From: Planctomycetaceae bacterium
GTDB taxonomy: Bacteria > Planctomycetota > Planctomycetia > Planctomycetales > Planctomycetaceae
Direction: 5' to 3'
Length of the DNA stretch: 64,000 nucleotides
NCBI GenBank assembly: GCA_947476295.1
Contig: CANJQC010000002.1
Location: forward strand, 62,001-126,000
Both the position numbers and the translations under genes were made by a program. Shown piece by piece: positions 1-64,000 of this stretch (position 1 is its first letter; each line of letters opens with the position of its first letter). The notes under the pieces were generated by a model, which was not told the DNA's origin, did no database searches, and was given only the letters and a program-made list of their open reading frames with translations.

Positions 1-1
1 A

Positions 2-667
2 CAGCTTGAAGTCACTGAAGCTCTCGTGCGAACGGCAACGGCTGCTGCTGCTGGTGTGACCGGCCGTGACGTTGCTGCCCAGTGGAGTCGCGAAGCATTT
101 CAGCAGACAACTTACGCAGTGGCTTTTCAGCGTGCGTTCGAGATTGATGTTTTCTCATGTTCGGGAAGTCAGCTCATGGAAACCGCCGGGAACTACGGCG
201 TTGCACTACCTGCGGATATGCGTGACGACCGAATCGACGATGTCTTAAACGTCATGCTGGCATTTGCGATAGAACAACAATTGGGCGGCCCGTCGGAAGA
301 TGGCAGAGTTCGTCCCGAATTTTTGTGCGACTATCCACCTTCTCAGGCAGCTCTGGCCGTCGTTTCGGAAACGGATCCGCAGGTCGCTCGTCGTTTTGAG
401 CTTTATGTCCAGGGCCTAGAATTGTGCAATGGGTATCAGGAATTGACGGATGACGTCGAACTGCAGCGCCGGGACGCTGTTCAGAATCAACGACGCATCG
501 GTGAGCAGTCGCCAAAACTTCCCGGGGCCCCCCGATTGCTGGCGGCGATGCAATCAGGTCTGCCACCGTGTTCCGGAGTTGCTCTTGGATTCGATCGCCT
601 AGTGATGTTAGCGACTGAGCACCGAGATATTCGAGAAGTTCTGCCTTTCCCAGAGAACCGCGCGTAG
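2..667 (+). CDS. epmA: EpmA/GenX-like EF-P lysyltransferase, 5'-truncated by window edge
   Basis: This is the C-terminal part of a class II lysyl-tRNA-synthetase-like protein. The family (EpmA/PoxA/GenX) attaches (R)-beta-lysine to elongation factor P in the cytosol. The frame is open from base 2 with no convincing start, so the gene continues upstream; about 222 residues are visible of a usual 320 or so. Diagnostic pieces are the ELCNGYQELTD block, matching the family's ELANGYHELTD, and the class II motif 3, GVALGFDRLVML, near the C-terminus with its conserved arginine. There is no OB-fold anticodon-binding region in the visible part, which argues for EpmA over LysS, but that domain would lie upstream, so a full LysS is not strictly excluded. 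Two in-frame GTG/ATG codons near the window edge are internal, not starts. Confidence 0.85.
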   Translation, partial: QLEVTEALVRTATAAAAGVTGRDVAAQWSREAFQQTTYAVAFQRAFEIDVFSCSGSQLMETAGNYGVALPADMRDDRIDDVLNVMLAFAIEQQLGGPSEDGRVRPEFLCDYPPSQAALAVVSETDPQVARRFELYVQGLELCNGYQELTDDVELQRRDAVQNQRRIGEQSPKLPGAPRLLAAMQSGLPPCSGVALGFDRLVMLATEHRDIREVLPFPENRA

Positions 668-1021
668 TTTTCTAGAGGTGCGATTCCTGTAGTTTGGACG
701 GTCATGTCCATCCTGCGTAATTGCGTTCGAGGCACTTTTCATTTGGCAATTCGAACTGTGACGAATAGGATGCGCTGTCTCAAGACGTAACTCCGACATT
801 ATTCAGGTGATGACAGAATGTATCAGGACAGTAACCCATACGCGGTTAGCAGCGATATGTTTGCGGCTGATGCGATACTCAGTGAGCGTCTCGCATTTCT
901 CCGAAAGGTCTATCTGCTGATGCGTTTTAGTGACGACTAAATATGCCTGCGCACACGCCTCTGGCGAAGAGGCTAAAGACGGTCTCTTTGGCGTGTTGAT
1001 TTTTCGGAGGGAGCTTGAGTC
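668..1021. other. Intergenic stretch around the BI-1-like remnant
   Basis: Apart from the 40-codon fragment at 818-940 I see no gene here. The last bases hold the ribosome-binding site GGAGGGAG of the histidine kinase, about 10 bases before its ATG. No terminator hairpin with a T-tract was recognised after the EpmA-like gene. Confidence 0.5.
818..940 (+). pseudogene. Remnant of a Bax inhibitor-1/YccA-type membrane protein gene (40 codons)
   Basis: A 40-codon reading frame starts at an ATG preceded by AGGTGA at 806-811 and ends at TAA 938-940. Its residues (MYQDSNPYAV near the start, then SERLAFLRKVYLLM) resemble the N-terminus of planctomycete Bax-inhibitor-1/YccA proteins, where a short polar leader with NPY is followed by an ER.AF..K.Y segment just before the first membrane helix. 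Here the frame stops where that helix should begin, and no continuation is visible in any frame before the kinase gene at 1022. I infer a gene truncated by deletion; a chance small ORF or a real microprotein remains possible. Confidence 0.45.
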
Positions 1022-2743
1022 ATGTCGCTGTCGCTTGGTAAGCGTGATTCGCTGATACGATACACGTCCAGACTGGCGGACGAACTTAATGGACTCAAGC
1101 CCGGTTTGCATCGAGCCCAGGCCGGAAAGATGTTGAAAGGGATCGGACAGCGGTGCGAGCTGAATCACGTTCATCTGTATCTGACGCGGCTCAAAGACGG
1201 ACCGCAGATTTCGCTCTACAGTGAATGGTCGCGCGCTGAGATCCCTCCCCTAGCGTGTCAGTTGCAGCGTGTTGCACTACCCCTGATTGGCGAGCAGGCA
1301 GCGCAGTTGCTTCCATTCGGAATCGCAGTCTACTGCGGCATGAACGAACAGTCTGAAGCATGCAGTCGGCTCGTTTCAAGCATTCTTCGCGAACTGAACT
1401 CCGCGGCGTATGAAATGATTCCGATCCTGATCAGCGAAAGGTTGCGCGGCGTCATTGCGGTTGGGCATGATCAGGGGCCGCTGCATCTGAATTCGGTGTG
1501 TCATCATCTGCTGCAGCTCACCGGTCGCGTGTTTGTCGGCAGCTACCGTGCGGCCTGTCGGGAATCCAGACGACGGAAAAATCACCGCCAGTGGCGCAAT
1601 CTTGCCAACGGTGCCTGCGACTTTGCCCTGGTACTAGATTCGGCACTGGAAATTGTCAACGTTGTGCCATTTAGAAATCAGACTCCGCCTGCTGTCAATG
1701 GACTACGCCTCCAGGACATCGTAACGCGATCCTCGTACAAACCCGTGAGGCAGTTGATCGAAAACGCAATCAAGTCAAACCTAGCACGGACCGGCGATTT
1801 CTTAACGCTGCAGGGAAAAGGAAAACCGGGCTCCTTCACTTCTCGCATCGAGCCAGGCGGCGAAACGGCGGCCTGTGCCTGCACACTGTACCTGACAAGC
1901 AACGATGTCGAACGTGCCGCCGCCGACGAATTGACCCAACTCCGTGATCATCTGGCTCAGGCGTCAAGGCTAAGTGTCAGCGGCAATCTCTCTTCCGAGT
2001 ACGCTCATCAGTTAACCCAGCCGCTGCAGGTGATTGAGTACCAAGCGTTCACGCTGGAAAATCGACTGAAGCATGGGGAATCGTCTGTTGAGCAGATGAT
2101 GCAGAATGTTTCTGCGATTCAGGACAGTGTGGATCTTGCGAGCGAGGTGATTTTCAATCTACGCGACTTTCTGCATGACCGTCGTGCCCGGCTGGCTGCA
2201 ACCGACGTTGGGCGCATGATCGAGCATGCAACAAAAATGGTTCAGCCGCGGCCGGACAGCGTATCGGTCAGGATCTCCGTTGATGATGTTGAGGGGCTGC
2301 TGGAACAGGATCCTCCGCTGGAAGTCCATGTCGATCGGGTGCAGACCACGTATGTGCTGATCAACCTGCTTGTCAACGCAATCGAAGCCTGCACGAATGC
2401 TGAGACAGACGAACCAGAGGTGCAAATTCAGTTGCGGTCGCACACTTCTCCGAAGTATGTTGTGTTGTCCGTGTCGGACAATGGGCCTGGCCTGCCGGAG
2501 GGCGATCCGGAAAAAGTCTTTGAACGATTCTTTACGACAAAGAAACATGGATTTGGGATCGGACTCGCTATCTGTCGTGACGTGATCGGACGTCAGCGCG
2601 GAGAAATTCAGGCGAAGAACAACCCCGTGGTCGGATGCACGTTTACGTTTTTGATGCTTGTTCAAAGCGACCAGGCGGAGGAAGAAACCCGCTTGCTGGA
2701 CAAAGCCGCCGATAAAATCATGGACGACGAGCCGGAAGATTAG
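1022..2743 (+). CDS. Soluble sensor histidine kinase
   Basis: A 573-residue cytosolic sensor kinase; no membrane segment or signal peptide is visible. Residues 1-310 form a sensor region without a motif I recognise (a GAF-like module at about 20-190 and a PAS-like one at about 195-300 would fit the spacing). The H-box AHQLTQPLQ lies near residue 329, of the HELNQPL kind seen in FixL/DctB-like kinases. The ATPase domain shows the N-box (NLLVNAIEAC, about 447-456), the G1 box DNGPGLP near 486 and the F/G2 boxes FERFFTTKKHGFGIGLAICR. All catalytic boxes look intact. No response regulator is encoded next to it, so its partner must lie elsewhere. Start ATG follows a good GGAGGG site. Confidence 0.85.
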   Translation: MSLSLGKRDSLIRYTSRLADELNGLKPGLHRAQAGKMLKGIGQRCELNHVHLYLTRLKDGPQISLYSEWSRAEIPPLACQLQRVALPLIGEQAAQLLPFGIAVYCGMNEQSEACSRLVSSILRELNSAAYEMIPILISERLRGVIAVGHDQGPLHLNSVCHHLLQLTGRVFVGSYRAACRESRRRKNHRQWRNLANGACDFALVLDSALEIVNVVPFRNQTPPAVNGLRLQDIVTRSSYKPVRQLIENAIKSNLARTGDFLTLQGKGKPGSFTSRIEPGGETAACACTLYLTSNDVERAAADELTQLRDHLAQASRLSVSGNLSSEYAHQLTQPLQVIEYQAFTLENRLKHGESSVEQMMQNVSAIQDSVDLASEVIFNLRDFLHDRRARLAATDVGRMIEHATKMVQPRPDSVSVRISVDDVEGLLEQDPPLEVHVDRVQTTYVLINLLVNAIEACTNAETDEPEVQIQLRSHTSPKYVVLSVSDNGPGLPEGDPEKVFERFFTTKKHGFGIGLAICRDVIGRQRGEIQAKNNPVVGCTFTFLMLVQSDQAEEETRLLDKAADKIMDDEPED

Positions 2744-2797
2744 TCGGCTGACAGGCTTCTGCGCTGCGGCTTGTTGACTACACTCAGGCGAAGGAAG

Positions 2798-3733
2798 TTA
2801 CGGACCAGCTGTGGAGATTTTTGTCGCGGGCTGGGAAGCGTTTGCCGCCAATTTTTTGACACCATCGACCAGTTTCGATCGATCTCTGATGGCCTGCTGG
2901 ATGCTGCGCCTAATTGAATCCACAGCGACCTGTATGGCGTTTCGCTCTTCCTCCGTATCCTCGATCGCCTTTACAAGCCCGTCCTTAAACTCGGGGCGTT
3001 CTGCAACGTCCGCACCGTTCGGATCACCCAATAGTTCTTTGCTGCGTGTCTGAAGCGAGAGATCCGCATCGACTTTCAGTCTCTCCTGATCCTCGGTCCG
3101 CGTTTTGAGCTGTGTGATTTGTTCAACGGAACGCTGGATGGTCTGATTCAAGCTATCGATTTCAGCTCGGCCCCCTGGTGGGATTTGAGTGCGAATCCGA
3201 ACGTCATTGTTGAAGTTCCACGATGCCATTTCCTCCGGGGTTACTTTCCATGTCGGGTACAGCACACAGGTTTGTTCACCCAGTTCATTCGGGCCATCTC
3301 CCAGCATGAATTCCCCTGTGTAAACGATCTTACCCTGACCATTGTCGGCGAACACATGCATTGGCGGTGCCGCCTTCTTTTCCTGGCCATCAGCGCCGGT
3401 GACTGTTCTGGGTTCCAGCGCTTTTGTGCTTGCACCCAGTCCGGTCACAAACAACTTTACTCCCTGGTTCTGAACAGGTGCGGGATTTGCCGGAGCAAAT
3501 GGGATTTCGTATCCCCAGCCCAGCTTCAATGCGGCAAGTTCGGTTTCGGCGGTCTTCAGGTCGGCAGTGATTTTTTCAAATTCCACAACGGCCGTATCAC
3601 TCTTCACCATTGCGACACGCAACTTGTCCGCAACTTCATCACGGCGATAACCCAGCTTGGCAACCAGCCAGAATTCGACCAGTAGTCCGATAATGACAAG
3701 CGTACCACAAACAATCCCAAGCCTGCTCATCAA
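2798..3733 (-). CDS. Hypothetical membrane-anchored coiled-coil protein
   Basis: Not assigned to a known family. The 311-residue protein begins with one hydrophobic helix (about residues 5-25, IVCGTLVIIGLLVEFWLVA) that should anchor it in the membrane. A charged helical stretch follows (about 30-70), then a globular section (about 72-185) with PMHVFADNGQGKIVYTGEF, and a long heptad-like region at about 190-300 rich in E, K, Q and R that looks coiled-coil. It stands alone, on the opposite strand to the kinase. Its start is one of two adjacent ATGs. A structural or envelope-spanning role is possible but is only inference. Confidence 0.7.
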   Translation of the reverse strand: MMSRLGIVCGTLVIIGLLVEFWLVAKLGYRRDEVADKLRVAMVKSDTAVVEFEKITADLKTAETELAALKLGWGYEIPFAPANPAPVQNQGVKLFVTGLGASTKALEPRTVTGADGQEKKAAPPMHVFADNGQGKIVYTGEFMLGDGPNELGEQTCVLYPTWKVTPEEMASWNFNNDVRIRTQIPPGGRAEIDSLNQTIQRSVEQITQLKTRTEDQERLKVDADLSLQTRSKELLGDPNGADVAERPEFKDGLVKAIEDTEEERNAIQVAVDSIRRSIQQAIRDRSKLVDGVKKLAANASQPATKISTAGP

Positions 3734-4047
3734 AATGACTCCGGCGGAATCTCAAAGAAAATTCTCGATCCACGAACACATTGCCGCGAATTCGATTCAC
3801 TAGTAGACCGTATCTGGAAATCGGCGAAAAACAGCTGTAATCTTCGCCATGACCGCGCAGCGGCGACAAGGCAAAGCGATTCAATTTTCAGCAAACGCCA
3901 AAACATCGTCAGTTTAACTGACGAGTAGACTCATCGCATCCTGCCAAATCCGGCAACTCATGCTAATCCGTCGAAAACCTTACCGTCAAGCGCATTCACA
4001 ATCGATACAGGTCCCATAGCCGGAAAGGTTGAACTCCACCACCAGAA
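3734..4047. other. Intergenic region with a perfect 8-bp inverted repeat
   Basis: No gene is seen. At 3908-3924 the palindrome CGTCAGTT-T-AACTGACG has 8-base arms around one base. It lies downstream of the PhyH gene on its strand and upstream of the coiled-coil protein gene. It lacks a T-tract, so it could be an operator or a weak terminator. Confidence 0.4.
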
Positions 4048-4884
4048 CTACTCAACCACTGGACGCGGCGGATTAGACCAGTGATTCGTCGGGTCAGTGC
4101 CACGAATCACGATGCCTTTTTCGTTCCACTGCATGCCCGCTCGCACATGAGCCGCCGCATACCGCAGTGTCAGGCCGCAACGGCGGCGTGCCGACATGTT
4201 CGCGTCCGAACCATGCAACAACAGGTCATTGTGAATCGAAGCCTGACCGGCCTTTAGTTCATCGACGACGATTTTACCGTAGGATTCAGCATTCGGTACG
4301 GTCTGATCCAGCACGTTGTGTTCTTCAGGGCTGCTTTTGCGGTACGTCAGATGGCCTGAGTGATGCGAGCCGGCGACGAATTTCATGCAGCCGTTGCCAA
4401 GATCTGCATCGTCGATCGCCAACCAGACTGTCACCGCATGAGATGGTGTCAATGGCCAGTAGCTGGCATCCTGATGCCATGCTACCGCGCGACCGTCGCC
4501 CGGCATCTTGCAGAAGAAATGCGATCCCCAGGCGACGACGTCTTCGCCCAATAGATCGGCGACGCAGTCGATGATCCGCTTATTCGTAAGGATGTCGTAG
4601 ACACCGCCATACTTCATGTGGGCGGTGCTGATCGAGTAACTGTTTCCGCCGGAAGCGATGGTCTTTTCGAGCAGCGTGTCGAAGTATTGCCGAATTGTCG
4701 CAATTTCATCGGTCGTATAGATGTCAATTGGTCGGATATATCCGCCGGCGTTGTAGCCTTCCACCTGTTCGCGTGAGAACGTTTTCGCGATGTCAGGGTT
4801 CGCAGCGTGAAACGTCAGATTCCGCTTGAACTCCTCAAGTTCGGTATCGGAGGGAGTTGCTTTGAAATGTTTTGCTGCAGACAT
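4048..4884 (-). CDS. Phytanoyl-CoA dioxygenase (PhyH) family protein
   Basis: A 278-residue Fe(II)/2-oxoglutarate-dependent oxygenase of the PhyH family. The metal-binding H-x-D is in AWHQDASYWPL (about residues 131-141), the distal histidine in SIHNDLLLHGSDANMS, and the 2-oxoglutarate-binding arginine is probably in SARRRCGLTLRY. Such enzymes hydroxylate diverse small molecules; the substrate cannot be read from sequence. I chose the ATG at 4884; a TTG two codons upstream is also in frame. It is a single gene between a repeat island and a spacer with a small palindrome. Confidence 0.85.
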   Translation of the reverse strand: MSAAKHFKATPSDTELEEFKRNLTFHAANPDIAKTFSREQVEGYNAGGYIRPIDIYTTDEIATIRQYFDTLLEKTIASGGNSYSISTAHMKYGGVYDILTNKRIIDCVADLLGEDVVAWGSHFFCKMPGDGRAVAWHQDASYWPLTPSHAVTVWLAIDDADLGNGCMKFVAGSHHSGHLTYRKSSPEEHNVLDQTVPNAESYGKIVVDELKAGQASIHNDLLLHGSDANMSARRRCGLTLRYAAAHVRAGMQWNEKGIVIRGTDPTNHWSNPPRPVVE

Positions 4885-4945
4885 GATCAAATTTGTTTCC
4901 CGTTGGAGTGCAGATTTCGCTTGCTGTACTTGATCAACCCCGTGT

Positions 4946-5110
4946 CCGGGTGCTAACGCCCCCCCCCAGCTCGCCGAAAGCGGTCTGTTGATTTAGTCAC
5001 TCGGATCAAGTTTTCGTTTAACGGCAAGCCGCAGGCGACTGTTTCCATGAACGCCGACGCCTTCGGCTTGCCGTTAAACGATTAAATTAACAGACGCAAA
5101 GCGGCGGGCT
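4946..5110. repeat. Compound palindromic repeat island
   Basis: Nested inverted repeats fill the spacer between two minus-strand genes. The inner arms are 23 bases each (5015-5037 and 5058-5080) with one mismatch, around a 20-base loop; their core is CGTTTAACGGCAAGCC. Outer arms at 4983-4995 (GTCTGTTGATTTA) and 5083-5095 pair with one mismatch. The left edge, 4946-4976, is a separate C-rich motif of the form CCGGG-GCTAACGCC-CTCGCCG that recurs elsewhere in the window. This looks like a REP/MITE-like non-autonomous element; no transposase is present. Confidence 0.8.
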
Positions 5111-5145
5111 GGAGTCTGTCTTTCAATGCTATTCGTTGAACACTT

Positions 5146-6132
5146 CTATTCGCGTTCAGTGCGAACGCGAACCTGCAGAGCCCCCAACATCTTAGTGATA
5201 CGCTCTTCTTTGTCATTGATGAACAGAACGTTCTCCAGCACGATAGCGCGGCGTTCGTTGCTGGCGTGAATGATCAATCGCCCGGATCGCAGCAGCAGGT
5301 ACTCGAACACATCATTGATCTCTTTGTCGATCCGCAGATTCGGAGCAGAGAAGCGTTCAAGATTGCTCAGAAACCCGTGATGATGCAGAAGTTCGTTGCC
5401 CTTCACTTCCCAGTAATCAAACCGTCGGCTCACCAGCACGCAGATGTACAGGAACAACATGAGTCCCGCGAAGATCAGGTAAAACGAGGCGTTGGCAGTG
5501 GGCTTGATTTTCAAAAGTGCATCGACGATCTGAGGAGCGAGCCATGGATTGAGCTTCAGCAGGAACCAGATCCCAATCACCATCGCGACGATCGCGAAGA
5601 ACCAGGTGAGTGACGTTGTTCGCGGAAAGTCGAATGCAATCACAACTAGGTTCATACCCATGACCAGCAGAAAAATCCGGGCACAAACGTTGTGGTAGGT
5701 ATGCAGGTTTTCTTCGGCATTGGAAGCGGGCTTTGCATTTTTGGCGCCGGGCTGATCGAGGACGGGCGCCGCATCGGTTGCAGAAGGTTCCGACGTGGTC
5801 GCAGTATCGACCTGAACCTCAGGTTCTTCTGATCCCGTTTCAGCGGACGGCGCTACGTTGTCATCTGCCTGCGTCTCGACTGCGGCTCGGGCGATTGAGG
5901 CTGGGGCCCGCATTTCTGCTAGGGCGCTGCGTTGCACCGCTGCCACGCGGATTTCTTCCTGAGGAATTCCGCCTTTGGCCCACATGAAGATGCCGCAGAA
6001 CAGGGCCGTCAGCACGGTAGGATACAGGTACATGATTTTTGGATACGAAACCAGGTACACATGATCCGGTTTGTCATTCACAGTGGCCATTGCGGCTGGA
6101 CCTGCATCGCTGGCTGGTGTATCCTGGCTCAT
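5146..6132 (-). CDS. Hypothetical membrane protein, possible PH-like C-terminal domain
   Basis: A 328-residue protein of unknown function. After a short polar leader, a first hydrophobic helix (YPKIMYLYPTVLTALFCGIF, about residues 30-50) is followed by an Ala/Glu/Thr/Pro-rich low-complexity linker (about 55-130), then three or four further hydrophobic helices (about 135-235). The last 90 residues are soluble and start with FDYWEVKGNELLHHHGFL; the alternation of strands and the N-E-L...H..G pattern resemble bacterial PH-like domains, but this is inference. I chose ATG 6132, which precedes the conserved-looking MSQDTPASDAG; an in-frame GTG at 6192 would add 20 residues. Confidence 0.7.
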   Translation of the reverse strand: MSQDTPASDAGPAAMATVNDKPDHVYLVSYPKIMYLYPTVLTALFCGIFMWAKGGIPQEEIRVAAVQRSALAEMRAPASIARAAVETQADDNVAPSAETGSEEPEVQVDTATTSEPSATDAAPVLDQPGAKNAKPASNAEENLHTYHNVCARIFLLVMGMNLVVIAFDFPRTTSLTWFFAIVAMVIGIWFLLKLNPWLAPQIVDALLKIKPTANASFYLIFAGLMLFLYICVLVSRRFDYWEVKGNELLHHHGFLSNLERFSAPNLRIDKEINDVFEYLLLRSGRLIIHASNERRAIVLENVLFINDKEERITKMLGALQVRVRTERE

Positions 6133-6422
6133 GTATTCCGGCCCCAAAGTTGTCAGATAAAGTGGTTTGAAATGGACGGTATTCCGTCGCACAGGCGTTA
6201 GAGAATATATCTTTGATGACGGAATTTAGCCGCGCGCTGCCGGAGTTGCCAGGCTTCCGCACAATCGTCTGCCAATTTGCAGTTCGCTGAACGCGGTGAG
6301 TTCTTGGCCGGATTACGCTGAATTGCCATTTTCAGCGGTCAACACCACAGTTGCTTTCGTGTCGCATCGTGTTTAACGTTGTCGGTCTGACTCACCGCCA
6401 CCCCAGAAAAAGGTGCCCGCCA

Positions 6423-7733
6423 ATGAATCGTTCCACGTCTTCCAGCCCACAATCGACTCGTCGCAGCTTCCTGAAAACATCCGCAGTGGCCTCAGCCTCA
6501 GTTGCCGCAATCACACGCTCAGCCGCTGGTGCCTTGAATCCGGCGGACGACAAAATAGTCGTCGGCATCATGGGCGTCAGTCGTGGTTCCGTTCTGGCAC
6601 AACAATTCGCGGCTGTTCCTGGGGTCGAAGTACGCTATCTGTGCGACATCGACAGTAAACGGCTGGCAGCGTTCCATGAATCGTTCTCGAAGGCCGTCGA
6701 TTACGAAGTCAGGACAATTGGCGATTTTCGCAAAATGCTTGACGATCCGGAACTTGACGTCATGGTCTGTGCCGCTCCAAATCACTGGCACGCTCCCGCC
6801 AGCATTCTGGCCTGTACCGCTGGCAAACATGTTTATGTTGAAAAACCCTGCAGTCATAACGCTCGAGAGGGTGAACTGCTCATTGAATCCGCTCGAAAGA
6901 ATCAACGTTGTGTGCAGATGGGCAATCAGCGTCGCAGTGGTGAAAAAATCATCGAAGCGATGAAGATACTTCGCGAAGGACAGATCGGTACCGTTTACTA
7001 CAGTCGAAGCTGGTATGCTGCGAATCGAGGGCCGATTGGCACGGGCACTCCGGCGGATGTTCCGCCGAATATCGATTACGAACTCTGGCAGGGACCGGCG
7101 CCGCGGCAGCCTTACACTTCAAACCGCCTGCACTACAACTGGCACTGGGCATGGAACTACGGCAACGGTGAACTCGGCAACAACGGCATCCATTCCATCG
7201 ATCTGTCGCGCTGGGGACTGCAGGTGGATTATCCGATTCGCGTCGTGTCATCTGGCGGCCGCTACTGCTTTGACGATGATCAGCAGACAGCCGATACGCA
7301 AGTCGTGTCGTTTGAATTCGAAGGCAAGAAGCAGATCGTCTGGGAATGCCTGAGCTGCAATCGTTACGGCGCAGACGGGTCGGGCTTTGGCGCGACGTTT
7401 CATGGTGACAAAGGCACGCTGCGGCTGAACGAATGGGGTTACACGATCTTCGACGAGAAAGCCAAAGAGGTGACCACCGTGCACGGCACCGATGGCCTGA
7501 CATCCCATATCGAAAACTTTATCGATGCCGTCCGTAATAATGATCCAAAGCGGCTGCATTCGGAGATCGAAGAAGGCCACAAATCGACACTGCTCTGTCA
7601 TCTGGGCAATATTGCGCACCGCACTGGTGATTCACTTCGCTGCAATCCCGCCAACGGTCATGTGCTGGAGAACGAATCTGCGATTAGACTGTGGCTGGGC
7701 GAGTACGCACCCGGCTGGGAACCAAAGGTGTGA
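6423..7733 (+). CDS. Tat-exported Gfo/Idh/MocA family oxidoreductase
   Basis: A 436-residue NAD(P)-dependent oxidoreductase acting on sugars or sugar derivatives. A twin-arginine signal is clear at residues 14-19 (TRRSFLKTSA), followed by an Ala/Ser-rich helix. The Rossmann region carries VGIMGVSRGS, and the family's E-K-P signature is in VYVEKPCSHNAREG. The C-terminal sheet domain contains the W-rich stretch HYNWHWAWNYGNGELGNNG typical of the large planctomycete paralogue group. It presumably folds with its cofactor in the cytosol before export. The ATG at 6423 was preferred over upstream in-frame codons because the Tat motif then sits at the usual place and an AAAAGGTG site precedes it. Confidence 0.9.
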   Translation: MNRSTSSSPQSTRRSFLKTSAVASASVAAITRSAAGALNPADDKIVVGIMGVSRGSVLAQQFAAVPGVEVRYLCDIDSKRLAAFHESFSKAVDYEVRTIGDFRKMLDDPELDVMVCAAPNHWHAPASILACTAGKHVYVEKPCSHNAREGELLIESARKNQRCVQMGNQRRSGEKIIEAMKILREGQIGTVYYSRSWYAANRGPIGTGTPADVPPNIDYELWQGPAPRQPYTSNRLHYNWHWAWNYGNGELGNNGIHSIDLSRWGLQVDYPIRVVSSGGRYCFDDDQQTADTQVVSFEFEGKKQIVWECLSCNRYGADGSGFGATFHGDKGTLRLNEWGYTIFDEKAKEVTTVHGTDGLTSHIENFIDAVRNNDPKRLHSEIEEGHKSTLLCHLGNIAHRTGDSLRCNPANGHVLENESAIRLWLGEYAPGWEPKV

Positions 7734-7962
7734 TACTTTTTCTCCCTGTGCTTTATACGCATCCATTTGCCGTTAAGGGCAGTCGCAGGTTTGCATATGA
7801 GATCAACTCTTAATGGAACAAACGGACGACTTTTCGGCAAACGTTGCGAGAAATAGCAACAACGATTTCAGAGTGGATTGAACGACTGCTTCGGCTGGGA
7901 TAGATTCGCAGTCGAATTGTGCAACACCGTGGATGGGATTCTCTGAGAGGACTCTGGGCTCA

Positions 7963-8931
7963 ATGCTACTGTCCGAAATTCTTGCGAGCGGCCCTTGGGG
8001 CGAACGGCATTTGCTGGGGCTGGAACATCTTTCCGCCGATCAGCTCACCACTGTGCTTGATCTGGCGGCATACTACGACAGGATCACCAATGGCGGTACT
8101 CAGCGACTGAATGTGCTTAAGGGCATTGTCGTTGCCAACCTGTTCTTCGAGAACTCCACGCGAACACGCACCAGTTTCAGCTTGGCAGCGCGTCGTCTGG
8201 GTGCCGATACGGTAGATTTTACGGCCAGTTCCAGCAGCCTGTCGAAGGGCGAAACATTCATCGACACGGCTCAAACTATCGAAGCGATGGGCATCGATTT
8301 GGTTGTGTGTCGTCACCGAACGCCAGGTGCTCCACATTTGCTGGCGCGGAATCTAAAAGCAGGGGTGCTTAATGCCGGCGACGGAACGCACGAACATCCG
8401 ACGCAGGGGTTGCTGGATATCTATACGATCCGGAAGCAACGCGGACGGATCGCGGGGCTCACAGTGGCGCTGGTGGGAGACATTCGGCACAGCCGTGTGG
8501 CACGTTCGAATATTCATGGACTTAAAGCACTCGGGGCCCGCGTGATTGTCTGTGGTCCTGCAACCTTGATTCCCAGCGATATTACGCGACTTGGCGTCGA
8601 AGTCGCGTACAACTTGGATGAGATTCTGCCGGAAGTCGATTGTGTCAATCTGTTGCGAGTGCAGTTTGAACGTCAGCGCGGAGCGTTTTTTCCTTCAATC
8701 GCAGAATACGCTCATTTGTTCGGAATGAATGGTGATCGCATTCGCCGGGCTCGGGAGAACTTGATGGTGCTGGCTCCTGGCCCGATCAATCGCGGTGTTG
8801 AATTGACGCCGGAAGTTGCCGACGGACCAAATTCCCTGATCCTGAATCAGGTAACGAATGGCCTTCTGATTCGCATGGCCTGTCTGACGCTGCTGGCGCA
8901 GGAACGCCGCAATAATCAGGAGGCAAGTTGA
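7963..8931 (+). CDS. pyrB: Aspartate carbamoyltransferase catalytic subunit
   Basis: A 322-residue enzyme for the second step of de novo pyrimidine synthesis: carbamoyl phosphate plus aspartate to carbamoyl aspartate. The carbamoyl-phosphate loop [12 protein letters not shown], the downstream SSLSKGET loop with its lysine, the HRTPGAPH region, [13 protein letters not shown] and the closing GPINRGVEL motif are all present, so it should be active. The ATG at 7963 has GAGAGG 12 bases upstream; another ATG at 7933 would add ten residues and has no such site. Its last bases overlap the dihydroorotase-like gene (TGATG). No pyrI-type regulatory gene is adjacent. Short N-terminal extensions in this class bind nucleotide effectors in Pseudomonas-type enzymes. 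Confidence 0.93.
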
Positions 8932-10235
8932 TGAGCTCTCTGCTGATTTCCGGCGGACGTGTCATCGATCCGGCAAGCAATCTGGATGCCGTGGCGGATG
9001 TGCTGATCCAGGCCGGAAGAATTGCCGCCGTGACAATTCGCGGAACGCACGTTGAAACGAGTAATATTTCTGGCGGAACGCGCACAATAGATGCGGCGGG
9101 ATTGATTGTCTGTCCTGGATTCATCGATACGCATGTTTCGCTGCGGGAACCAGGTTTCGAAGAAGACGAATGCACGGCGACCGGAACCGCAGCCGCGCTG
9201 GCTGGCGGATTCACGACCATCGCGGCTCAGTCCGACACTCATCCGGCTGTGGATAATCGAGCCGCCGCAGAATTTATCCGCCTGCAGGCAGATCGGGCTC
9301 GCAACTGTCGAGTCTATCCGCTGGGAGCGGTGACCAAGGAGAGCAAAGGCGAAGAACTCGCGGAAATCGGGCAGTTAGTGCAGGGGGGGGCGGTTGGGTT
9401 TTCGGACGCCAAGCGGCCTGTGGCAAATTCGGAAGTCATGCGTCGGGCCCTTGAATACACTCGGATGTTCAATCGTCCGATTCTGCACTTCGCGATGGTG
9501 CCGGAACTGTCAGATGGCGGTGTGATGCACGAAGGATTTGAGGCGACTCGTCTCGGCTTTCGAGGAATTCCGGCCGCAGCGCAGGACATTATGACGGGGC
9601 GTGATATTGCGCTTGCGGAGCTTACGGGCGGGCGGATTCATCTGATGTGTGTCACAACCATTGACGCGGTGGAACGCATTCGCAAGGCGAAATCGCGTGG
9701 CATCGCGGTAACGGCTGACGTCACGCCGCATCACCTGCTTCTGACTGATAAAGTCATGGCTTCATTTGAAACGATGTACAAGTGCAATCCGCCGCTGCGT
9801 TCGCAGGATCATGTGGATGCTCTGATCGCCGGATTACAGGATGGAACATTGTCAGCAATATCGTCTGATCATCAGCCATTGGCACTGGAAAAAAAACAGG
9901 TTGATCTGGACACGGCACCGTTCGGAATCTGCGGAATTGAAACACTGCTGCCGGTGTGCATTCGAGCGTTGATTGAGCCTGGCCATCTGACGTGGTTGCA
10001 GCTGATCGCGCGTCTGACGACTGGACCAGCGGCAATTCTGGATTTGCAACACGGCACATTGTCCGTGGGCCAACCCGCCGACGTCACGCTGATTAATCCT
10101 GAGAAAGCGTGGACCGTCCGCGCGAATGAGTTCCGTTCCCGCAGCCGTAACACTCCATTCGACGGTGCTGAATTTACAGGCAAAGTTGTAACAACAATCG
10201 TTGATGGCGAAATACGATTCCAACACGATCGATGA
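8931..10235 (+). CDS. pyrC: Dihydroorotase homologue, probably non-catalytic (PyrC'-like)
   Basis: A 434-residue amidohydrolase-fold protein translationally coupled to pyrB (overlapping start, AGGAGG six bases upstream). It has the overall layout of type I dihydroorotase: LREPGFE, VTPHHLLLTD, KCNPPLR and SSDHQP are recognisable. However, the metal-binding H-x-H is H68-V-S70, so the second histidine is serine, and the histidine of the family's HVST block is cysteine (LMCVTT, about residue 240). H186, D159 and D313 are kept. Loss of two ligands suggests it does not bind the catalytic zinc pair. In Pseudomonas, an inactive PyrC' is a structural partner of PyrB; the same role is inferred here. 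An active dihydroorotase would be expected elsewhere in the genome. Confidence 0.82.
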   Translation: MSSLLISGGRVIDPASNLDAVADVLIQAGRIAAVTIRGTHVETSNISGGTRTIDAAGLIVCPGFIDTHVSLREPGFEEDECTATGTAAALAGGFTTIAAQSDTHPAVDNRAAAEFIRLQADRARNCRVYPLGAVTKESKGEELAEIGQLVQGGAVGFSDAKRPVANSEVMRRALEYTRMFNRPILHFAMVPELSDGGVMHEGFEATRLGFRGIPAAAQDIMTGRDIALAELTGGRIHLMCVTTIDAVERIRKAKSRGIAVTADVTPHHLLLTDKVMASFETMYKCNPPLRSQDHVDALIAGLQDGTLSAISSDHQPLALEKKQVDLDTAPFGICGIETLLPVCIRALIEPGHLTWLQLIARLTTGPAAILDLQHGTLSVGQPADVTLINPEKAWTVRANEFRSRSRNTPFDGAEFTGKVVTTIVDGEIRFQHDR

Positions 10236-10252
10236 CGGATTTTCGATTTCCG

Positions 10253-10268
10253 ATTTGAGATCTCAAAT
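10253..10268. repeat. Perfect 16-bp palindrome ATTTGAGATCTCAAAT
   Basis: The two 8-base arms meet without a loop, in the 74-base gap between the dihydroorotase homologue and the SET gene. It might be an operator or a fragment of a dispersed repeat; the flanking bases (CGATTTCCGATTTGAG) look repeat-like. It carries no T-tract. Confidence 0.5.
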
Positions 10269-10309
10269 TACCCGGATACTTCCCGCTCTTTACTCCCGAC
10301 ACTGAATCA

Positions 10310-10696
10310 ATGGCAATCACACAATCCGTACTGATCGAAGTCAAACACACCAAAGGCAAAGGGCGTGGTGTGTTCGCGCGGACTTTGATTCCGGAGGGCA
10401 TGGTCTTTGAACGAGTCCCCTTGCTGGTGATTCCCGCGAAGGAGATTCTGGATTGCGATCACGGCAAGATGCTGCTCGGCTACATCTTCGAATACAAGAA
10501 ACAGGTGGCGCTCGCGCTGGGATATGGTTCGCTGTACAACCATTCGTACAATCCCAATGCGAGGTACGATGACGCTGGTCGACAGATCAAGGAGTTTAGC
10601 GCCTTGCGTGATATTCATCCGGGCGAAGAAATTACGATCAATTACAACGGTGCTGAAGACATTATGGACCCGGTTGAGTTTCCGGTACTGGATTGA
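10310..10696 (+). CDS. Small stand-alone SET-domain protein
   Basis: A 128-residue protein that is essentially one SET domain, the fold of protein-lysine methyltransferases using S-adenosylmethionine. The GRGVFA motif is near residues 22-27, the NHSYNPNA core at about 77-84, and the closing GEEITINYN tyrosine motif at about 105-113. The pre-SET and post-SET cysteine clusters of eukaryotic enzymes are absent. Bacterial single-domain SET proteins occur in several phyla, and their substrates are mostly unknown. It sits between the pyrimidine genes and the large cytochrome gene, without overlap. Confidence 0.85.
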   Translation: MAITQSVLIEVKHTKGKGRGVFARTLIPEGMVFERVPLLVIPAKEILDCDHGKMLLGYIFEYKKQVALALGYGSLYNHSYNPNARYDDAGRQIKEFSALRDIHPGEEITINYNGAEDIMDPVEFPVLD

Positions 10697-10726
10697 ATTG
10701 CTGCAGGACGGACTAGGCGAAGCGCC

Positions 10727-10755
10727 GTTCCGGCAGGTTGGCCAGGCGCCGGAAC
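10727..10755 (+). terminator. Hairpin after the SET gene
   Basis: Arms GTTCCGGC (10727-10734) and GCCGGAAC (10748-10755) form a perfect 8-base stem with a 13-base loop, about 30 bases after the SET stop codon. No run of T follows, so this may be a repeat-derived hairpin and not a Rho-independent terminator. Confidence 0.4.
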
Positions 10756-10857
10756 TACGCTCCAGATGGTCCAGCCTACCCCAAAACTAAGTCTTAACGA
10801 GGCACTCCTCGCCGCTTGTCTCACCCTACGTTTTTTTTCGACTCCGGAGTCCTGCGG

Positions 10858-13800
10858 ATGCCTCTCAGTTTGCCAACACGATCCGTCTCGCTCTTGGTCT
10901 GCCTCTTGACTACAGCCGCAACGTCCCACGCTCAGCCACCGGCTGAAGATCAATTCGCACTGGGTGTTCGAACTACGGAATCTCTCAGCCCCGAGGACGA
11001 ACAGGCAACGTTTGTCGTACCGGATGGTTTTCGCGTGGAACTGGTTGCTTCGGAGCCGGACATCGCAAAACCTATGAATCTGGCGTTCGACGCCAAAGGC
11101 CGATTGTGGGTCAGCAGTTCGCTGGAATATCCCTTTGCGGCTGCGGCTGACGTGACGCCTCGCGACACCATCAGCATTCTGGAAGACAGGAACGGCGATG
11201 GCAAAGCGGATAATGTGACGGTGTTTGCCGACAAGCTGAACATTCCGATCGGACTTCTCCCGTATGGTGATGGAGTCATTTGTTTCAGCATTCCTAACAT
11301 CTGGTTTTTGCACGACAAAGACGGCGACGGCAAATGCGATGAACGCGAAGTGCTGTACGGTCCGTTCGATACGACTCGTGACACGCACGGAATGTGCAAC
11401 GCTTTCCGACGCAGCGATGATGGCTGGATCTATGCGTGCCACGGCTTCAACAATCGTTCCGATGTCGCAGGCCAAGATGGGCATCGCGTCCAGATGTCGT
11501 CAGGCAATACGTTTCGTTTTCGTCCGGACGGTTCACGAATTGAGTTGTATACTCAGGGGCAAGTGAATCCTTTCGGCATGGCGATCGACCGGTTTGATGA
11601 TATCTATACGGCCGACTGCCATACAAAACCCGTCACGCTGCTTCTGCCGGGCGGATGCTATGACAGTTTCGGCAGGCCACACGATGGACTTGGCTACGTG
11701 CCTGGCGTGATGGAACACCTGCATGGTTCCACGGCCATCGCCGCGATTGCTCTGGGAGCAGACACCCTGTTCCCGGCCGAATACTTTGACAGCACATTCG
11801 ACGGCAACGTCATGACGTCGCGTGTCAACCAGAATACACTTCAGCGAACTGGATCAAGCGTTCGAGCAATTGAGCAGCCTGATCTGGTCAGCAGTCGTGA
11901 TCCGTGGTTTCGCCCGGTGGACATTGTCGCTGGACCTGACGGTGCCCTCTACGTTGCCGACTTTTACAACCGAATCATCGGTCATTATGAAGTGGACCTG
12001 CAGCATCCTGGTCGCGACCGATTTCGGGGTCGCATCTGGCGAGTCACGTACGCTGATGCTCGGAAGCCACAGCAAAGGTCCGCAGGCTACGGTGCGAATC
12101 TGACAACCTTTTCGGTGCCGCAACTGCTGGATGTGATTCGGGACAGCCCCACAATGCAGAAATATCTGGCTCGCGACGTCATCACCGATATGTCAGGACC
12201 AGAAGTCACTGCGGTTCTGAAACAATATGCCGAGGACTCCAACGTCACGCTGCGGCGCTATGTGCTGCGACTCCTTGCCCAAAGGAATGTGCTGACGACG
12301 CACAACTTTTCTGCTGCGATACGCGATCCCGATGAGCTTGTCCGCGTTCATGCGTTTCGAGCTCTGCGAGAAGTCTCCGTGGATGCAATGAGCGACGCAG
12401 AATCGTCCACTTTGCTGCAACACGGCTTCGGCGACCTGTCGCCAATGGTGCGACGCGCGGCCGTAGCGGCGTCCTCGCGGCATCTTTCCAGCACGCTGAC
12501 AGGGCCTCTGATGAGAATGCTGCATACGACCGATCTGGCCGACGTCCATCTGCGTCATTCAATTCGCATCGCGTTGCGGGACCATCTCCTGAACGAAGAC
12601 TGGTTTCGCGACCTCGCATCGCGTTCGCCTCTTGCGATGGATCGTCTTGCCCTCGCGGACATCAGCCTCGCGTTGAAGACTCCTGCCGCTGCGGAGTACA
12701 TCGCAGCTCACGTCGAATGTCTGGGAACCACTCAGCCTGATAAGCTGGCTGATTATCTGCAGTTTGCCGCTGCGTATGTGTCGCCTGATGCCGCCTCGAA
12801 CGTGGTGGCCAAGGTTCGCGACCGATTTTCAGGTGATCAGGCGTTGCAGCTGCGATTGCTCAATTCCATGCGGCAGGGATTCGCACAACGGGGTCAAAAG
12901 CCGCCGCAGGCCGTGCGTGATTGGGCGCTCGACACGGCATTGACGCTGCTGCAGATGAAGTCGCCGGACGATTTGGATGTACTCGCATCCAAGCCCGCGT
13001 TTGGATGGTCGTATGCGCCAAATCCGGATTTTCCAAATCCCAGCAACTGTTGGGGCATTACGATCTCCAGAAGGTCGGCGGACGGAGTCGTCGGTGCGCC
13101 GCTCTTGAGTAGTATTGAACAGGGTGAGCAGCGAACGGGCCTGTATCGTTCAGACAGTTTTACGGCTCCGGACAGTCTGAGTTTCTACGTTGCAGGACAT
13201 GACGGGTTTCCGGACAAGCCCCTCAAGAAGGTAAATTTCGTTCGATTGCGAGATGCCGCCACGGGAGAAATCCTGAAGGAAGCTTCGCCGCCCCGCAATG
13301 ACGTGGCTCAAGAGGTGAAATGGCCAACCGCAGAATTCCGAGGACGCAACGTCTTCGTGGAACTCGTCGATGGCGATGCCGCGACTGCCTACGCCTGGCT
13401 CGCAGTCGGTCGGTTTTCTGATGAGAGACTTAATCCATCCGATACTCAGTTGCAGCGAGTTCAAGCTGCTGCGATCATCGGAGACTTCGCGATTGACGAA
13501 CTGCGACCCGCGATCATCCGGTTAATAAATAATCCTGAGCAGCCTCGTGCAACCCGCGCAATCTTTGCCGCCGCGATATTGAAACTGCGATCAGATTCGC
13601 GTCTTGCCGCCGCAGCATTAGTGCCATCGATCGCAGGAGTCACCGACGGATTAGTCAACGACGCGATGAACGCCATCGCGAATGATCAGCCTGACTTGGC
13701 AGGGCCGATCCTTGAGTCCGTCTTTCAGGCTGCGACGTCGTCAGAACAACTGACGCTGGCGGAAGAACTTTCCGCAGACGCGATCGGCGCAGATATGCTG

Positions 13801-14403
13801 TTGAGCCTGATGGAATCAGGAAAAGCATCGGCCCGCCTGTTATTGAAGCCGACGGTGCGACAACGTCTTGAAGCCATTGCCACTCACGAAGTTATGCAGC
13901 GAGCGAAACCACTCACCGAGAATCTTCCAGGCGAAGACGCCGTCATGGAACAACTCATCGCCGCCCGCCGAAATGCGGTCAACGCGGCATCCGGAGATGC
14001 GTCGTCCGGAAAAGAATTGTTCAAAAAAAGTTGCCTCATTTGCCATCAGATTGCCGGTGATGGGAAGCAGGTCGGTCCCAATCTGGATGGCATCGGCAAT
14101 CGGGGACTTGATCGAATTCTGGAAGACGTACTAGCGCCAAATCGAAATGTAGATGTCGCATTTCGATCCACAACCGTCGTGACGAATGAAGGCAAGGCCT
14201 ACAGTGGACTGTTGAAGGAACTGGCAGGAAACCGCGTCAGCATTATCGATAGTCAGGCAAAGGAGACCATTTTGCAGACCGATGCAATCGAAGAACGCCG
14301 GGCCGCGACAACTTCCCCGATGCCATTTAACGTGGGCGAAGCATTTTCTGAGTCCCAGCTTCGCGATCTGGTCACGTACCTGTTGCAGCAACGCAGAAGG
14401 TAG
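10858..14403 (+). CDS. Giant secreted PVC-type membrane-bound dehydrogenase/HEAT/cytochrome c protein
   Basis: A 1,181-residue protein of the kind expanded in Planctomycetes. A Sec signal peptide is visible at residues 1-24 (hydrophobic core VSLLVCLLTTAA, cut after SHA). Residues about 45-430 form a beta-propeller-like membrane-bound dehydrogenase domain with FDAKGRLWVSSSLEYP, repeated DRNGDGK and DKDGDGKCDE calcium-loop-like motifs, and GPDGALYVADFYNRIIGHYE. About 430-620 and 890-1000 look like HEAT-type helical repeats. The C-terminal region carries one class I cytochrome c heme site, CLICH at 1059-1063, followed by VGPNLDGIGNRG. It should act in the periplasm in carbohydrate-linked electron transfer, though the substrate is unknown. 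ATG 10858 follows GGAG; an in-frame start 14 codons upstream would spoil the signal peptide. Confidence 0.9.
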   Translation: MPLSLPTRSVSLLVCLLTTAATSHAQPPAEDQFALGVRTTESLSPEDEQATFVVPDGFRVELVASEPDIAKPMNLAFDAKGRLWVSSSLEYPFAAAADVTPRDTISILEDRNGDGKADNVTVFADKLNIPIGLLPYGDGVICFSIPNIWFLHDKDGDGKCDEREVLYGPFDTTRDTHGMCNAFRRSDDGWIYACHGFNNRSDVAGQDGHRVQMSSGNTFRFRPDGSRIELYTQGQVNPFGMAIDRFDDIYTADCHTKPVTLLLPGGCYDSFGRPHDGLGYVPGVMEHLHGSTAIAAIALGADTLFPAEYFDSTFDGNVMTSRVNQNTLQRTGSSVRAIEQPDLVSSRDPWFRPVDIVAGPDGALYVADFYNRIIGHYEVDLQHPGRDRFRGRIWRVTYADARKPQQRSAGYGANLTTFSVPQLLDVIRDSPTMQKYLARDVITDMSGPEVTAVLKQYAEDSNVTLRRYVLRLLAQRNVLTTHNFSAAIRDPDELVRVHAFRALREVSVDAMSDAESSTLLQHGFGDLSPMVRRAAVAASSRHLSSTLTGPLMRMLHTTDLADVHLRHSIRIALRDHLLNEDWFRDLASRSPLAMDRLALADISLALKTPAAAEYIAAHVECLGTTQPDKLADYLQFAAAYVSPDAASNVVAKVRDRFSGDQALQLRLLNSMRQGFAQRGQKPPQAVRDWALDTALTLLQMKSPDDLDVLASKPAFGWSYAPNPDFPNPSNCWGITISRRSADGVVGAPLLSSIEQGEQRTGLYRSDSFTAPDSLSFYVAGHDGFPDKPLKKVNFVRLRDAATGEILKEASPPRNDVAQEVKWPTAEFRGRNVFVELVDGDAATAYAWLAVGRFSDERLNPSDTQLQRVQAAAIIGDFAIDELRPAIIRLINNPEQPRATRAIFAAAILKLRSDSRLAAAALVPSIAGVTDGLVNDAMNAIANDQPDLAGPILESVFQAATSSEQLTLAEELSADAIGADMLLSLMESGKASARLLLKPTVRQRLEAIATHEVMQRAKPLTENLPGEDAVMEQLIAARRNAVNAASGDASSGKELFKKSCLICHQIAGDGKQVGPNLDGIGNRGLDRILEDVLAPNRNVDVAFRSTTVVTNEGKAYSGLLKELAGNRVSIIDSQAKETILQTDAIEERRAATTSPMPFNVGEAFSESQLRDLVTYLLQQRRR

Positions 14404-14687
14404 AAATGATGATGCTTACGTCTCCATTTTTCTGCCCATCGCTCTTAGCGAATCCCCGACGTTCCCAGATTTGATCGAGGGAATCCTGCTGAACTCTGCG
14501 GGGGAGTTTTTCACCGGGACAAGGAAATCTGTAAAACGGGCGATTGACACTTTGCGAAACTTTGAAAAACGTCTAAAAGCTAAATCCTGAAGCGGAAAGA
14601 CAGCCGTTTTCATGGATAACAGGCGATATTAAATACATCGGTCGAGGGTAACTCGACGTGTCTCAAGCTGCGTTTCGGATGTAATTC

Positions 14688-15764
14688 ATGGACGGCGTTC
14701 AGGGGCAAACACTACCGGAGTATGATGCCGAAGCTTCAAGGCGGAATGAGCCGTGCGATCCGCACTCGTTTTCTCTTCCCAACGATGCATTGCCGGGCGT
14801 TCCGCAATTCCAGCCTGCACGTGGTCTATCAAGTCCTCACGTACAGACGGCATGGGCGTGGTTTTTTCCCAGTCTTCTTCCGCTCGCCGGTACCATCGAG
14901 CGCCGGCTTCGACTGGACGACGGCGATCTGGTCGTGATGCATGACGATTGTCCTCAGGGCTGGCGACGCGGAGATCACGTTGTTCTGATGCTCCACGGAT
15001 TAGGCGGATCTCATCGCAGTGGCTACATGGTGCGTCTGGCGGCGAGGCTTCAGCAACGCTGCGTACGATCGTTTCGGATGGATCATCGTGGCTGCGGTGC
15101 TGGTACCAGCCTCGCAAAGTACCCGTATCACGCAGGACGAGTGGAAGACCTAGCGGCGGCCGTTCACATGATCGAACGGCTGTGTCCTGGGTCTCCGATT
15201 TCTCTCGCTGGATTTTCGCTCAGTGGAAACCTGCTGCTGCGATATCTGGGTGAACTTGGTGCCAGTGTGCCGTTGAGTCTGTTTCGCGCTGTGGCCGTGT
15301 GTCCGCCGATTGATCTGCAGCACTGTTCGTCAATGCTGAATGCGTCCCGCATGGGGCAGCGGTATGATTTGTATTTTGCCCGAATGCTGGTCCGACAACT
15401 CTCGAACTCAACACAATGGCGAGAAGACGTACCATTGGCCAGCGTTCTTCGCCAGCCGCGTCGATTGTACGACTTTGATGAACTCTACACAGCACCGGCG
15501 TCCGGGTTTGAGTCAGCCGACCATTATTACGATCGAGCGTCTTCAAAGCCGTTGATCAGTCAGATTCGAGTCCACACGACGATTCTTGCGGCGAAAGACG
15601 ACCCTGTTGTAAGCACGCAAGCGTTTCGAGGACTGCAGCTGCCGCCAAATGTCACGATGTGCCTGACGCAGCATGGCGGTCATCTTGGTTTCGTCGGTCG
15701 CAGCGGTGTTGACCCCGACCGCCGCTGGATGGACTGGCGTCTGCTTGACTGGTTGCTGAATTGA
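14688..15764 (+). CDS. YheT-like alpha/beta hydrolase
   Basis: A 358-residue alpha/beta hydrolase of the AB-hydrolase-4/YheT (UPF0017) family. The oxyanion region is [16 protein letters not shown]. Family signature residues are in [11 protein letters not shown]. The nucleophile serine is in [15 protein letters not shown] (about residue 177), where the usual second glycine of G-x-S-x-G is serine. The catalytic histidine is in QHGGHLGF (about 334). The [12 protein letters not shown] stretch near residue 50 is also typical. The substrate is unknown; carboxyl esters are likely. It is followed 25 bases later by the OYE-type flavoprotein, so the two may be cotranscribed. Confidence 0.88.
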
Positions 15765-15789
15765 CCATCATCACGTTCGAAAGCAGACC

Positions 15790-17247
15790 ATGTCATTTCC
15801 CCGCGTTTCCACGTTCAAAACGCCGCATCAGTTTCAGCAGCGTCTTCATGATCTGAAACTGGACTTACCATTTGACGAAACGTTGGAAGTTGGCGATCGG
15901 GCTCCACTCGCTCAACCGCTTAATTCGGTCTGCGGGAAAATCGGCAATCGCTGGTGCATCCTGCCGATGGAAGGCTGGGACGGGACAACGGACGGTCGTC
16001 CGACAGACTTGACCCGTCGTCGCTGGAAAAATTTTGGACTCAGCGGAGCGAAACTTATCTGGGGCGGCGAAGCGGTTGCCGTACGCCCGGACGGTCGAGC
16101 GAACCCCAATCAGCTTCTGATCAACGCGAACACAGTAGGCGACCTGGAAGCGTTGCGAAACATCCTTGAGCAGGCTCATCAGGAACACGTGGGCAGCACC
16201 GACGATCTGCTGATTGGTTTGCAACTGACACATTCCGGCCGCTTCGCCAGGCCGAACGACAAGAAACGACTTGAGCCACTGATTGCTTATCACCATCCGA
16301 TTCTTGACGCAAAGTTCGGCGTCACAAGCAGCGACGTATTGTTGTCAGACGATGTCATCAAGCGTCTGATCGATGAATTTGTTGATGCCTGTCGCTTGGC
16401 TCAGAAGGCCGGTTTTCGATGGGTCGATATCAAGCATTGTCACGGCTATCTGGGACATGAGTTTCTATCGGGATTTGATCGTATCGGTGAGTTTGGTGGC
16501 AGTTTTGAAAACCGAACGCGGTTTCTGAGAGAGATCGTCGCTGGTATTCGGGCGGAAGTACCGGGACTGGGCATCGGAGTACGGCTGAGTATCTTTGATT
16601 TCGTTCCGTTTCAGCCGGGTTCGACGGACGATCGCGCTGGAGTGCCGTTGCTGTCATCCGACTATCATTATGCATTTGGTGGTGACGGTACCGGTCTGGG
16701 AATCAATCTGGACGAACCACGGCAGTTTCTGGAATTGCTGCGTTCACTAGAAATCGATCTCATTTGTTCGACGTGCGGAAGTCCTTACTACAATCCGCAT
16801 ATCCAGCGACCTGCGTTGTTTCCTCCATGTGACGGTTATCAGCCACCAGAAGATCCGCTTGTGGGGGTGCATCGACAGATTGCCGCGACTGCGGAACTCA
16901 AACGCCGCGTGCCGGAAATGATCGTCGTCGGGTCTGGCTACTCGTACCTTCAGGAGTGGTTGCCGCATGTAGGTCAGGCGGTCGTGCGACTCAAAATGGT
17001 CGATAGTATTGGACTTGGCCGCATGGTGCTGTCGTATCCTGACCTGCCTGCAGACGTGGCATCTGGCCGCACGATGACCCGCAAAAAAATCTGCCGCACG
17101 TTCAGCGACTGCACAACCGCCCCCAGAAACGGCATGGTCTCCGGCTGCTATCCGCTCGATCCTTTCTACAAAGCCAGACCGGAGCGGGACGAATTGAAGA
17201 GGCTCAATGAAACATCTCGCACGGAACTTCCGCGCCGTTTTCCCTGA
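15790..17247 (+). CDS. NADH:flavin oxidoreductase (Old Yellow Enzyme-like)
   Basis: A 485-residue FMN-dependent TIM-barrel oxidoreductase. Motifs include ILPMEGWDG near residue 57, [12 protein letters not shown] (FMN/substrate region), and [16 protein letters not shown] with the H-x-H-G pair, followed by [14 protein letters not shown], the classic family signature. The C-terminus has three cysteines spaced C-x5-C-x11-C, which resembles but does not complete the C-x2-C-x3-C-x11-C iron-sulfur motif of dienoyl-CoA reductase relatives. The FAD/NAD domain of those larger enzymes is missing. The substrate is unknown. Confidence 0.87.
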
Positions 17248-17352
17248 GTGAAGAGAAAATGGAATCCGTGTGACACCCGGAAGGTGGAACGTCATCATAT
17301 TCGCACAAATTGAGTAGAAACCTGACCAAATCATCCAAAGAAAAAAACTGCA

Positions 17353-19851
17353 ATGTCCAAATCCCTCAGGAAGAGCTTGTCACATTTTGCACGTCCGGAA
17401 CCTGCCGGGTGGCTTGCCGATATAGATCAGGAGATTCATCGTCATTTGAATTTCACGCTTGGGCACCACGATTCTCATGTGGACCCTCATTATCTTTATC
17501 GAGCGCTCGCAATCGCCGTTCGGGATCGTCTGGTCGCCCATTGGAAGATGACGCACGAAAAGATCACGCACTGTGGCAGAAAGCGCGTCTATTATCTGTC
17601 GCTCGAGTTTCTGGTCGGACGCTCGCTGACCAATGCTGTTCTGAATCTGGATCTGGAAGACTCTGTGCGTGATGCGCTGAAAAATTTCAGCATCAGTCTC
17701 GAGGAGACTGCGGAACTGGAGCCCGACGCTGGTCTTGGCAACGGTGGGCTTGGGCGACTGGCAGCGTGTTTCCTGGACAGTTGTGCCAATTTGCAGTTAC
17801 CGGTCGTTGGCTACGGCATCCGCTACGAATACGGGATGTTCAATCAGCACGTCGAAAATGGACGACAGGTTGAAGATCCGGATCATTGGCTGAGAGATGG
17901 CAATCCCTGGGAACTTGAGCGTCCCGAAGACACTCGACGAGTTAATTTTTACGGACATTCAGAGTATTTCGTCGATAGCGACGGAAAACCCGGCGCGCGT
18001 TGGGCAAATACGCAGGACGTTCTGGCGGTGCCGTATGACATGCCGATTCCGGGACACAGGAACGAAACGGTCAATACGCTGCGACTCTGGCGCGCATCGG
18101 CGACCGATGAATTCAATCTCGCAGAATTCAATGCTGGCGGCTATTCGGAGGCGGTCGCAGAAAAGAATCTCGCTGAACAGATTTCGATGGTGCTTTATCC
18201 AAACGACGCTAGCGAAAATGGAAAAGAGCTGCGCTTGAAACAACAGTACTTTCTCGTCTCTGCCAGCCTGCAGGATGTGATGAGCGAATGGATCTCCATT
18301 TATGGAAACGATTTCAGTGAGTTCGGAGAGTACAATTGTTTTCAACTGAACGACACTCATCCGGCCTGTGCCGTCCCGGAACTCATGCGTCTGTTGATGG
18401 ATGAACAGGGATTCGAATGGAATGATGCCTGGAAAATTACGTCACAATGTATGGCGTACACAAACCATACATTGCTGCCCGAGGCACTGGAACGCTGGTC
18501 GGTTTCACTGTTCAGTCGCCTGTTACCACGCCTGATGGACATTATCCGCGAGATAGACAGACAGTTCAAAGTGCAGCTTGCACAACTTTGGCCGGACGAT
18601 GTGGCAATCAGGGATCGCATGTCGCTGATTGAAAGTGGCGATCATCCGCATGTCCGTATGGCGTACCTTGCGATAGTCGGCAGCTTTTCTGTCAACGGAG
18701 TCGCCGGACTGCACACAAAGTTGCTGAAGTCGGGTCTGTTCGCGGATTTTTACAAACTGTGGCCGGAAAGATTCAATAACAAGACAAACGGTGTCACTCA
18801 ACGGCGATGGTTGAGTCACTGTAATCCGGGTCTGCGAAATCTGGTCAACGAGACGATCGGCACGGACTGGCAGATGGATCTCGAAAAGATCTCTCAACTA
18901 GCAACCTATGCCGAAGATGCGGCGTTCCGCGACCGCTGGCAGGCCGTCAAGCAGGCGAATAAACAGGCCCTAATCGCGTACATCAACGAACGCACAGGTG
19001 TGCGGTTTGACCAGCATGCACTCTTTGACGTTCAGGTGAAGCGAATCCACGAATACAAGCGACAGTTACTGAATGTCCTGCATGTGATTCACCTCTACGA
19101 CAGAATTCTTCGCGGCGACACAGCCGGGATGGTTCCGCGTTGCGTCTTGATCGGTGGTAAGGCGGCCCCCGGTTATCATGTCGCGAAACTGATTGTCAAA
19201 CTGGTCAACGATGTGGCTGCGGTAGTGAACTCCGAAACGAAAGCTCACCGACTGCTGAAGTTGGTGTTCCTGCCAAATTATCGTGTGTCTGCGATGGAGG
19301 TCATTTGTCCGGCCACGGAACTCTCCGAACAGATTTCGACAGCTGGAAAAGAAGCCTCCGGAACCGGCAACATGAAGTTCATGATGAACGGAGCCCTAAC
19401 AATTGGAACGCTGGACGGGGCAAACATTGAAATTCGCGAACAAGTCGGAGACGGAAACTTTTTCCTGTTCGGACTGACGGCTGATGGCGTGGCGGACACA
19501 CGACAAAGTTACGATCCGAATTCCATCATTGCGCAGGATGAAGATATGCAGCGTGTGATGAGTCTGCTGGAAGGCGGGCATTTCAATCGGTCGGAACCTG
19601 GCATTTTTAATCTGCTCACTTCAGGACTACGGAGCGGGCACGATCCGTGGTTGACGATCGCCGACTTCCGCAGTTACATCGATGCTCAGAAAAGAGTCAA
19701 CGAAGTTTACAAAGATCAGGCGGAATGGAATCGCATGAGTATTTTGAACACTGCTGCCAGCGGCTGGTTTTCAAGCGATCGCACGATTCAGCAGTACGCC
19801 GATGAGATCTGGAAAGTGAAGCCCGTGATTTCTCGCGATGAGATGCGATGA
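17353..19851 (+). CDS. glgP: Glycogen/starch/alpha-glucan phosphorylase
   Basis: An 832-residue enzyme that releases glucose 1-phosphate from glycogen, of full normal length. The pyridoxal-phosphate lysine is in GTGNMKFMMNGALTIGTLDG (about K675). Other conserved blocks are RKRVYYLSLEFLVGRSL, AGLGNGGLGRLAACFLDS, GYGIRYEYGMF, NDTHPACAVPELMRLL, NKTNGVTQRRWL, and FDVQVKRIHEYKRQLLN. It acts in the cytosol. No other glycogen gene is adjacent; the next gene (metX) is separated by a spacer holding an inverted repeat. Confidence 0.96.
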   Translation: MSKSLRKSLSHFARPEPAGWLADIDQEIHRHLNFTLGHHDSHVDPHYLYRALAIAVRDRLVAHWKMTHEKITHCGRKRVYYLSLEFLVGRSLTNAVLNLDLEDSVRDALKNFSISLEETAELEPDAGLGNGGLGRLAACFLDSCANLQLPVVGYGIRYEYGMFNQHVENGRQVEDPDHWLRDGNPWELERPEDTRRVNFYGHSEYFVDSDGKPGARWANTQDVLAVPYDMPIPGHRNETVNTLRLWRASATDEFNLAEFNAGGYSEAVAEKNLAEQISMVLYPNDASENGKELRLKQQYFLVSASLQDVMSEWISIYGNDFSEFGEYNCFQLNDTHPACAVPELMRLLMDEQGFEWNDAWKITSQCMAYTNHTLLPEALERWSVSLFSRLLPRLMDIIREIDRQFKVQLAQLWPDDVAIRDRMSLIESGDHPHVRMAYLAIVGSFSVNGVAGLHTKLLKSGLFADFYKLWPERFNNKTNGVTQRRWLSHCNPGLRNLVNETIGTDWQMDLEKISQLATYAEDAAFRDRWQAVKQANKQALIAYINERTGVRFDQHALFDVQVKRIHEYKRQLLNVLHVIHLYDRILRGDTAGMVPRCVLIGGKAAPGYHVAKLIVKLVNDVAAVVNSETKAHRLLKLVFLPNYRVSAMEVICPATELSEQISTAGKEASGTGNMKFMMNGALTIGTLDGANIEIREQVGDGNFFLFGLTADGVADTRQSYDPNSIIAQDEDMQRVMSLLEGGHFNRSEPGIFNLLTSGLRSGHDPWLTIADFRSYIDAQKRVNEVYKDQAEWNRMSILNTAASGWFSSDRTIQQYADEIWKVKPVISRDEMR

Positions 19852-19985
19852 ACGGTTCGTTGCTTGACATGGACGTCCTCGCTGGCCTGCGGTTTGAATG
19901 CCGGAGTTTAGGAATGTCAGGCAGGCGCGGATAGCGAAAAGGACGTTTCGCTGCCGCTTCAGCAACTCAGGATCGTTCGAGAAAT

Positions 19986-20046
19986 AAGTGGCGCAGGCTT
20001 CCAGCCTGCGAGTTCTTCTCCGACAGGCTGGAAGCCTGTCCCACTT
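19986..20046. repeat. Inverted repeat built from GCAGGCTTCCAGCCTGC
   Basis: Left arm 19986-20010 and right arm 20021-20046 are near-perfect reverse complements (AAGTGG-GCAGGCTTCCAGCCTG). Each arm also contains its own short palindrome, AGGCTTCCAGCCT. The unit fills much of the 279-base gap between glgP and metX and is probably a dispersed planctomycete repeat. It could also form a strong transcript hairpin that terminates or stabilises glgP mRNA, but there is no T-run. Confidence 0.75.
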
Positions 20047-20130
20047 CTGAACTGACATCGTTGCTGACATCAGATAAGATCCTGAGCCTGTGTCCGTAAC
20101 GAAGCCACTGTTTCCCGTCAAAGTGATGGA

Positions 20131-21303
20131 ATGCCGGTCGAAAATCCAGAAGATGTCGTCGCTCAGGGCACCAACTCCGTGGGAGTTGTCAGCACCCAAT
20201 CCGTGCAACTATTTGAACCGCCGAATCCGCTGCAATTTGCCAGCGGTCAGGAATTGGGACCGATCACGGTTGCCTACGAAACCTACGGTGCGCTCAATGC
20301 CGATGCGAGCAACGCAATCTTTGTCTGTCACGCGCTGACCGGTGACGCTCATGCCGCCGGCATGCATTCCAGTGACGACCGCAAACCGGGCTGGTGGGAC
20401 GGTTTTATCGGGCCAGGCATGGGCCTTGATACGAACAAATATTTCATCATCTGCGCCAATGTGCTCGGCGGCTGTCAGGGAACAACAGGTCCAGGTTCAA
20501 TCAATCCATCCACAGGCAAACGCCATTGTCTCAGTTTCCCCTTCCTGACGATTCGCGACGTCGTTGCTGTTCACGCCGAACTGGTTCGACATCTTGGGAT
20601 CAGGCAGTTACTGGGTGTCATCGGCGGCAGTCTCGGAGGAATGCAGGTCTTGGAATGGGCCGTGCGTTTTCCGGAACAGGTCAAAGCTGCCATCGTACTG
20701 GCATCCGCACCAAAACTGTCAGCTCAGGGAATTGCGTTCAACGCAGTCGGTCGTCGAGCTATCTATGCCGACCTGGGATTCCTCAACGGCGAATACTACG
20801 ATTCCGAAGGCCCGCGCTACGGCCTTGCGCTGGCTCGCATGGTGGCACATATTACGTATCTTTCGGAAGATTCGATTGAGCTGAAATTTGGCCGTCGCTT
20901 ACAGGACACCGATCGTTTCGCATTCAGCATGCAGAAGGAAACCGAATTCCAGATTGAAAGTTATCTGCATTATCAGGGCAAGCGATTCGTGCAGCGTTTC
21001 GATGCCAACAGCTATCTGTATCTGACGCGAATGATGGATTATTACGATCTGTCCGACGGTTTCGTGTCTCTGGCCGATGCGTTGAGTCAGGCTCAGGCGC
21101 GCTTTCTGGTGGCATCGTACGACACGGACTGGTTATTTCCGACCAGTCAAAGTCGCGAACTGGTTTCGGAACTGCTTCGAGTTCGCAAACATGTTTCGTT
21201 TGTGGAACTGCCATGTCCCTACGGCCACGATTCGTTTCTGATCGACCTTGAACCCCTGGCCAGAATGGTCGGACCATTTCTGGACCGGACGTTCGAGGCG
21301 TAG
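20131..21303 (+). CDS. metX: Homoserine O-acetyltransferase
   Basis: A 390-residue alpha/beta hydrolase-fold enzyme that acetylates homoserine from acetyl-CoA for methionine synthesis in the cytosol. The signature region is FVCHALTGDAHAAG, then NVLGGCQGTTGPGSINP, and the nucleophile elbow GGSLGGMQVLEWA with S167. DTDWLFPTSQSRELV supplies the catalytic aspartate and CPYGHDSFL the histidine. Acetyl versus succinyl preference is inferred from the family and was not tested. It uses the homoserine branch fed by aspartate-semialdehyde dehydrogenase, also encoded in this window. Confidence 0.93.
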   Translation: MPVENPEDVVAQGTNSVGVVSTQSVQLFEPPNPLQFASGQELGPITVAYETYGALNADASNAIFVCHALTGDAHAAGMHSSDDRKPGWWDGFIGPGMGLDTNKYFIICANVLGGCQGTTGPGSINPSTGKRHCLSFPFLTIRDVVAVHAELVRHLGIRQLLGVIGGSLGGMQVLEWAVRFPEQVKAAIVLASAPKLSAQGIAFNAVGRRAIYADLGFLNGEYYDSEGPRYGLALARMVAHITYLSEDSIELKFGRRLQDTDRFAFSMQKETEFQIESYLHYQGKRFVQRFDANSYLYLTRMMDYYDLSDGFVSLADALSQAQARFLVASYDTDWLFPTSQSRELVSELLRVRKHVSFVELPCPYGHDSFLIDLEPLARMVGPFLDRTFEA

Positions 21304-21450
21304 TTTGTGTTTCGACAGCCGGCGATCGCTGACGACGGTCAAATCCACATAATGACTGGCACGAGAAATCCCGCGGCGCGGCTGCCCGTTACTGCTGCCA
21401 ATTTTGTGTGCCAAATGCATGTCTTTGCTTCCAGGCCTTCCACTTGTGCA

Positions 21451-22311
21451 TCACAGTTGAGTCTTGCATATCTCGTCAGGCGCTGGCCTCAACTGCTGTC
21501 TTCGACATTCATAGAGTACGATTCCGGCTGCGACGGCTGCATTGAGCGATTTGACGCCACCGAGCATCGGGATGGCGACATGTGTGTCGCAAAGTGCCAG
21601 TAATTCCGACGCAACGCCCGACGCTTCACTGCCGATCAGCACGACAGTCGGTCGCACCAAATCGACGTTCCACAGCCTCGTCGCCGATTTCTCCAACGCC
21701 GCGATGATCTGAAACTCGGCCTGTTTCAGCTGCGCAACGGCCTCTGTTAGCTGCGGGACGCGAAAGATGCGTTGATGATTGACCGCACCTGCGGACGACC
21801 TGGCTACATGGGGCGTAATGGCAGATTGATAACGGTCGCCAATCACAATGCCATTCAGATTCATCGCATCGCAACACCGCAGGATGGCCCCAAAATTGTG
21901 TGCGTCCTGAATACGATCGCAGACCACGAATAAAGGAGGCAGCACTGGTGAATTGGATGTTGCGGAATTCGATACAGCATCCCGAGATGCTGTGCGGGCT
22001 GTAAGCAGCAGCGACTGGGAATCTTCGCAGGGAAATTCTCCCATGCGCGCCAGAAATCCCTGATGCTCGTAAGTCTGACTTAGTTGCGTCAGCCGGTCTG
22101 AGTCCACAAGTTTCGGCGCGATATCAAGTGGCTCGGACAAACGGTCAACTTCAGCAAGGTCGGACTCAGGCTGATTCAGATCGACGAACAACTCGACAAT
22201 CGGCCACCGCCCCGCTCTCAGAGTTTCAATCACGGCATGTCGGCCCCAGAGCCAGCTTCTCTGGTGACTCCCGGCAAGGCTCGAGGACGATCGTCGTTTT
22301 TGTGATGTCAT
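21451..22311 (-). CDS. rlmB: TrmH/SpoU-family RNA 2'-O-methyltransferase (RlmB-like)
   Basis: A 286-residue SPOUT methyltransferase. The N-terminal substrate-binding domain starts with WLWGRHAVIETLRAGR, as in RlmB, which methylates a conserved guanosine of 23S rRNA. The knot domain has motif 1, DRIQDAHNFGAILRCCDA, motif 2, VLIGSEASGV, and motif 3, IPMLGGVKSLNAAVAAG. A Ser/Ala-rich insertion lies between domains at about residues 110-125. S-adenosylmethionine is the donor. The exact RNA target is inferred. It is convergent with metX and divergent from map. Confidence 0.88.
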   Translation of the reverse strand: MTSQKRRSSSSLAGSHQRSWLWGRHAVIETLRAGRWPIVELFVDLNQPESDLAEVDRLSEPLDIAPKLVDSDRLTQLSQTYEHQGFLARMGEFPCEDSQSLLLTARTASRDAVSNSATSNSPVLPPLFVVCDRIQDAHNFGAILRCCDAMNLNGIVIGDRYQSAITPHVARSSAGAVNHQRIFRVPQLTEAVAQLKQAEFQIIAALEKSATRLWNVDLVRPTVVLIGSEASGVASELLALCDTHVAIPMLGGVKSLNAAVAAGIVLYECRRQQLRPAPDEICKTQL

Positions 22312-22467
22312 GCTGCGAGTTTAGCAAAATGCCAACAGTAAAATTCCTCAAATCGGCGACGGGACGTTGAAAAGCCGCGGGATTGTTCTGGATTCTGCAA
22401 GTAATACTGCCTCCCGATTGACATAGAACCTCTACCCACAATAATCTCGGATTCGGGGAGGCCATGA

Positions 22468-23310
22468 ATGTCGCTCCCGAATTGGCATTTGTTAGGATTT
22501 TTGTTCTTGCTTGCAATTAAAAAAACGATTCCGCTCTACCTGCACGAAGAAGAACGTGAGGGTCTGCGCGCGGCAGGCAGATTCAATGCGCAATTGATGG
22601 ATTTCCTGCGAGGTCACATCAAAGCCGGCATGAGCACGGTTCAGCTCGACAAGCTGGCTCATCAATACACACTGGACCACGGACACACACCGGCCTGTCT
22701 GGGATATTTGGGATATCCAAGGACGATTTGTACAAGCATTAATGAAGTCGTCTGTCACGGCATTCCGAATACTCGTCCGCTGAAAGACGGCGACATCGTC
22801 AATGTGGACATCACAACGATCGTCAATGGTTGGTACGGCGACCAGTCGGAAACATTCATGATCGGCCCTGTTAGTAACAGCGCCAAGCGTCTGGTGCAGG
22901 CAACGTTCGACGCACTGTTTGTCGGGATTCGTGCATCCCGACGAGGTGGCACGGTGACGGAAATTGGCCGAGCCATTCAGTCGTTTTCCACAAAGGCGGG
23001 ATACTCAGTCGTGCGTGAATATCAGGGACACGGCATCGGTCGCGATTTTCATCAAGAACCAGGTGTGCCGCACTATCCAGTTCTCACGTCTAATCGCGAT
23101 CTACTTAAAGCGGGAACCTGCTTCACCATTGAACCGATGCTCAACATAGGTTCATGGAAGACGCGGGTCGATACCAAGGACAAATGGACGGTCCGCACCA
23201 TAGACGGCGCATTGTCGGCACAATTTGAACATACGGTTCTGATGACGGAATCGGGACCGGAAATCCTGACCCTCACCCAAGACGGACCAAAGGAAGGTCA
23301 TCAGTTCTGA
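22468..23310 (+). CDS. map: Type I methionine aminopeptidase
   Basis: A cytosolic two-metal enzyme removing the initiator methionine. The five ligands are visible: two aspartates (VNVDITT and YGDQSETF), the histidine of [13 protein letters not shown], the glutamate of FTIEPMLN and the one of [18 protein letters not shown] is also classic. With the ATG at 22468 the protein is 280 residues, but this adds a hydrophobic segment ([10 protein letters not shown]) not expected in Map. TTG codons at 22501 and 22507, just after AGGA, would give a normal start, so the true 5' end is uncertain by about 13 codons. Confidence 0.93.
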
Positions 23311-23331
23311 GTGGCGGGGATCATGCGTCCT

Positions 23332-23451
23332 CTATGCCTGTACCTTGTGGCAACGCTTGCAGCGCACAGCGGCTCGGACGATCTTGCCGCATTTGGCACA
23401 GCGTTTTGACTTCTTGGCTAGTTTTGCTTTGGTTTGCGGTCGGTACACCAT
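23332..23451 (-). CDS. 39-residue basic zinc-ribbon microprotein
   Basis: A small ORF with a clear ribosome-binding site (GGAG 11 bases before ATG 23451). It encodes 39 residues, rich in Lys and Arg, with two C-x2-C pairs (CAKCG and CKRC) separated by nine residues, a zinc-ribbon knuckle. About ten basic residues precede the first pair. It resembles small ribosomal-protein-like or nucleic-acid-binding zinc ribbons but I could not match it to L32, L33 or L36. It follows the ABC exporter-like gene on the same strand. Longer in-frame extensions upstream run into that gene and lack a better start. Confidence 0.65.
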   Translation of the reverse strand: MVYRPQTKAKLAKKSKRCAKCGKIVRAAVRCKRCHKVQA

Positions 23452-23581
23452 CTTATCGCTCCGGTGAGTTGGTTTCTGAATCGTGGAAAGCCGCAGACTG
23501 TAGTCTTGTCGATTGGTTTCGACAATCGTATCTTTGCGCTGAGAACGCTGGACGTCTATGTCCGTCATGGCGATGAGCGGG

Positions 23582-25471
23582 TCATTGCCCTGCGTCCGTG
23601 TCACCACGAAACGGGTTAAAGTGGACGTATTCCCAGTGGCGGTAGAGCTCACTGGAACGCACGAGTTGATCGTGGACGCCATCGACGGCAATTTTCCCTT
23701 CGTGAATCAGTACGATCCGTGAGCACTTCTTTACAGTTGACAATCGTGTCGGCAGAAAGATCACCGTACGATTTCCTGAGATTCGCTGGTAGGCATCATC
23801 CAGCATTGCCTTGGTCGCCGCGCTCAGCATAGTGTTTGGTTCTTCGATCACCAGCAACGCTGGCTGACGTACGATTGCACGCGCAAGGCTCAATCGAAAC
23901 ATCTGTCCGCGATCCAGCGCGACGCCGTGCTCACCGAGCACTGTTTCGTAGCCCTTGGGGAGCGTTCGCACAAAGTGATCGGCATGCACCAGCTTCGCTG
24001 CATCAAGCGCCTGCTGACGAGTAATATCGGTCTGGCCGCAGGTGATATTTGCCAGCACGGTGGCGTTGAAAACAGGGTCGTTGCCACCGACCATGATGGC
24101 TTCGGCTCGGAGTGATTCCAGTGTCGCAACACGAATATTGCGACCATCAATTAGAATCTGGCCCTGATCCGGATCAATGAACCGTGGGATCATACTGGCG
24201 ACGGCAAACGCCGATTCACGTTGCAGAGACAACAACGCCAGTGTTTCACCAGAACCGACGCGAAGGTCCAGCCCTCGGATCAAACCCGGATTCTGAACGG
24301 GCGAAAACACGACCTGATCAAACACCAGACTCCGCGACATCGGTTCCAGAAAACTGGCCCCCGGAGCCTGACTCACCAGTGGCACGCGATTGATGAACGA
24401 GCTGACTTCTGCGGCACGAATATTTCCTTCAACCTTCAGTGCCTGCACGTCTTCAAACTGGCCAATGGCCACGGACAGGAAGTACAGGCATCCCACGATC
24501 AGCAGACCTGCCGATACGCCGATTGATCCGTCCCGCACGATATGCATCACCAGAAAAACGGCAGGCACCGTAACCAGCAGCAACAGTAAAACACGACGTA
24601 ACCAGACACCAAGAATTTGTTGCTTCAACACAGGACGGCAGCGTTCACGATACTGGATCAGATTTTTCAGAAACTGTTCCTGCTCCGCCTGCTCCATGCC
24701 GAAACCAGTCACAATGCGGGTCTTTCTTAATCCTTCTGCCATCCGCGCAAGACCTCGAGTCACCTGTTCGGACAACAACTGCAACGACGAATCGCTCCGC
24801 TGTGTTTCAAAGCGAATCGCGAATCGGATCAGCAGTAGAGGAACGAGCGTCTCCAAAGCCACACGCCATTGAGTCAGCATCGCCACGATCGCAAGTACCA
24901 GCACGTCTGCTGCCGTCGTCAATACGGCGCCTCCCCAGCGACTGCCGGCGGTCTCAAGGAATACGGTCGACTCTCGAAACAGTCGATCGGAGACACTCGC
25001 GTGTTCTCCGGAAAAATCGGACGGTTCCAGTCGGATCGATTGGCGATGAATGTGTTGCCGCAGTCTCTGAACTGAAGCCACGACGCGACTTTCCACTATC
25101 GCTTCCGCCACCGACCGAAGAGCCCAGCTTAACAGCACGAAGACACAAATCGTGGCAAGCAGCAATACGACAGCAGAACCGGTTGACTGCAAATGGTTTA
25201 CGGAACGGATCAGTCGTGAAAACACGCCGCCCACCGGATGCGAAGCAATTTGTTCGGCCAGAACCTTCAGCCCTGTACTGCGATCCTCAGCAACGGCCGC
25301 CGCAGAGCTCACAAACACAAGCAGCCAGAAGACAGCAGTCATACAAATCAGCGCGAGTGCCAGCGCCAGTGCTGAAAGCAAAGCACAGGCCGCAGCCGGA
25401 AGATAACGCACCCGGGCGAATGATCGAAACGAGATTATACGATCGAAGTCTTGTACGTTCTGATCGGACAC
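23582..25471 (-). CDS. ABC exporter-like protein with degenerate ATPase domain
   Basis: A 629-residue fused permease-ATPase of the exporter type. Six hydrophobic helices are suggested in residues about 25-330. The nucleotide-binding part (about 360-610) is recognisable by its order of blocks, but key residues are gone: the Walker A G-x-x-G-x-G-K-S is replaced by SLQRESAF (about 419), the LSGGQ signature by LDRGQ (about 520), Walker B ends in VIEEPNTML (about 540), and the H-loop histidine is lost in FLPTRLST. The frame is intact, so it looks like a maintained pseudo-ATPase. The GTG at 25471 follows a perfect GGAGG by eight bases; a TTG at 25546 would add 25 residues. Confidence 0.82.
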   Translation of the reverse strand: MSDQNVQDFDRIISFRSFARVRYLPAAACALLSALALALALICMTAVFWLLVFVSSAAAVAEDRSTGLKVLAEQIASHPVGGVFSRLIRSVNHLQSTGSAVVLLLATICVFVLLSWALRSVAEAIVESRVVASVQRLRQHIHRQSIRLEPSDFSGEHASVSDRLFRESTVFLETAGSRWGGAVLTTAADVLVLAIVAMLTQWRVALETLVPLLLIRFAIRFETQRSDSSLQLLSEQVTRGLARMAEGLRKTRIVTGFGMEQAEQEQFLKNLIQYRERCRPVLKQQILGVWLRRVLLLLLVTVPAVFLVMHIVRDGSIGVSAGLLIVGCLYFLSVAIGQFEDVQALKVEGNIRAAEVSSFINRVPLVSQAPGASFLEPMSRSLVFDQVVFSPVQNPGLIRGLDLRVGSGETLALLSLQRESAFAVASMIPRFIDPDQGQILIDGRNIRVATLESLRAEAIMVGGNDPVFNATVLANITCGQTDITRQQALDAAKLVHADHFVRTLPKGYETVLGEHGVALDRGQMFRLSLARAIVRQPALLVIEEPNTMLSAATKAMLDDAYQRISGNRTVIFLPTRLSTVKKCSRIVLIHEGKIAVDGVHDQLVRSSELYRHWEYVHFNPFRGDTDAGQ

Positions 25472-25657
25472 TAAAACTGCCTCCGATGACTGTTCACGCA
25501 GGTACGAGCCAATCTGCAAATTAGGCTCGAAATCAATCTTCCACAACAGTCAATTTAGGTGACGCTGCGGAATATGACAAAGAACAGGAAGTACCCGTAC
25601 GTCAACAGACACGAATCGCCCAGTTTGTGCGGCGTTGTGTGTCCTCATATCAAGGCA

Positions 25658-26638
25658 TCAGGCAAGGTCGCGGTCTTCGAACAGGATGAAGCCCAGAAGC
25701 AGCATGGCTGCGATATAAGCTAACGCATAGACAAGGCTAAAGCCCAGATAATCCTGCGGCACAATCCGCCCAGTCGCGACAGCCGACGAGACATTGAACG
25801 ACGAAAGCGACGGCACGACCATGGAAATCAACCTCGCCGTAAAAGTCACAGATTCATTCGCGTCGCCCGCCACACTGCGATTTACCATCACCTCGGTCAG
25901 ATTGCCAATCACAAACACCGCAAAACAAATCACCAGATTCATCACCATTGGAAGCCGAGTCGCCACAGTCACAGCAATCGCCCCCAACACACACACTTGC
26001 AGGAACGCCAAGGCCACGCCCGGCAGAATATGGCCGACGACTCCCATCCGATCCGGATGCGGAATCGGAAGTTCAACGCCAGAAACTTCATGCCACTGCC
26101 ACCGCGGAGTTATCTCTTCAGCCCGTTCGCGCTGGTCATAACCGACCTTGAAAAAGATCAGAACGGAAAAGATCGCCGTCAGAATGACGAACATCCAGAT
26201 CACAGCCTGCACGATCCCGACATATTTTCCCAGAATGAACTGACGACGATCGATCGGCTTGCTGAGCAGCGTCATGGCCGTCTTGCCTTCAATGTCGCTT
26301 GTAATGCTCGTTCCAGCGGTCCAGATCGCCAACAAGGCTCCGGAAATCAGTAATGTGGCAAGCCCACATTCGTTAAGCATCTTGACATCGTCTTCGAGCG
26401 TGAAAAACGGCATCACAGAATTGAGAATCAGAATAGCGGCGGAGATTACCAGCAACAAGACAAACAGCGGTTGCCGAACGGCCTCTTTCGTTGTCGCTCG
26501 GGCTATAACGCCGATTCGCGTACTGTACGAGAGCGCCACCAGCGCCACGACCAGTCCAAAAACAGTCAGCCAAGTCCATGTCCAGTCGATTTCTTTTGCA
26601 TCAATGGTGACTTGGGCAATCGTCAGGGCAAAATTCAT
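25658..26638 (-). CDS. ABC-2-type transporter permease
   Basis: A 326-residue multi-pass membrane protein. About six hydrophobic helices are visible; the stretch ATKEAVRQPLFVLLLVISA and the ITSDIEGKTAMTLLSKPIDR loop are typical of ABC-2 permeases of the NosY/YhaP sort, which pair with a separate ATPase. No ATPase gene lies next to it (the neighbouring exporter-like protein carries its own, degenerate one). A soluble loop of about 60 residues (RAEEITPRWQWHEVSG region) sits between helices. ATG 26638 was chosen; an in-frame ATG at 26707 has no ribosome-binding site either. Confidence 0.8.
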   Translation of the reverse strand: MNFALTIAQVTIDAKEIDWTWTWLTVFGLVVALVALSYSTRIGVIARATTKEAVRQPLFVLLLVISAAILILNSVMPFFTLEDDVKMLNECGLATLLISGALLAIWTAGTSITSDIEGKTAMTLLSKPIDRRQFILGKYVGIVQAVIWMFVILTAIFSVLIFFKVGYDQRERAEEITPRWQWHEVSGVELPIPHPDRMGVVGHILPGVALAFLQVCVLGAIAVTVATRLPMVMNLVICFAVFVIGNLTEVMVNRSVAGDANESVTFTARLISMVVPSLSSFNVSSAVATGRIVPQDYLGFSLVYALAYIAAMLLLGFILFEDRDLA

Positions 26639-26863
26639 CACAACGGTACTTTCAGATTCAATGCAAGAAACAGCGGACCCCGAGCTCATCCCGAGCCGCA
26701 TCGACATCTACGTTCGCACGTGAACAGACGTTGGATATTTCTGCCAGCGATGAAAAAGCCTTGAAAAACATGATTTTTTGGTCTCGCACGAGGAAGCTTT
26801 CCTGAAAATTGTGACTCCTGTAGCTTGCCTCTCTGGGGCGAATCGAGATTTTGCGAAGTCGAT

Positions 26864-27139
26864 TCATTGCCGAATCACAAAACCCGTAAACTCATTCGCA
26901 CCTTCAAACGTGTGCCGCTGGACGTCTGTCATCCCTGAACCAAATCGCTCTTGAAGCTTATCGATCAGCTGCTGAATACTTGCCGCAGACCCCGCAACGA
27001 CAACGTCCACGCGCCCGTCTGGCAGATTGCGGACAAACCCACGCAAGAACAGCCTCGAAGCGATCCGTTCCGTCGTCCAGCGAAACCCCACGCCCTGAAC
27101 TTGCCCCGAAAACAGAATCCGCTCAGTCATGTCGGACAT
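26864..27139 (-). CDS. acyP: Acylphosphatase
   Basis: A 91-residue cytosolic enzyme hydrolysing carboxyl-phosphate bonds. The substrate loop [12 protein letters not shown] carries the catalytic arginine and [17 protein letters not shown] the catalytic asparagine. Length is normal. The start at 27139 follows GAGAGG and overlaps the 3' end of the upstream methyltransferase gene by 17 bases, so the two are very likely cotranscribed. Confidence 0.92.
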
Positions 27140-27941
27140 TTGGAACCTCTCCCCATTGAACTCGATACTGATGACAGAAAATGCCAGCGGAGATCGCAAC
27201 GTTCAGCGAATCGGTACCGTTGAGCATTGAAATCGTCAGCCGATTCCTGAGCACACGCTGAACCTCGTCAGAAATGCCATCGTATTCATTGCCGAACACC
27301 AGCACCGTGCGTTCGGAAAATCGAAATTCGTCCAGACAAGTGGCATTGCAATCTAGCACTGTGCCGCAGACATTGAATCTGCGTTGCCCACACAGGTCAT
27401 ACAGCATTGAAGGCAATTCGTCCGTTTCAACAATCGGCATAAAAAGCACGTTGCCCATGGACACACGCAGCACGCGGCGTGAAAACGGATCAGCCGATCC
27501 TTTGCCAAAGATGACGCCATTTGCCCCGAATGCGGACGCTATCCGAATCAGTGCCCCCACGTTCTCGGGATCAACAACACAATCCACTGCAATGATCAAC
27601 GAAGGGCCGTTGGGCGGAATCCATTGGTCCGGATCTGGTACTGCCGGTCGAACGGCGCTGGCCATGACGCCGCAATGAAACGAAAACCCCACGAGTTCAT
27701 CCGCTAGGTCCGTTCGCAGTCTTAAGACCGAAACATCAGGCCGCAGAAATGGTTCACACGTCGCGAATTTTCTGTCACTCACCAGTACACACTGCACATC
27801 CAGCGGACTACGCAGCACGCGCTCAACAACCGTCACGCCTTCCGCCACAAACAGCCGTGCATCGCGCACGGCATTTTTGGTCTTCAGGCTCCTGAAGACG
27901 TCCAAACGCGGGTCGTCGAGCGTTTCAATTCGTTCGTGCAT
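27123..27941 (-). CDS. SpoU/TrmH-family RNA methyltransferase
   Basis: A 272-residue SPOUT methyltransferase, the second in this window. It has an N-terminal RNA-binding-like domain ([14 protein letters not shown] near residue 30), then motif 1, [19 protein letters not shown], motif 2, [10 protein letters not shown], and motif 3, [17 protein letters not shown]. The target is unknown; rRNA or tRNA ribose is expected. It shares only family motifs with the RlmB-like gene at 21.4 kb. It overlaps the acylphosphatase gene and is divergent from mtaB; the 127-base gap must hold both promoters. Confidence 0.88.
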
Positions 27942-28068
27942 GACTGGATAACTGACTCTGACAGAAATCGGAAGTGGATTGGCTGTGGAAAATTGTGTAT
28001 CGTATCATCTCTGCGGTACAACCGTAATTCTCGCTACCCGTCAAATTGCTCCTCTCGGATCTGAACGC

Positions 28069-29676
28069 ATGTCAGTAACCCCGCAACTATTGACCGCCGA
28101 GGCGTTGCATGCAATATCGACGCCAATGTCTCAACTTCGAACCTGCCGCCTGGTGACGCTTGGCTGCAAAGTCAATCAGTATGAAACTCAACTCGTTCGC
28201 GAAGCGCTGTTACAGAGCGGCTACCGGGAAGCGAATGACGATGAGTCGGCAGCCTTGTGCGTAGTCAATACGTGTACAGTGACGAACTCGGGCGATTCCA
28301 AATCGCGGCAGGTAATTCGGCAATTGTCGCGGCAGAATCCCGGCACGAAGACGATCGTCATGGGCTGCTACGCGACGCGTGACCCTCATGCTGTCTCAGA
28401 ACTGCCGAACGTGATCGAAGTCGTCACCGATAAGCGAGAACTGCCCGACGTGCTTGGCCGCTTTGGCATCGTTGACATGCCCAATGGGATCAGTGAATTC
28501 GAAGGACACCAGAGAGCCTTCGTGAAGATTCAGGACGGCTGCATATTGAAGTGTTCTTACTGCATCATCCCGACGGTGCGCCCGGGACTGCGCAGTCGCA
28601 GGCCGATCGAGATCGAAGAAGAAATCCGTGCGTTGATTGATCATGATTATCGCGAGATCGTGATCAGCGGGATTCACATGGGGCACTTCGGCGTCGATAC
28701 AAATAATCTGCAAGTCGGTGACAAACCCGAACGCCTGTGGCATTTGCTGCGTCGGCTGGACCGGATTCCCGGCGAATGGCGCATGCGGTTATCGAGCATC
28801 GAGACGGTGGAAGTCAACGAAGACTTTATCAAAGCGGCAGGAGACTGTGAACACCTTTGCCCACAGTTCCACCCCGCCCTGCAAAGCGGCAGCAACACTG
28901 TGCTGACTCGAATGCGACGTCGATATCGCGTCGAACGTTTCCTAGAACGACTCGATCAGATTCGCGATATGCTGGGCAACGATCCAGCCTTCAGCACGGA
29001 TATCATCGTCGGATTTCCTGGTGAGACCGATGCCGAGTTCGAAGAGACACTCGAAACCTGCCGCAAAGCTCGCTTTATGAAAGTGCATGTGTTCCCGTTC
29101 AGTCGCCGCGACGGAACACCCGCCGCAACGATGCCCGACCAGGTACCGCCAGAAGTGATTAGGGAACGTGTTCACATCCTGAGCGATCTTGAACGCGAAC
29201 TGGCGGAACAGTTTTATCTCAGTCGTGTGAGATCATTAGCTCGGAGCGCCATGCCACTCACAGCACATTCCGAAACCAGCCATCCGCCACTTCTCCAAGT
29301 CCTGGCCGAACGTGTATCCGAATCACGCCCCGGTTATATTCGCGGTTCGGATCAGTGGTACGTGCCCGTGGAAGTTCCGGGGACGATTGATGACCTTGGC
29401 CAGTTTGTGACGTGTCGAGCAGTTTCGGCAAATCGCGATTGCGTGACGGCGGTACGTGTGAGCGGCCCGGCGCCCGTCGCCGGTATTTGCTTTCGCAGCG
29501 ATGATGCAAATGGAAATGGCAGTGATGTTCAGCGCAGACAACTTACCGGGGGGCTGACGCCTCCCCGCTCGCCGGATTTCGATGCACAGTGCGACTCAGA
29601 ACCCGTTGAGTTTGTGCAACTGGGAACGCCCTGCGTAGCTTCACTGCACTCAGGAGTTCATTCATGGCCCGGCTGA
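28069..29676 (+). CDS. mtaB: tRNA methylthiotransferase MtaB with an extended C-terminal tail
   Basis: A 535-residue radical-SAM enzyme that adds a methylthio group to t6A37 of tRNA. The N-terminal domain binds the first iron-sulfur cluster through C33 (LGCKVNQYE), NTCTVTN and GCYA. The radical-SAM cluster is CILKCSYC, about residues 158-165. A TRAM-like region follows (about 400-480). The last 45 or so residues after about 490 are not typical: they include TGGLTPPRSP encoded by a GC-rich motif that recurs between genes in the window, so the tail seems to be a repeat insertion. ATG 28069 was chosen; ATG 28126 is also possible. It overlaps tmk by 13 bases. Confidence 0.9.
   Translation: MSVTPQLLTAEALHAISTPMSQLRTCRLVTLGCKVNQYETQLVREALLQSGYREANDDESAALCVVNTCTVTNSGDSKSRQVIRQLSRQNPGTKTIVMGCYATRDPHAVSELPNVIEVVTDKRELPDVLGRFGIVDMPNGISEFEGHQRAFVKIQDGCILKCSYCIIPTVRPGLRSRRPIEIEEEIRALIDHDYREIVISGIHMGHFGVDTNNLQVGDKPERLWHLLRRLDRIPGEWRMRLSSIETVEVNEDFIKAAGDCEHLCPQFHPALQSGSNTVLTRMRRRYRVERFLERLDQIRDMLGNDPAFSTDIIVGFPGETDAEFEETLETCRKARFMKVHVFPFSRRDGTPAATMPDQVPPEVIRERVHILSDLERELAEQFYLSRVRSLARSAMPLTAHSETSHPPLLQVLAERVSESRPGYIRGSDQWYVPVEVPGTIDDLGQFVTCRAVSANRDCVTAVRVSGPAPVAGICFRSDDANGNGSDVQRRQLTGGLTPPRSPDFDAQCDSEPVEFVQLGTPCVASLHSGVHSWPG
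29545..29575 (+). repeat. GC-rich dispersed motif inside the mtaB 3' end
   Basis: The bases ACCGGGGGGCTGACGCC followed by CTCGCCGG match in order the C-rich motif at 4946-4976 and, in part, 33268-33283. Here it is read as TGGLTPPRSP in MtaB. Copies in spacers and in a coding tail suggest a mobile or recombinogenic repeat. Confidence 0.6.
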
Positions 29677-30338
29677 TTGCCATTGAAGGCATTGACGGAG
29701 CAGGCAAAGGAACTCAGGCGAATCGGCTGGTAGCTTCGCTTCGAGAGGCAGGCCTGAAGGTTGAGACATTGCAGTTCCCGCGCTACGGAGCGACAACATT
29801 CGGCTCGGCGATTGGCGATTTTCTCAATGGTCGCTTTGGTGGCCTGAACGAAGTACATCCGCAACTGGCTGCCGTCCTATATGCCGGCGATCGGTATGAG
29901 TCGCGATCACTGCTGCTGAAGTTGATGGAAGAAAACGACGTCGTCGTGCTCGATCGTTTTGTGGGATCAAACCTCGCCCATCAATCTGCAAAGCTCGACG
30001 GCGACGCCCGCACGGCACTGATCGCATGGATCGAAAAGGTTGAATTTGAAGTCTTCGCACTCCCGCGGCCGCAGCTTACAATCCTGATCGATATGTCGTC
30101 TCAAATGAGTCGCGAACTGGTCGCTCGCAAAGCCGCACGCGATTATACTGATCAGGAAGCCGACCTCCAAGAATCCGACCTGCCCTACTTAGAAAAAGTT
30201 CGCCGCTGCTACCTCGCCCTCGCTCACAGTCGCCTCGACTGGCGCACGGTCCACGGGCTGAGCGACGATGGAGCATTACGAACCATCGATGATGTTGCCG
30301 CAGAGATTTTGATGATTGTACAGCAGTTCACACATTGA
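29664..30338 (+). CDS. tmk: Thymidylate kinase
   Basis: A 224-residue P-loop kinase phosphorylating dTMP to dTDP. The Walker A motif is GIDGAGKGTQ at about residues 9-18. The DRFVGSNLAHQSAK block corresponds to the DRY..SS.AYQ motif of the family, with Phe for Tyr and an altered S-x-A-Y-Q. The LID region is around RKAARDYTDQEAD. It begins inside the end of mtaB (AGGAG eight bases before its ATG), so translation is probably coupled. Confidence 0.88.
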   Translation: MARLIAIEGIDGAGKGTQANRLVASLREAGLKVETLQFPRYGATTFGSAIGDFLNGRFGGLNEVHPQLAAVLYAGDRYESRSLLLKLMEENDVVVLDRFVGSNLAHQSAKLDGDARTALIAWIEKVEFEVFALPRPQLTILIDMSSQMSRELVARKAARDYTDQEADLQESDLPYLEKVRRCYLALAHSRLDWRTVHGLSDDGALRTIDDVAAEILMIVQQFTH

Positions 30339-30445
30339 GTGTTTCGCTGACGAACGTGTCTCGAAAGACACCGTTCGGATCGAAGTGTCGGCAAATTATG
30401 CCAAACGTCTGCATTTCCGCAACAGTCACTTCTGGCAGAAAGAAC

Positions 30446-32131
30446 CTACGTACATTCCGGATACATGGCCTTGCTCACGCAGCCATGGCTGGCCTGGGCA
30501 ACCGTGGCTGACCAGTCGGCGAGGTAGCCTCGACGGGGATCCAGTGGTGGGCGAGGCTCGAGTTTGGATCGGCGAGTGGCCATGTTGGTGTCTGTGATGT
30601 TGACTGTGATTGTGCCCTTCAGCAAGTCGAAGGCAATTACGTCGCCGTCCTCAACACAACCGATCGGGCCACCAACAATTGCTTCCGGAGAACAGTGAAC
30701 TCCGATCGCTCCATGCGACACACCGGAAACCCTCGCGTCAGAGATGAACGCGATTTTTCCGTCGAGTTCCGGCACTGCCAGCGCCGCCGTGGCGATCAGG
30801 ACTTCAGGCATCCCGCAGGCTACCGGCCCCATGTTTCGCAACACGATGACACTGCCCGGCGTGATGCGGCGCTGTTCAACCGCACGGACGATGTCGCGAG
30901 GATCATCGAAACAAACCGCTTTGCCTTCAAACGCCGGATTCTTCATACTCGACACTTTGAACACGATGCCTTCCGGAGCCAGATTGCCAAAGCATATCTG
31001 CATATCGGCGAAGGGCTTGTAGCAATTCTCCTTTGTGACGATGAGATCCTGACCCGCAGGCGGCGTTGGCACGTCCTTCAGATTCTCAGCCATGGTCTTG
31101 CCAGTGACGGTCATGCACGAGCCGTCCAGCAGTCCACTGTCAAGCAAATGCCTTAACAGAATGGGCGTTCCGCCAATTCTATGCAGATCAACCATCGTTC
31201 GCGGCCCGCGCGGAGCGAAGCTGCAGAGGACCGGAGTCTCGCGAAAGATTGTTTGCAGATCTCGCAACGTGAAGTCGACTCCGGCTTCTCGCGCCAACGC
31301 GAGGATGTGAAGCACGCCGTTTGTTGATCCGCCTGCTGCCGCAATCGTCATCGCACAGTTCTTGAAGGCAGCTTTGGTGAGGATGTCGCGAGGTCGCAGA
31401 TTCAGCTTGAGAAGATTAGACACGGCTCCACCGACCCGACGACATTCAGCTTTCTTCTCCGGGTCAACGGCGGGAATGGAACTACTGGCCGGAAGCATCA
31501 GGCCGATCGCTTCCATCGCAAGACCCCACGTATTAAACGAAGCGGCAATCCCGCATCCACCCGGGCCCGGACATGCTTTGCGGATGATGGCATCGGACTC
31601 TTCGGGAGTCATCGCACCGACCGACACTGCGGCCTGTGAATCGTAAACATCCAGAATCGTGATGTCTTTACCATTGTGACAGCCCGGAAGGATGCTGCCG
31701 CCGCTGACGATGAGTCCAGGATAATTTGTGCGTGCCAATGCCATTGCAAACCCTGGCCCGTTCTTGTCGCAGTTGTGCAGTCCGATCATGGCGTCGTAGC
31801 AATGCGATGTGATCACACATTCGGCGCTGTTCGCGATCAGATTGCGGGACGGCAGACTGGCATTGCCGCCCTCGTGACCCTGGGTAATGTTGTCGCTGAC
31901 GCCGGGCGTGCCGAAAGGAAATCCCAGCATCCCGGCTTCACGACACCCGGCGGCGATCTCCTGAGCGAGTGCATATGCATGGACGTTGCATGTGTTGCCA
32001 TCCAGCAGCGGTACACCAATTCCCACCTGCGGCTTGTTGAAGTCGTCTGCCGTCATACCCACCGCGTAGTAAAACGCCGTGATACCTTTTTGCCAGCCGT
32101 GAGTAAGTTTGTTGCTGTTCCAGTTAAGCAT
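30446..32131 (-). CDS. ilvD: IlvD/Edd-family dehydratase (dihydroxy-acid dehydratase, divergent)
   Basis: A 561-residue iron-sulfur dehydratase. Cluster cysteines are in DGNTCNVHA, HNCDKNGPG and GPGGCGIAAS. The C-terminal active-site serine region is DARVSGVSHGAIGVHCSPEA, and the protein ends in WSATVAQASHGCVSKAMYP. The family includes valine/isoleucine pathway IlvD and sugar-acid dehydratases. Several blocks differ from enterobacterial IlvD, for example CGIAASFNT in place of CGGMYTANT and GGPIGCVEDGD in place of GGPIALV.DGD, so the substrate is less certain. It stands alone; a cluster of hairpins lies just upstream. Confidence 0.85.
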   Translation of the reverse strand: MLNWNSNKLTHGWQKGITAFYYAVGMTADDFNKPQVGIGVPLLDGNTCNVHAYALAQEIAAGCREAGMLGFPFGTPGVSDNITQGHEGGNASLPSRNLIANSAECVITSHCYDAMIGLHNCDKNGPGFAMALARTNYPGLIVSGGSILPGCHNGKDITILDVYDSQAAVSVGAMTPEESDAIIRKACPGPGGCGIAASFNTWGLAMEAIGLMLPASSSIPAVDPEKKAECRRVGGAVSNLLKLNLRPRDILTKAAFKNCAMTIAAAGGSTNGVLHILALAREAGVDFTLRDLQTIFRETPVLCSFAPRGPRTMVDLHRIGGTPILLRHLLDSGLLDGSCMTVTGKTMAENLKDVPTPPAGQDLIVTKENCYKPFADMQICFGNLAPEGIVFKVSSMKNPAFEGKAVCFDDPRDIVRAVEQRRITPGSVIVLRNMGPVACGMPEVLIATAALAVPELDGKIAFISDARVSGVSHGAIGVHCSPEAIVGGPIGCVEDGDVIAFDLLKGTITVNITDTNMATRRSKLEPRPPLDPRRGYLADWSATVAQASHGCVSKAMYPECT

Positions 32132-32173
32132 GGGATAAGTTTTCAGTGGTCAGTGTCGAGTTTTTAGTCGTCG

Positions 32174-32297
32174 GTCCTTTCTGCCGGAAAGGACTTCGCA
32201 GCTTGCTGCGACCCGCGATCAAACGCAGGCGGATTGAACGGCAACGTGGCGACGTTGAATAGAAGTCCGTTCCCCGGCGGTTCGAGCTTCGCTCGAA
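32174..32297. repeat. Cluster of four short perfect hairpins
   Basis: Four perfect stems occur in 124 bases: GTCCTTTC/GAAAGGAC (32174-32194), CGCAGC/GCTGCG (32197-32210), CAACGT/ACGTTG (32242-32257) and TTCGAGC/GCTCGAA (32281-32297), with loops of 2-5 bases. They lie between the DUF1080 gene and ilvD, both on the minus strand, and so would be in the transcript between them. They could be repeat debris or act as an attenuator or processing region. Confidence 0.65.
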
Positions 32298-32319
32298 GGT
32301 CCAGCCCGGCAGGCAGAAC

Positions 32320-33003
32320 CTACTTGATTTTTCGAATACGAATATTTCTGTACTGTGCTTCGCCCGGTGGCCCACCATGGATTTGCAAAGCAATGAGACC
32401 TCGCTGTTCGATCGTTTCGTCGGCTTCGGTGAAATCGACAGTTTGACAGTCGTTGATCCAAAGTTGGATGTGACGACCTTCGCACAAGATGCGGTATCTG
32501 TTCCATTCGCCGAGCTTCAGAACTTTCGCCAACTCGTCCTTGTCCGGTGACATGAGCACTTTGTTGCGTCGCGATTCATCATACAATGCGCCCCAGTAGT
32601 CTTGTCCGAGGTCCGCTTGGTAGCCGATCATTTCGTGATGGTCGGGAATGCGTTGACTGCGAAGCTGAACGCCGGCATTCGTGTCTTCGCCGAGCAGTCG
32701 GAATTCCAGCGTCAGTTCAAAGTCCGCGTACTCCTCCTTTGATGAAAGAAAGAAGTTGTGCGGAATCTTCTCTATTAGCTGCCCGCCGATGATGGATTTT
32801 TCTTCGACGCGAAAAATCCTTGAGTCCCCGTCCCAGCCTTCGAGCGTCTCGCCGTCGAATAGTGTGTGAAAACCATCGTTGGGATTTTTTTCATCTGCCG
32901 CCGCACAGCCAATCAGCGGGCTCATCGTGGTAGAAACCATGAATAATGTGGTCGAATCGCAAATGGCGACAAGGCAGAAAACCTGCACAGAACGAAGTTT
33001 CAT
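32320..33003 (-). CDS. Secreted DUF1080 (3-keto-disaccharide hydrolase) protein
   Basis: A 227-residue exported lectin/LamG-fold protein. Residues 1-35 form a signal sequence, and PLIGC near residue 33 resembles a lipobox, so it may be a lipoprotein. The mature part shows DUF1080 signatures: FHTLFDGETLEGWDG, FFLSSKEEYADFELTLEFR, NAGVQLRSQ and the closing GLIALQIHGGPPGEAQYRNIRIRKI. The family is greatly expanded in Planctomycetes and linked to breakdown of oxidised glycans. It lies upstream of ilvD on the same strand, with about 190 bases between. Confidence 0.9.
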   Translation of the reverse strand: MKLRSVQVFCLVAICDSTTLFMVSTTMSPLIGCAAADEKNPNDGFHTLFDGETLEGWDGDSRIFRVEEKSIIGGQLIEKIPHNFFLSSKEEYADFELTLEFRLLGEDTNAGVQLRSQRIPDHHEMIGYQADLGQDYWGALYDESRRNKVLMSPDKDELAKVLKLGEWNRYRILCEGRHIQLWINDCQTVDFTEADETIEQRGLIALQIHGGPPGEAQYRNIRIRKIK

Positions 33004-33516
33004 TGAGGGTTCCTTGAAGCCGGAAACTGTGGACCGCTAGTTTATCGAAGAGCCGAAGCAAGTAAAACTGACCAAGTCACTCAGAGATTCTCCCGGAACG
33101 AAAAATCTTGTTCTGCTGCCACATGGAGTTCCCGGAGTTCGTGCCACTCGTCGCTCATCACGGGTGCCGGGACATCCACGATGTGGATGTCGAACATGCT
33201 CCACGCGGTCATGAGGGAGAGAATTGGCGAGCGTCATGTGTCAGCTTGCCCGTACAAATACGAGGTACCGGAGGGCTCACGCCAGACTCATTCCTAGCCG
33301 CGCGAACCTAGCCGCGCGAAGTCAACCGACTTCAACGACCGTCGCTTAATTCCCCGCAGCGCGCGCGGCAACGCATTTCAGCAGAAAACCACTTGACCCA
33401 GAGATTCAAATCGGCTGCCAACGCAGTACCAGCGAGATCCCAATGATGCGCCCTGTTAAATCCGCGCAAACGCGAGGATTAATGGGCCATTCTGTCAGGT
33501 CGGCTTTCGGTGCGTG
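33004..33516. other. Non-coding stretch with repeat fragments
   Basis: No credible gene. It contains a partial copy of the GC-rich motif (33268-33283, CCGGAGGGCTCACGCC) and a tandem duplication of the 14-mer CCTAGCCGCGCGAA at 33293-33306 and 33307-33320. The stretch upstream may be decayed coding sequence, but no family could be recognised. Confidence 0.5.
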
Positions 33517-33702
33517 TTATGCGAAGGCTGGCTGGGCGAGATCACTGTCTGAATAGTCCATTGGATCGATCCATGACTGGCCACCATCAGAATCTTCCAC
33601 ATGCAGTTGAGCAACACTGCTTTCGACCGCGACAAGCGTCACAATCAGATTTCCAACTCGAATCGACTCTCCGGGAACAAGGTCAATCTGGTGGAGCAGC
33701 AT
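33517..33702 (-). CDS. 61-residue protein resembling CsrA
   Basis: A small ORF with an AAGGTAG-like site upstream. The segment GESIRVGNLIVTLVAVE (about residues 11-27) followed by QLHVED matches the spacing of the strands in CsrA (GE.I.IGD.V.V.V....V..GV), but the canonical M-L-I-L-(S/T)-R start and the usual C-terminal helix differ. If related, it could be an RNA-binding regulator; it may equally be an unrelated small beta protein. It sits near, but is not overlapping, the ECF sigma gene. Confidence 0.5.
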   Translation of the reverse strand: MLLHQIDLVPGESIRVGNLIVTLVAVESSVAQLHVEDSDGGQSWIDPMDYSDSDLAQPAFA

Positions 33703-34095
33703 GATGGAAGGGCTACCTTTGTAGAGAACACCACCACGCCCAAACCGCGTTTTTGATCGCCGAGCGTGTGATGAGAATTGTCAAGTGGATATCTGCAATG
33801 AAGTATCAGCAGAACGCTGACGGGACTCTTCAGTGGTTAGACAATCGCAGATGTCCTCAAAGTGAAGTGAGCTTTATACCGATGTATTCACAATCCATCA
33901 ATCTCGATTTGAAACTCATTTCGATGTTCGTGACAGCTTTTCTTAAAGAGAAAATTTGCCTGCCAGGCCCTTTTATTTCTGCAGAAAATTGTTCTCGTTT
34001 TAATTTGGGAAGGCTGGAGCGATTTGGGCTTTGAATGAAAACGTTTAGCACCGCTGACTTAAATCGAGTCAAACCATCAGGCTGAAGTCGCTGCC
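33703..34095. other. AT-richer spacer before the ECF sigma gene end
   Basis: This is visibly richer in A and T than its surroundings. A 93-codon frame on the plus strand and a 71-codon one on the minus strand are open, but neither has a ribosome-binding site or a recognisable product. It may hold the promoter of the CsrA-like gene. Confidence 0.4.
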
Positions 34096-34671
34096 CTATT
34101 GTCGATCTTTCGAAAGCCTTTGCAGTTTGGCAATCAGTTCCTGGCGAGCGCGAAAGATTCGGCTGCGGACTGTTCCCAACGGGATGTCGATGATCTGCGC
34201 AATTTCTTCATAGGAAAAACCATCGATTTCCTTCAGAACCAGAGGCCGTCGGAATTCTTCAGCGATTTCCTGCAAAGCCTGCTGGACCATTTGAATTTGC
34301 TCCGTCTGCAGCAAGGCATGATCCGGAGCGGACTGAGAGTGCTCATCTGCGAGCTCAAAGCCAGCGGCTTCGTGCAGGTGATCCAGCGACCCGGAGCTGA
34401 TCTTTGGGCGGCGAATTCGGCTGATGGCAACATTGCGTGCGATCCGGTACAGCCATGAATAAAACCCTGCCTCACGGCGAAATGTACTCAGCTTCTTCCA
34501 GGCCAGTACAAAGCCCTGCTGCGCCACATCGAGCGCATCATCTCGGGAGCCGAGTGCTTGTTCCAAACTATGCACCAATCGATCCTGATATCTCCGAACC
34601 AACTCATCAAAGGCGAGCGTATCACCTGACAGCGTTGCGTCGATCAGTTGGAGGTCCGATAGACTATTCAC
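34096..34671 (-). CDS. ECF-type RNA polymerase sigma factor
   Basis: A 191-residue sigma-70-family factor of the ECF group. Region 2 is at about residues 15-85 (AFDELVRRYQDRLVHSL, DALDVAQQGFVLAWKKL, FYSWLYRIARNVAISRIRR). Region 4 is at about 128-182 (FRRPLVLKEIDGFSYEEIAQ, then IPLGTVRSRIFRARQEL). No anti-sigma gene adjoins it. It is followed downstream, on the same strand, by a CsrA-like small gene after a 393-base gap. Confidence 0.93.
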   Translation of the reverse strand: MNSLSDLQLIDATLSGDTLAFDELVRRYQDRLVHSLEQALGSRDDALDVAQQGFVLAWKKLSTFRREAGFYSWLYRIARNVAISRIRRPKISSGSLDHLHEAAGFELADEHSQSAPDHALLQTEQIQMVQQALQEIAEEFRRPLVLKEIDGFSYEEIAQIIDIPLGTVRSRIFRARQELIAKLQRLSKDRQ

Positions 34672-34719
34672 GGGGAAGCTTATCGCAGAGGCATCAAAAG
34701 GCGTGGTTGAAGGTCTCTC

Positions 34720-35772
34720 TTAGGTCTTGGTTCGAGTCCGTGTCTCACGTCGTGAGAAACAGTACATTGCACCGATTCCGGCGATCACAAGTCCGATGCT
34801 GATTAGTTGAGAATACGTGAAGGGAGTGCCCCAGCGCTTCGGTTCGTCGTCGCGGAGCGCCTCCAGTACGAAGCGATTGATTGGATAGAGAATCCCTCCA
34901 AGTGCTAGGACTGCTCCGTCAAACGGACGGCGGCGAAAGTACCAGGCCAGAATTCCCGCGAGCACAAAGGCTGCGAACGAACTGTAGAGCTGCGTAGGAT
35001 GAAGTGGAATCGTTGATAATTGGTTCTCCATAATTCGGCCTTCCGGAGCCAGCTTTTCATATGTCAGGCTGTCCGGCGGAAATCGCACGGCCCAAGGCAG
35101 GTCGCAGGCTTTTCCGTAACAGCATCCATATAAAAAGCAGCCGATACGACCAAATCCTTCGCCAACAAACATGGATGGACTAATGACATCCAGCATGGCA
35201 AGAGGATTAATGCCGCGACGTTTACAGTAATATACGACACCGACAATGCCACCGATCACGCTCCCATAGAATACAATTCCACCGTCCCACAGCGCAAATG
35301 GTGCCACAAACAACTCAATCCCATGCTTGCCCGCGAAGACCTGACTCCCGTATTGCATCAGATAGTTTATCCTTGCACCGATCAGGCCTGGAATCAACGC
35401 CCACATCATCATGTCCCAGATTGCTTCCGGAGGCTGTCCGATCGCTTTTACCCTCCGCGATGCCAGCCATGTGGCTGTGGAAAACCCGACAAACATCATC
35501 AGGCCATAGCCGAAAACCGGGATGCCTGTTTCGACGATCGGGAGTTTGAAAAACTTGGCTGCTCCCAAAGCCACGGGAACGAGAAGCCAGAAGCCTGCTG
35601 ACATAGCAGATTCAGCGGCCTTCTTTGACGTCGCGTACATCACGCCGAAAGCCAAACCCACCATTGCCACCCAAAACAGCATGAACCATGCCGCACCGAC
35701 ATGCAGCTCATTACCCACCGCCTGCCATTCCCAAAGGTTGTCGAATACAAAACGCAGCAGCACTTTCCGCAT
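34720..35772 (-). CDS. lgt: Prolipoprotein diacylglyceryl transferase
   Basis: A 350-residue inner-membrane enzyme that transfers diacylglycerol to the lipobox cysteine of prolipoproteins. The signature GEGFGRIGCFLYGCCYG is near the middle, with GARINYLMQYG before it and HPTQLYSSF after. Seven or more hydrophobic helices are visible. It is longer than the usual 260-290 residues because of an N-terminal section with one or two extra helices (AAWFMLFWVAMVGLAFGVMY). ATG 35772 was chosen; an upstream in-frame extension to 35940 would overlap panC. Confidence 0.9.
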   Translation of the reverse strand: MRKVLLRFVFDNLWEWQAVGNELHVGAAWFMLFWVAMVGLAFGVMYATSKKAAESAMSAGFWLLVPVALGAAKFFKLPIVETGIPVFGYGLMMFVGFSTATWLASRRVKAIGQPPEAIWDMMMWALIPGLIGARINYLMQYGSQVFAGKHGIELFVAPFALWDGGIVFYGSVIGGIVGVVYYCKRRGINPLAMLDVISPSMFVGEGFGRIGCFLYGCCYGKACDLPWAVRFPPDSLTYEKLAPEGRIMENQLSTIPLHPTQLYSSFAAFVLAGILAWYFRRRPFDGAVLALGGILYPINRFVLEALRDDEPKRWGTPFTYSQLISIGLVIAGIGAMYCFSRRETRTRTKT

Positions 35773-35843
35773 AGCAACAGAATCTCCAGTCGAACAGATG
35801 TCGATCGTTTCGCGCGCGATGAATGATAGCGAACCTGCGGGGG

Positions 35844-36692
35844 TTAGCGGAACCGCAGGATTTGGTTGTCGATCAGGCGTGTCGAGCCAACCTTTGCCGC
35901 GACCAAAGCGACTGCGAAATCTGATCGCTCTGCAAGACATTCCAGCGTCGCAGAATCAGCGATGACAGCATACTGCACATCGATTCCATTGACAGATTTC
36001 AGATGATTGGTCATCTGCTGGGCGATCTCCGGCGGCGTCAGTGTGGACTCCGCAGCGAGTGATTCTGCCAGTTTCAGAGTATGAAAAAGCTGGGATGCTC
36101 GTTGCCGTTCATCGACAGAGAGGAAACGATTTCGGCTGCTCATCGCCAATCCGTCGGCTTCTCGGATAGTCGGACAGGTGATGATTTCGACGGGCTCGTC
36201 TAGGTCTAAAACCATTTGGCGAATAATCAGCTGCTGCTGAAAATCCTTCTGTCCGAAGTATGCGCGATCCGGTTCCGTGACATTGAATAGTTTTGTGACG
36301 ACCGTGGACACACCGTCGAAGTGCCCCGGTCGGTGGGCCCCTTCCAGCACCTGAGCCATTCTTGTCACCCGCACGATAGTCTGCGCTGATTCGGCGTACA
36401 TGGCGGAAACAGGGGGTGTGAAGATCAGATCCGCACCTGCCGCGCGACACAATTCCAGATCCGCATCCAGTGTGCGCGGGTATCGTGTGAAATCTTCATT
36501 GGGACCGAACTGAGTCGGATTGATGAAGATCGTAGCGACAATAAAGTCGCAGTCCTTTCTCGCATTTTCAATAAGGCTGACGTGCCCCTTGTGCAACGCA
36601 CCCATGGTAGGGACGCAGCCGACCGAGCGACCCTGTTGGCGGGCAGCACGCACAATGCGGCGAGTTTCAGTCAGCGACGATTCGACAATCAT
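35844..36692 (-). CDS. panC: Pantothenate synthetase
   Basis: A 282-residue ATP-dependent ligase joining pantoate and beta-alanine. The nucleotide motif PTMGALHKGHVSLIENAR, the FINPTQFGPNEDFTRYPRT block, the FGQKDFQQQLIIRQMV block and the CPTIREADGLAMSSRN block are all present. It is only four bases after the DUF1571 gene's stop codon on the same strand and 71 bases before lgt, suggesting an operon of the three. It shares the CoA pathway with coaX at 51.6 kb. Confidence 0.96.
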   Translation of the reverse strand: MIVESSLTETRRIVRAARQQGRSVGCVPTMGALHKGHVSLIENARKDCDFIVATIFINPTQFGPNEDFTRYPRTLDADLELCRAAGADLIFTPPVSAMYAESAQTIVRVTRMAQVLEGAHRPGHFDGVSTVVTKLFNVTEPDRAYFGQKDFQQQLIIRQMVLDLDEPVEIITCPTIREADGLAMSSRNRFLSVDERQRASQLFHTLKLAESLAAESTLTPPEIAQQMTNHLKSVNGIDVQYAVIADSATLECLAERSDFAVALVAAKVGSTRLIDNQILRFR

Positions 36693-36695
36693 GCG

Positions 36696-37508
36696 TTAAT
36701 AATTGTAGCTGGGGTTTTTCGTGTCAAAGTCGCGGTCAGAGAGTCGTACTTCGGCTTTGATGTCTGAGAATGCATAATCTTCAACCACAGGTGGCTTCGT
36801 ACCGTTTTTTGCGGGAAACCCAAATTGCTGTACCCGAACCGGAAGACCCGACATTTCATCGATCCAGACTCGTGTAATATGAAACGTGAATTGCTTGCGG
36901 GGCTGCGGGTGAGAACTCTCAATGACGCGGCATTTCATGTCGCCGATTTTTGCATCTTCGAAATATTTGACTTCCGTTTCACCGAATTTGGTTTCGGCCT
37001 CCCACTGTTCGATCACGGCCTCCATCATTTTCTGAATGCCGGCTTTAGTGATCGGATAGCGGTTTTCCGCCATCGCCTGACCGCCGTTCGGAGCCAACTC
37101 AAGAGTGCCAATCAACGATGCGAAGCCTGCTTCGTGGACCAGCAGATTGTTGTTGTTTTTTCCCTCGACAAAAATCACTTCACGGCCGGCGTTAGGTTCT
37201 TCAAAGTGCATGTAGACGCTGAAGGGTTCGTGACGCACCTTCATCCTGATCGTCTGTGAAACGGTTTGTCGGCCCACGACTTCCTTCTTGGAAAACGTGC
37301 ATTCGTAGCCATTGAGCTTCTGCACATTTTCCAGGCACGTTCTGGCGTGACGCAATGCCGGTGTCAGCGGATGTTCGGTTGCCTCCGACACTGTCTCGTC
37401 CGCGAAAACCGACGATCCTGCGATTCCCCACATGCCAACGGCAGCAACACTGGCGGTAAACCGACGACGTGAAAAGCGTGAATCCGAGAAGAATGAGCCT
37501 CGTGCCAT
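36696..37508 (-). CDS. Tat-exported DUF1571 protein
   Basis: A 270-residue secreted protein. SRRRFTASVAAVG near residue 13 is a twin-arginine signal. The mature part matches the planctomycete DUF1571 family: LNGYECTFSKKEVVGRQ, YMHFEEPNAGREVIFVEGKN and VWIDEMSGLPVRVQQFGFP. Function is unknown; the fold is related to lipoprotein-carrier-like (LolA/LppX-type) half barrels, by inference. The start follows CAGGAG nine bases upstream. Confidence 0.88.
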   Translation of the reverse strand: MARGSFFSDSRFSRRRFTASVAAVGMWGIAGSSVFADETVSEATEHPLTPALRHARTCLENVQKLNGYECTFSKKEVVGRQTVSQTIRMKVRHEPFSVYMHFEEPNAGREVIFVEGKNNNNLLVHEAGFASLIGTLELAPNGGQAMAENRYPITKAGIQKMMEAVIEQWEAETKFGETEVKYFEDAKIGDMKCRVIESSHPQPRKQFTFHITRVWIDEMSGLPVRVQQFGFPAKNGTKPPVVEDYAFSDIKAEVRLSDRDFDTKNPSYNY

Positions 37509-37934
37509 TTAAATACTCCTGAAACGTGATACTGTTCTGCGTCCGCAAGTTCAGAACCGGCAAGAACTGCCGCAAGGATTCGCCGCTAATGGATTCGCCG
37601 CTAATGGATTCGCCTGAGCGCTGGATGCTGCGCAGACCTGATTTATCAATCGTTGTTTATGTCCGGCTGTCATCAGTCAAATTCAATCGGACTCATTATA
37701 CGCCGGGCACTTCTTGTTGTGGCGTCTGCAAAACGCGAATTTCCCCCTCACTCCCTAGGGGATTGTAGTCCTGATTTGGCGGCATCTACCAGTCAACGAA
37801 TCTCCGGAATCGTCTTAATTGGCCATTTTCGGCGGCTCAAATTGCAATTGTGGCAAACGGTAGTCTGTTCTAAACTCCGGCAGAATCTGCTCATTGGAGC
37901 AGCAAAGATCCTCGTGATGATCGGAAGAGCGGGA
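37509..37934. other. Divergent spacer with short tandem repeat
   Basis: No gene is called here. An open frame continues upstream of the start at 37935 as far as 37653 but its residues look non-native. A 15-base unit GGATTCGCCGCTAAT is repeated at 37576-37590 and 37591-37605, with a partial third copy to 37616. Promoters for the DUF1571 operon and the next gene should be here. Confidence 0.5.
37576..37616. repeat. 15-bp tandem repeat, 2.7 copies
   Basis: Units GGATTCGCCGCTAAT at 37576-37590 and 37591-37605 are identical and a partial unit follows. It lies about 70 bases upstream of the DUF1571 gene start. Confidence 0.85.
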
Positions 37935-38624
37935 ATGGATTCCTCTCGCAGCGGTCTGCTGTCAACAATACTCATGACGCTTCCACTGATTGTGGTGCCG
38001 GCGGTTGCGCTGCTGCGCCCGCCAGGGCAGGTTGGTGTCTCTACAGTTGATCTTGAAGCGTCCGACGGCGAGGAAGACGATTCTATGTTCGACGGTTTTG
38101 ACGGCTTCGATGCGGATGCATCGGGAAGCTCTAAGAAGGAACGCATCGGACACTCTGTGCACGATCACGATCAGAGTAATGATCGCGGACAGGGATCGAA
38201 GGCGGAGGACGACACTTTTAGGGATATGGATTCTCCGGATGCTGAAACGCAGCAGGATTTCTCGCCTCGTACTCCTCCACCGCGTGGGACGAATAAAGAT
38301 CCCTTCCTCGATGACGCTGTTCCACACCAGTTATTGCCGATGAAGCGACGAGAAACGGAGCAGGAGCCGCTGAACGGGTCCGACTCTGATCCAGCGAAGC
38401 CCGATGCCGGGCAGATTGTCGAAGAACTGAATGCGATGGGTGCATTGAAAACGATGTGGTTTGAAGCTGACGACAAGACACCAGTGGGATTAGCTGTATT
38501 TTTTCGTGGCCAGACTGAAGGGACTCGCATCCGTTTCGAAGCCGTCGGACCGAGCCGTGAAGAATGTGCCAGCAACATTCTTGAGCAGGTTATGCGCTGG
38601 CGACAGCAGAATCCCGTGCAGTAG
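37935..38624 (+). CDS. Hypothetical single-pass protein with acidic linker
   Basis: Unrecognised. The 229-residue product has one hydrophobic N-terminal helix (LLSTILMTLPLIVVPAVALL, about residues 8-27), a long polar, Asp/Ser-rich disordered section (about 35-140) and a compact C-terminal domain (about 148-225) with MWFEADDKTPVGLAVFFRG and a final helix EECASNILEQVMRWRQQ. It ends 13 bases before scpB and so may be cotranscribed with it. I preferred ATG 37935, with GGAAGAG nearby; ATG 37917 is six codons upstream. Confidence 0.7.
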   Translation: MDSSRSGLLSTILMTLPLIVVPAVALLRPPGQVGVSTVDLEASDGEEDDSMFDGFDGFDADASGSSKKERIGHSVHDHDQSNDRGQGSKAEDDTFRDMDSPDAETQQDFSPRTPPPRGTNKDPFLDDAVPHQLLPMKRRETEQEPLNGSDSDPAKPDAGQIVEELNAMGALKTMWFEADDKTPVGLAVFFRGQTEGTRIRFEAVGPSREECASNILEQVMRWRQQNPVQ

Positions 38625-38637
38625 TGTGATTTGAACC

Positions 38638-39405
38638 GTGCGTCAAGTTATGTTGAATACAACACAGCGAATACAAGCATCAATACCGCGTTGCCATGGA
38701 CATGTTGCGAACGCTCAGATCCGCGAGACTCAGCAGCCTCAGCGGGAAAAGCTTCGCTGGCTCGATCGATCGTTTCGCATGCGACGGTCTGCACTCGCGA
38801 CGCTGCAGATTCTTCCTGACGGTGGACTGATTCGGTCCACACGCATTGCACGACTGGAAGCCGCACTGCTGATCGCCGATGGAGCAGTACCGGACCGCAA
38901 GTTGGCTCAAGTGGCCCGATTGATTGATGCACAGGAAGTGCAACAACTGGTAATGGTTCTGAATGAGAGCTATGATCGAACCCGTTCGGCTTTCCGCATT
39001 GAACAGACAGCGGCCGGTTATGTGTTGATGACGCGAGCCGCTCTATCGACCTGGCTCGATCGTCTGCACAATCGTCAGGCGCAAATGAAACTGTCGTCCC
39101 CGATGATGGAAACGCTCACGATCATCGCATATCAGCAACCTGTCACTCGAGCCGACGTGGAAGCCATCCGCGGCGTGCAGACGGCAGAAATGATCCGGCA
39201 GCTCATGGATCGCAGTCTGGTCCGCATCGGCGGTGAGGACGATTCGCTCGGTCGCCCGTTTCTGTACGTGACGACTCGGCAATTCCTCACCATGTTCGGT
39301 CTGTACCGCCTGGAAGACCTTCCCAACTACGCCACGCTCCGCCGCCAACGCACGCTGCCTGCAATTGCAGAGATCGACGACGATGAGCATGAGGAAGCAG
39401 CCTGA
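38638..39405 (+). CDS. scpB: Segregation and condensation protein ScpB
   Basis: A 255-residue winged-helix protein that, with ScpA, bridges SMC in chromosome condensation. The core is clear: LEAALLIADGAVPDRKLAQV (first winged helix) and SSPMMETLTIIAYQQPVTRADVEAIRGV (second), ending in GRPFLYVTTRQFLTMFGLYRLEDLP. An N-terminal extension of about 65 Arg/Gln-rich residues is longer than usual. The start is GTG 38638 or ATG 38650. scpA is not adjacent. Confidence 0.9.
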   Translation: MRQVMLNTTQRIQASIPRCHGHVANAQIRETQQPQREKLRWLDRSFRMRRSALATLQILPDGGLIRSTRIARLEAALLIADGAVPDRKLAQVARLIDAQEVQQLVMVLNESYDRTRSAFRIEQTAAGYVLMTRAALSTWLDRLHNRQAQMKLSSPMMETLTIIAYQQPVTRADVEAIRGVQTAEMIRQLMDRSLVRIGGEDDSLGRPFLYVTTRQFLTMFGLYRLEDLPNYATLRRQRTLPAIAEIDDDEHEEAA

Positions 39406-39584
39406 CCAGAAAGTTTCGATCTGTCGTTCGCACGGCAGTTCGTGAATATCCTGTCGTGTACCATTCCGCAACCACAGCGCCGCCGTAAACTCGGCAAATA
39501 ACTCTGCCAGCGCATGACATCCGATTGTCCGAAACCAGTTGCGCATGTACCACTTTGCATCGAAGATGCGCAGAGTTTCAGATT

Positions 39585-40292
39585 TCAGGACATCGCAACG
39601 ATGCGGGTCAAAAATGGATTTGTCAGAGCCTGACTGTGGTGCAGGATCGTGATGGCCTCACCGCAAAAAGCCACATGCAGCAGTGCGACATCGGAAATCC
39701 AGTGAGACAGTTGTTGGGCATTTGTTTTGTGCGAAAGATCGGCGACGTCCGGTGCCAGGACTTCGTTGAGAACCACTGCGGCGACATCGAGTCCATTTTG
39801 ACGAAGGCGTTCTACGGTCAGTCGCGTGTGGCTGATGACGCCCAGACGATTTGCTGCCACGACAATCACCGGCGCCTGAATCTGGATGGCAAGGTCTAGG
39901 ACGGTGAGTTCATTTGAAAGCGGGCAGAATATGCCGCCCGCACCTTCCACAATCAGAGCATCAGCGCGGGTCGCCCAGGCGGAGACCCCTGCGAGCAGCA
40001 GATCATTGGACACCACTGATCCTTCGAGTTCTGCTGCTGCATTTGGAGCGATTGCTGCCAGAAATCGCTGAGGGCAGATCAGATCGAGCGGTAAATGTTG
40101 TCCCACAGCAGATCGAATCGCTTCGACATCCGACCAAAAAGGATGACCCGCAGCGTCAAGCGACGCCCCGCTGCACACGGGCTTGTAAGCCCCAACTATC
40201 AGACCAGCCTCCCGCAGTTTTCGAATAAGCAGACACGACACATACGTCTTGCCAACGTTGGTATCCGTTCCGGTAACAAAAATCGTCTGCAT
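39585..40292 (-). CDS. bioD: ATP-dependent dethiobiotin synthetase
   Basis: A 235-residue biotin enzyme that closes the ureido ring of diaminopelargonate using CO2 and ATP. The P-loop is FVTGTDTNVGKTYVSC at the N-terminus, the substrate region is GAYKPVCSGA, and IVEGAGGIFCPL is the conserved G-A-G-G motif. The start was set at ATG 40292, immediately before the P-loop; longer upstream in-frame sequence looks non-native. No other bio genes adjoin it. It is convergent with scpB. Confidence 0.93.
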   Translation of the reverse strand: MQTIFVTGTDTNVGKTYVSCLLIRKLREAGLIVGAYKPVCSGASLDAAGHPFWSDVEAIRSAVGQHLPLDLICPQRFLAAIAPNAAAELEGSVVSNDLLLAGVSAWATRADALIVEGAGGIFCPLSNELTVLDLAIQIQAPVIVVAANRLGVISHTRLTVERLRQNGLDVAAVVLNEVLAPDVADLSHKTNAQQLSHWISDVALLHVAFCGEAITILHHSQALTNPFLTRIVAMS

Positions 40293-40449
40293 GGTGTTCC
40301 AATCAATCAGGGCTGTACGGCTTTGTCTGCGCAACGGTGTATATACTTCGCGCCGATCACGATGGCGCATTTGATCGTTTATTCTTAAACGTGTACGCTC
40401 CTGTCGAGATTGTCTCCATCGTGTGATTTTCCCTGTACCTTGGACATTC

Positions 40450-41856
40450 ATGTCCGAGACTCGACCAAACGACCTTCCAACACGCCAAGATTCTGGCGTT
40501 TCACAAAAACTCACGCTCGCAGTGCCTCCTAGGCAAAGCGACGGACATGGATGTTCATCGAACAGAGAAAGGGTAACCGTGAACGGTTACGTTTATTCTT
40601 ACAACAGACCAACAACCCTCATCGTGTCCACAGCCTCCAATGTAACTTCCCCGACATCTTTCACCAATGATTGGCAACGTCGTTGCAGTTTGGCCGTGCG
40701 GATTCTCGCGGGGTTTGAGTTTCTTCTGATTCTGGCCACTTTGCGGCTTTGGTGGGGGAACAATGCGTTTCCTGCGATTCCGCTGATCAGATGCTTGGCA
40801 TTGCCAATAATTGCGGATCGCGTCGTGGTCTGCATTCTTCTGGCTGCCTGCGTTTTCCTCGTTGGTTCTTCTGGACAGGGACGCTGGAATTCGATCGTGC
40901 GTAGCGTGGGGCTTGCCGCTGCGTTGATGCTTTGTATTACTAACCAACAACGACTGCAGGCATGGCACTGGTTGTTTGTGCTGGGATTGGGATCCTCTTT
41001 CTTCCAACCCGAACACGGCCTGCAGTTGATGCGAACTGTGCTGGCGTCCGTCTATGTCTGCTCAGCACTTTCGCGCATGGCACCAACGGCGCATCAGGGA
41101 ATGTCGGCAGCGATTGTGGACCAGTTGCTGTGGATGATCGGCATCAAAACGGAGATGACTGTCGAAAGAATGGGCGAGTTTCTGTGCCATGCTGTCAACG
41201 TCGGTGAACTCGCCGTCGGACTGCTGCTGATCTGGCCCAAATCGCGACGCTATGGCATCCTGTCGGCGATGCTGTTGCACGGGACGCTGCTGCTGGCACT
41301 TGGGCCGCTGGGACTTGGACATCACCTAGCAGTCTTAATCTGGAACGTTTGCTTCCTGTGCCTGATCCCGGTTGTGTTTTCGGGGCCTGTGGGAATCCCG
41401 TATTCAGTACATACCAACCAGCGCTGGCATTATTGTATAGCGATGATTCTCGTCTGGCTGTATCCACTGTCAGGCCTCGTCGGCACTGCAGACAATTGGA
41501 CGGCCTGGCAGCTGTATTCGACGCGCCCGGAATCATGGACGCTGCGAATTCACGAAACTGACGTGCATTACCTCGACGAAAGCCTCCGTGTGCATGTTTC
41601 CAAACCCGCACCGCTGGACGATTGGGTCACCGTCAAGCTTGATCGCTGGTCACTGGCCGAAACAGATTCTCCGCTTTACCCGGAGGATCGATTTCAATGT
41701 GAAGTTATTCGTCGAGTCCTCTCCAACTTACCTGCTGACGCAGAATTTCGCGTGGAAATCTCAGAACCAGAACGTTGGTTCTGGTGGAAACGCATTCATC
41801 GCACGCTGAAAACCCGCGCCGAACTGACTTCGGAACGCAGCCGGCGATTTTGGTGA
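40450..41856 (+). CDS. Hypothetical multi-pass membrane protein
   Basis: A 468-residue protein with about eight hydrophobic helices between residues 80 and 340. The first 75 residues are polar, and the C-terminal 100 residues form a soluble domain (ESWTLRIHETDVHYLDESL to ERWFWWKRIHRTLK). The W-H-W..F..GLGSSFFQPEHG segment and paired helices recall HTTM/DoxX-like membrane oxidoreductases, but no active-site motif could be confirmed. A GTG at 40579 with AAAGGG upstream is an alternative start that would remove the polar leader. Confidence 0.65.
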   Translation: MSETRPNDLPTRQDSGVSQKLTLAVPPRQSDGHGCSSNRERVTVNGYVYSYNRPTTLIVSTASNVTSPTSFTNDWQRRCSLAVRILAGFEFLLILATLRLWWGNNAFPAIPLIRCLALPIIADRVVVCILLAACVFLVGSSGQGRWNSIVRSVGLAAALMLCITNQQRLQAWHWLFVLGLGSSFFQPEHGLQLMRTVLASVYVCSALSRMAPTAHQGMSAAIVDQLLWMIGIKTEMTVERMGEFLCHAVNVGELAVGLLLIWPKSRRYGILSAMLLHGTLLLALGPLGLGHHLAVLIWNVCFLCLIPVVFSGPVGIPYSVHTNQRWHYCIAMILVWLYPLSGLVGTADNWTAWQLYSTRPESWTLRIHETDVHYLDESLRVHVSKPAPLDDWVTVKLDRWSLAETDSPLYPEDRFQCEVIRRVLSNLPADAEFRVEISEPERWFWWKRIHRTLKTRAELTSERSRRFW

Positions 41857-41938
41857 AGACATTTGTGGGAATTCGAGTGGCAGAACGACGTTGCCAGAGT
41901 ATCGCAATCGATGGTGGTTCACAACGCCAACAGAGACT

Positions 41939-42439
41939 CTACAAATACGGAAGAAAACCGCACAGCACATTGTGGCCGCTTTGGAGTTTTTCGATCATCT
42001 GATTTAGCTCACGCATCTCCGGGGTGGACTCGCGGCGGATGGAGGGGCCACCTTGTGGAAGCGGATTTCCATTAGCATCGAAATCGGCTTTGTCATCCGC
42101 GACTTCAGAATTCATGCCGGGGTCGGCATAAGGATATGTCGTTTCCGGAGCATCTTGATGGACAGTGTTCTGGGACGGTTCCGTTGTCGGAGGAATCTGA
42201 GGACCGGTCCAGCGAAAATTCCAGACCAGCAGCACCAGGAGGGACGCGGCGACCACGCTGCCGACAACACGAAAGCGGTCGGCCCAGCGTCCGTATCGAA
42301 ACTGCTTCTGGCAATCCAGTAAAACACGCTCGCGCAGTCCGGACGTCAATTGAGGCAAAGTTCCGGCCTGTCGGAGAAGATTGTGTTCCGGCAGCGACGG
42401 TTGGGGAATATTCACAAAGGGATCACTCATGGTTGTCAT
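41939..42439 (-). CDS. Putative anti-sigma factor, single-pass membrane protein
   Basis: A 166-residue protein starting 39 bases after the ECF sigma gene's stop on the same strand. The first 55 residues are soluble (EHNLLRQAGTLPQLTSGLRERVLLDC) and precede one membrane helix (VVGSVVAASLLVLLVWNF, about 59-76); the rest is a polar periplasmic tail. This topology, sigma gene first, fits an anti-sigma factor, but there is no H-x3-C-x2-C zinc motif. The function is inferred from context. ATG 42430 is an alternative start. Confidence 0.6.
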   Translation of the reverse strand: MTTMSDPFVNIPQPSLPEHNLLRQAGTLPQLTSGLRERVLLDCQKQFRYGRWADRFRVVGSVVAASLLVLLVWNFRWTGPQIPPTTEPSQNTVHQDAPETTYPYADPGMNSEVADDKADFDANGNPLPQGGPSIRRESTPEMRELNQMIEKLQSGHNVLCGFLPYL

Positions 42440-42478
42440 ATTTCCAAAACAACAAGCAGGCGAGAAGTATCGGGAGGG

Positions 42479-43036
42479 TTATCGAAAAAGCGGTTCAAGG
42501 CATCGTTGCAGCTTTTCCATGGCATATCGATATCGGCTGGCTACAGTATTTTGCGAAAGTTCGAGCGCTTCGGCGATTTCAGCAAAAGTCAATTCTTCCC
42601 AGTGCTTAAGAATGACAACTTCGTATTGATTTTTAGGAAGAGTTTTCAACATCCTGCGCACGGTGTCGGCTGTTTCCTCGTGAACAATTTGAGATTCCAC
42701 ACTTTCTTCGCCGGAGCCACGTTCGGCAAATTCCAGACCAGTTCCCTTACGCTTCTGAATGATCCGCAGTGCTTCGTTGCGAACGGATCGAATTAGATAG
42801 GGCCAGGGTGCGATGGCTTTGGCCAGCAATCGCGGTCGAAATGCGATCCGAGAAAAAGCCCCCTGCAAAGCGTCTTCTGCATCAGGCTGATTCCCCGTAA
42901 CTGTGATGGCAAATCGAACCAGCCGCTGAGCCGTCATGTCATACATTTCCGTGAGCGCACGTTCCGGATGCTCCGTCAGGCGATTGACGCAGTTTCGGAA
43001 ACTTGCCTGGAAGTCAGCGGTTTCGTGTGGGCTCAC
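42479..43036 (-). CDS. ECF-type RNA polymerase sigma factor
   Basis: A 185-residue ECF sigma factor. Region 2 runs over about residues 23-90 (ALTEMYDMTAQRLVRFA, DAEDALQGAFSRIAF, PWPYLIRSVRNEALRI), and region 4 over about 125-180 (LPKNQYEVVILKHWEELTFAEIAE, LSQNTVASRYRYAMEKLQ). It differs clearly from the ECF factor at 34.1 kb. The next gene downstream is the putative anti-sigma factor. Confidence 0.9.
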   Translation of the reverse strand: MSPHETADFQASFRNCVNRLTEHPERALTEMYDMTAQRLVRFAITVTGNQPDAEDALQGAFSRIAFRPRLLAKAIAPWPYLIRSVRNEALRIIQKRKGTGLEFAERGSGEESVESQIVHEETADTVRRMLKTLPKNQYEVVILKHWEELTFAEIAEALELSQNTVASRYRYAMEKLQRCLEPLFR

Positions 43037-43199
43037 GGTATTACCAAAAGTCGTTGTTCCGGCAAGTTTGTCTGCCGGATTTGGAAATTCTGACTAATAA
43101 CGATATTTTCCCGACCTGAAAATGGCCAGTGCAGGCATAAAAACAGCATTTTGCGGGCGGCTTGCAATCCTTCCGTCATCCCATTGAAAGGAATTCTCT

Positions 43200-44204
43200 G
43201 TGTTTAACACCGTGGCTGTAGTGGGTGCGACTGGTGCCGTAGGACGAATTATCCTGCAATTGCTTGCCGAACGTAAGTTCCCGGCGAAGAAGTTTCGCTT
43301 CTTCGCCTCCGGTCGCAGCGCCGGACATATCATCGATTTCGCTGGGAAAAAAATCACGGTCGAAGAGTTGACGCACGACTGCTTCCAGGGAATCGACCTA
43401 GTCATCGGAAGCACTCCGGATGAAACGGCCGCAGAATTTTTTCCGTCCGCTATTAAAGCGGGCTGCAGGGTCATTGACGAATCCGGCTACTGGCGCATGA
43501 ATCCGGACGTCGCGTTGGTCGTGCCGGAAATAAATCCTCAGGCGGCACTCGACGCGAAGGGAATCATTGCCAGTCCGAATTGTTCCACAACGCAGTTGGT
43601 GCTGGCTCTGAAGCCCCTGCACGATGCCGCGAAAGTGCGCCGCGTTGTTGTGAGCACCTACCAAGCCACCAGCGGAGCAGGATTGCAGGGAACCGCTGAT
43701 TTGATCGACGGCAGTCGCGCGGCGCTGGATAAAGCCGACTATCAATACAAGGTCTTCAAGCATCCGATTGCCTTTAACGCAATTCCTCAGATCGGCAGTT
43801 TCAAAGAGAATGGTTACACCAGCGAAGAACTAAAAATGGTCTATGAGACTCGAAAGATTTTGGGCGACGAATCCATTCAGGTCTGTGCGACGTGTATCCG
43901 AATCCCGGTTTCTAACTGCCACAGCGAAACCGTGAATGTGGAAACAGAACGACCTCTGTCCGCGGAAGAAGCTCGCAGGCTGTTTACGGCAACGCCCGGA
44001 ATCACTGTTTTTGATAATATCGAGTTGGGACAGTATCCGATGCCATCTAACTGCGACGGCAGCGACGAAGTCTTCATTGGTCGAATCCGCAAAGACATGT
44101 CGCATCCAAACTGTATCACGTTCTGGTGCGTGTCCGACAATCTGCGAAAAGGCGCAGCGACTAATGCCGTGCAAATTGCAGAGTTGCTGGCAAAGCATGA
44201 ATGA
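43200..44204 (+). CDS. asd: Aspartate-semialdehyde dehydrogenase
   Basis: A 334-residue NADP enzyme making aspartate semialdehyde, branch point to lysine, methionine and threonine. The Rossmann motif is VGATGAVG at residues 8-15; the catalytic cysteine is C128 in SPNCSTTQLVLAL; SGAGLQGTADL and the histidine in RIPVSNCHSETVNV complete the active site. It starts with GTG, seven bases after AAAGGA. dapA (61.8 kb) and metX (20.1 kb) use its product. Confidence 0.96.
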   Translation: MFNTVAVVGATGAVGRIILQLLAERKFPAKKFRFFASGRSAGHIIDFAGKKITVEELTHDCFQGIDLVIGSTPDETAAEFFPSAIKAGCRVIDESGYWRMNPDVALVVPEINPQAALDAKGIIASPNCSTTQLVLALKPLHDAAKVRRVVVSTYQATSGAGLQGTADLIDGSRAALDKADYQYKVFKHPIAFNAIPQIGSFKENGYTSEELKMVYETRKILGDESIQVCATCIRIPVSNCHSETVNVETERPLSAEEARRLFTATPGITVFDNIELGQYPMPSNCDGSDEVFIGRIRKDMSHPNCITFWCVSDNLRKGAATNAVQIAELLAKHE

Positions 44205-44341
44205 AAGGCGCAGGAGCAAAATGCACCCCAATGCGGTTCCGCCTGCGCTAGGCCGCGTCCCGTAGAACAAGGTCGATTGAAGTTTGAATCGTCAGACCAT
44301 GGTGTGATTGATAAACGGCTTCGTGACGACCATCAACGACG

Positions 44342-44394
44342 ACAGGCTTTGGAATGATGCTGCACTCTTGTGCGACACTCATTCCAAAGCCTGT
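44342..44394. terminator. Perfect 16-bp stem between convergent genes
   Basis: Arms ACAGGCTTTGGAATGA (44342-44357) and its exact reverse complement (44379-44394) enclose a 21-base loop. It lies between asd and the minus-strand gene ending at 44477, where a bidirectional terminator is expected. On the plus strand TGATATATTGTTTTG follows, a weak T-rich tail. Confidence 0.6.
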
Positions 44395-44476
44395 GTGATA
44401 TATTGTTTTGCCTGACGGCCAGAACACGGAACATCAATCCATGCGACAGTGGTCTGCCCCATAGAAAGCACGTCTG

Positions 44477-44764
44477 TTAGAAGACGTCGAGGATGTAGTG
44501 GGAACCACTGTGGTAAGGCTTTTCAGTCGGATAGAAGTTGTACCAGTTCTTGTTGTACACCGGAATTCGCATCGATGGCTCGTAGCGGTAGTACATGTTG
44601 TCGTACTGCTGCGGCTTCTGGAACGAATGGGGATAGTAAACGTACGGGTAGTGATAGAACCGCTGCCAGTCGGATGGCTGTCCCGGTGGGGCCGCTTCGA
44701 CACAACGGACTCCTGTCGATGCTGTGACTGCGATGACGGCAAACATAACAATTCGCTTCAGCAT
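44477..44764 (-). CDS. Tyrosine-rich secreted small protein
   Basis: A 95-residue exported protein with a strong AAGGAG site. Residues 1-26 are a Sec signal peptide (LKRIVMFAVIAVTAS) ending near VEAA. The mature peptide is rich in Tyr, Pro, His and Trp (WQRFYHYPYVYYPHSFQ, NWYNFYPTEKPYHSG) and has one cysteine near the cleavage site. It looks like a member of a conserved planctomycete family of small exported proteins of unknown function. A structural envelope role is only inference. Confidence 0.75.
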   Translation of the reverse strand: MLKRIVMFAVIAVTASTGVRCVEAAPPGQPSDWQRFYHYPYVYYPHSFQKPQQYDNMYYRYEPSMRIPVYNKNWYNFYPTEKPYHSGSHYILDVF

Positions 44765-45536
44765 TCCGTACTCCTTCTGCGACCCAGCGGGTAAATTTGA
44801 TTTGCCGGGTTTGCTGGCCCCGACGATCGATGTTTCCATGCCGGCGTCGTGGTTGACACCGGCAAGTGATTCTGGACGAAGCCTCGGCAGGACGGACCGA
44901 TCGGTTCGACAGTCAAAACTGTCGGAATCGCCCCCGGAAACAGACTCATGTCCGCAATGCCGAGACTCGTCAGATGACTTAAGATATTCCACTCACAGCC
45001 CTAAAGATCGGCTTACGCGCCGCCGCAGGATCAGTACATTCGTCAGAATCGCTAAAATCATCGCGCTGGGCATCGCGCTGCCAGATCATCACTGGAAAGG
45101 CCCGGTGTTCCACCTCGCGCCGTCTGTCCCGTAACACCACTGACGCCGAACGATCGCCCTGCGCGGCGAACAACCGCTGCGGCTTCCGGCAAATCCTGCT
45201 GAAAAATCCCTGCCGTCCACGGGACACACTCTGAAAAATCTGAGCAAGGCACACCGATAGAAGACCGAATTCACCCTGTTGCAGACGACGGTCAATTCCA
45301 ATTGATCACTGGCTGGAGAAATTGGCAGCGGCGCTGCGGCCAATGTTCAGCATCCAACGGGAATTTTTTGTTTCAGGGCCTTGCTTTCACGAAACATTTG
45401 ATTCGTTTGAACAGTGCGCTGCATAGCAATTTCGATTTGGCCACGGCATACTACATTCATTGCAGTCGCGTGCCCGATGGCAGAATGTTGATCGGGCAGG
45501 CTCTCGATTTTCAGGTCACTTTTCAGGAACATTCGC
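44765..45536. other. Large 772-bp spacer without a recognisable gene
   Basis: Several open frames exist on both strands but none has a start with a ribosome-binding site and a plausible product. A palindrome CGACAGT-CAAA-ACTGTCG at 44907-44924 is the only clear structure. The last 150 bases are richer in A/T and probably contain the aldehyde dehydrogenase promoter. Confidence 0.5.
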
Positions 45537-47015
45537 ATGTCCGCACTTGTCGAAACAACACATGTCGCAGCCCCGAAAATTCGTCAGACAGGCATCCTGA
45601 TCGGCGATGAGTTTCGGCCGTCGGTCAGCGGAAAGACTTTTAAGACTGTCAATCCGGCCACTGAAGAAGTCATCTGCGAAGTGGCCGAAGGGGATGTCGC
45701 CGATGTGGATCTTGCCGTTCATGCCGCGCGAGCTGCATTCGAAACCGGGCCGTGGTCACGCATGGACGCTCGTGATCGAGGTCGATTATTGAACAAGCTG
45801 GCGGATCTCGCTGAGCAACATCTGGATGAGCTTTCCGCTCTCGAGACGCTTGACAATGGCAAGCCAATCAGCGACTCCCGCGCGGCGGACTTGCCGCTGG
45901 CCATCGATTGCCTGCGCTACTACGCGGGCTGGGCTGACAAGATTCACGGCGACACGATTCCAATTCGAGGTAATTATTTTTGCTACACGCGCAGAGAACC
46001 GGTCGGCGTCTGCGGACAGATCATTCCGTGGAATTTTCCGCTCCTGATGGTCGCATGGAAGTGGGGTCCGGCACTGGCGACCGGCAATACGATCGTCATG
46101 AAACCTGCCGAACAGACGCCTCTCAGTTGTCTTCGTCTCGCAGAACTGGCGCTGGAAGCAGGCTTTCCGCCAGGCGTGATCAATGTCGTGCCCGGATACG
46201 GCCCAACCGCAGGCGCGGCTTTGGTTAGGCATCCGGAGGTGGACAAAATCGCGTTCACGGGTGAAGGATTGACGGCAAAGATCATCATGCGCGAGGCTGC
46301 CGAGACATTGAAACGGCTTACGTTTGAACTCGGAGGCAAAAGTCCGAACATCGTGTTTGCGGATGCCGATCTGGACGCTGCGGCTGCCGGAGCGGAGTTT
46401 GGCTTGTTCTTCAATCAGGGCCAGTGCTGCTGTGCCGGCAGTCGATTGTTCGTCGAAGAATCTGTACACGATGAATTTGTCGAACGTATCGTGCAACGCG
46501 CTCAACAACGAGTGCTGGGGAATCCGTTCGATACCGAAACAGATCAGGGGCCTCAGATTGATCAGGCGCAATTCGAAAAGATCATGAGTTACATCGGTCG
46601 CGGTCAGGCACAAGGTGCGAACTGCGTCACTGGAGGCAAACGATTCGGCAACCGTGGTTTTTTTGTCGAGCCGACAGTGTTCACCGGCGTTTCTGACACG
46701 ATGGATATTGCTCGGGAAGAAATCTTCGGCCCGGTTCTGAGCGTGCTGAAATTCAAGAATGCTGCAGAAGTGACTAGGCGTGCGAACGACACCTGCTACG
46801 GACTTGCTGCTGCCGTCTGGACACGCGATGTGAAAAAAGCACATCAGGTCGCGGCAAATGTTCGAGCCGGAACAGTCTGGGTCAACTGCTACGACGTCTT
46901 CGACGCCGCCGCACCGTTTGGTGGTTTCAAAATGAGCGGCATGGGCCGCGAACTGGGCGAAGCCGGTCTTGCTAACTATACCGAACTGAAGACCGTGACG
47001 ATGAATCTGGGGTAA
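45537..47015 (+). CDS. NAD(P)-dependent aldehyde dehydrogenase
   Basis: A 492-residue class 1/2 aldehyde dehydrogenase-like enzyme. The catalytic cysteine is the middle one of C297-C298-C299 in [12 protein letters not shown], the general base glutamate is in [10 protein letters not shown], and the substrate gate is [13 protein letters not shown]. The nucleotide-binding turn, usually FTGSTEVG, reads FTGEGLTAK here. The closing [14 protein letters not shown] is intact. The natural aldehyde is not known; an iron alcohol dehydrogenase that might make or use aldehydes is encoded 9 kb away. Confidence 0.94.
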
Positions 47016-47075
47016 ACGCCACCCTGCGATCTCTTGATTGAAGTTCGAATGTCCAAACCTCGGGCACAAACAAAA

Positions 47076-47101
47076 GGCCGCGTTGCTTTCGCGACGCGGC
47101 C
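47076..47101 (-). terminator. GC-rich hairpin with T-tract for the TadG operon
   Basis: The stem GGCCGCGT/ACGCGGCC (47076-47083 with 47094-47101) has a ten-base loop. Read on the minus strand it is followed by TTTTGTTTG, the pattern of a Rho-independent terminator 46 bases after the VWA gene's stop. It may also serve the aldehyde dehydrogenase gene from the other side (CTTCTGATTG follows). Confidence 0.85.
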
Positions 47102-47146
47102 CTTCTGATTGTGACGTCCTGCATTCAGCAGGCCAGTTATTCGTTC

Positions 47147-49105
47147 TTATTCCTGAGTCACCACCAGTCGGGGAGGAGGAACCTGGCCAGCCAGAATTCC
47201 AAATGCTTCCTGCAGCAGCAATGTCTGCGCGGTAACCGATGTTCCGGCAGGCACCACGACATCCATGCCACCAGAGATTTTCGCGATTGCTTTCAGCAGC
47301 GCTGTATCGGCGCCGGCACCGACGCAGAGCGTGTGAATTTTGATCTCCTGATCGGCCGCCAGTTTCGCCTGATACAACGCATACTGCGACGATACGTCGC
47401 TTGTCGTATAGTCCGCAATTCCATCCTTGTTATAGTCAAGTAAAGTGTTCCAGTTCCAGCTGGATGGAAGGCTGAATCCGGACGGATAGACGTTGGGAAT
47501 TCCGTCCGTCATCAGCAGAATCACCTTATGAGCCCCATAGCGACCATTGGAGTTGATCAGGTCGGTTGCCTTCAGGATGCCATCTCCCGTCGCCGTGGTG
47601 CTGGTATAATGTCCGGCCTGTTTGTGAAACTGAATCGTGTTGATATCCTGGTATCGTGTTGACATAAGGTCAGACGTCCCCAGATTTACAGTCACATCAG
47701 CTCCGTCTTCGTTCAGCCCGGTTTCGATACGGGCTGAGGTCGCATAATCCACCAGGCCAATATGATCGCCGTAGCTCAGGTCGTTCATAAACTGACAGAA
47801 TGTTTCCATACCCAACTTCATGCCGTGAAACGGATAGCAGGGAGCTCGCCACAAATCCTCAGACTGTGAGTTCGAGGTGCGAGATTCCATCAGGTAGACA
47901 CACAGCGTACGGTAGCCGTATTTTTTATTGTAACCTTGACTGCTGAGGCTGCTGTTGGTGCGGACATAGTCCACATAGGCCAGCCATCGTGACTTGCTGG
48001 TTGCGATGGACGGTTTTCCGAGACGCAAACCGGTGGACGTATTCTTTCCTTCCTGCGGAAACGGAATCGCGCTTTCCGCAACCGGAGGAAAGTAGCCAGG
48101 AGCTGTGGTTTCAGCGACTGTTGACCAGGTACTGCCGCTGCTCAGCTTTCTTCTCAGCTGTCCGTTGTACGTACCCTGAGTGTACCGCCGATAGTCATAG
48201 CTACCTGATGTCTTTGCATAATAATCATCGCCTGAAGTATTGAGCGACCAGCTGTCATAGTAGTTTTTCGCTGGTGTGTACAACCCCAGAGCCTCAATTA
48301 CAGTCTGACTGGTGTTACTGGAATTGGATGTTCCTACAGCGGAGTTAATCAGTCCAAGCCCTGCTGACGGAAACTTCTTCGTTGCCGTGTCGTTGCTGAA
48401 CCGCACATCCGATGCCACCAATGCATTCCAGATAGCATCCAGATTGCTTTCCACTGCGGCTTTCGTCAGACGGCTGATTGTCGCCGAACTCATGCAACTG
48501 TCGTCGTTCATCGAAGCTGAATAGTCCAGCGTGCAGACGATGTCGCGGGATTCGATGAAGGCTGTTGCCGATGCGGTAAGCGTTTTATCCCGTTCTCCTA
48601 GGACGGCAGCAAAAATCAGTGGCAGTTTTGCATCCGGAGCAGCCGCATCACTGTTGTCTTTGCGGATAACCACTTTGACACAGTTGAACGGTCCGGTCCC
48701 CCACGTATCAGTGTAAGAAACACCATCACTCGCCAGGATTCGCCTACCGAGGGTGACGTCTGTCGCCGGATCAATGTAGAAGCCATTGATACTGGCGACA
48801 TACTCTGCCATTGCTCCAGTATCCGCAACAGCTGCGGCCTGTACGACGTTGACGTCTAATACATTCGCGGAATTCAATTTTGCATTACGAACAGCCACGA
48901 CAATTTCCTGTGCTGCCGCCAGAGCTGCTGCGTCCGCCGCTGATTGCATGCGGGTCTTGGTCACCGTGATCATCCCAAGGTCCACCGACATTCCCACGAA
49001 TGTCATGGTGCCCAGCAGGCAAATGACTACCAGCACAAAAAAGACCCCTTTCCGATGTTCCTTTCGGAACTGCCACGCCCCCGATTTTTGATCTGTTTGC
49101 TTCAT
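47147..49105 (-). CDS. TadG-like pilus-assembly protein with VWA domain
   Basis: A 652-residue membrane-anchored protein. The N-terminus has the TadG pattern: a basic leader, one helix (GVFFVLVVICLLGTMTFVGM, about residues 20-39), then SVDLGMITVTKTRMQSAADAAALAAAQE. A von Willebrand A domain starts near residue 190 with the metal-site motif DYSASM and shows GDHIGLVDYA and HKVILLMTDGIPN later; a Tyr/Ser-rich insertion of about 180 residues lies inside it. It should face the periplasm or surface. It is the last gene of a three-gene set; AGGGAGG precedes its ATG. Confidence 0.85.
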   Translation of the reverse strand: MKQTDQKSGAWQFRKEHRKGVFFVLVVICLLGTMTFVGMSVDLGMITVTKTRMQSAADAAALAAAQEIVVAVRNAKLNSANVLDVNVVQAAAVADTGAMAEYVASINGFYIDPATDVTLGRRILASDGVSYTDTWGTGPFNCVKVVIRKDNSDAAAPDAKLPLIFAAVLGERDKTLTASATAFIESRDIVCTLDYSASMNDDSCMSSATISRLTKAAVESNLDAIWNALVASDVRFSNDTATKKFPSAGLGLINSAVGTSNSSNTSQTVIEALGLYTPAKNYYDSWSLNTSGDDYYAKTSGSYDYRRYTQGTYNGQLRRKLSSGSTWSTVAETTAPGYFPPVAESAIPFPQEGKNTSTGLRLGKPSIATSKSRWLAYVDYVRTNSSLSSQGYNKKYGYRTLCVYLMESRTSNSQSEDLWRAPCYPFHGMKLGMETFCQFMNDLSYGDHIGLVDYATSARIETGLNEDGADVTVNLGTSDLMSTRYQDINTIQFHKQAGHYTSTTATGDGILKATDLINSNGRYGAHKVILLMTDGIPNVYPSGFSLPSSWNWNTLLDYNKDGIADYTTSDVSSQYALYQAKLAADQEIKIHTLCVGAGADTALLKAIAKISGGMDVVVPAGTSVTAQTLLLQEAFGILAGQVPPPRLVVTQE

Positions 49106-49146
49106 TTCAGTCCCCTCCCTCTTAGGTGGTCATCACAGGTTGCTAT

Positions 49147-49163
49147 CGGCTCAACGTGAGCCG
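49147..49163. repeat. Short hairpin between TadE-like and TadG-like genes
   Basis: CGGCTCA and TGAGCCG pair around ACG. It lies in the 123-base gap before the VWA gene and could modulate its expression. No T-tract follows on the minus strand. Confidence 0.4.
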
Positions 49164-49228
49164 GTCTCATCACCGGTTGATACATCTGCGGTAACAACCG
49201 AAAAACTCACTTCATACTTCGACCGCTA

Positions 49229-49738
49229 TCATTGTGTTACGGCTCGCATTACAATTGACTCCTTCAAGGTTTTCCCCCCAAGGTATGTCATCGGAAACGC
49301 ACTCACGCTCGAATACGGCATCGTGACTTCGACCTTAACGAGCTGAAGATCATTGAGCGGGTCGGCTAGGTTAAACGTCTGCCCGACGCTGGCACCGCAC
49401 GCATGTGTAATCGTGACGGTTGAGTTATTGCCACGGAGTCCTGCCGCCGTCAGAAAATTCTTCAGATCCTGCTCGATTTTCTGGTTCCGAGTCCGATTAT
49501 CCTTGATGATATATTTTAAGTCCATCGCCGACAGCCCCGTCAGGCGTCCGGATTCGCGACAGGCCGACTGCAGAATCGAAGACGCTCGCAGAGCCGCCCC
49601 GATCTCCAGAATCCCAAGGACCATTACGATCAATAATGGCAGCGTCACCGCGCACTCCACCATTGCGGCAGCCTTGCGATTGCCCGTACGGAATGGCGCA
49701 CGATTTCGTTGTCGTGTCATCAAGGTCAGATTTTTCAC
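49229..49738 (-). CDS. TadE-like pseudopilin
   Basis: A 169-residue single-pass protein. After a basic leader, AAAMVECAVTLPLLIVMVLGILEIG is the TadE-type start: conserved E within a hydrophobic helix. The rest is periplasmic and ends with a beta-rich part (VKVEVTMPYSSVSAFPM). TadE-family proteins are minor pseudopilins of Flp/Tad pili. The GTG at 49738 sits two bases after the previous gene's stop codon and seven after AAAGGA; an ATG at 49720 lacks such a site. Confidence 0.82.
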   Translation of the reverse strand: MKNLTLMTRQRNRAPFRTGNRKAAAMVECAVTLPLLIVMVLGILEIGAALRASSILQSACRESGRLTGLSAMDLKYIIKDNRTRNQKIEQDLKNFLTAAGLRGNNSTVTITHACGASVGQTFNLADPLNDLQLVKVEVTMPYSSVSAFPMTYLGGKTLKESIVMRAVTQ

Positions 49739-49740
49739 GG

Positions 49741-50229
49741 CTATTCCTTTCGCATCACGGACTGACCATAAACTGTCAGCCCGCCCAACCATTTTGGCCC
49801 CAGAATCGCGACGTCAGAATACGGCACGGACACACGTACAATGAACAGTTGCCGACGTTCGGCAGTGGACAGTTCGATATTAGGAAGCGTGGAGTAATTG
49901 ATCGTCGCAGCATCGACACCGGCGACGTCGAATGTGTCGCCATTTTTCACTAGTACCGTGGCTTTGGCAGCAGGAATCGCCGAACTGACAATTTGACTTG
50001 CCAAGGTGGACACATTCGCTGTGGTTATTGGCGCACTCACCCCTAAGCGCGCTGCGCGCTGCGCAGCGGAGTTCAATGTGTGGATGGTCATAAAGACGTG
50101 ACCGAACTCGATGACCCCGAACAGAATCAGAAAGAAGATCGGAAGCACGACTGCCGTTTCCGTCAGCGTCGATCCATCACGCCCGTTCCCGGTTCGCGTA
50201 TGCCGTGTCAGTTTACTGAGAAGGCGCAT
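49741..50229 (-). CDS. TadE-like pseudopilin
   Basis: A 162-residue relative of the next gene. GSTLTETAVVLPIFFLILFGVIEFGHVF (about residues 19-46) is the conserved TadE helix with its glutamate; the remainder resembles the second TadE-like product (FIVRVSVPYSDVAILGP and a short C-terminus). GGAG precedes the ATG. It is probably the first gene of the operon TadE-TadE-TadG(VWA). The secretion ATPase and platform genes of a tad locus are not in the window. Confidence 0.85.
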   Translation of the reverse strand: MRLLSKLTRHTRTGNGRDGSTLTETAVVLPIFFLILFGVIEFGHVFMTIHTLNSAAQRAARLGVSAPITTANVSTLASQIVSSAIPAAKATVLVKNGDTFDVAGVDAATINYSTLPNIELSTAERRQLFIVRVSVPYSDVAILGPKWLGGLTVYGQSVMRKE

Positions 50230-50765
50230 GATGCGTCTCCAGACTCGCTAAAAAGGGAGCGTGCTTCCGGTTCATCTCCGAACGGCTACAAGATGCCCGT
50301 CGGTCCGGGTCGCAACGCACCGTTGTAAAAGCCTAGATCAGGGCGGGAGGATAGAACGGGGAATTTGCCTGCGCCGGGAGGTGGCAAAGAATCGGCATGG
50401 CAGGACGACAGCACCTTGTTGCCGGAACGCCACATCCTGACAGTGCCAAAGGTGCAGGCCAATTCAGTTTCGGCAGTTTCTGCTGGACGGATGCCACACA
50501 TGATGCCGTAATGCCACGTGACCAGCCGCAAGATGGCGTCAGAATATGCCGATAATTCCTAGGGGAGCGACTCTGCAGATGCTGCCGTGTCGCACTGCAC
50601 CATTCTGCCGCACGTAGGCGCCCCCGCGGCACCAGGCCTGACCCATCGCAAAAAACGAACGACTGACGCAATCACAAACCGCAGAACCAATCCTTTGGCT
50701 GGTCCAAAACAATTCGTCTGCTGCTGAATTTTTGCCCGAACACCGGGCCGGAGTAACTGATCCTG
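50230..50765. other. 536-bp divergent spacer
   Basis: It separates the TadE operon and the sensor kinase, which run in opposite directions. I see no gene. A short GCCCG/CGGGC hairpin lies just before the kinase ribosome-binding site (GGCCGGAG), about 50739-50755. Promoters for both should be here. Confidence 0.45.
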
Positions 50766-51548
50766 ATGGATGACTCTCAAAAAATCGCCGATCTGGAACA
50801 ACGCCTGTCCATGCTTGAGGATGAACTCATGCGGGCTCAGCGACTGAGTTCCGTCGGTGCGCTTGCGTCGTCAATCACCCACGAATTCAACAACATTCTC
50901 ACGACGGTGATCAACTACGCCAAAATGGGCTTGCGACATACAGACGAAAAAACGCGTACAAAATCGTTTGACAGAATTCTCTCCGCCGGCCAGCGCGCCG
51001 CTCAGATCACGACAGGAATGCTTGCCTATGCTCGCAATTCGTCCGACCGAGTCGAACCGTCAGATTTGAAGCGACTGCTCGACGACGTGCTGGTGCTGGT
51101 GCAGAAGGATTTGCAGATGCACCGCATCACAGTCGATCTGATGGCTCCGTCGGCTGTGTGGGCGTTAGTAAACGCAAGCCAAATTCAGCAGATCCTGATG
51201 AACCTCATCGTGAACGCGCGTCAGGCAATGAAGGACGCCGGGCGACTGAGACTGATTGTCCGCGACAACACTTCCGAAGGCTGGGCGGAGATTGTCGTGA
51301 GTGACACCGGCTGCGGGATTCCGCACGACAAGTTACCGCACATCTTCGATTCTTTCTACACGACCAAAACGCCCGATGCTCGCGGCCAGGGCGGAACCGG
51401 TCTCGGCCTGTCGCTGTGCCTTCGCATCGTGGAAGCTCATCACGGAAGAATCCGAGTCGAGAGCGAAATTGGCAAAGGCACGACGTTTACGCTAAAGCTG
51501 CCACGCTCTGAATCCCCCGCCGGATTTATCGATACGTCTGCTGCGTAA
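50766..51548 (+). CDS. Short soluble histidine kinase (NtrB/PAS-less type)
   Basis: A 260-residue kinase made only of an N-terminal coiled coil (about residues 1-30, LEQRLSMLEDELMRAQRL), a dimerisation/H-box (ASSITHEFNNILTTVINYAK, H at about 41) and an ATPase domain. N-box NLIVNARQAM, G1 DTGCGIP, F-box IFDSFYTTK and G2 GTGLGLSLCLRIVEAH are intact. There is no sensor module or membrane helix. It must be recruited by another protein; no regulator gene adjoins it. Confidence 0.88.
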   Translation: MDDSQKIADLEQRLSMLEDELMRAQRLSSVGALASSITHEFNNILTTVINYAKMGLRHTDEKTRTKSFDRILSAGQRAAQITTGMLAYARNSSDRVEPSDLKRLLDDVLVLVQKDLQMHRITVDLMAPSAVWALVNASQIQQILMNLIVNARQAMKDAGRLRLIVRDNTSEGWAEIVVSDTGCGIPHDKLPHIFDSFYTTKTPDARGQGGTGLGLSLCLRIVEAHHGRIRVESEIGKGTTFTLKLPRSESPAGFIDTSAA

Positions 51549-51603
51549 AGCCATTGGTGTGGGCTGGCGCTCACATTGCGAGATTTGTCGCACCGTATAG
51601 AAG

Positions 51604-52413
51604 TCATTGAGATACATTGGCCAGCATGGCGAGCCCGTGCAGGGCCAGGCTGTCAATGAATGTGGCTCCGGCAAGGTGCTGCACTACCTGGCGACCGCCG
51701 CCGCCTGTGACCACAATCTCCGGAGGTTCACATTGCGCGAATCGCTGGACCGCAGCAGCCGAAAGCCGATCGACAAGTTCCCGCACGGCTCCAAGCTGTC
51801 CGATGAAAAGACCGGCCCGCATTGCATCTTCGGTGTTTCGCCCTGGCACATCTGGAAGTTCAGCTGGTTCGTCATCGACGCTGATCAACGGCAATCGAGC
51901 AGTGTAATCGTGCATCGCGTATGCCGAAAGTCGCAGTCCCGGAAGAATACTGCCGCCGCGAAATGTCCGATCCGCAGTCATCAGATCAACGGTTGTCGCT
52001 GTGCCGGAATCCACCACGATGACAGCTCGATCTGTCGCAAGCAGTCGACTAGCAGCGAATACATTCAACAAACGGTCAATGCCGACTTTCGCTGGGGCGT
52101 CAACATCGACAGTCAGCGGAATCTGTTGACAGCTGGCAACAACGGCAGGCCGACATTCTGCAAACGGCCATGAACCAATCACCTGATCCCGAGTTTCAGG
52201 ATCACTGCCGGCAATGACTGCGTGAATCGGAGCAGGCAGATTTTGAGTCTGCCACCACGCCGTCAGTGCATTCACAAGACTCGGTGTCTGATCCAGCACA
52301 CACGCCACGATACTGATGGGCTCTACCGAGTTGTGCTGATCGACATGAAACACACCGAACTTCGCGCGTGTGTTGCCGATGTCTATGGCCAGGACGTTCG
52401 AAAGGCGTTTCAT
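51604..52413 (-). CDS. coaX: Type III pantothenate kinase
   Basis: A 269-residue ASKHA-fold enzyme for the first committed step of CoA synthesis. The PHOSPHATE-1 motif is AIDIGNTRAKFG at the N-terminus, VGIDRLLN is the GxDR block, and VVDSGTATTVDLM the PHOSPHATE-2/adenosine-type block. The start was taken as ATG 52413, just before MKRLSNVLAIDIG; upstream in-frame codons precede a poor context. The type III enzyme is not inhibited by CoA. It joins panC in the same pathway. Confidence 0.93.
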   Translation of the reverse strand: MKRLSNVLAIDIGNTRAKFGVFHVDQHNSVEPISIVACVLDQTPSLVNALTAWWQTQNLPAPIHAVIAGSDPETRDQVIGSWPFAECRPAVVASCQQIPLTVDVDAPAKVGIDRLLNVFAASRLLATDRAVIVVDSGTATTVDLMTADRTFRGGSILPGLRLSAYAMHDYTARLPLISVDDEPAELPDVPGRNTEDAMRAGLFIGQLGAVRELVDRLSAAAVQRFAQCEPPEIVVTGGGGRQVVQHLAGATFIDSLALHGLAMLANVSQ

Positions 52414-52476
52414 GGAAATTGACTTCTCCCGCAGGATGGAACTGGCGAGCAACGCGAGCGCAGCCGCACTAGGTTC

Positions 52477-52863
52477 TCAGACACCGGGCGATGAATCGAC
52501 TTCAAGCCCCGCTTCCTTCCAGCCTCGAAATCCGCCGTCCATTGAAATAACGTTGGTATAACCCATGTGCTGCAGATTCACTGCAGCCAACGCCGACCGA
52601 TACCCTCCTCCACAGTAAAGCACAATTGCAGTCGCAGTGTCCGGAATTTTTTCTTCAATATCGCGTTCAATCACGCCCTTGCCAATATGCACCGCCTCAG
52701 GAATCCTCGCGGCATTGAATTCACTTTCCTCACGCACATCCACCAGCACAAACGCTTCCCTGTGCTTCCGCCGTGCAGCAACATCCACAACCGTACATTC
52801 CGTAATCAGCGGCCGCACACTATCCACAATCCGCTCAAACCGCACACCGTGATTCTTTGCCAT
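52477..52863 (-). CDS. Rhodanese-like sulfurtransferase domain protein
   Basis: A 128-residue single rhodanese domain. The active-site cysteine is in VLYCGGGYRSA (about residue 84), with VLVDVREESEFNAARIPEA before and NVISMDGGFRGWKEAG after. GlpE-like proteins of this length move sulfane sulfur to acceptors such as cyanide or thioredoxin; the substrate is unknown. The start at ATG 52863 is supported by GGAAAG and the family-like MAKNHG beginning; ATG 52875 is an alternative. Confidence 0.9.
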   Translation of the reverse strand: MAKNHGVRFERIVDSVRPLITECTVVDVAARRKHREAFVLVDVREESEFNAARIPEAVHIGKGVIERDIEEKIPDTATAIVLYCGGGYRSALAAVNLQHMGYTNVISMDGGFRGWKEAGLEVDSSPGV

Positions 52864-52996
52864 ATCGCTTTCCATATCCAGTCTGAGTAAACTCGGCCCG
52901 CCGGTCCCGATCGTCTGCGCAAACGAGGCAGGCGTTCTTGTATCCAACATTCTAGCTTCGTTCCCGGCACCACACCAACGTTGACACGTGGAGCAT

Positions 52997-54202
52997 TCAT
53001 GCGAAGCAAAGCAGGCGTCCGTTCTGCTGATCTTCGCCGGCGACGAGATGTCCTTCGCCGATGGCGATGCCGGCATTAATGGGGCGTCCACCGTTGTGCT
53101 TCCAGATTTCTTTACCCGTCTCAAGTTCGATGCCGTACAGGTTGCCGTCTCCGGAACCCACAAACAGTCTTCGATCGACGACGGCGGCTGAACATTCTAT
53201 GCGGGCCCGAGTCGCAAATGTCCACTTGCCTTCACCTGAATTTCGATCGACAGCGTGAATGTTCTTGTCGTGGCCACCGACAATAACCATGTCATCGGTC
53301 ACAGCTGGAGACGCATGAAATGGCATCTTGCGCGGACCTTCATAACGCCAGACAAACTCGCCTTTGCGCCAATCGACGCAGACGATTTCTCCGGTATGGG
53401 TGCCCACGTACAACAGATCTCCGACGACAGCGGGCGATGCGATGAGAAACGACTCCAGCGGCATGTCACGAAATTCTTTGCCGGTCTCTAAATCGATCAC
53501 TCGCAAGTGTTCGTCACATCCTGCCAGAAATGTAAATGTACCGGCGATGGCGGGCGAACAGTTGATCCGGTCATTGGTCTGAAACTTCCAGACTTCGCTG
53601 CCGTCTGAATTCAGGCAGTACAAAAAACTGTCGTGTGATGCGAGCAACAACTTGTCTTTGTATTGCGCCACACAGCCGGCAATTTCAGCATCGGAGGCAA
53701 ACACCCAGACTTTCTTACCGGTGCCTAGATCGATGGCGTGCAGCACGCCATCCTCGTCGCCAATGTAGATCATAGACGCCGTGACAAGTGGAGCTGCCTT
53801 GAATCCTGGAGCAAATTTTTTAGGATCGGGATCTTCGATCGAGCGGTACTTCCAGATTTCTTCGCCAGTCTTCAAATTCAGACAATGCAGATATCCTGCC
53901 AGCGCCGGTGCGTAGACGAAGTCGCCGACAATTGCGACTGCTGCCACCCAGCCATCCGGCGATGAAAACTCCCACTTCAATGCCGGCTGCTCGGCAAGCG
54001 AAGATTTGGAAATACCACGTTGATCTGGGGTCGCTCGAAAAGACGCCCAGCTGGATTCACCAGGCGCTTCCGAATCTGCGAATGTAGGTGCAGCAAGCAG
54101 TGATCGCCCAATGCCTGACGATATGCTGATTGCTGAGAGGCCTGCGCCAATCTCGCGCAGCGCACTGCGACGGGATGTCGTCGTTGAAGGGAATGTTCGC
54201 AT
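52997..54202 (-). CDS. Exported PQQ-repeat beta-propeller protein (BamB-like)
   Basis: A 401-residue beta-propeller with a twin-arginine-like signal (TSRRSALREIGAGL near residue 9). At least seven repeats of the PQQ/BamB kind are seen, each with a pattern such as YLHCLNLKTGEEIWKY, VLHAIDLGTGKKVWVF and NLYGIELETGKEIWKH. This fold serves either as a protein-protein scaffold (BamB) or, with PQQ, as a dehydrogenase; catalytic PQQ residues could not be identified. It lies 17 bases downstream of the alcohol dehydrogenase gene on the same strand. Confidence 0.85.
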   Translation of the reverse strand: MRTFPSTTTSRRSALREIGAGLSAISISSGIGRSLLAAPTFADSEAPGESSWASFRATPDQRGISKSSLAEQPALKWEFSSPDGWVAAVAIVGDFVYAPALAGYLHCLNLKTGEEIWKYRSIEDPDPKKFAPGFKAAPLVTASMIYIGDEDGVLHAIDLGTGKKVWVFASDAEIAGCVAQYKDKLLLASHDSFLYCLNSDGSEVWKFQTNDRINCSPAIAGTFTFLAGCDEHLRVIDLETGKEFRDMPLESFLIASPAVVGDLLYVGTHTGEIVCVDWRKGEFVWRYEGPRKMPFHASPAVTDDMVIVGGHDKNIHAVDRNSGEGKWTFATRARIECSAAVVDRRLFVGSGDGNLYGIELETGKEIWKHNGGRPINAGIAIGEGHLVAGEDQQNGRLLCFA

Positions 54203-54219
54203 GGAAAATGATTCCAAAA

Positions 54220-55434
54220 TTACAGAGCGTTTCGATACAATTCCACAAATGACGCGACATCCGTTGTACGCGGGTTGAAGGCGCCTGTCCACTGTTGAGC
54301 AGCCTCAGCAGCCAGTCGATCCAGCACTGCTTCATCGGCTTCTGCGTCAATCGCCTGAGATACCGAAACCGGCAAGTCGGCCAGTCGCAGGAATTCGGTG
54401 AAACCGTCGGCAAGTTGAAATGGAGCAGATTCAGGATTGGTTTCAGCATCGTCCCATTTCGCCGCAACGACGAGATCGCGGTACAGGTCACCAGCGACGT
54501 CTGCATTCCAGCGGATAACGTGCGGCAGCATGAGACCTACGGCCACACCGTGCGTTGTTCCGTATTGCGCGGTGAGCGGATTGGCAGCCGCATGTGCTGC
54601 CCCCAGCATACTGTTTTCAATGGCGGCACCGGCTAGAAATGCACCCAGTTGCATACGCCCGCGAGCGTCTAGGTTTTCCGGTTCACGCAGGACGACCGGA
54701 AATGCCGACGACAGAAGTTCCCATGCCTGGCGTGCAAACATATTTGAGATCGGGTTCCGTTTCGTCGTGACGTAACTTTCGATTGCGTGCGTCATCGCAT
54801 CCATTCCCGTGGCCGCAGCGACCGCAGGTGGCATCGTGACTGTAAGTTCCGGGTCAAGGATAGCGATCCGGCACGCGGCCTTGGGATCACCGCACGCCAT
54901 TTTCATGTGCGTTTCTGCATCAGCGATGACTGCGAACGACTGTGCCTCACTGCCGGTGCCGGACGTCGTGGGAACAGCGATCATCGGAAGCATCGCAAGC
55001 TGGGCTTTTCCAGCTCCTTTATAGTCATGCATTCGACCACCGTTGGTCAGCAGGAAATTGGCACCCTTTGCACAGTCGATGCTGCTGCCGCCGCCGATCC
55101 CCACGATCAGACCGATGGCTTCCGATTTGGCAAATGCGACGCAGCGATCGACGTCGTCTGTGGTAGGGTTTTCCTGGACTTGATCATAGACCGCAACCTC
55201 AAGTCCTGCTGCGAGAAGACAGGTTTTTGCCTGATCACAATACCCGGCTTTCCGCATCCCGATGTCGGTCACAATGAGTACTCGCCGACCGCCCAATTCC
55301 CGTGCGAATTGTCCAAGCTGACCGAACGTGCCGCATCCGAAGATGACGCGAGTCCGCTGATTGAAATCAAAAGCTGGAGCAAACGCAAGACGATCGGCGG
55401 GTCTCTGATGAGTTGGCTGAACGGAGGAAGTCAT
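54220..55434 (-). CDS. Iron-containing alcohol dehydrogenase
   Basis: A 404-residue group III alcohol dehydrogenase. The NAD-binding part has IVGIGGGSSIDCAKG, the next block is AVPTTSGTGSEA, and the metal ligands are in GMDAMTHAIESY and AAHAAANPLTAQYGTTHG. It acts in the cytosol; substrate unknown. It begins at ATG 55434, and the PQQ-repeat gene follows 17 bases after its stop, so they are likely an operon, possibly a periplasmic-cytosolic alcohol oxidation pair (inference). Confidence 0.92.
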   Translation of the reverse strand: MTSSVQPTHQRPADRLAFAPAFDFNQRTRVIFGCGTFGQLGQFARELGGRRVLIVTDIGMRKAGYCDQAKTCLLAAGLEVAVYDQVQENPTTDDVDRCVAFAKSEAIGLIVGIGGGSSIDCAKGANFLLTNGGRMHDYKGAGKAQLAMLPMIAVPTTSGTGSEAQSFAVIADAETHMKMACGDPKAACRIAILDPELTVTMPPAVAAATGMDAMTHAIESYVTTKRNPISNMFARQAWELLSSAFPVVLREPENLDARGRMQLGAFLAGAAIENSMLGAAHAAANPLTAQYGTTHGVAVGLMLPHVIRWNADVAGDLYRDLVVAAKWDDAETNPESAPFQLADGFTEFLRLADLPVSVSQAIDAEADEAVLDRLAAEAAQQWTGAFNPRTTDVASFVELYRNAL

Positions 55435-55861
55435 GAAAGGCCAAAGTGAAGGGCTGCGTTTATGGTGGGCTCACGAAGGAATTGATTCCAAGGAAAGGAT
55501 AGTCTTCCGCATGCACAACAACAACGAGGAAGCCTGATTTGTCGCGACTTGGCCCAAAGCACAATTCCGTTCAGGCTCCACGCCACCGTCTCGTTGTGCC
55601 ACGCATCTCATCCTTCGGAGTCTTGTGTTCTATCCCGAAATCCGTGCTCCGCTCGACTCAAATGCAACCGATTGGACTGCGAAGTACTGGTTCCGCACCG
55701 GTTCGGAACGAATCTGGCATTCAACGCAGGAAAATCGGCCTTCCTGCCGCGCGAAGAGAAGTGAACCTGGCTACCATACCCGGACGATAACTTGACGGCA
55801 CCATGCGGGCTCCGTCAAAACCGCAGAACCGAAGTGACATTTCTCGTGGAGCGACATACAC
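55435..55861. other. 427-bp divergent spacer
   Basis: No gene is called here. TTGACGG (55792-55798) and CCGTCAA (55812-55818) form a 7-base stem with a 13-base loop shortly before the small gene at 55862. Promoters for the alcohol dehydrogenase and for the trpE transcript should lie here. Confidence 0.45.
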
Positions 55862-56149
55862 ATGGCACGCAAGAGCTGGGTTGATCCGGAAACCAACGAG
55901 CCGCTGATCGACGATTATGCGAAAAAGATGGCCAACTTCATGCAGGCGTTCGCAGATGGCGTGATCACTGAACAGGAAATCAGTGATCAGGAAGCCCGCT
56001 TGGTCGATCTGATGCGCAAAGTGGAAGAACATCTGGACGATGCAGCTCATGCTGAAGTCACACGCCTCATGTGCGAACTGACGGCGTTCAACATTATGCA
56101 GTTCGTCTACGAGATGCAGGTGTCCCGCGCGACCGCGTTTCGAGGCTAG
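55862..56149 (+). CDS. Conserved-looking 95-residue protein, function unknown
   Basis: A small, soluble, acidic and mostly helical protein; helices are suggested at about residues 17-35, 37-60 and 62-90. WVDPETNEPLIDDYAKKM opens it, and FADGVITEQEISDQEARLVDLMRKVEE looks EF-hand-like at first sight but has no calcium loop. The start is ATG after GGAG. It is the first of four plus-strand genes leading to trpE and holB, though 87 bases separate it from the next. Confidence 0.7.
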   Translation: MARKSWVDPETNEPLIDDYAKKMANFMQAFADGVITEQEISDQEARLVDLMRKVEEHLDDAAHAEVTRLMCELTAFNIMQFVYEMQVSRATAFRG

Positions 56150-56236
56150 TGAGTGTTTGAGCAATTTGAGACTTGTTGATTTCAAGTCTATGATCGGCAA
56201 CTGCCTAATGTCCATCCAGAATGAAGTGTGTTGGTC

Positions 56237-56689
56237 ATGCCTCTGAATGATGCGTCCTGCCTTGTTCCCTACGAAGGGCATGGCATCACGTTTGAATATC
56301 CCGGATATTGGGAGATCTCAGAAGAGGTCGATGACACGGATGTGCTGATCACCGTGACTGCTGACAATTCGTGCTTCTGGGCGTTGCGAATTCTGCACGG
56401 ATGTCCTCGACCAGACGAAGTCGTCAATTCCTGTATCGAAGCCTTCGAAGAAGAATACGATCATCCGGAAGTGACTGAAAGCGGTGGTGTGCTGGCGGAA
56501 ATGCCGGCGTTCTGTCGTGAAGTGGAGTTTTCATGCTTTGAGTTATTGAATTCCGTGGCACTCAGCAGTGTCCGTTCGTCCAAAATGACGCTGCTGGCGT
56601 GGTGGCAGGGAACGGATCATGAACTGGAGTCAACACGCCCGATTCTGGACCGTATTACTCAATCTGTCCGCATTCTTGATTTGCTATGA
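56237..56689 (+). CDS. Hypothetical protein translationally coupled to trpE
   Basis: A 150-residue soluble protein of unknown function. It starts with [19 protein letters not shown] and shows alternating strands and a helix, similar to small PsbP/DcrB-like or DUF1795-like domains by eye (the [14 protein letters not shown] stretch), though this is not certain. Its last four bases overlap the trpE start (ATGA). ATG 56237 was preferred; GTG 56228 is three codons upstream. Confidence 0.65.
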
Positions 56690-58194
56690 AGTTACCGACG
56701 ACACATCCAACATCTGCCGAGTTTCAAACGCTGGCACAGCAGGCGCGGTTTGTTCCGGTCTACCGCCAGTTAACCGCTGACACGCTAACGCCCGTCACGG
56801 CGTACCAGCGAATCGCATCCGGCCCATGGGCGTTCTTGTTTGAGAGCGTCGTCGGCGGCGAAAAGATCGGACGCTTCAGTTTCGTCGGCAGTCATCCGTT
56901 CCTGACACTCACTGCCACTGGCCACAACGTTGTCATCGAACACATTGGTCAGGAACGTCGTCAATTTGAAAGTGCTGATCCGCTGAAAGAGCTTGACACC
57001 CTTGTCGCTCAGTACCAGTCAGTAACGATTCCCGGCCTGCCACGATTTTGCGGCGGAGCTGTCGGATACGCTGGATACGACGTGATTCGCTATACCGAAA
57101 ACCTGCCGCATGTTCCAGCTGACGACCGACATTTGCCTGATCTGTGCTTCGCGCTTTACGACGCGATGGTCATTTTTGATCATATCCGCAAAGTCGTTCT
57201 GGTCGCGGCACTGGCAGATACTTTGCACGGCGACCTCGAAGAATCCCGTGCTCGTGCGGAAGAGCGACTGGAGGTACTTTGTCGGCAACTGGCATTCAGT
57301 GGCGGTGACGTCGAACTGACAGATATCGATCTGACCGTCGAACCAACTCGCGAAATTCATTCGAATTTTACGCAGCCGGAATTCCACGCCGCAGTTGAAA
57401 AATGTCGTGAATTCATTAAGGCGGGTGATATCTTTCAGGTCGTCATCAGCCAGCGGCTGGAATATCCGAGTCCTGCCCAGCCACTGGATGTTTACCGTTC
57501 GCTGCGAATGGTAAATCCCAGCCCGTTTATGTTTCTGCTGAAGACGCCGGGGGTCGATCTCGTCGGGAGCTCACCGGAAATCATGGTCCGTGTAGAAGAC
57601 GGTGAAGCGACGATTCGGCCTCTTGCGGGCACGCGGCCTCGCGGGAAAACTCCCCAGGAAGACCGCGAGCTTGCCGAAGAATTGCTCAACGATCCCAAGG
57701 AACGGGCTGAGCATGTGATGCTCATTGACTTGGCTCGTAACGACGTTGGTCGGGTCGCACAGTACGGTACAGTCTCGCTGACCGACGTGATGGTTGTCGA
57801 AAGTTACAGCCATGTGATGCACATCACTTCGAACGTTTCCGGACAACTTCGCGAAGGGTTATCGGCCGTCGAAGCGCTGCGAGCGGGTTTGCCGGCCGGC
57901 ACCGTTTCAGGTGCGCCGAAAGTGCGCGCGATGGAAATTATTGACTCCGTCGAACCTCTTAAGCGTGGTCCCTACGGTGGCGCGGTCGGTTATATCGACT
58001 TCACCGGAAATATGGACACCTGCATCGCGCTGCGAACCCTGGTGATCAAAGACGGTACCATCTACATTCAGGCAGGAGCCGGAATTGTGGCGGACAGTGT
58101 TCCGGAAATGGAATACCGTGAAACACTCAGTAAGGCACGAGCGATGCTGAAGGCGATTCACATCGCTGAAACGCAATTGCTGGAGATCCCTTGA
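56686..58194 (+). CDS. trpE: Anthranilate synthase component I
   Basis: A 502-residue chorismate-utilising enzyme making anthranilate, first step of tryptophan synthesis. The chorismate-binding half has [80 protein letters not shown] and [18 protein letters not shown]. The N-terminal half contains the feedback site region ([19 protein letters not shown]). TrpG is not adjacent. The start overlaps the previous gene by four bases and holB follows immediately. Confidence 0.96.
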
Positions 58195-58196
58195 CC

Positions 58197-59255
58197 GTGA
58201 CATCCGCTTGGCAATCACTCAGGGGCCATCAGGAACAGCGAGCCCTGTTTGCGCGTTCTGTTGAACGTGGCAGGCTGTCCCATGCGTATGTGCTGACTGG
58301 CCCTGATGGTATTGGAAAACGCAGGTTCGCCCGCTTACTGGCGCAGTCGATGTTCTGTCGCGAACATGCGGCAGATGAAATCGAAGCCTGCGGCGAATGT
58401 CGTGCGTGTCGAGGCTTCGTCGCCGGAAACTGGCCTGATTTTATAGAGATTGGCCTGCCAACAGGCAAGACGGAAATCCCAATTTCGCTGATTCTTGGCG
58501 AACCACCCAAACGCGGTCGCGAAGGCCTTTGCTTTGAACTGTCGATGTCACCACAGGCGTCAGAACGCCGCGTCGCTCTGATCAATGATGCTCACCGCAT
58601 GAATCAGGAAGGAGCCAACGCGCTGCTGAAGACGCTCGAAGAACCGCCGGCAAAGGCGCTCATTCTGCTGGTCTGCGACAACCCGGACTCGCTGTTGCCC
58701 ACCATTCGATCACGCTGTCAGGTCATTCGCTTTTTCCCGCTGACCGAAGCAGATGTCAGCGATATTTTGCTTTCCGAGCAGATGGTCGAAACATCGGAAG
58801 AGGCCGCGCAGGTCGCCGCTATGTCGGAAGGCAGTATTACTCTCGCCCAACAATTGCTGAATCCCGATCTGCGGGCGTTGCGGGAAATGGTGAGCGGACA
58901 GATGGAACAACTGGAGCAAATGAAGCCGCTTGACATTGCGAAGCATGTGTCCGATGAGCTGGACCGAATCTCTGCGGGAACAGAGGAGACACGCCGCAAT
59001 GCCAAATGGCTGCTGCGTTTCATTGCAGGATTCCTCAACAATCGATTGAAGCGCCTGACGTCCGGAGATTTTTCTGATCCGCTGTTGCAGAGATTCGGTG
59101 TTCGCTCGGGGGTCGATTTGCTCGCCCCGCTGCTCGATCGCGTCATTGTCGCCGCACATCAGATCGAAGGAAACTCCCCCGTGCGACTCGTTCTTGAAGC
59201 CATGTTCGACGACATCGCTCGCCAGCTCCGCCTTGGCCCGCTTTCCGCACGGTAA
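58197..59255 (+). CDS. holB: DNA polymerase III delta' subunit
   Basis: A 352-residue clamp-loader subunit of the AAA+ fold. The P-loop region is LTGPDGIGKRRFARLLAQ; zinc-binding cysteines are in ACGECRACRGF; the sensor regions are INDAHRMNQEGANALLKTLEEPP and TIRSRCQ. The delta' subunit lets the clamp loader open the sliding clamp. GTG 58197 has GGAG about ten bases upstream; TTG 58191 is two codons earlier. It follows the trpE stop almost directly. Confidence 0.93.
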   Translation: MTSAWQSLRGHQEQRALFARSVERGRLSHAYVLTGPDGIGKRRFARLLAQSMFCREHAADEIEACGECRACRGFVAGNWPDFIEIGLPTGKTEIPISLILGEPPKRGREGLCFELSMSPQASERRVALINDAHRMNQEGANALLKTLEEPPAKALILLVCDNPDSLLPTIRSRCQVIRFFPLTEADVSDILLSEQMVETSEEAAQVAAMSEGSITLAQQLLNPDLRALREMVSGQMEQLEQMKPLDIAKHVSDELDRISAGTEETRRNAKWLLRFIAGFLNNRLKRLTSGDFSDPLLQRFGVRSGVDLLAPLLDRVIVAAHQIEGNSPVRLVLEAMFDDIARQLRLGPLSAR

Positions 59256-59314
59256 GGCAAGCCTTGGTCGCGCTCCGTGATTGAAATTTGAAGTACCGGA
59301 CGCCGGCCGTTGCG

Positions 59315-61483
59315 CTATGATCCCAGTAAGTATGCCCGCAGCTCCCGCATCAGGATTCCACAGCGAAGAGCGAACGTATCTGCATCCGGTGCGCGGCCGT
59401 ACGGGACGGCGACGATGGATACCAAACGCACCGTTTTTGATTTTACGTTAGGTCCTTCCGCCGAACGAGTTGTTTCGAACTGGACTTCGATCTCCAATGG
59501 CTGTCGTTCCGAATTGCTGCCCCAGCGGCGTGTGAAGCCCAGCTTTCCAATCCGGATCTTCATCTGAGCATGGTCTTGGCTCAGAATCTCTGCGTTGAAT
59601 TCACGCATAAATGCGTGCAGCTTCATGGCCGTCAGTTCCAGCGAGGTTGACACCTCAATGCGTTCGCGGAATTCAAGCTGACCGTTTGTCGCAATAAATT
59701 GTGGCTGATTCTCCTCTTCAGCAGCTTTCTTCTGAGCCTCTTCATCCACGACTTCTGTTTCCCAGCACGTCCGATTGCGCCCTGTCTCCTTGGCGTGATA
59801 CAGACAAGCATCGGCACGTTCCAACAGCGTATGCACGGTATCACCAAAACGCGATGTCGCAACGCCGAATGACGATGTCACGTTGAGGGCAGTGATGCCG
59901 CCAATCGAACTCTTCATGATCGCATGACGCAGCCGCTCGGCGCGGCGGATGGCGGAATCCAAATCAGTATCGGGGCAAAGAATCACGAATTCTTCGCCGC
60001 CGTATCGACCGATCACTTCGGAGGAATACGTTTCGTTTTGCAGCGTTCGGGTCAGATCGACCAGCACTTGATCACCGATCTGGTGACCGTAAGTGTCGTT
60101 GATTCGCTTAAATTTATCGACATCCAGAAAGATGGTGCTCAAATGACGAGTCCCTTCCTGAGCATGAAATTCCTCAATCATGTGACGCAGCTGTGTCTCC
60201 AACTGTCCGCGATTGGCAACGCCGGTCAGCGCGTCACGCGTCGCATCCAGCTTCAGTTCGACGTATTCACGACTTTGTCGGCGCACGCCGCTCTTGCTTC
60301 GGAGCAACTGTACAGCACCGAACACATGGCCGCCTGCCCCGACGATCGGCATTGAGTACACATCGACCTTTAAATGTCGCGATTCACTCACACGACACAG
60401 CCGCGTTGCAAACTGGGCTCGACCAGTCTGGAGCACCTGACCCAACATGGTTGTTTCGCGATCCTCCGGTGCTGGCTGGTCGTCAGTCAGCGACTGCAAT
60501 TGCACATCGGCGGGTTGCCATGTGCGCCCCAGGATGTTCTGCAGAGGCAGGCCGGTAATGCCCGGCATCCCATCGCTCCAGATGCAGTAGTTTTCATTGG
60601 AATCGACGATATAGTAGCCATCATACAACTGTTGAAACTGGTACAGGACATTGATGAACTGTGCGATCACAACCATTTCGGTGCGTTGCTGGTTGCTGAC
60701 TTCCGTGGCATCCGATTGCTGCAGAATCGGGTCACCGTAACGGAACAGCGAATCCCCTTCCGTCTCGAACCAGCGATTCAGCGTGGAAATGATGTTGCCG
60801 TCGTAACGAGTGCCGGACTGCTCCTCAAGGATATTCAGAATCTCCTTGTGCGTCATCCCGCGACGATAAGGCTTGGGTGAACTGAGTGAATCGTAGGCAT
60901 CGGACACAGCCAAGATGCGTGATCCCAGCGAAAGTCCTGTCTGGGGGCCGTTGTCACCGTCCATGATTCCTGCACTGTCGAAGTTTTCGTGAATCATGGT
61001 CAGCATTGAGACGACCGAAGGATCCGCGTGCATGACCTGCAGAAGATTGACGCCGGCATGGTGATGCATCAGCACGAAGTCGTGTTCTTCACTGCTGAGT
61101 TTGCCAGGCTTCTTCAGGATGTGTTCGTGGACGCCCAACTTGCCAACGTCGTGCAGTAACGCTGCGACTTCCAATGATCGACGCTGGTCGTCATCCCAGC
61201 CCAGCATCTTTGAAACACCACTGGAGATTGCCGCAATCCGCTGAGCATGCAGGAGCGAAGCCGGATCCTGCAACTTCATACAGCGCAGCAGCAGTCTCAT
61301 AAGATCATGTGGAATAATCTGGCGATCTGTCCCCGAAGCCCGCTGCCGTCGGGCGTCTTCTGCCAACGCCAGCAGTCGAATCAATACACCACTGGTGTCT
61401 GTCGGTATGGCTGGGGTCAGACTGTCGGCAGACAGGCTTGAACTGCGCTGGATGGAAGAGAGAGTGGCCAAAGTGAGCTGCAT
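59315..61483 (-). CDS. HD-domain, PAS and GGDEF cyclic-di-GMP signalling protein
   Basis: A 722-residue cytosolic protein. Residues about 75-260 are an HD-GYP-like domain: LLHDVGKLGVHEHI (about 108) and MHHHAG are kept, but the GYP stretch is replaced by HENFDSAGIMDG, so phosphodiesterase activity is doubtful. About 275-400 is PAS-like (GYYIVDSNENYCIWSDG). The GGDEF domain (about 420-585) has FLDVDKFKRINDTYGHQIGD and RYGGEEFVIL, so it should make c-di-GMP; the inhibitory R-x-x-D site is absent. The last 100 residues are unknown. No neighbouring gene hints at its output. Confidence 0.88.
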   Translation of the reverse strand: MQLTLATLSSIQRSSSLSADSLTPAIPTDTSGVLIRLLALAEDARRQRASGTDRQIIPHDLMRLLLRCMKLQDPASLLHAQRIAAISSGVSKMLGWDDDQRRSLEVAALLHDVGKLGVHEHILKKPGKLSSEEHDFVLMHHHAGVNLLQVMHADPSVVSMLTMIHENFDSAGIMDGDNGPQTGLSLGSRILAVSDAYDSLSSPKPYRRGMTHKEILNILEEQSGTRYDGNIISTLNRWFETEGDSLFRYGDPILQQSDATEVSNQQRTEMVVIAQFINVLYQFQQLYDGYYIVDSNENYCIWSDGMPGITGLPLQNILGRTWQPADVQLQSLTDDQPAPEDRETTMLGQVLQTGRAQFATRLCRVSESRHLKVDVYSMPIVGAGGHVFGAVQLLRSKSGVRRQSREYVELKLDATRDALTGVANRGQLETQLRHMIEEFHAQEGTRHLSTIFLDVDKFKRINDTYGHQIGDQVLVDLTRTLQNETYSSEVIGRYGGEEFVILCPDTDLDSAIRRAERLRHAIMKSSIGGITALNVTSSFGVATSRFGDTVHTLLERADACLYHAKETGRNRTCWETEVVDEEAQKKAAEEENQPQFIATNGQLEFRERIEVSTSLELTAMKLHAFMREFNAEILSQDHAQMKIRIGKLGFTRRWGSNSERQPLEIEVQFETTRSAEGPNVKSKTVRLVSIVAVPYGRAPDADTFALRCGILMRELRAYLLGS

Positions 61484-61804
61484 TCATTTTCGCTTCGGGA
61501 TTGCCCTGGCCAGCAGATCTTTGTCCGCACTCAGGACGACTAATCCGAGAAGCAACGTGGGGTCAATTTGCGACACCTCTAAGCATCGCTGCAGCAACTG
61601 TATGTCACTTTAGGGGAACGTGACGGCAGGTTCCGAAATTTCAACCAGATGCATTCGTGGCGACAATTGTTGAGATCGTCACCAACCGCACATCCGAACG
61701 TGTTTTCAACGCGGAATGACCCCAACAATTCCCAGAATGCATACAGGCCACCCTAGGCGCAATCATCGCGACAGCTCAGCAATGCTGATTGTTGCAGATA
61801 TCAA
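61484..61804. other. Spacer between GGDEF gene and dapA
   Basis: Both neighbours are on the minus strand and this 321-base gap lies upstream of the GGDEF gene and downstream of dapA's stop. No gene, terminator or riboswitch could be recognised. Confidence 0.4.
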
Positions 61805-62698
61805 TCACAACAAACCGTAACGCTGCAATGTTGTCTTCAGCGCGGCCAACTGGGAATCCGTAAGCGCCGTCAGCGGAAGTCGGACGTCACCACAGTCCAT
61901 GCCGATCATTCTCATCGCAGCTTTGACGGGAATCGGGTTCGTCGAAAGGCCCAGCATATCGCGGCACAATGGAAAGAGCTTGTGATGCAACTTCTGAGCC
62001 TTCGTGACGTCACCGGATTTGAATGCCGTGACCATCGCCTTGACATCTTTAGGAACAATGTTGCCAGCCACTGAAACAACACCACTGGCACCCAGTGCCA
62101 TTAATGGCAGTGTCAGGCTGTCGTCACCGGAGAGCAGTGTCAGGTCGGAAGCGGACAAGATCTGTGAAGCCTGGTCCATCAAGCCGGTGGATTCCTTAAT
62201 CGCCACAACACTCGGGCAGGTGTCGGCGACGCGGCAGATCGTTTCCGGTTCCATGTTCTTCGCAGTCCGACCAGGAATGTTGTACAGCACAATCGGCAAA
62301 TCAACATGCTCGGCGACCGCGCGATAATGCTGAAAGAAACCTTCCTGAGTCGGCTTGTTGTAATAGGGCGTCACCATCAGCGCCCCATTCGCTCCGGCAC
62401 GTTTGGCGGATGCAGTGAGGCGAATCGCCTCCGCAGTGCAGTTCGATCCGGTTCCCGCCATGACTTTGATTCGACCTGCGGCGTGTTCGCAGGTGATTGC
62501 GATAACTCGTTCGTGTTCGTCGTGAGTCAACGTCGGACTCTCACCAGTCGTTCCGACCGGAACCAAAGTATCGGTCCCGGCCTCAATCTGAAAATCGATC
62601 AGCGTTTTAAGCATGCTCTCATTCAGCGAACCATTGCTGTGCATTGGAGTGACCAGCGCAACCGACAAACCCGCAAACATTTCTCCACGTCGTGCCAT
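61805..62698 (-). CDS. dapA: 4-Hydroxy-tetrahydrodipicolinate synthase
   Basis: A 297-residue lysine-pathway aldolase condensing pyruvate with aspartate semialdehyde. The TTGESPTL motif binds pyruvate, [11 protein letters not shown] contains the catalytic tyrosine, the Schiff-base lysine is in VAIKESTG (about residue 168), and the signature LYNIPGRT is present. ATG 62698 was chosen as the start; upstream in-frame sequence lacks family resemblance. Its substrate comes from asd at 43.2 kb. Confidence 0.96.
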
Positions 62699-62712
62699 GA
62701 CTTTTTCTTTAT

Positions 62713-63000
62713 TCAACAAACAGAAATGGAAACACTCTCGACCAACCGCTGTCGTGGAGTATACCGAAATCGCAACGCAGATGCATCTTGTCGCTCCCCT
62801 AAGACCGTCGTAGTAAACGGGATATCCCGGTTGTAGCCGTCTTTTTCGTACCACTCCCGCAATCGGTTCTCAATGCGGTCATCGGGTTCATTCACTTGGA
62901 ACAACTCATGTGCGATTTTCCACACTTGCATCCGATCGGACGCGAGAACAGGCTCTCGCCCATCATCCGGGCTCTGGCTATGTGGACTATCCGTTTCCAT
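62713..63000 (-). CDS. Possible small hypothetical protein
   Basis: A 95-residue frame just upstream of dapA on the same strand. The middle part ([20 protein letters not shown] to [10 protein letters not shown]) has amphipathic, protein-like composition, while both ends look random. There is no strong ribosome-binding site and no family match. It may be a real leader gene of dapA or a chance frame. Confidence 0.3.
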
Positions 63001-63115
63001 CTCGCTGATTCCCGAATGCAGATCCCTCCCGAATGAAACAATGAAGGGCAGACTGATTCGGGTCAGCTTTTCGGGCGGGTAGCAATTCCCATGCCTCGCC
63101 CTTGCTTTCACAAAA

Positions 63116-63454
63116 TTACTGATCCACTACAACGACTCGAACAACTTTGCCAAGCGCAGCGGCGTACTTTTGCAGAGTCTCAAAGTCTGGTGTGTTCTTG
63201 TGGTTCTCCAGTCGCGAAATGTTGCCTCTCGGAATCCCGGCGGTTTCTTCAAGTGTTCGCAGCGAAACACCTTGAGACACTCGAACGGCCTTCAACAAGT
63301 CCACGGCGGAATCAATATCGGCCTGGCCTCGCAATTGGTCAACGATCGGATTCCAAAACGCCCGTTCCTGTTCAATGTTGGTCTCAGCCAAGGCAGCTTG
63401 AAATCGTTTTCGTTCGGCGGGCGTTGGTGTTCGCTTGATTGTTGCTTGTTTCAT
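63116..63454 (-). CDS. XRE-family DNA-binding protein, antitoxin-like
   Basis: A 112-residue protein with a C-terminal helix-turn-helix (about residues 50-110): LLKAVRVSQGVSLRTLEETA, GIPRGNISRLENHKN, FETLQKYAAALGK. It starts inside the end of the preceding gene (four-base ATGA overlap). With a BrnT-like gene first and the HTH gene second, the pair has the layout of a toxin-antitoxin operon, in which this product would bind the toxin and the operon's own promoter. Confidence 0.85.
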   Translation of the reverse strand: MKQATIKRTPTPAERKRFQAALAETNIEQERAFWNPIVDQLRGQADIDSAVDLLKAVRVSQGVSLRTLEETAGIPRGNISRLENHKNTPDFETLQKYAAALGKVVRVVVVDQ

Positions 63455-63699
63455 TGCAGTTCTTCCCTTCGAATAGCTGTCACCGGATAGACGGTGTCGT
63501 CATCAATCCATTCAAACACATCATACGTTTCTTCACCTGCCACGTTGTAGCCCAGCCACATCGGGCGATTCGACGAACGGCTGATCAGTTTCGCAATCGG
63601 GGCAGTAAGTACCGATTCCACATCGGCGAAACTCAGAAAGTGTTCGGCGATGTGTTCAGCATTTCCGCCGTCGGTCTCTTCCCAAACAATGGTCAACAT
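63451..63699 (-). CDS. BrnT-like toxin-family protein
   Basis: An 82-residue protein. WEETDGGNAEHIAEHFLSFADVESVL followed later by EETYDVFEWIDDDTVYPVTA matches the pattern of BrnT/DUF4258-type proteins (W..GN..HIA.H....EVE.V...., then F.W.DD..VYPVTA). BrnT toxins cleave RNA. The N-terminal half is slightly unusual. It overlaps the XRE gene by four bases. Calling it a toxin is inference from pattern and pairing. Confidence 0.65.
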   Translation of the reverse strand: MLTIVWEETDGGNAEHIAEHFLSFADVESVLTAPIAKLISRSSNRPMWLGYNVAGEETYDVFEWIDDDTVYPVTAIRREELQ

Positions 63700-63955
63700 G
63701 GCGGTTCCTTCAGGTTGCTTTCATGATAACTGACGCTACGCCTGTCGTACCGTTTTGGTATTTCATTTCGACCAAATCGTCCGCAGCTCATTCACGGAAG
63801 AAATGGTCAACCGGCAGCGACTTGTCGGTACTGACTGCATTTTGGGGAGATTTTGCGGCTGGTAACGAGCGTAAAGGCCTGAAATGGAAGGTCGGGCGTT
63901 GCATTTGGGGTGAAATCGGGCAAAATGGCAGACGAAACTCGGGGAGAGCGGGCTC

Positions 63956-64000
63956 ATGGACTTTATCGCGAGAGTCGCCGCCAGATATTTTGCAATGAGA
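63956..64000 (+). CDS. Possible start of a gene running past the window edge
   Basis: ATG 63956 lies seven bases after GGGGAGAG and opens a frame with no stop to the end of the window (15 codons, MDFIARVAARYFAMR). The good ribosome-binding site suggests a real start, but too little is visible to name it. Confidence 0.4.
   Translation, partial: MDFIARVAARYFAMR

Follow-up and report, generated by a model that had tools for sequence, protein, structure and literature searches.

A conserved pseudo-ATPase is very probably encoded by an ABC exporter gene in a 64,000-nucleotide stretch of DNA from a Planctomycetaceae bacterium (hereafter the window). The protein has the same full-length fold as MsbA and other type IV homodimeric exporters (TIGR02203, TIGR02204) but differs from them in having lost all nucleotide-site motifs except the Walker B glutamate. 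The complete reading, in which this pseudo-ATPase acts as a non-catalytic subunit or regulator of the adjacent ABC-2 permease, is given a probability of about 0.5. Degenerate ABC sites are known already; what is new here is the position of the exporter gene, which immediately follows a gene for a NosY-like ABC-2 permease, with no conserved ATPase gene adjoining the pair.

Fold and nucleotide-site motifs of the exporter

The exporter gene and the regions of its product considered below are:

23582-25471, minus strand: putative pseudo-ATPase ABC exporter, a type IV MsbA-like half-transporter of 629 aa (Pfam and AlphaFold2 model)
24392-25411, minus strand: transmembrane domain (TMD), residues 21-360 (model and conservation)
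23636-24331, minus strand: nucleotide-binding-domain (NBD) fold, residues 381-612, without a recognisable nucleotide site (Pfam, alignment and model)
24203-24229, minus strand: Walker A position, residues 415-423, SLQRESAFA replacing G-x-x-G-x-GK[ST]-[ST] (alignment and pattern search)
24068-24100, minus strand: Q-loop position, residues 458-468, with Gln replaced by Gly463 (alignment)
23903-23917, minus strand: ABC signature position, residues 519-523, LDRGQ (family consensus LDxGQ) for LSGGQ (alignment)
23837-23860, minus strand: Walker B, residues 538-545, ALLVIEEP, with Asp replaced by Glu543 and glutamate E544 retained (alignment)
23747-23749, minus strand: H-loop (switch) position, T575 for His, within the conserved strand FLPxRLST (alignment)

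The reading frame opens with a GTG codon at 25471 and its stop codon ends at 23582, a start backed by orthologues, one of which (L070, 82% identical) opens with MSDPNVQDFDRIIS. The initial annotation had described a full-length ABC exporter of 629 residues in an undamaged frame, and its coordinates, frame and length were all correct. Pfam matches were obtained to ABC_membrane (E=3.5e-11) and ABC_tran (E=1.4e-8), although the latter begins at profile position 28, leaving the P-loop part unmatched, and the NBD is absent from the genome's 59 PF00005 matches at E 1e-10 or better. The best NCBIfam matches, to MsbA-type models, reached only about one quarter of the required scores: 199 bits for TIGR02204 (cut-off 780) and 170 bits for TIGR02203 (cut-off 602). 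A single-chain AlphaFold2 model (pLDDT 88.8) was that of a complete type IV exporter with six long TMD helices, cytoplasmic coupling loops and a fused C-terminal NBD. The top Foldseek matches of this model were MsbA chains, and Z scores of about 30 were obtained against MsbA, TmrAB, Atm1 and CmABCB1 over nearly the full length.

Alignment with canonical exporters from the same genome (L002 and L003) and from other genomes (L109-L114) confirmed that the P-loop lysine, LSGGQ and switch histidine are missing, as originally reported. The canonical Walker A block GGNGSGKST aligns with SLQRESAFA, placing Ala421 at the lysine position, and further losses beyond those first listed were observed at the A-loop Tyr (P391), the Q-loop Gln (G463) and the Walker B Asp (E543). 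The Walker B glutamate E544 is the sole nucleotide-contacting motif retained and is invariant among the orthologues aligned, whilst the D-loop Asp is Ser550 in the window protein yet Asp in most orthologues. A pattern search of the whole protein detected neither G-x4-GK[ST] nor SGG[QE], and G-x4-GK[ST] was likewise missing from every aligned orthologue. In the structure model the helix following the former P-loop strand begins at residue 418, ahead of the lysine position, and thus no phosphate-binding loop is predicted. A displaced but intact P-loop, raised by the initial annotation as an observation that would overturn its reading, is therefore ruled out by the pattern search and the model, and the structure prediction that it had suggested returned a full type IV exporter fold. 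Taken from sequence and predicted structure, the exporter would lack ATPase activity, in agreement with the pseudo-ATPase first proposed. Some residual nucleotide binding may persist because the Walker B glutamate is invariant.

Distribution, motif erosion and selection

A protein search of 59 relatives identified an orthologue in each same-genus and same-family genome. In a profile search of the class Planctomycetia, 193 of 297 genomes matched at E 1e-118 or better, of which approximately 190 carry an orthologue; the weakest few of the 193 may be canonical MsbA, which elsewhere scores 1e-117 to 1e-129. One same-family genome (G334) gave no match at the E 1e-118 cut-off of this search. Of 199 genomes sampled across the phylum, those scoring above the cut-off all belonged to the same family apart from one with a canonical MsbA, and the degenerate clade was not found outside Planctomycetia. 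The exception, an above-threshold match outside the class (G112), has intact motifs and was rejected as canonical MsbA. Carriers of the orthologue include Fuerstiella sp. (L091), Alienimonas chondri (L097), a Schlesneria (L098) and Gemmataceae (for example L102, L103 and L108), which bears out the planctomycete origin assumed by the initial annotation. Three family-level groups (f1, f2 and f3) we take, from their named tree neighbours and general knowledge, to be Planctomycetaceae, Isosphaeraceae and Gemmataceae, respectively. All degenerate members fall on one side of a single branch with SH-aLRT support of 100 in an unrooted, undated tree, and this branch holds after removal of the motif columns and of long branches. 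A very diverged member of the clade (L178, 7128-9095, plus strand; 244 bits, branch length 2.9) has motifs that are eroded further and is still encoded directly behind an ABC-2 permease.

The extent of motif loss differs between families. In the window's own family the lysine position is occupied by Ala in 29 of 38 rows and by Lys in none, the Q-loop Gln is present in 0 of 38 and the H-loop His in at most 1 of 38. The P-loop Lys is found in four of five Isosphaeraceae rows (the other having Arg), with Gln and His still present, and is kept in six of ten Gemmataceae rows, such that Isosphaeraceae and many Gemmataceae retain the P-loop Lys or the switch His. None of the three families retains the Walker B Asp or P-loop glycines 418 and 420, and nearly all rows have lost the signature Ser; the first Gly of LSGGQ is also changed in Isosphaeraceae and Gemmataceae, and both it and the Ser are altered in nearly all orthologues. 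Motif loss thus looks stepwise across families, and a single loss of function followed by more erosion is the simplest reading of a tree that is unrooted and gives no date. These intermediate stages in sister families would offer a natural series for exploring what an ABC scaffold can do without ATP.

Every within-genus pair compared gave a full-gene dN/dS (Nei-Gojobori) of 0.06-0.20, about 0.1, and the window's own pairs gave 0.03-0.07 over the NBD, demonstrating that the exporter gene is under purifying selection. Two checks set by the initial annotation, purifying selection on the reading frame and orthologues lacking the same residues, were borne out; recent decay, the reading that intact orthologues would have favoured, is ruled out by the orthologues together with dN/dS. 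Between two congeners (G000 and G012) the degenerate NBD is 90% identical, compared with 74% for the NBD of the canonical MsbA paralogue, whereas at family distance the degenerate NBD is the more diverged (44% identity against 57%).

Conservation of the NBD above the TMD is usual in ABC transporters, and it is notable that it persists here though the nucleotide site is gone. Within the family, conservation peaks at the pre-Q-loop helix, the Walker B strand, the signature helix and the H-loop strand. Of the NBD segments measured it is lowest at the P-loop block, which scores 0.56 where the NBD as a whole averages 0.69. Conserved TMD residues lie mostly in ICL1 (R138, H142, R143, R147 and D152), ICL2 (R252, E260, E263 and F267) and the linker, with few conserved columns in the membrane core. 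The strongly conserved TMD acids D152, E260 and E263 are in or beside the coupling loops, and the only conserved acid elsewhere is E222 (80%) in the TM4 helix. The conserved coupling loops suggest an NBD that still moves together with the TMD or serves as a brace for it.

Conserved gene pair with an ABC-2 permease

Two genes upstream of the exporter recur across loci:

25658-26707, minus strand: ABC-2 permease with a NosY-like fold, 349 aa, conserved upstream neighbour (PF12679 E=3.1e-7; NosY top structural match)
26864-27199, minus strand: acylphosphatase, frequent third gene upstream (PF00708 E=1.6e-20)

Of 66 testable loci, 62 have the permease gene directly upstream of the degenerate exporter gene and in the same orientation, and the pair spans families with otherwise differing neighbours; absence of this adjacency from the other 4 of 66 counts against a partnership. 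The only PDB matches of the permease model (pLDDT 76) with E under 0.001 were NosY chains (best E 8e-5, TM 0.40-0.47 of query), and a conserved segment of the protein reads EIEGKTAMTLLSKPINRRQF. No NosF-type ATPase gene adjoins the permease gene in the window, and none was seen to recur next to it across loci. The permease thus shares its fold with NosY of the NosDFY system, but NosY works with the ATPase NosF whereas the window permease is adjoined by an exporter-like pseudo-ATPase. In a crude survey of 20 ABC-ATPase regions in the same genome, a membrane protein was predicted next to most of them, and none stood out clearly as an orphan ATPase for the permease. Several Planctomycetia families have the permease but not the exporter, again with no ATPase gene evident beside it, and this persistence indicates that the permease has no strict need for the exporter. 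In four exporter-less loci (L171, L174, L177 and L179) the permease ORF is 529-627 codons and N-terminally longer than the 349 aa of the window protein.

The exporter probably has a job that does not involve ATP hydrolysis of its own, because the class keeps the degenerate version under selection beside a second membrane-protein gene. The other role envisaged by the initial annotation thus gains indirect support from selection and from the conserved pairing. We propose that an ABC half-exporter would have been inactivated in the distant past with retention of the full MsbA-type fold, and that the NBD, without a recognisable nucleotide site, would have been kept as a structural or regulatory module. 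The exporter would dimerise in the inner membrane and, having no ATP hydrolysis of its own, would serve the NosY-like permease as an accessory subunit or regulator in a putative complex; the permease would presumably draw its energy from an ABC ATPase acting in trans. It is possible, though we consider it doubtful, that an exporter family gave up ATP binding for good across the class to become the dedicated non-catalytic partner of an ATPase-less NosY-like permease, in a two-permease complex mixing type IV and type V ABC folds. To our knowledge, known degenerate ABC exporters retain at least one usable ATP site. The literature searched, outside which most subscription journals lie, yielded no description of a class-wide full-length exporter with essentially the whole site gone, and nothing relevant on planctomycete ABC-2 operons, pseudo-ATPase ABC exporters or this family. 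With a permease that lacks an ATPase gene as its conserved neighbour, the exporter allows the question of what an ABC scaffold can do without ATP to be tested in planctomycetes that grow in culture.

In 18 other loci an acylphosphatase homologue occupies the corresponding position, and L171, which lacks the exporter, also has an acylphosphatase-like ORF adjoining its ABC-2 permease. In the window the acylphosphatase ORF runs into the 3' end of the upstream methyltransferase ORF (27123-27941, minus strand); this and a second SpoU-type RNA methyltransferase gene (21451-22311, minus strand) lie on either side of the region, within 6 kb. Just downstream of the exporter, a 39-codon ORF (23332-23451, minus strand; MVYRPQTKAKLAKKSKRCAKCGKIVRAAVRCKRCHKVQA) looks like a small zinc-ribbon protein, with weak Pfam matches.

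Alternative roles for a degenerate exporter

The protein could be the degenerate half of a heterodimeric exporter in the style of TAP or TM287/288 with a canonical partner encoded elsewhere, an arrangement that we consider unlikely. Heterodimers with one degenerate site are common (PMC7756269) and canonical exporters are present in the genome, among them the MsbA orthologue L002, found in 58 of 59 relatives. However, L002 is equally present in genomes lacking the pseudo-exporter, such that its presence does not track that of the pseudo-exporter, and no canonical exporter was found among the conserved neighbours of pseudo-exporter loci. In human ABC exporters degenerate-site changes mostly affect the signature, the Walker B Glu and the H-loop, and ABCG5/G8 is highlighted as a case in which Arg replaces the Walker A Lys (PMC7756269), which agrees with the premise of the initial annotation that degenerate half-sites usually keep Walker A. 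TAP1/2, TM287/288, TmrAB and ABCG5/G8 resemble the window protein in having a degenerate NBD that remains under selection, but they mostly keep Walker A and one complete composite site (PMC7756269); the window protein keeps neither and has no partner half adjoining. As Walker A and signature are both lost from the same chain, established geometry indicates that both composite sites would be broken with any partner.

A nucleotide sensor or gating regulator resembling SUR or CFTR site 1, binding ATP or another nucleotide without hydrolysis and so controlling the neighbouring permease, would be consistent with the invariant Walker B Glu, the mostly kept D-loop Asp and the retention of Lys, Gln or His at the old positions in lineages outside the window's family, and SUR provides a precedent (PMC7756269). 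It nevertheless appears improbable, as all the P-loop glycines have been lost, together with the A-loop aromatic, Q-loop Gln and H-loop His, from the window protein and nearly every member of its family, and the P-loop block is where NBD conservation is lowest. The sulphonylurea receptors (ABCC8/9) are ABC exporter folds that regulate another membrane protein, as is proposed for the exporter as a non-catalytic partner of the permease, but they bind nucleotide, and the exporter has no homologous partner channel.

Transport driven by an ion gradient, or passive transport, as in the SLiPTs SbmA/BacA, is a still more doubtful role. SLiPTs are type IV exporter folds that shed ATP dependence (PMC13316013), and the TMD is kept in the exporter, which, like SbmA/BacA, would no longer use ATP hydrolysis. 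SLiPTs, however, have neither NBD nor coupling helices and rely on a conserved TMD glutamate ladder (PMC13316013), whereas the NBD is the best conserved part of the exporter, ICL1 and ICL2 are conserved and no ladder is present, E222 (80%) being the only conserved TMD acid away from the coupling loops.

A decaying pseudogene or sequencing artefact, of which simultaneous loss of every motif would be typical, is extremely improbable given dN/dS far below 1 and a frame that is open in nearly all orthologues (relaxed selection and broken frames were looked for in orthologues and not found), and chance or sequencing error is ruled out by recurrence of the same losses in every same-family orthologue aligned, these coming from all 17 other genomes of the genus and from 19 additional genera in the family.
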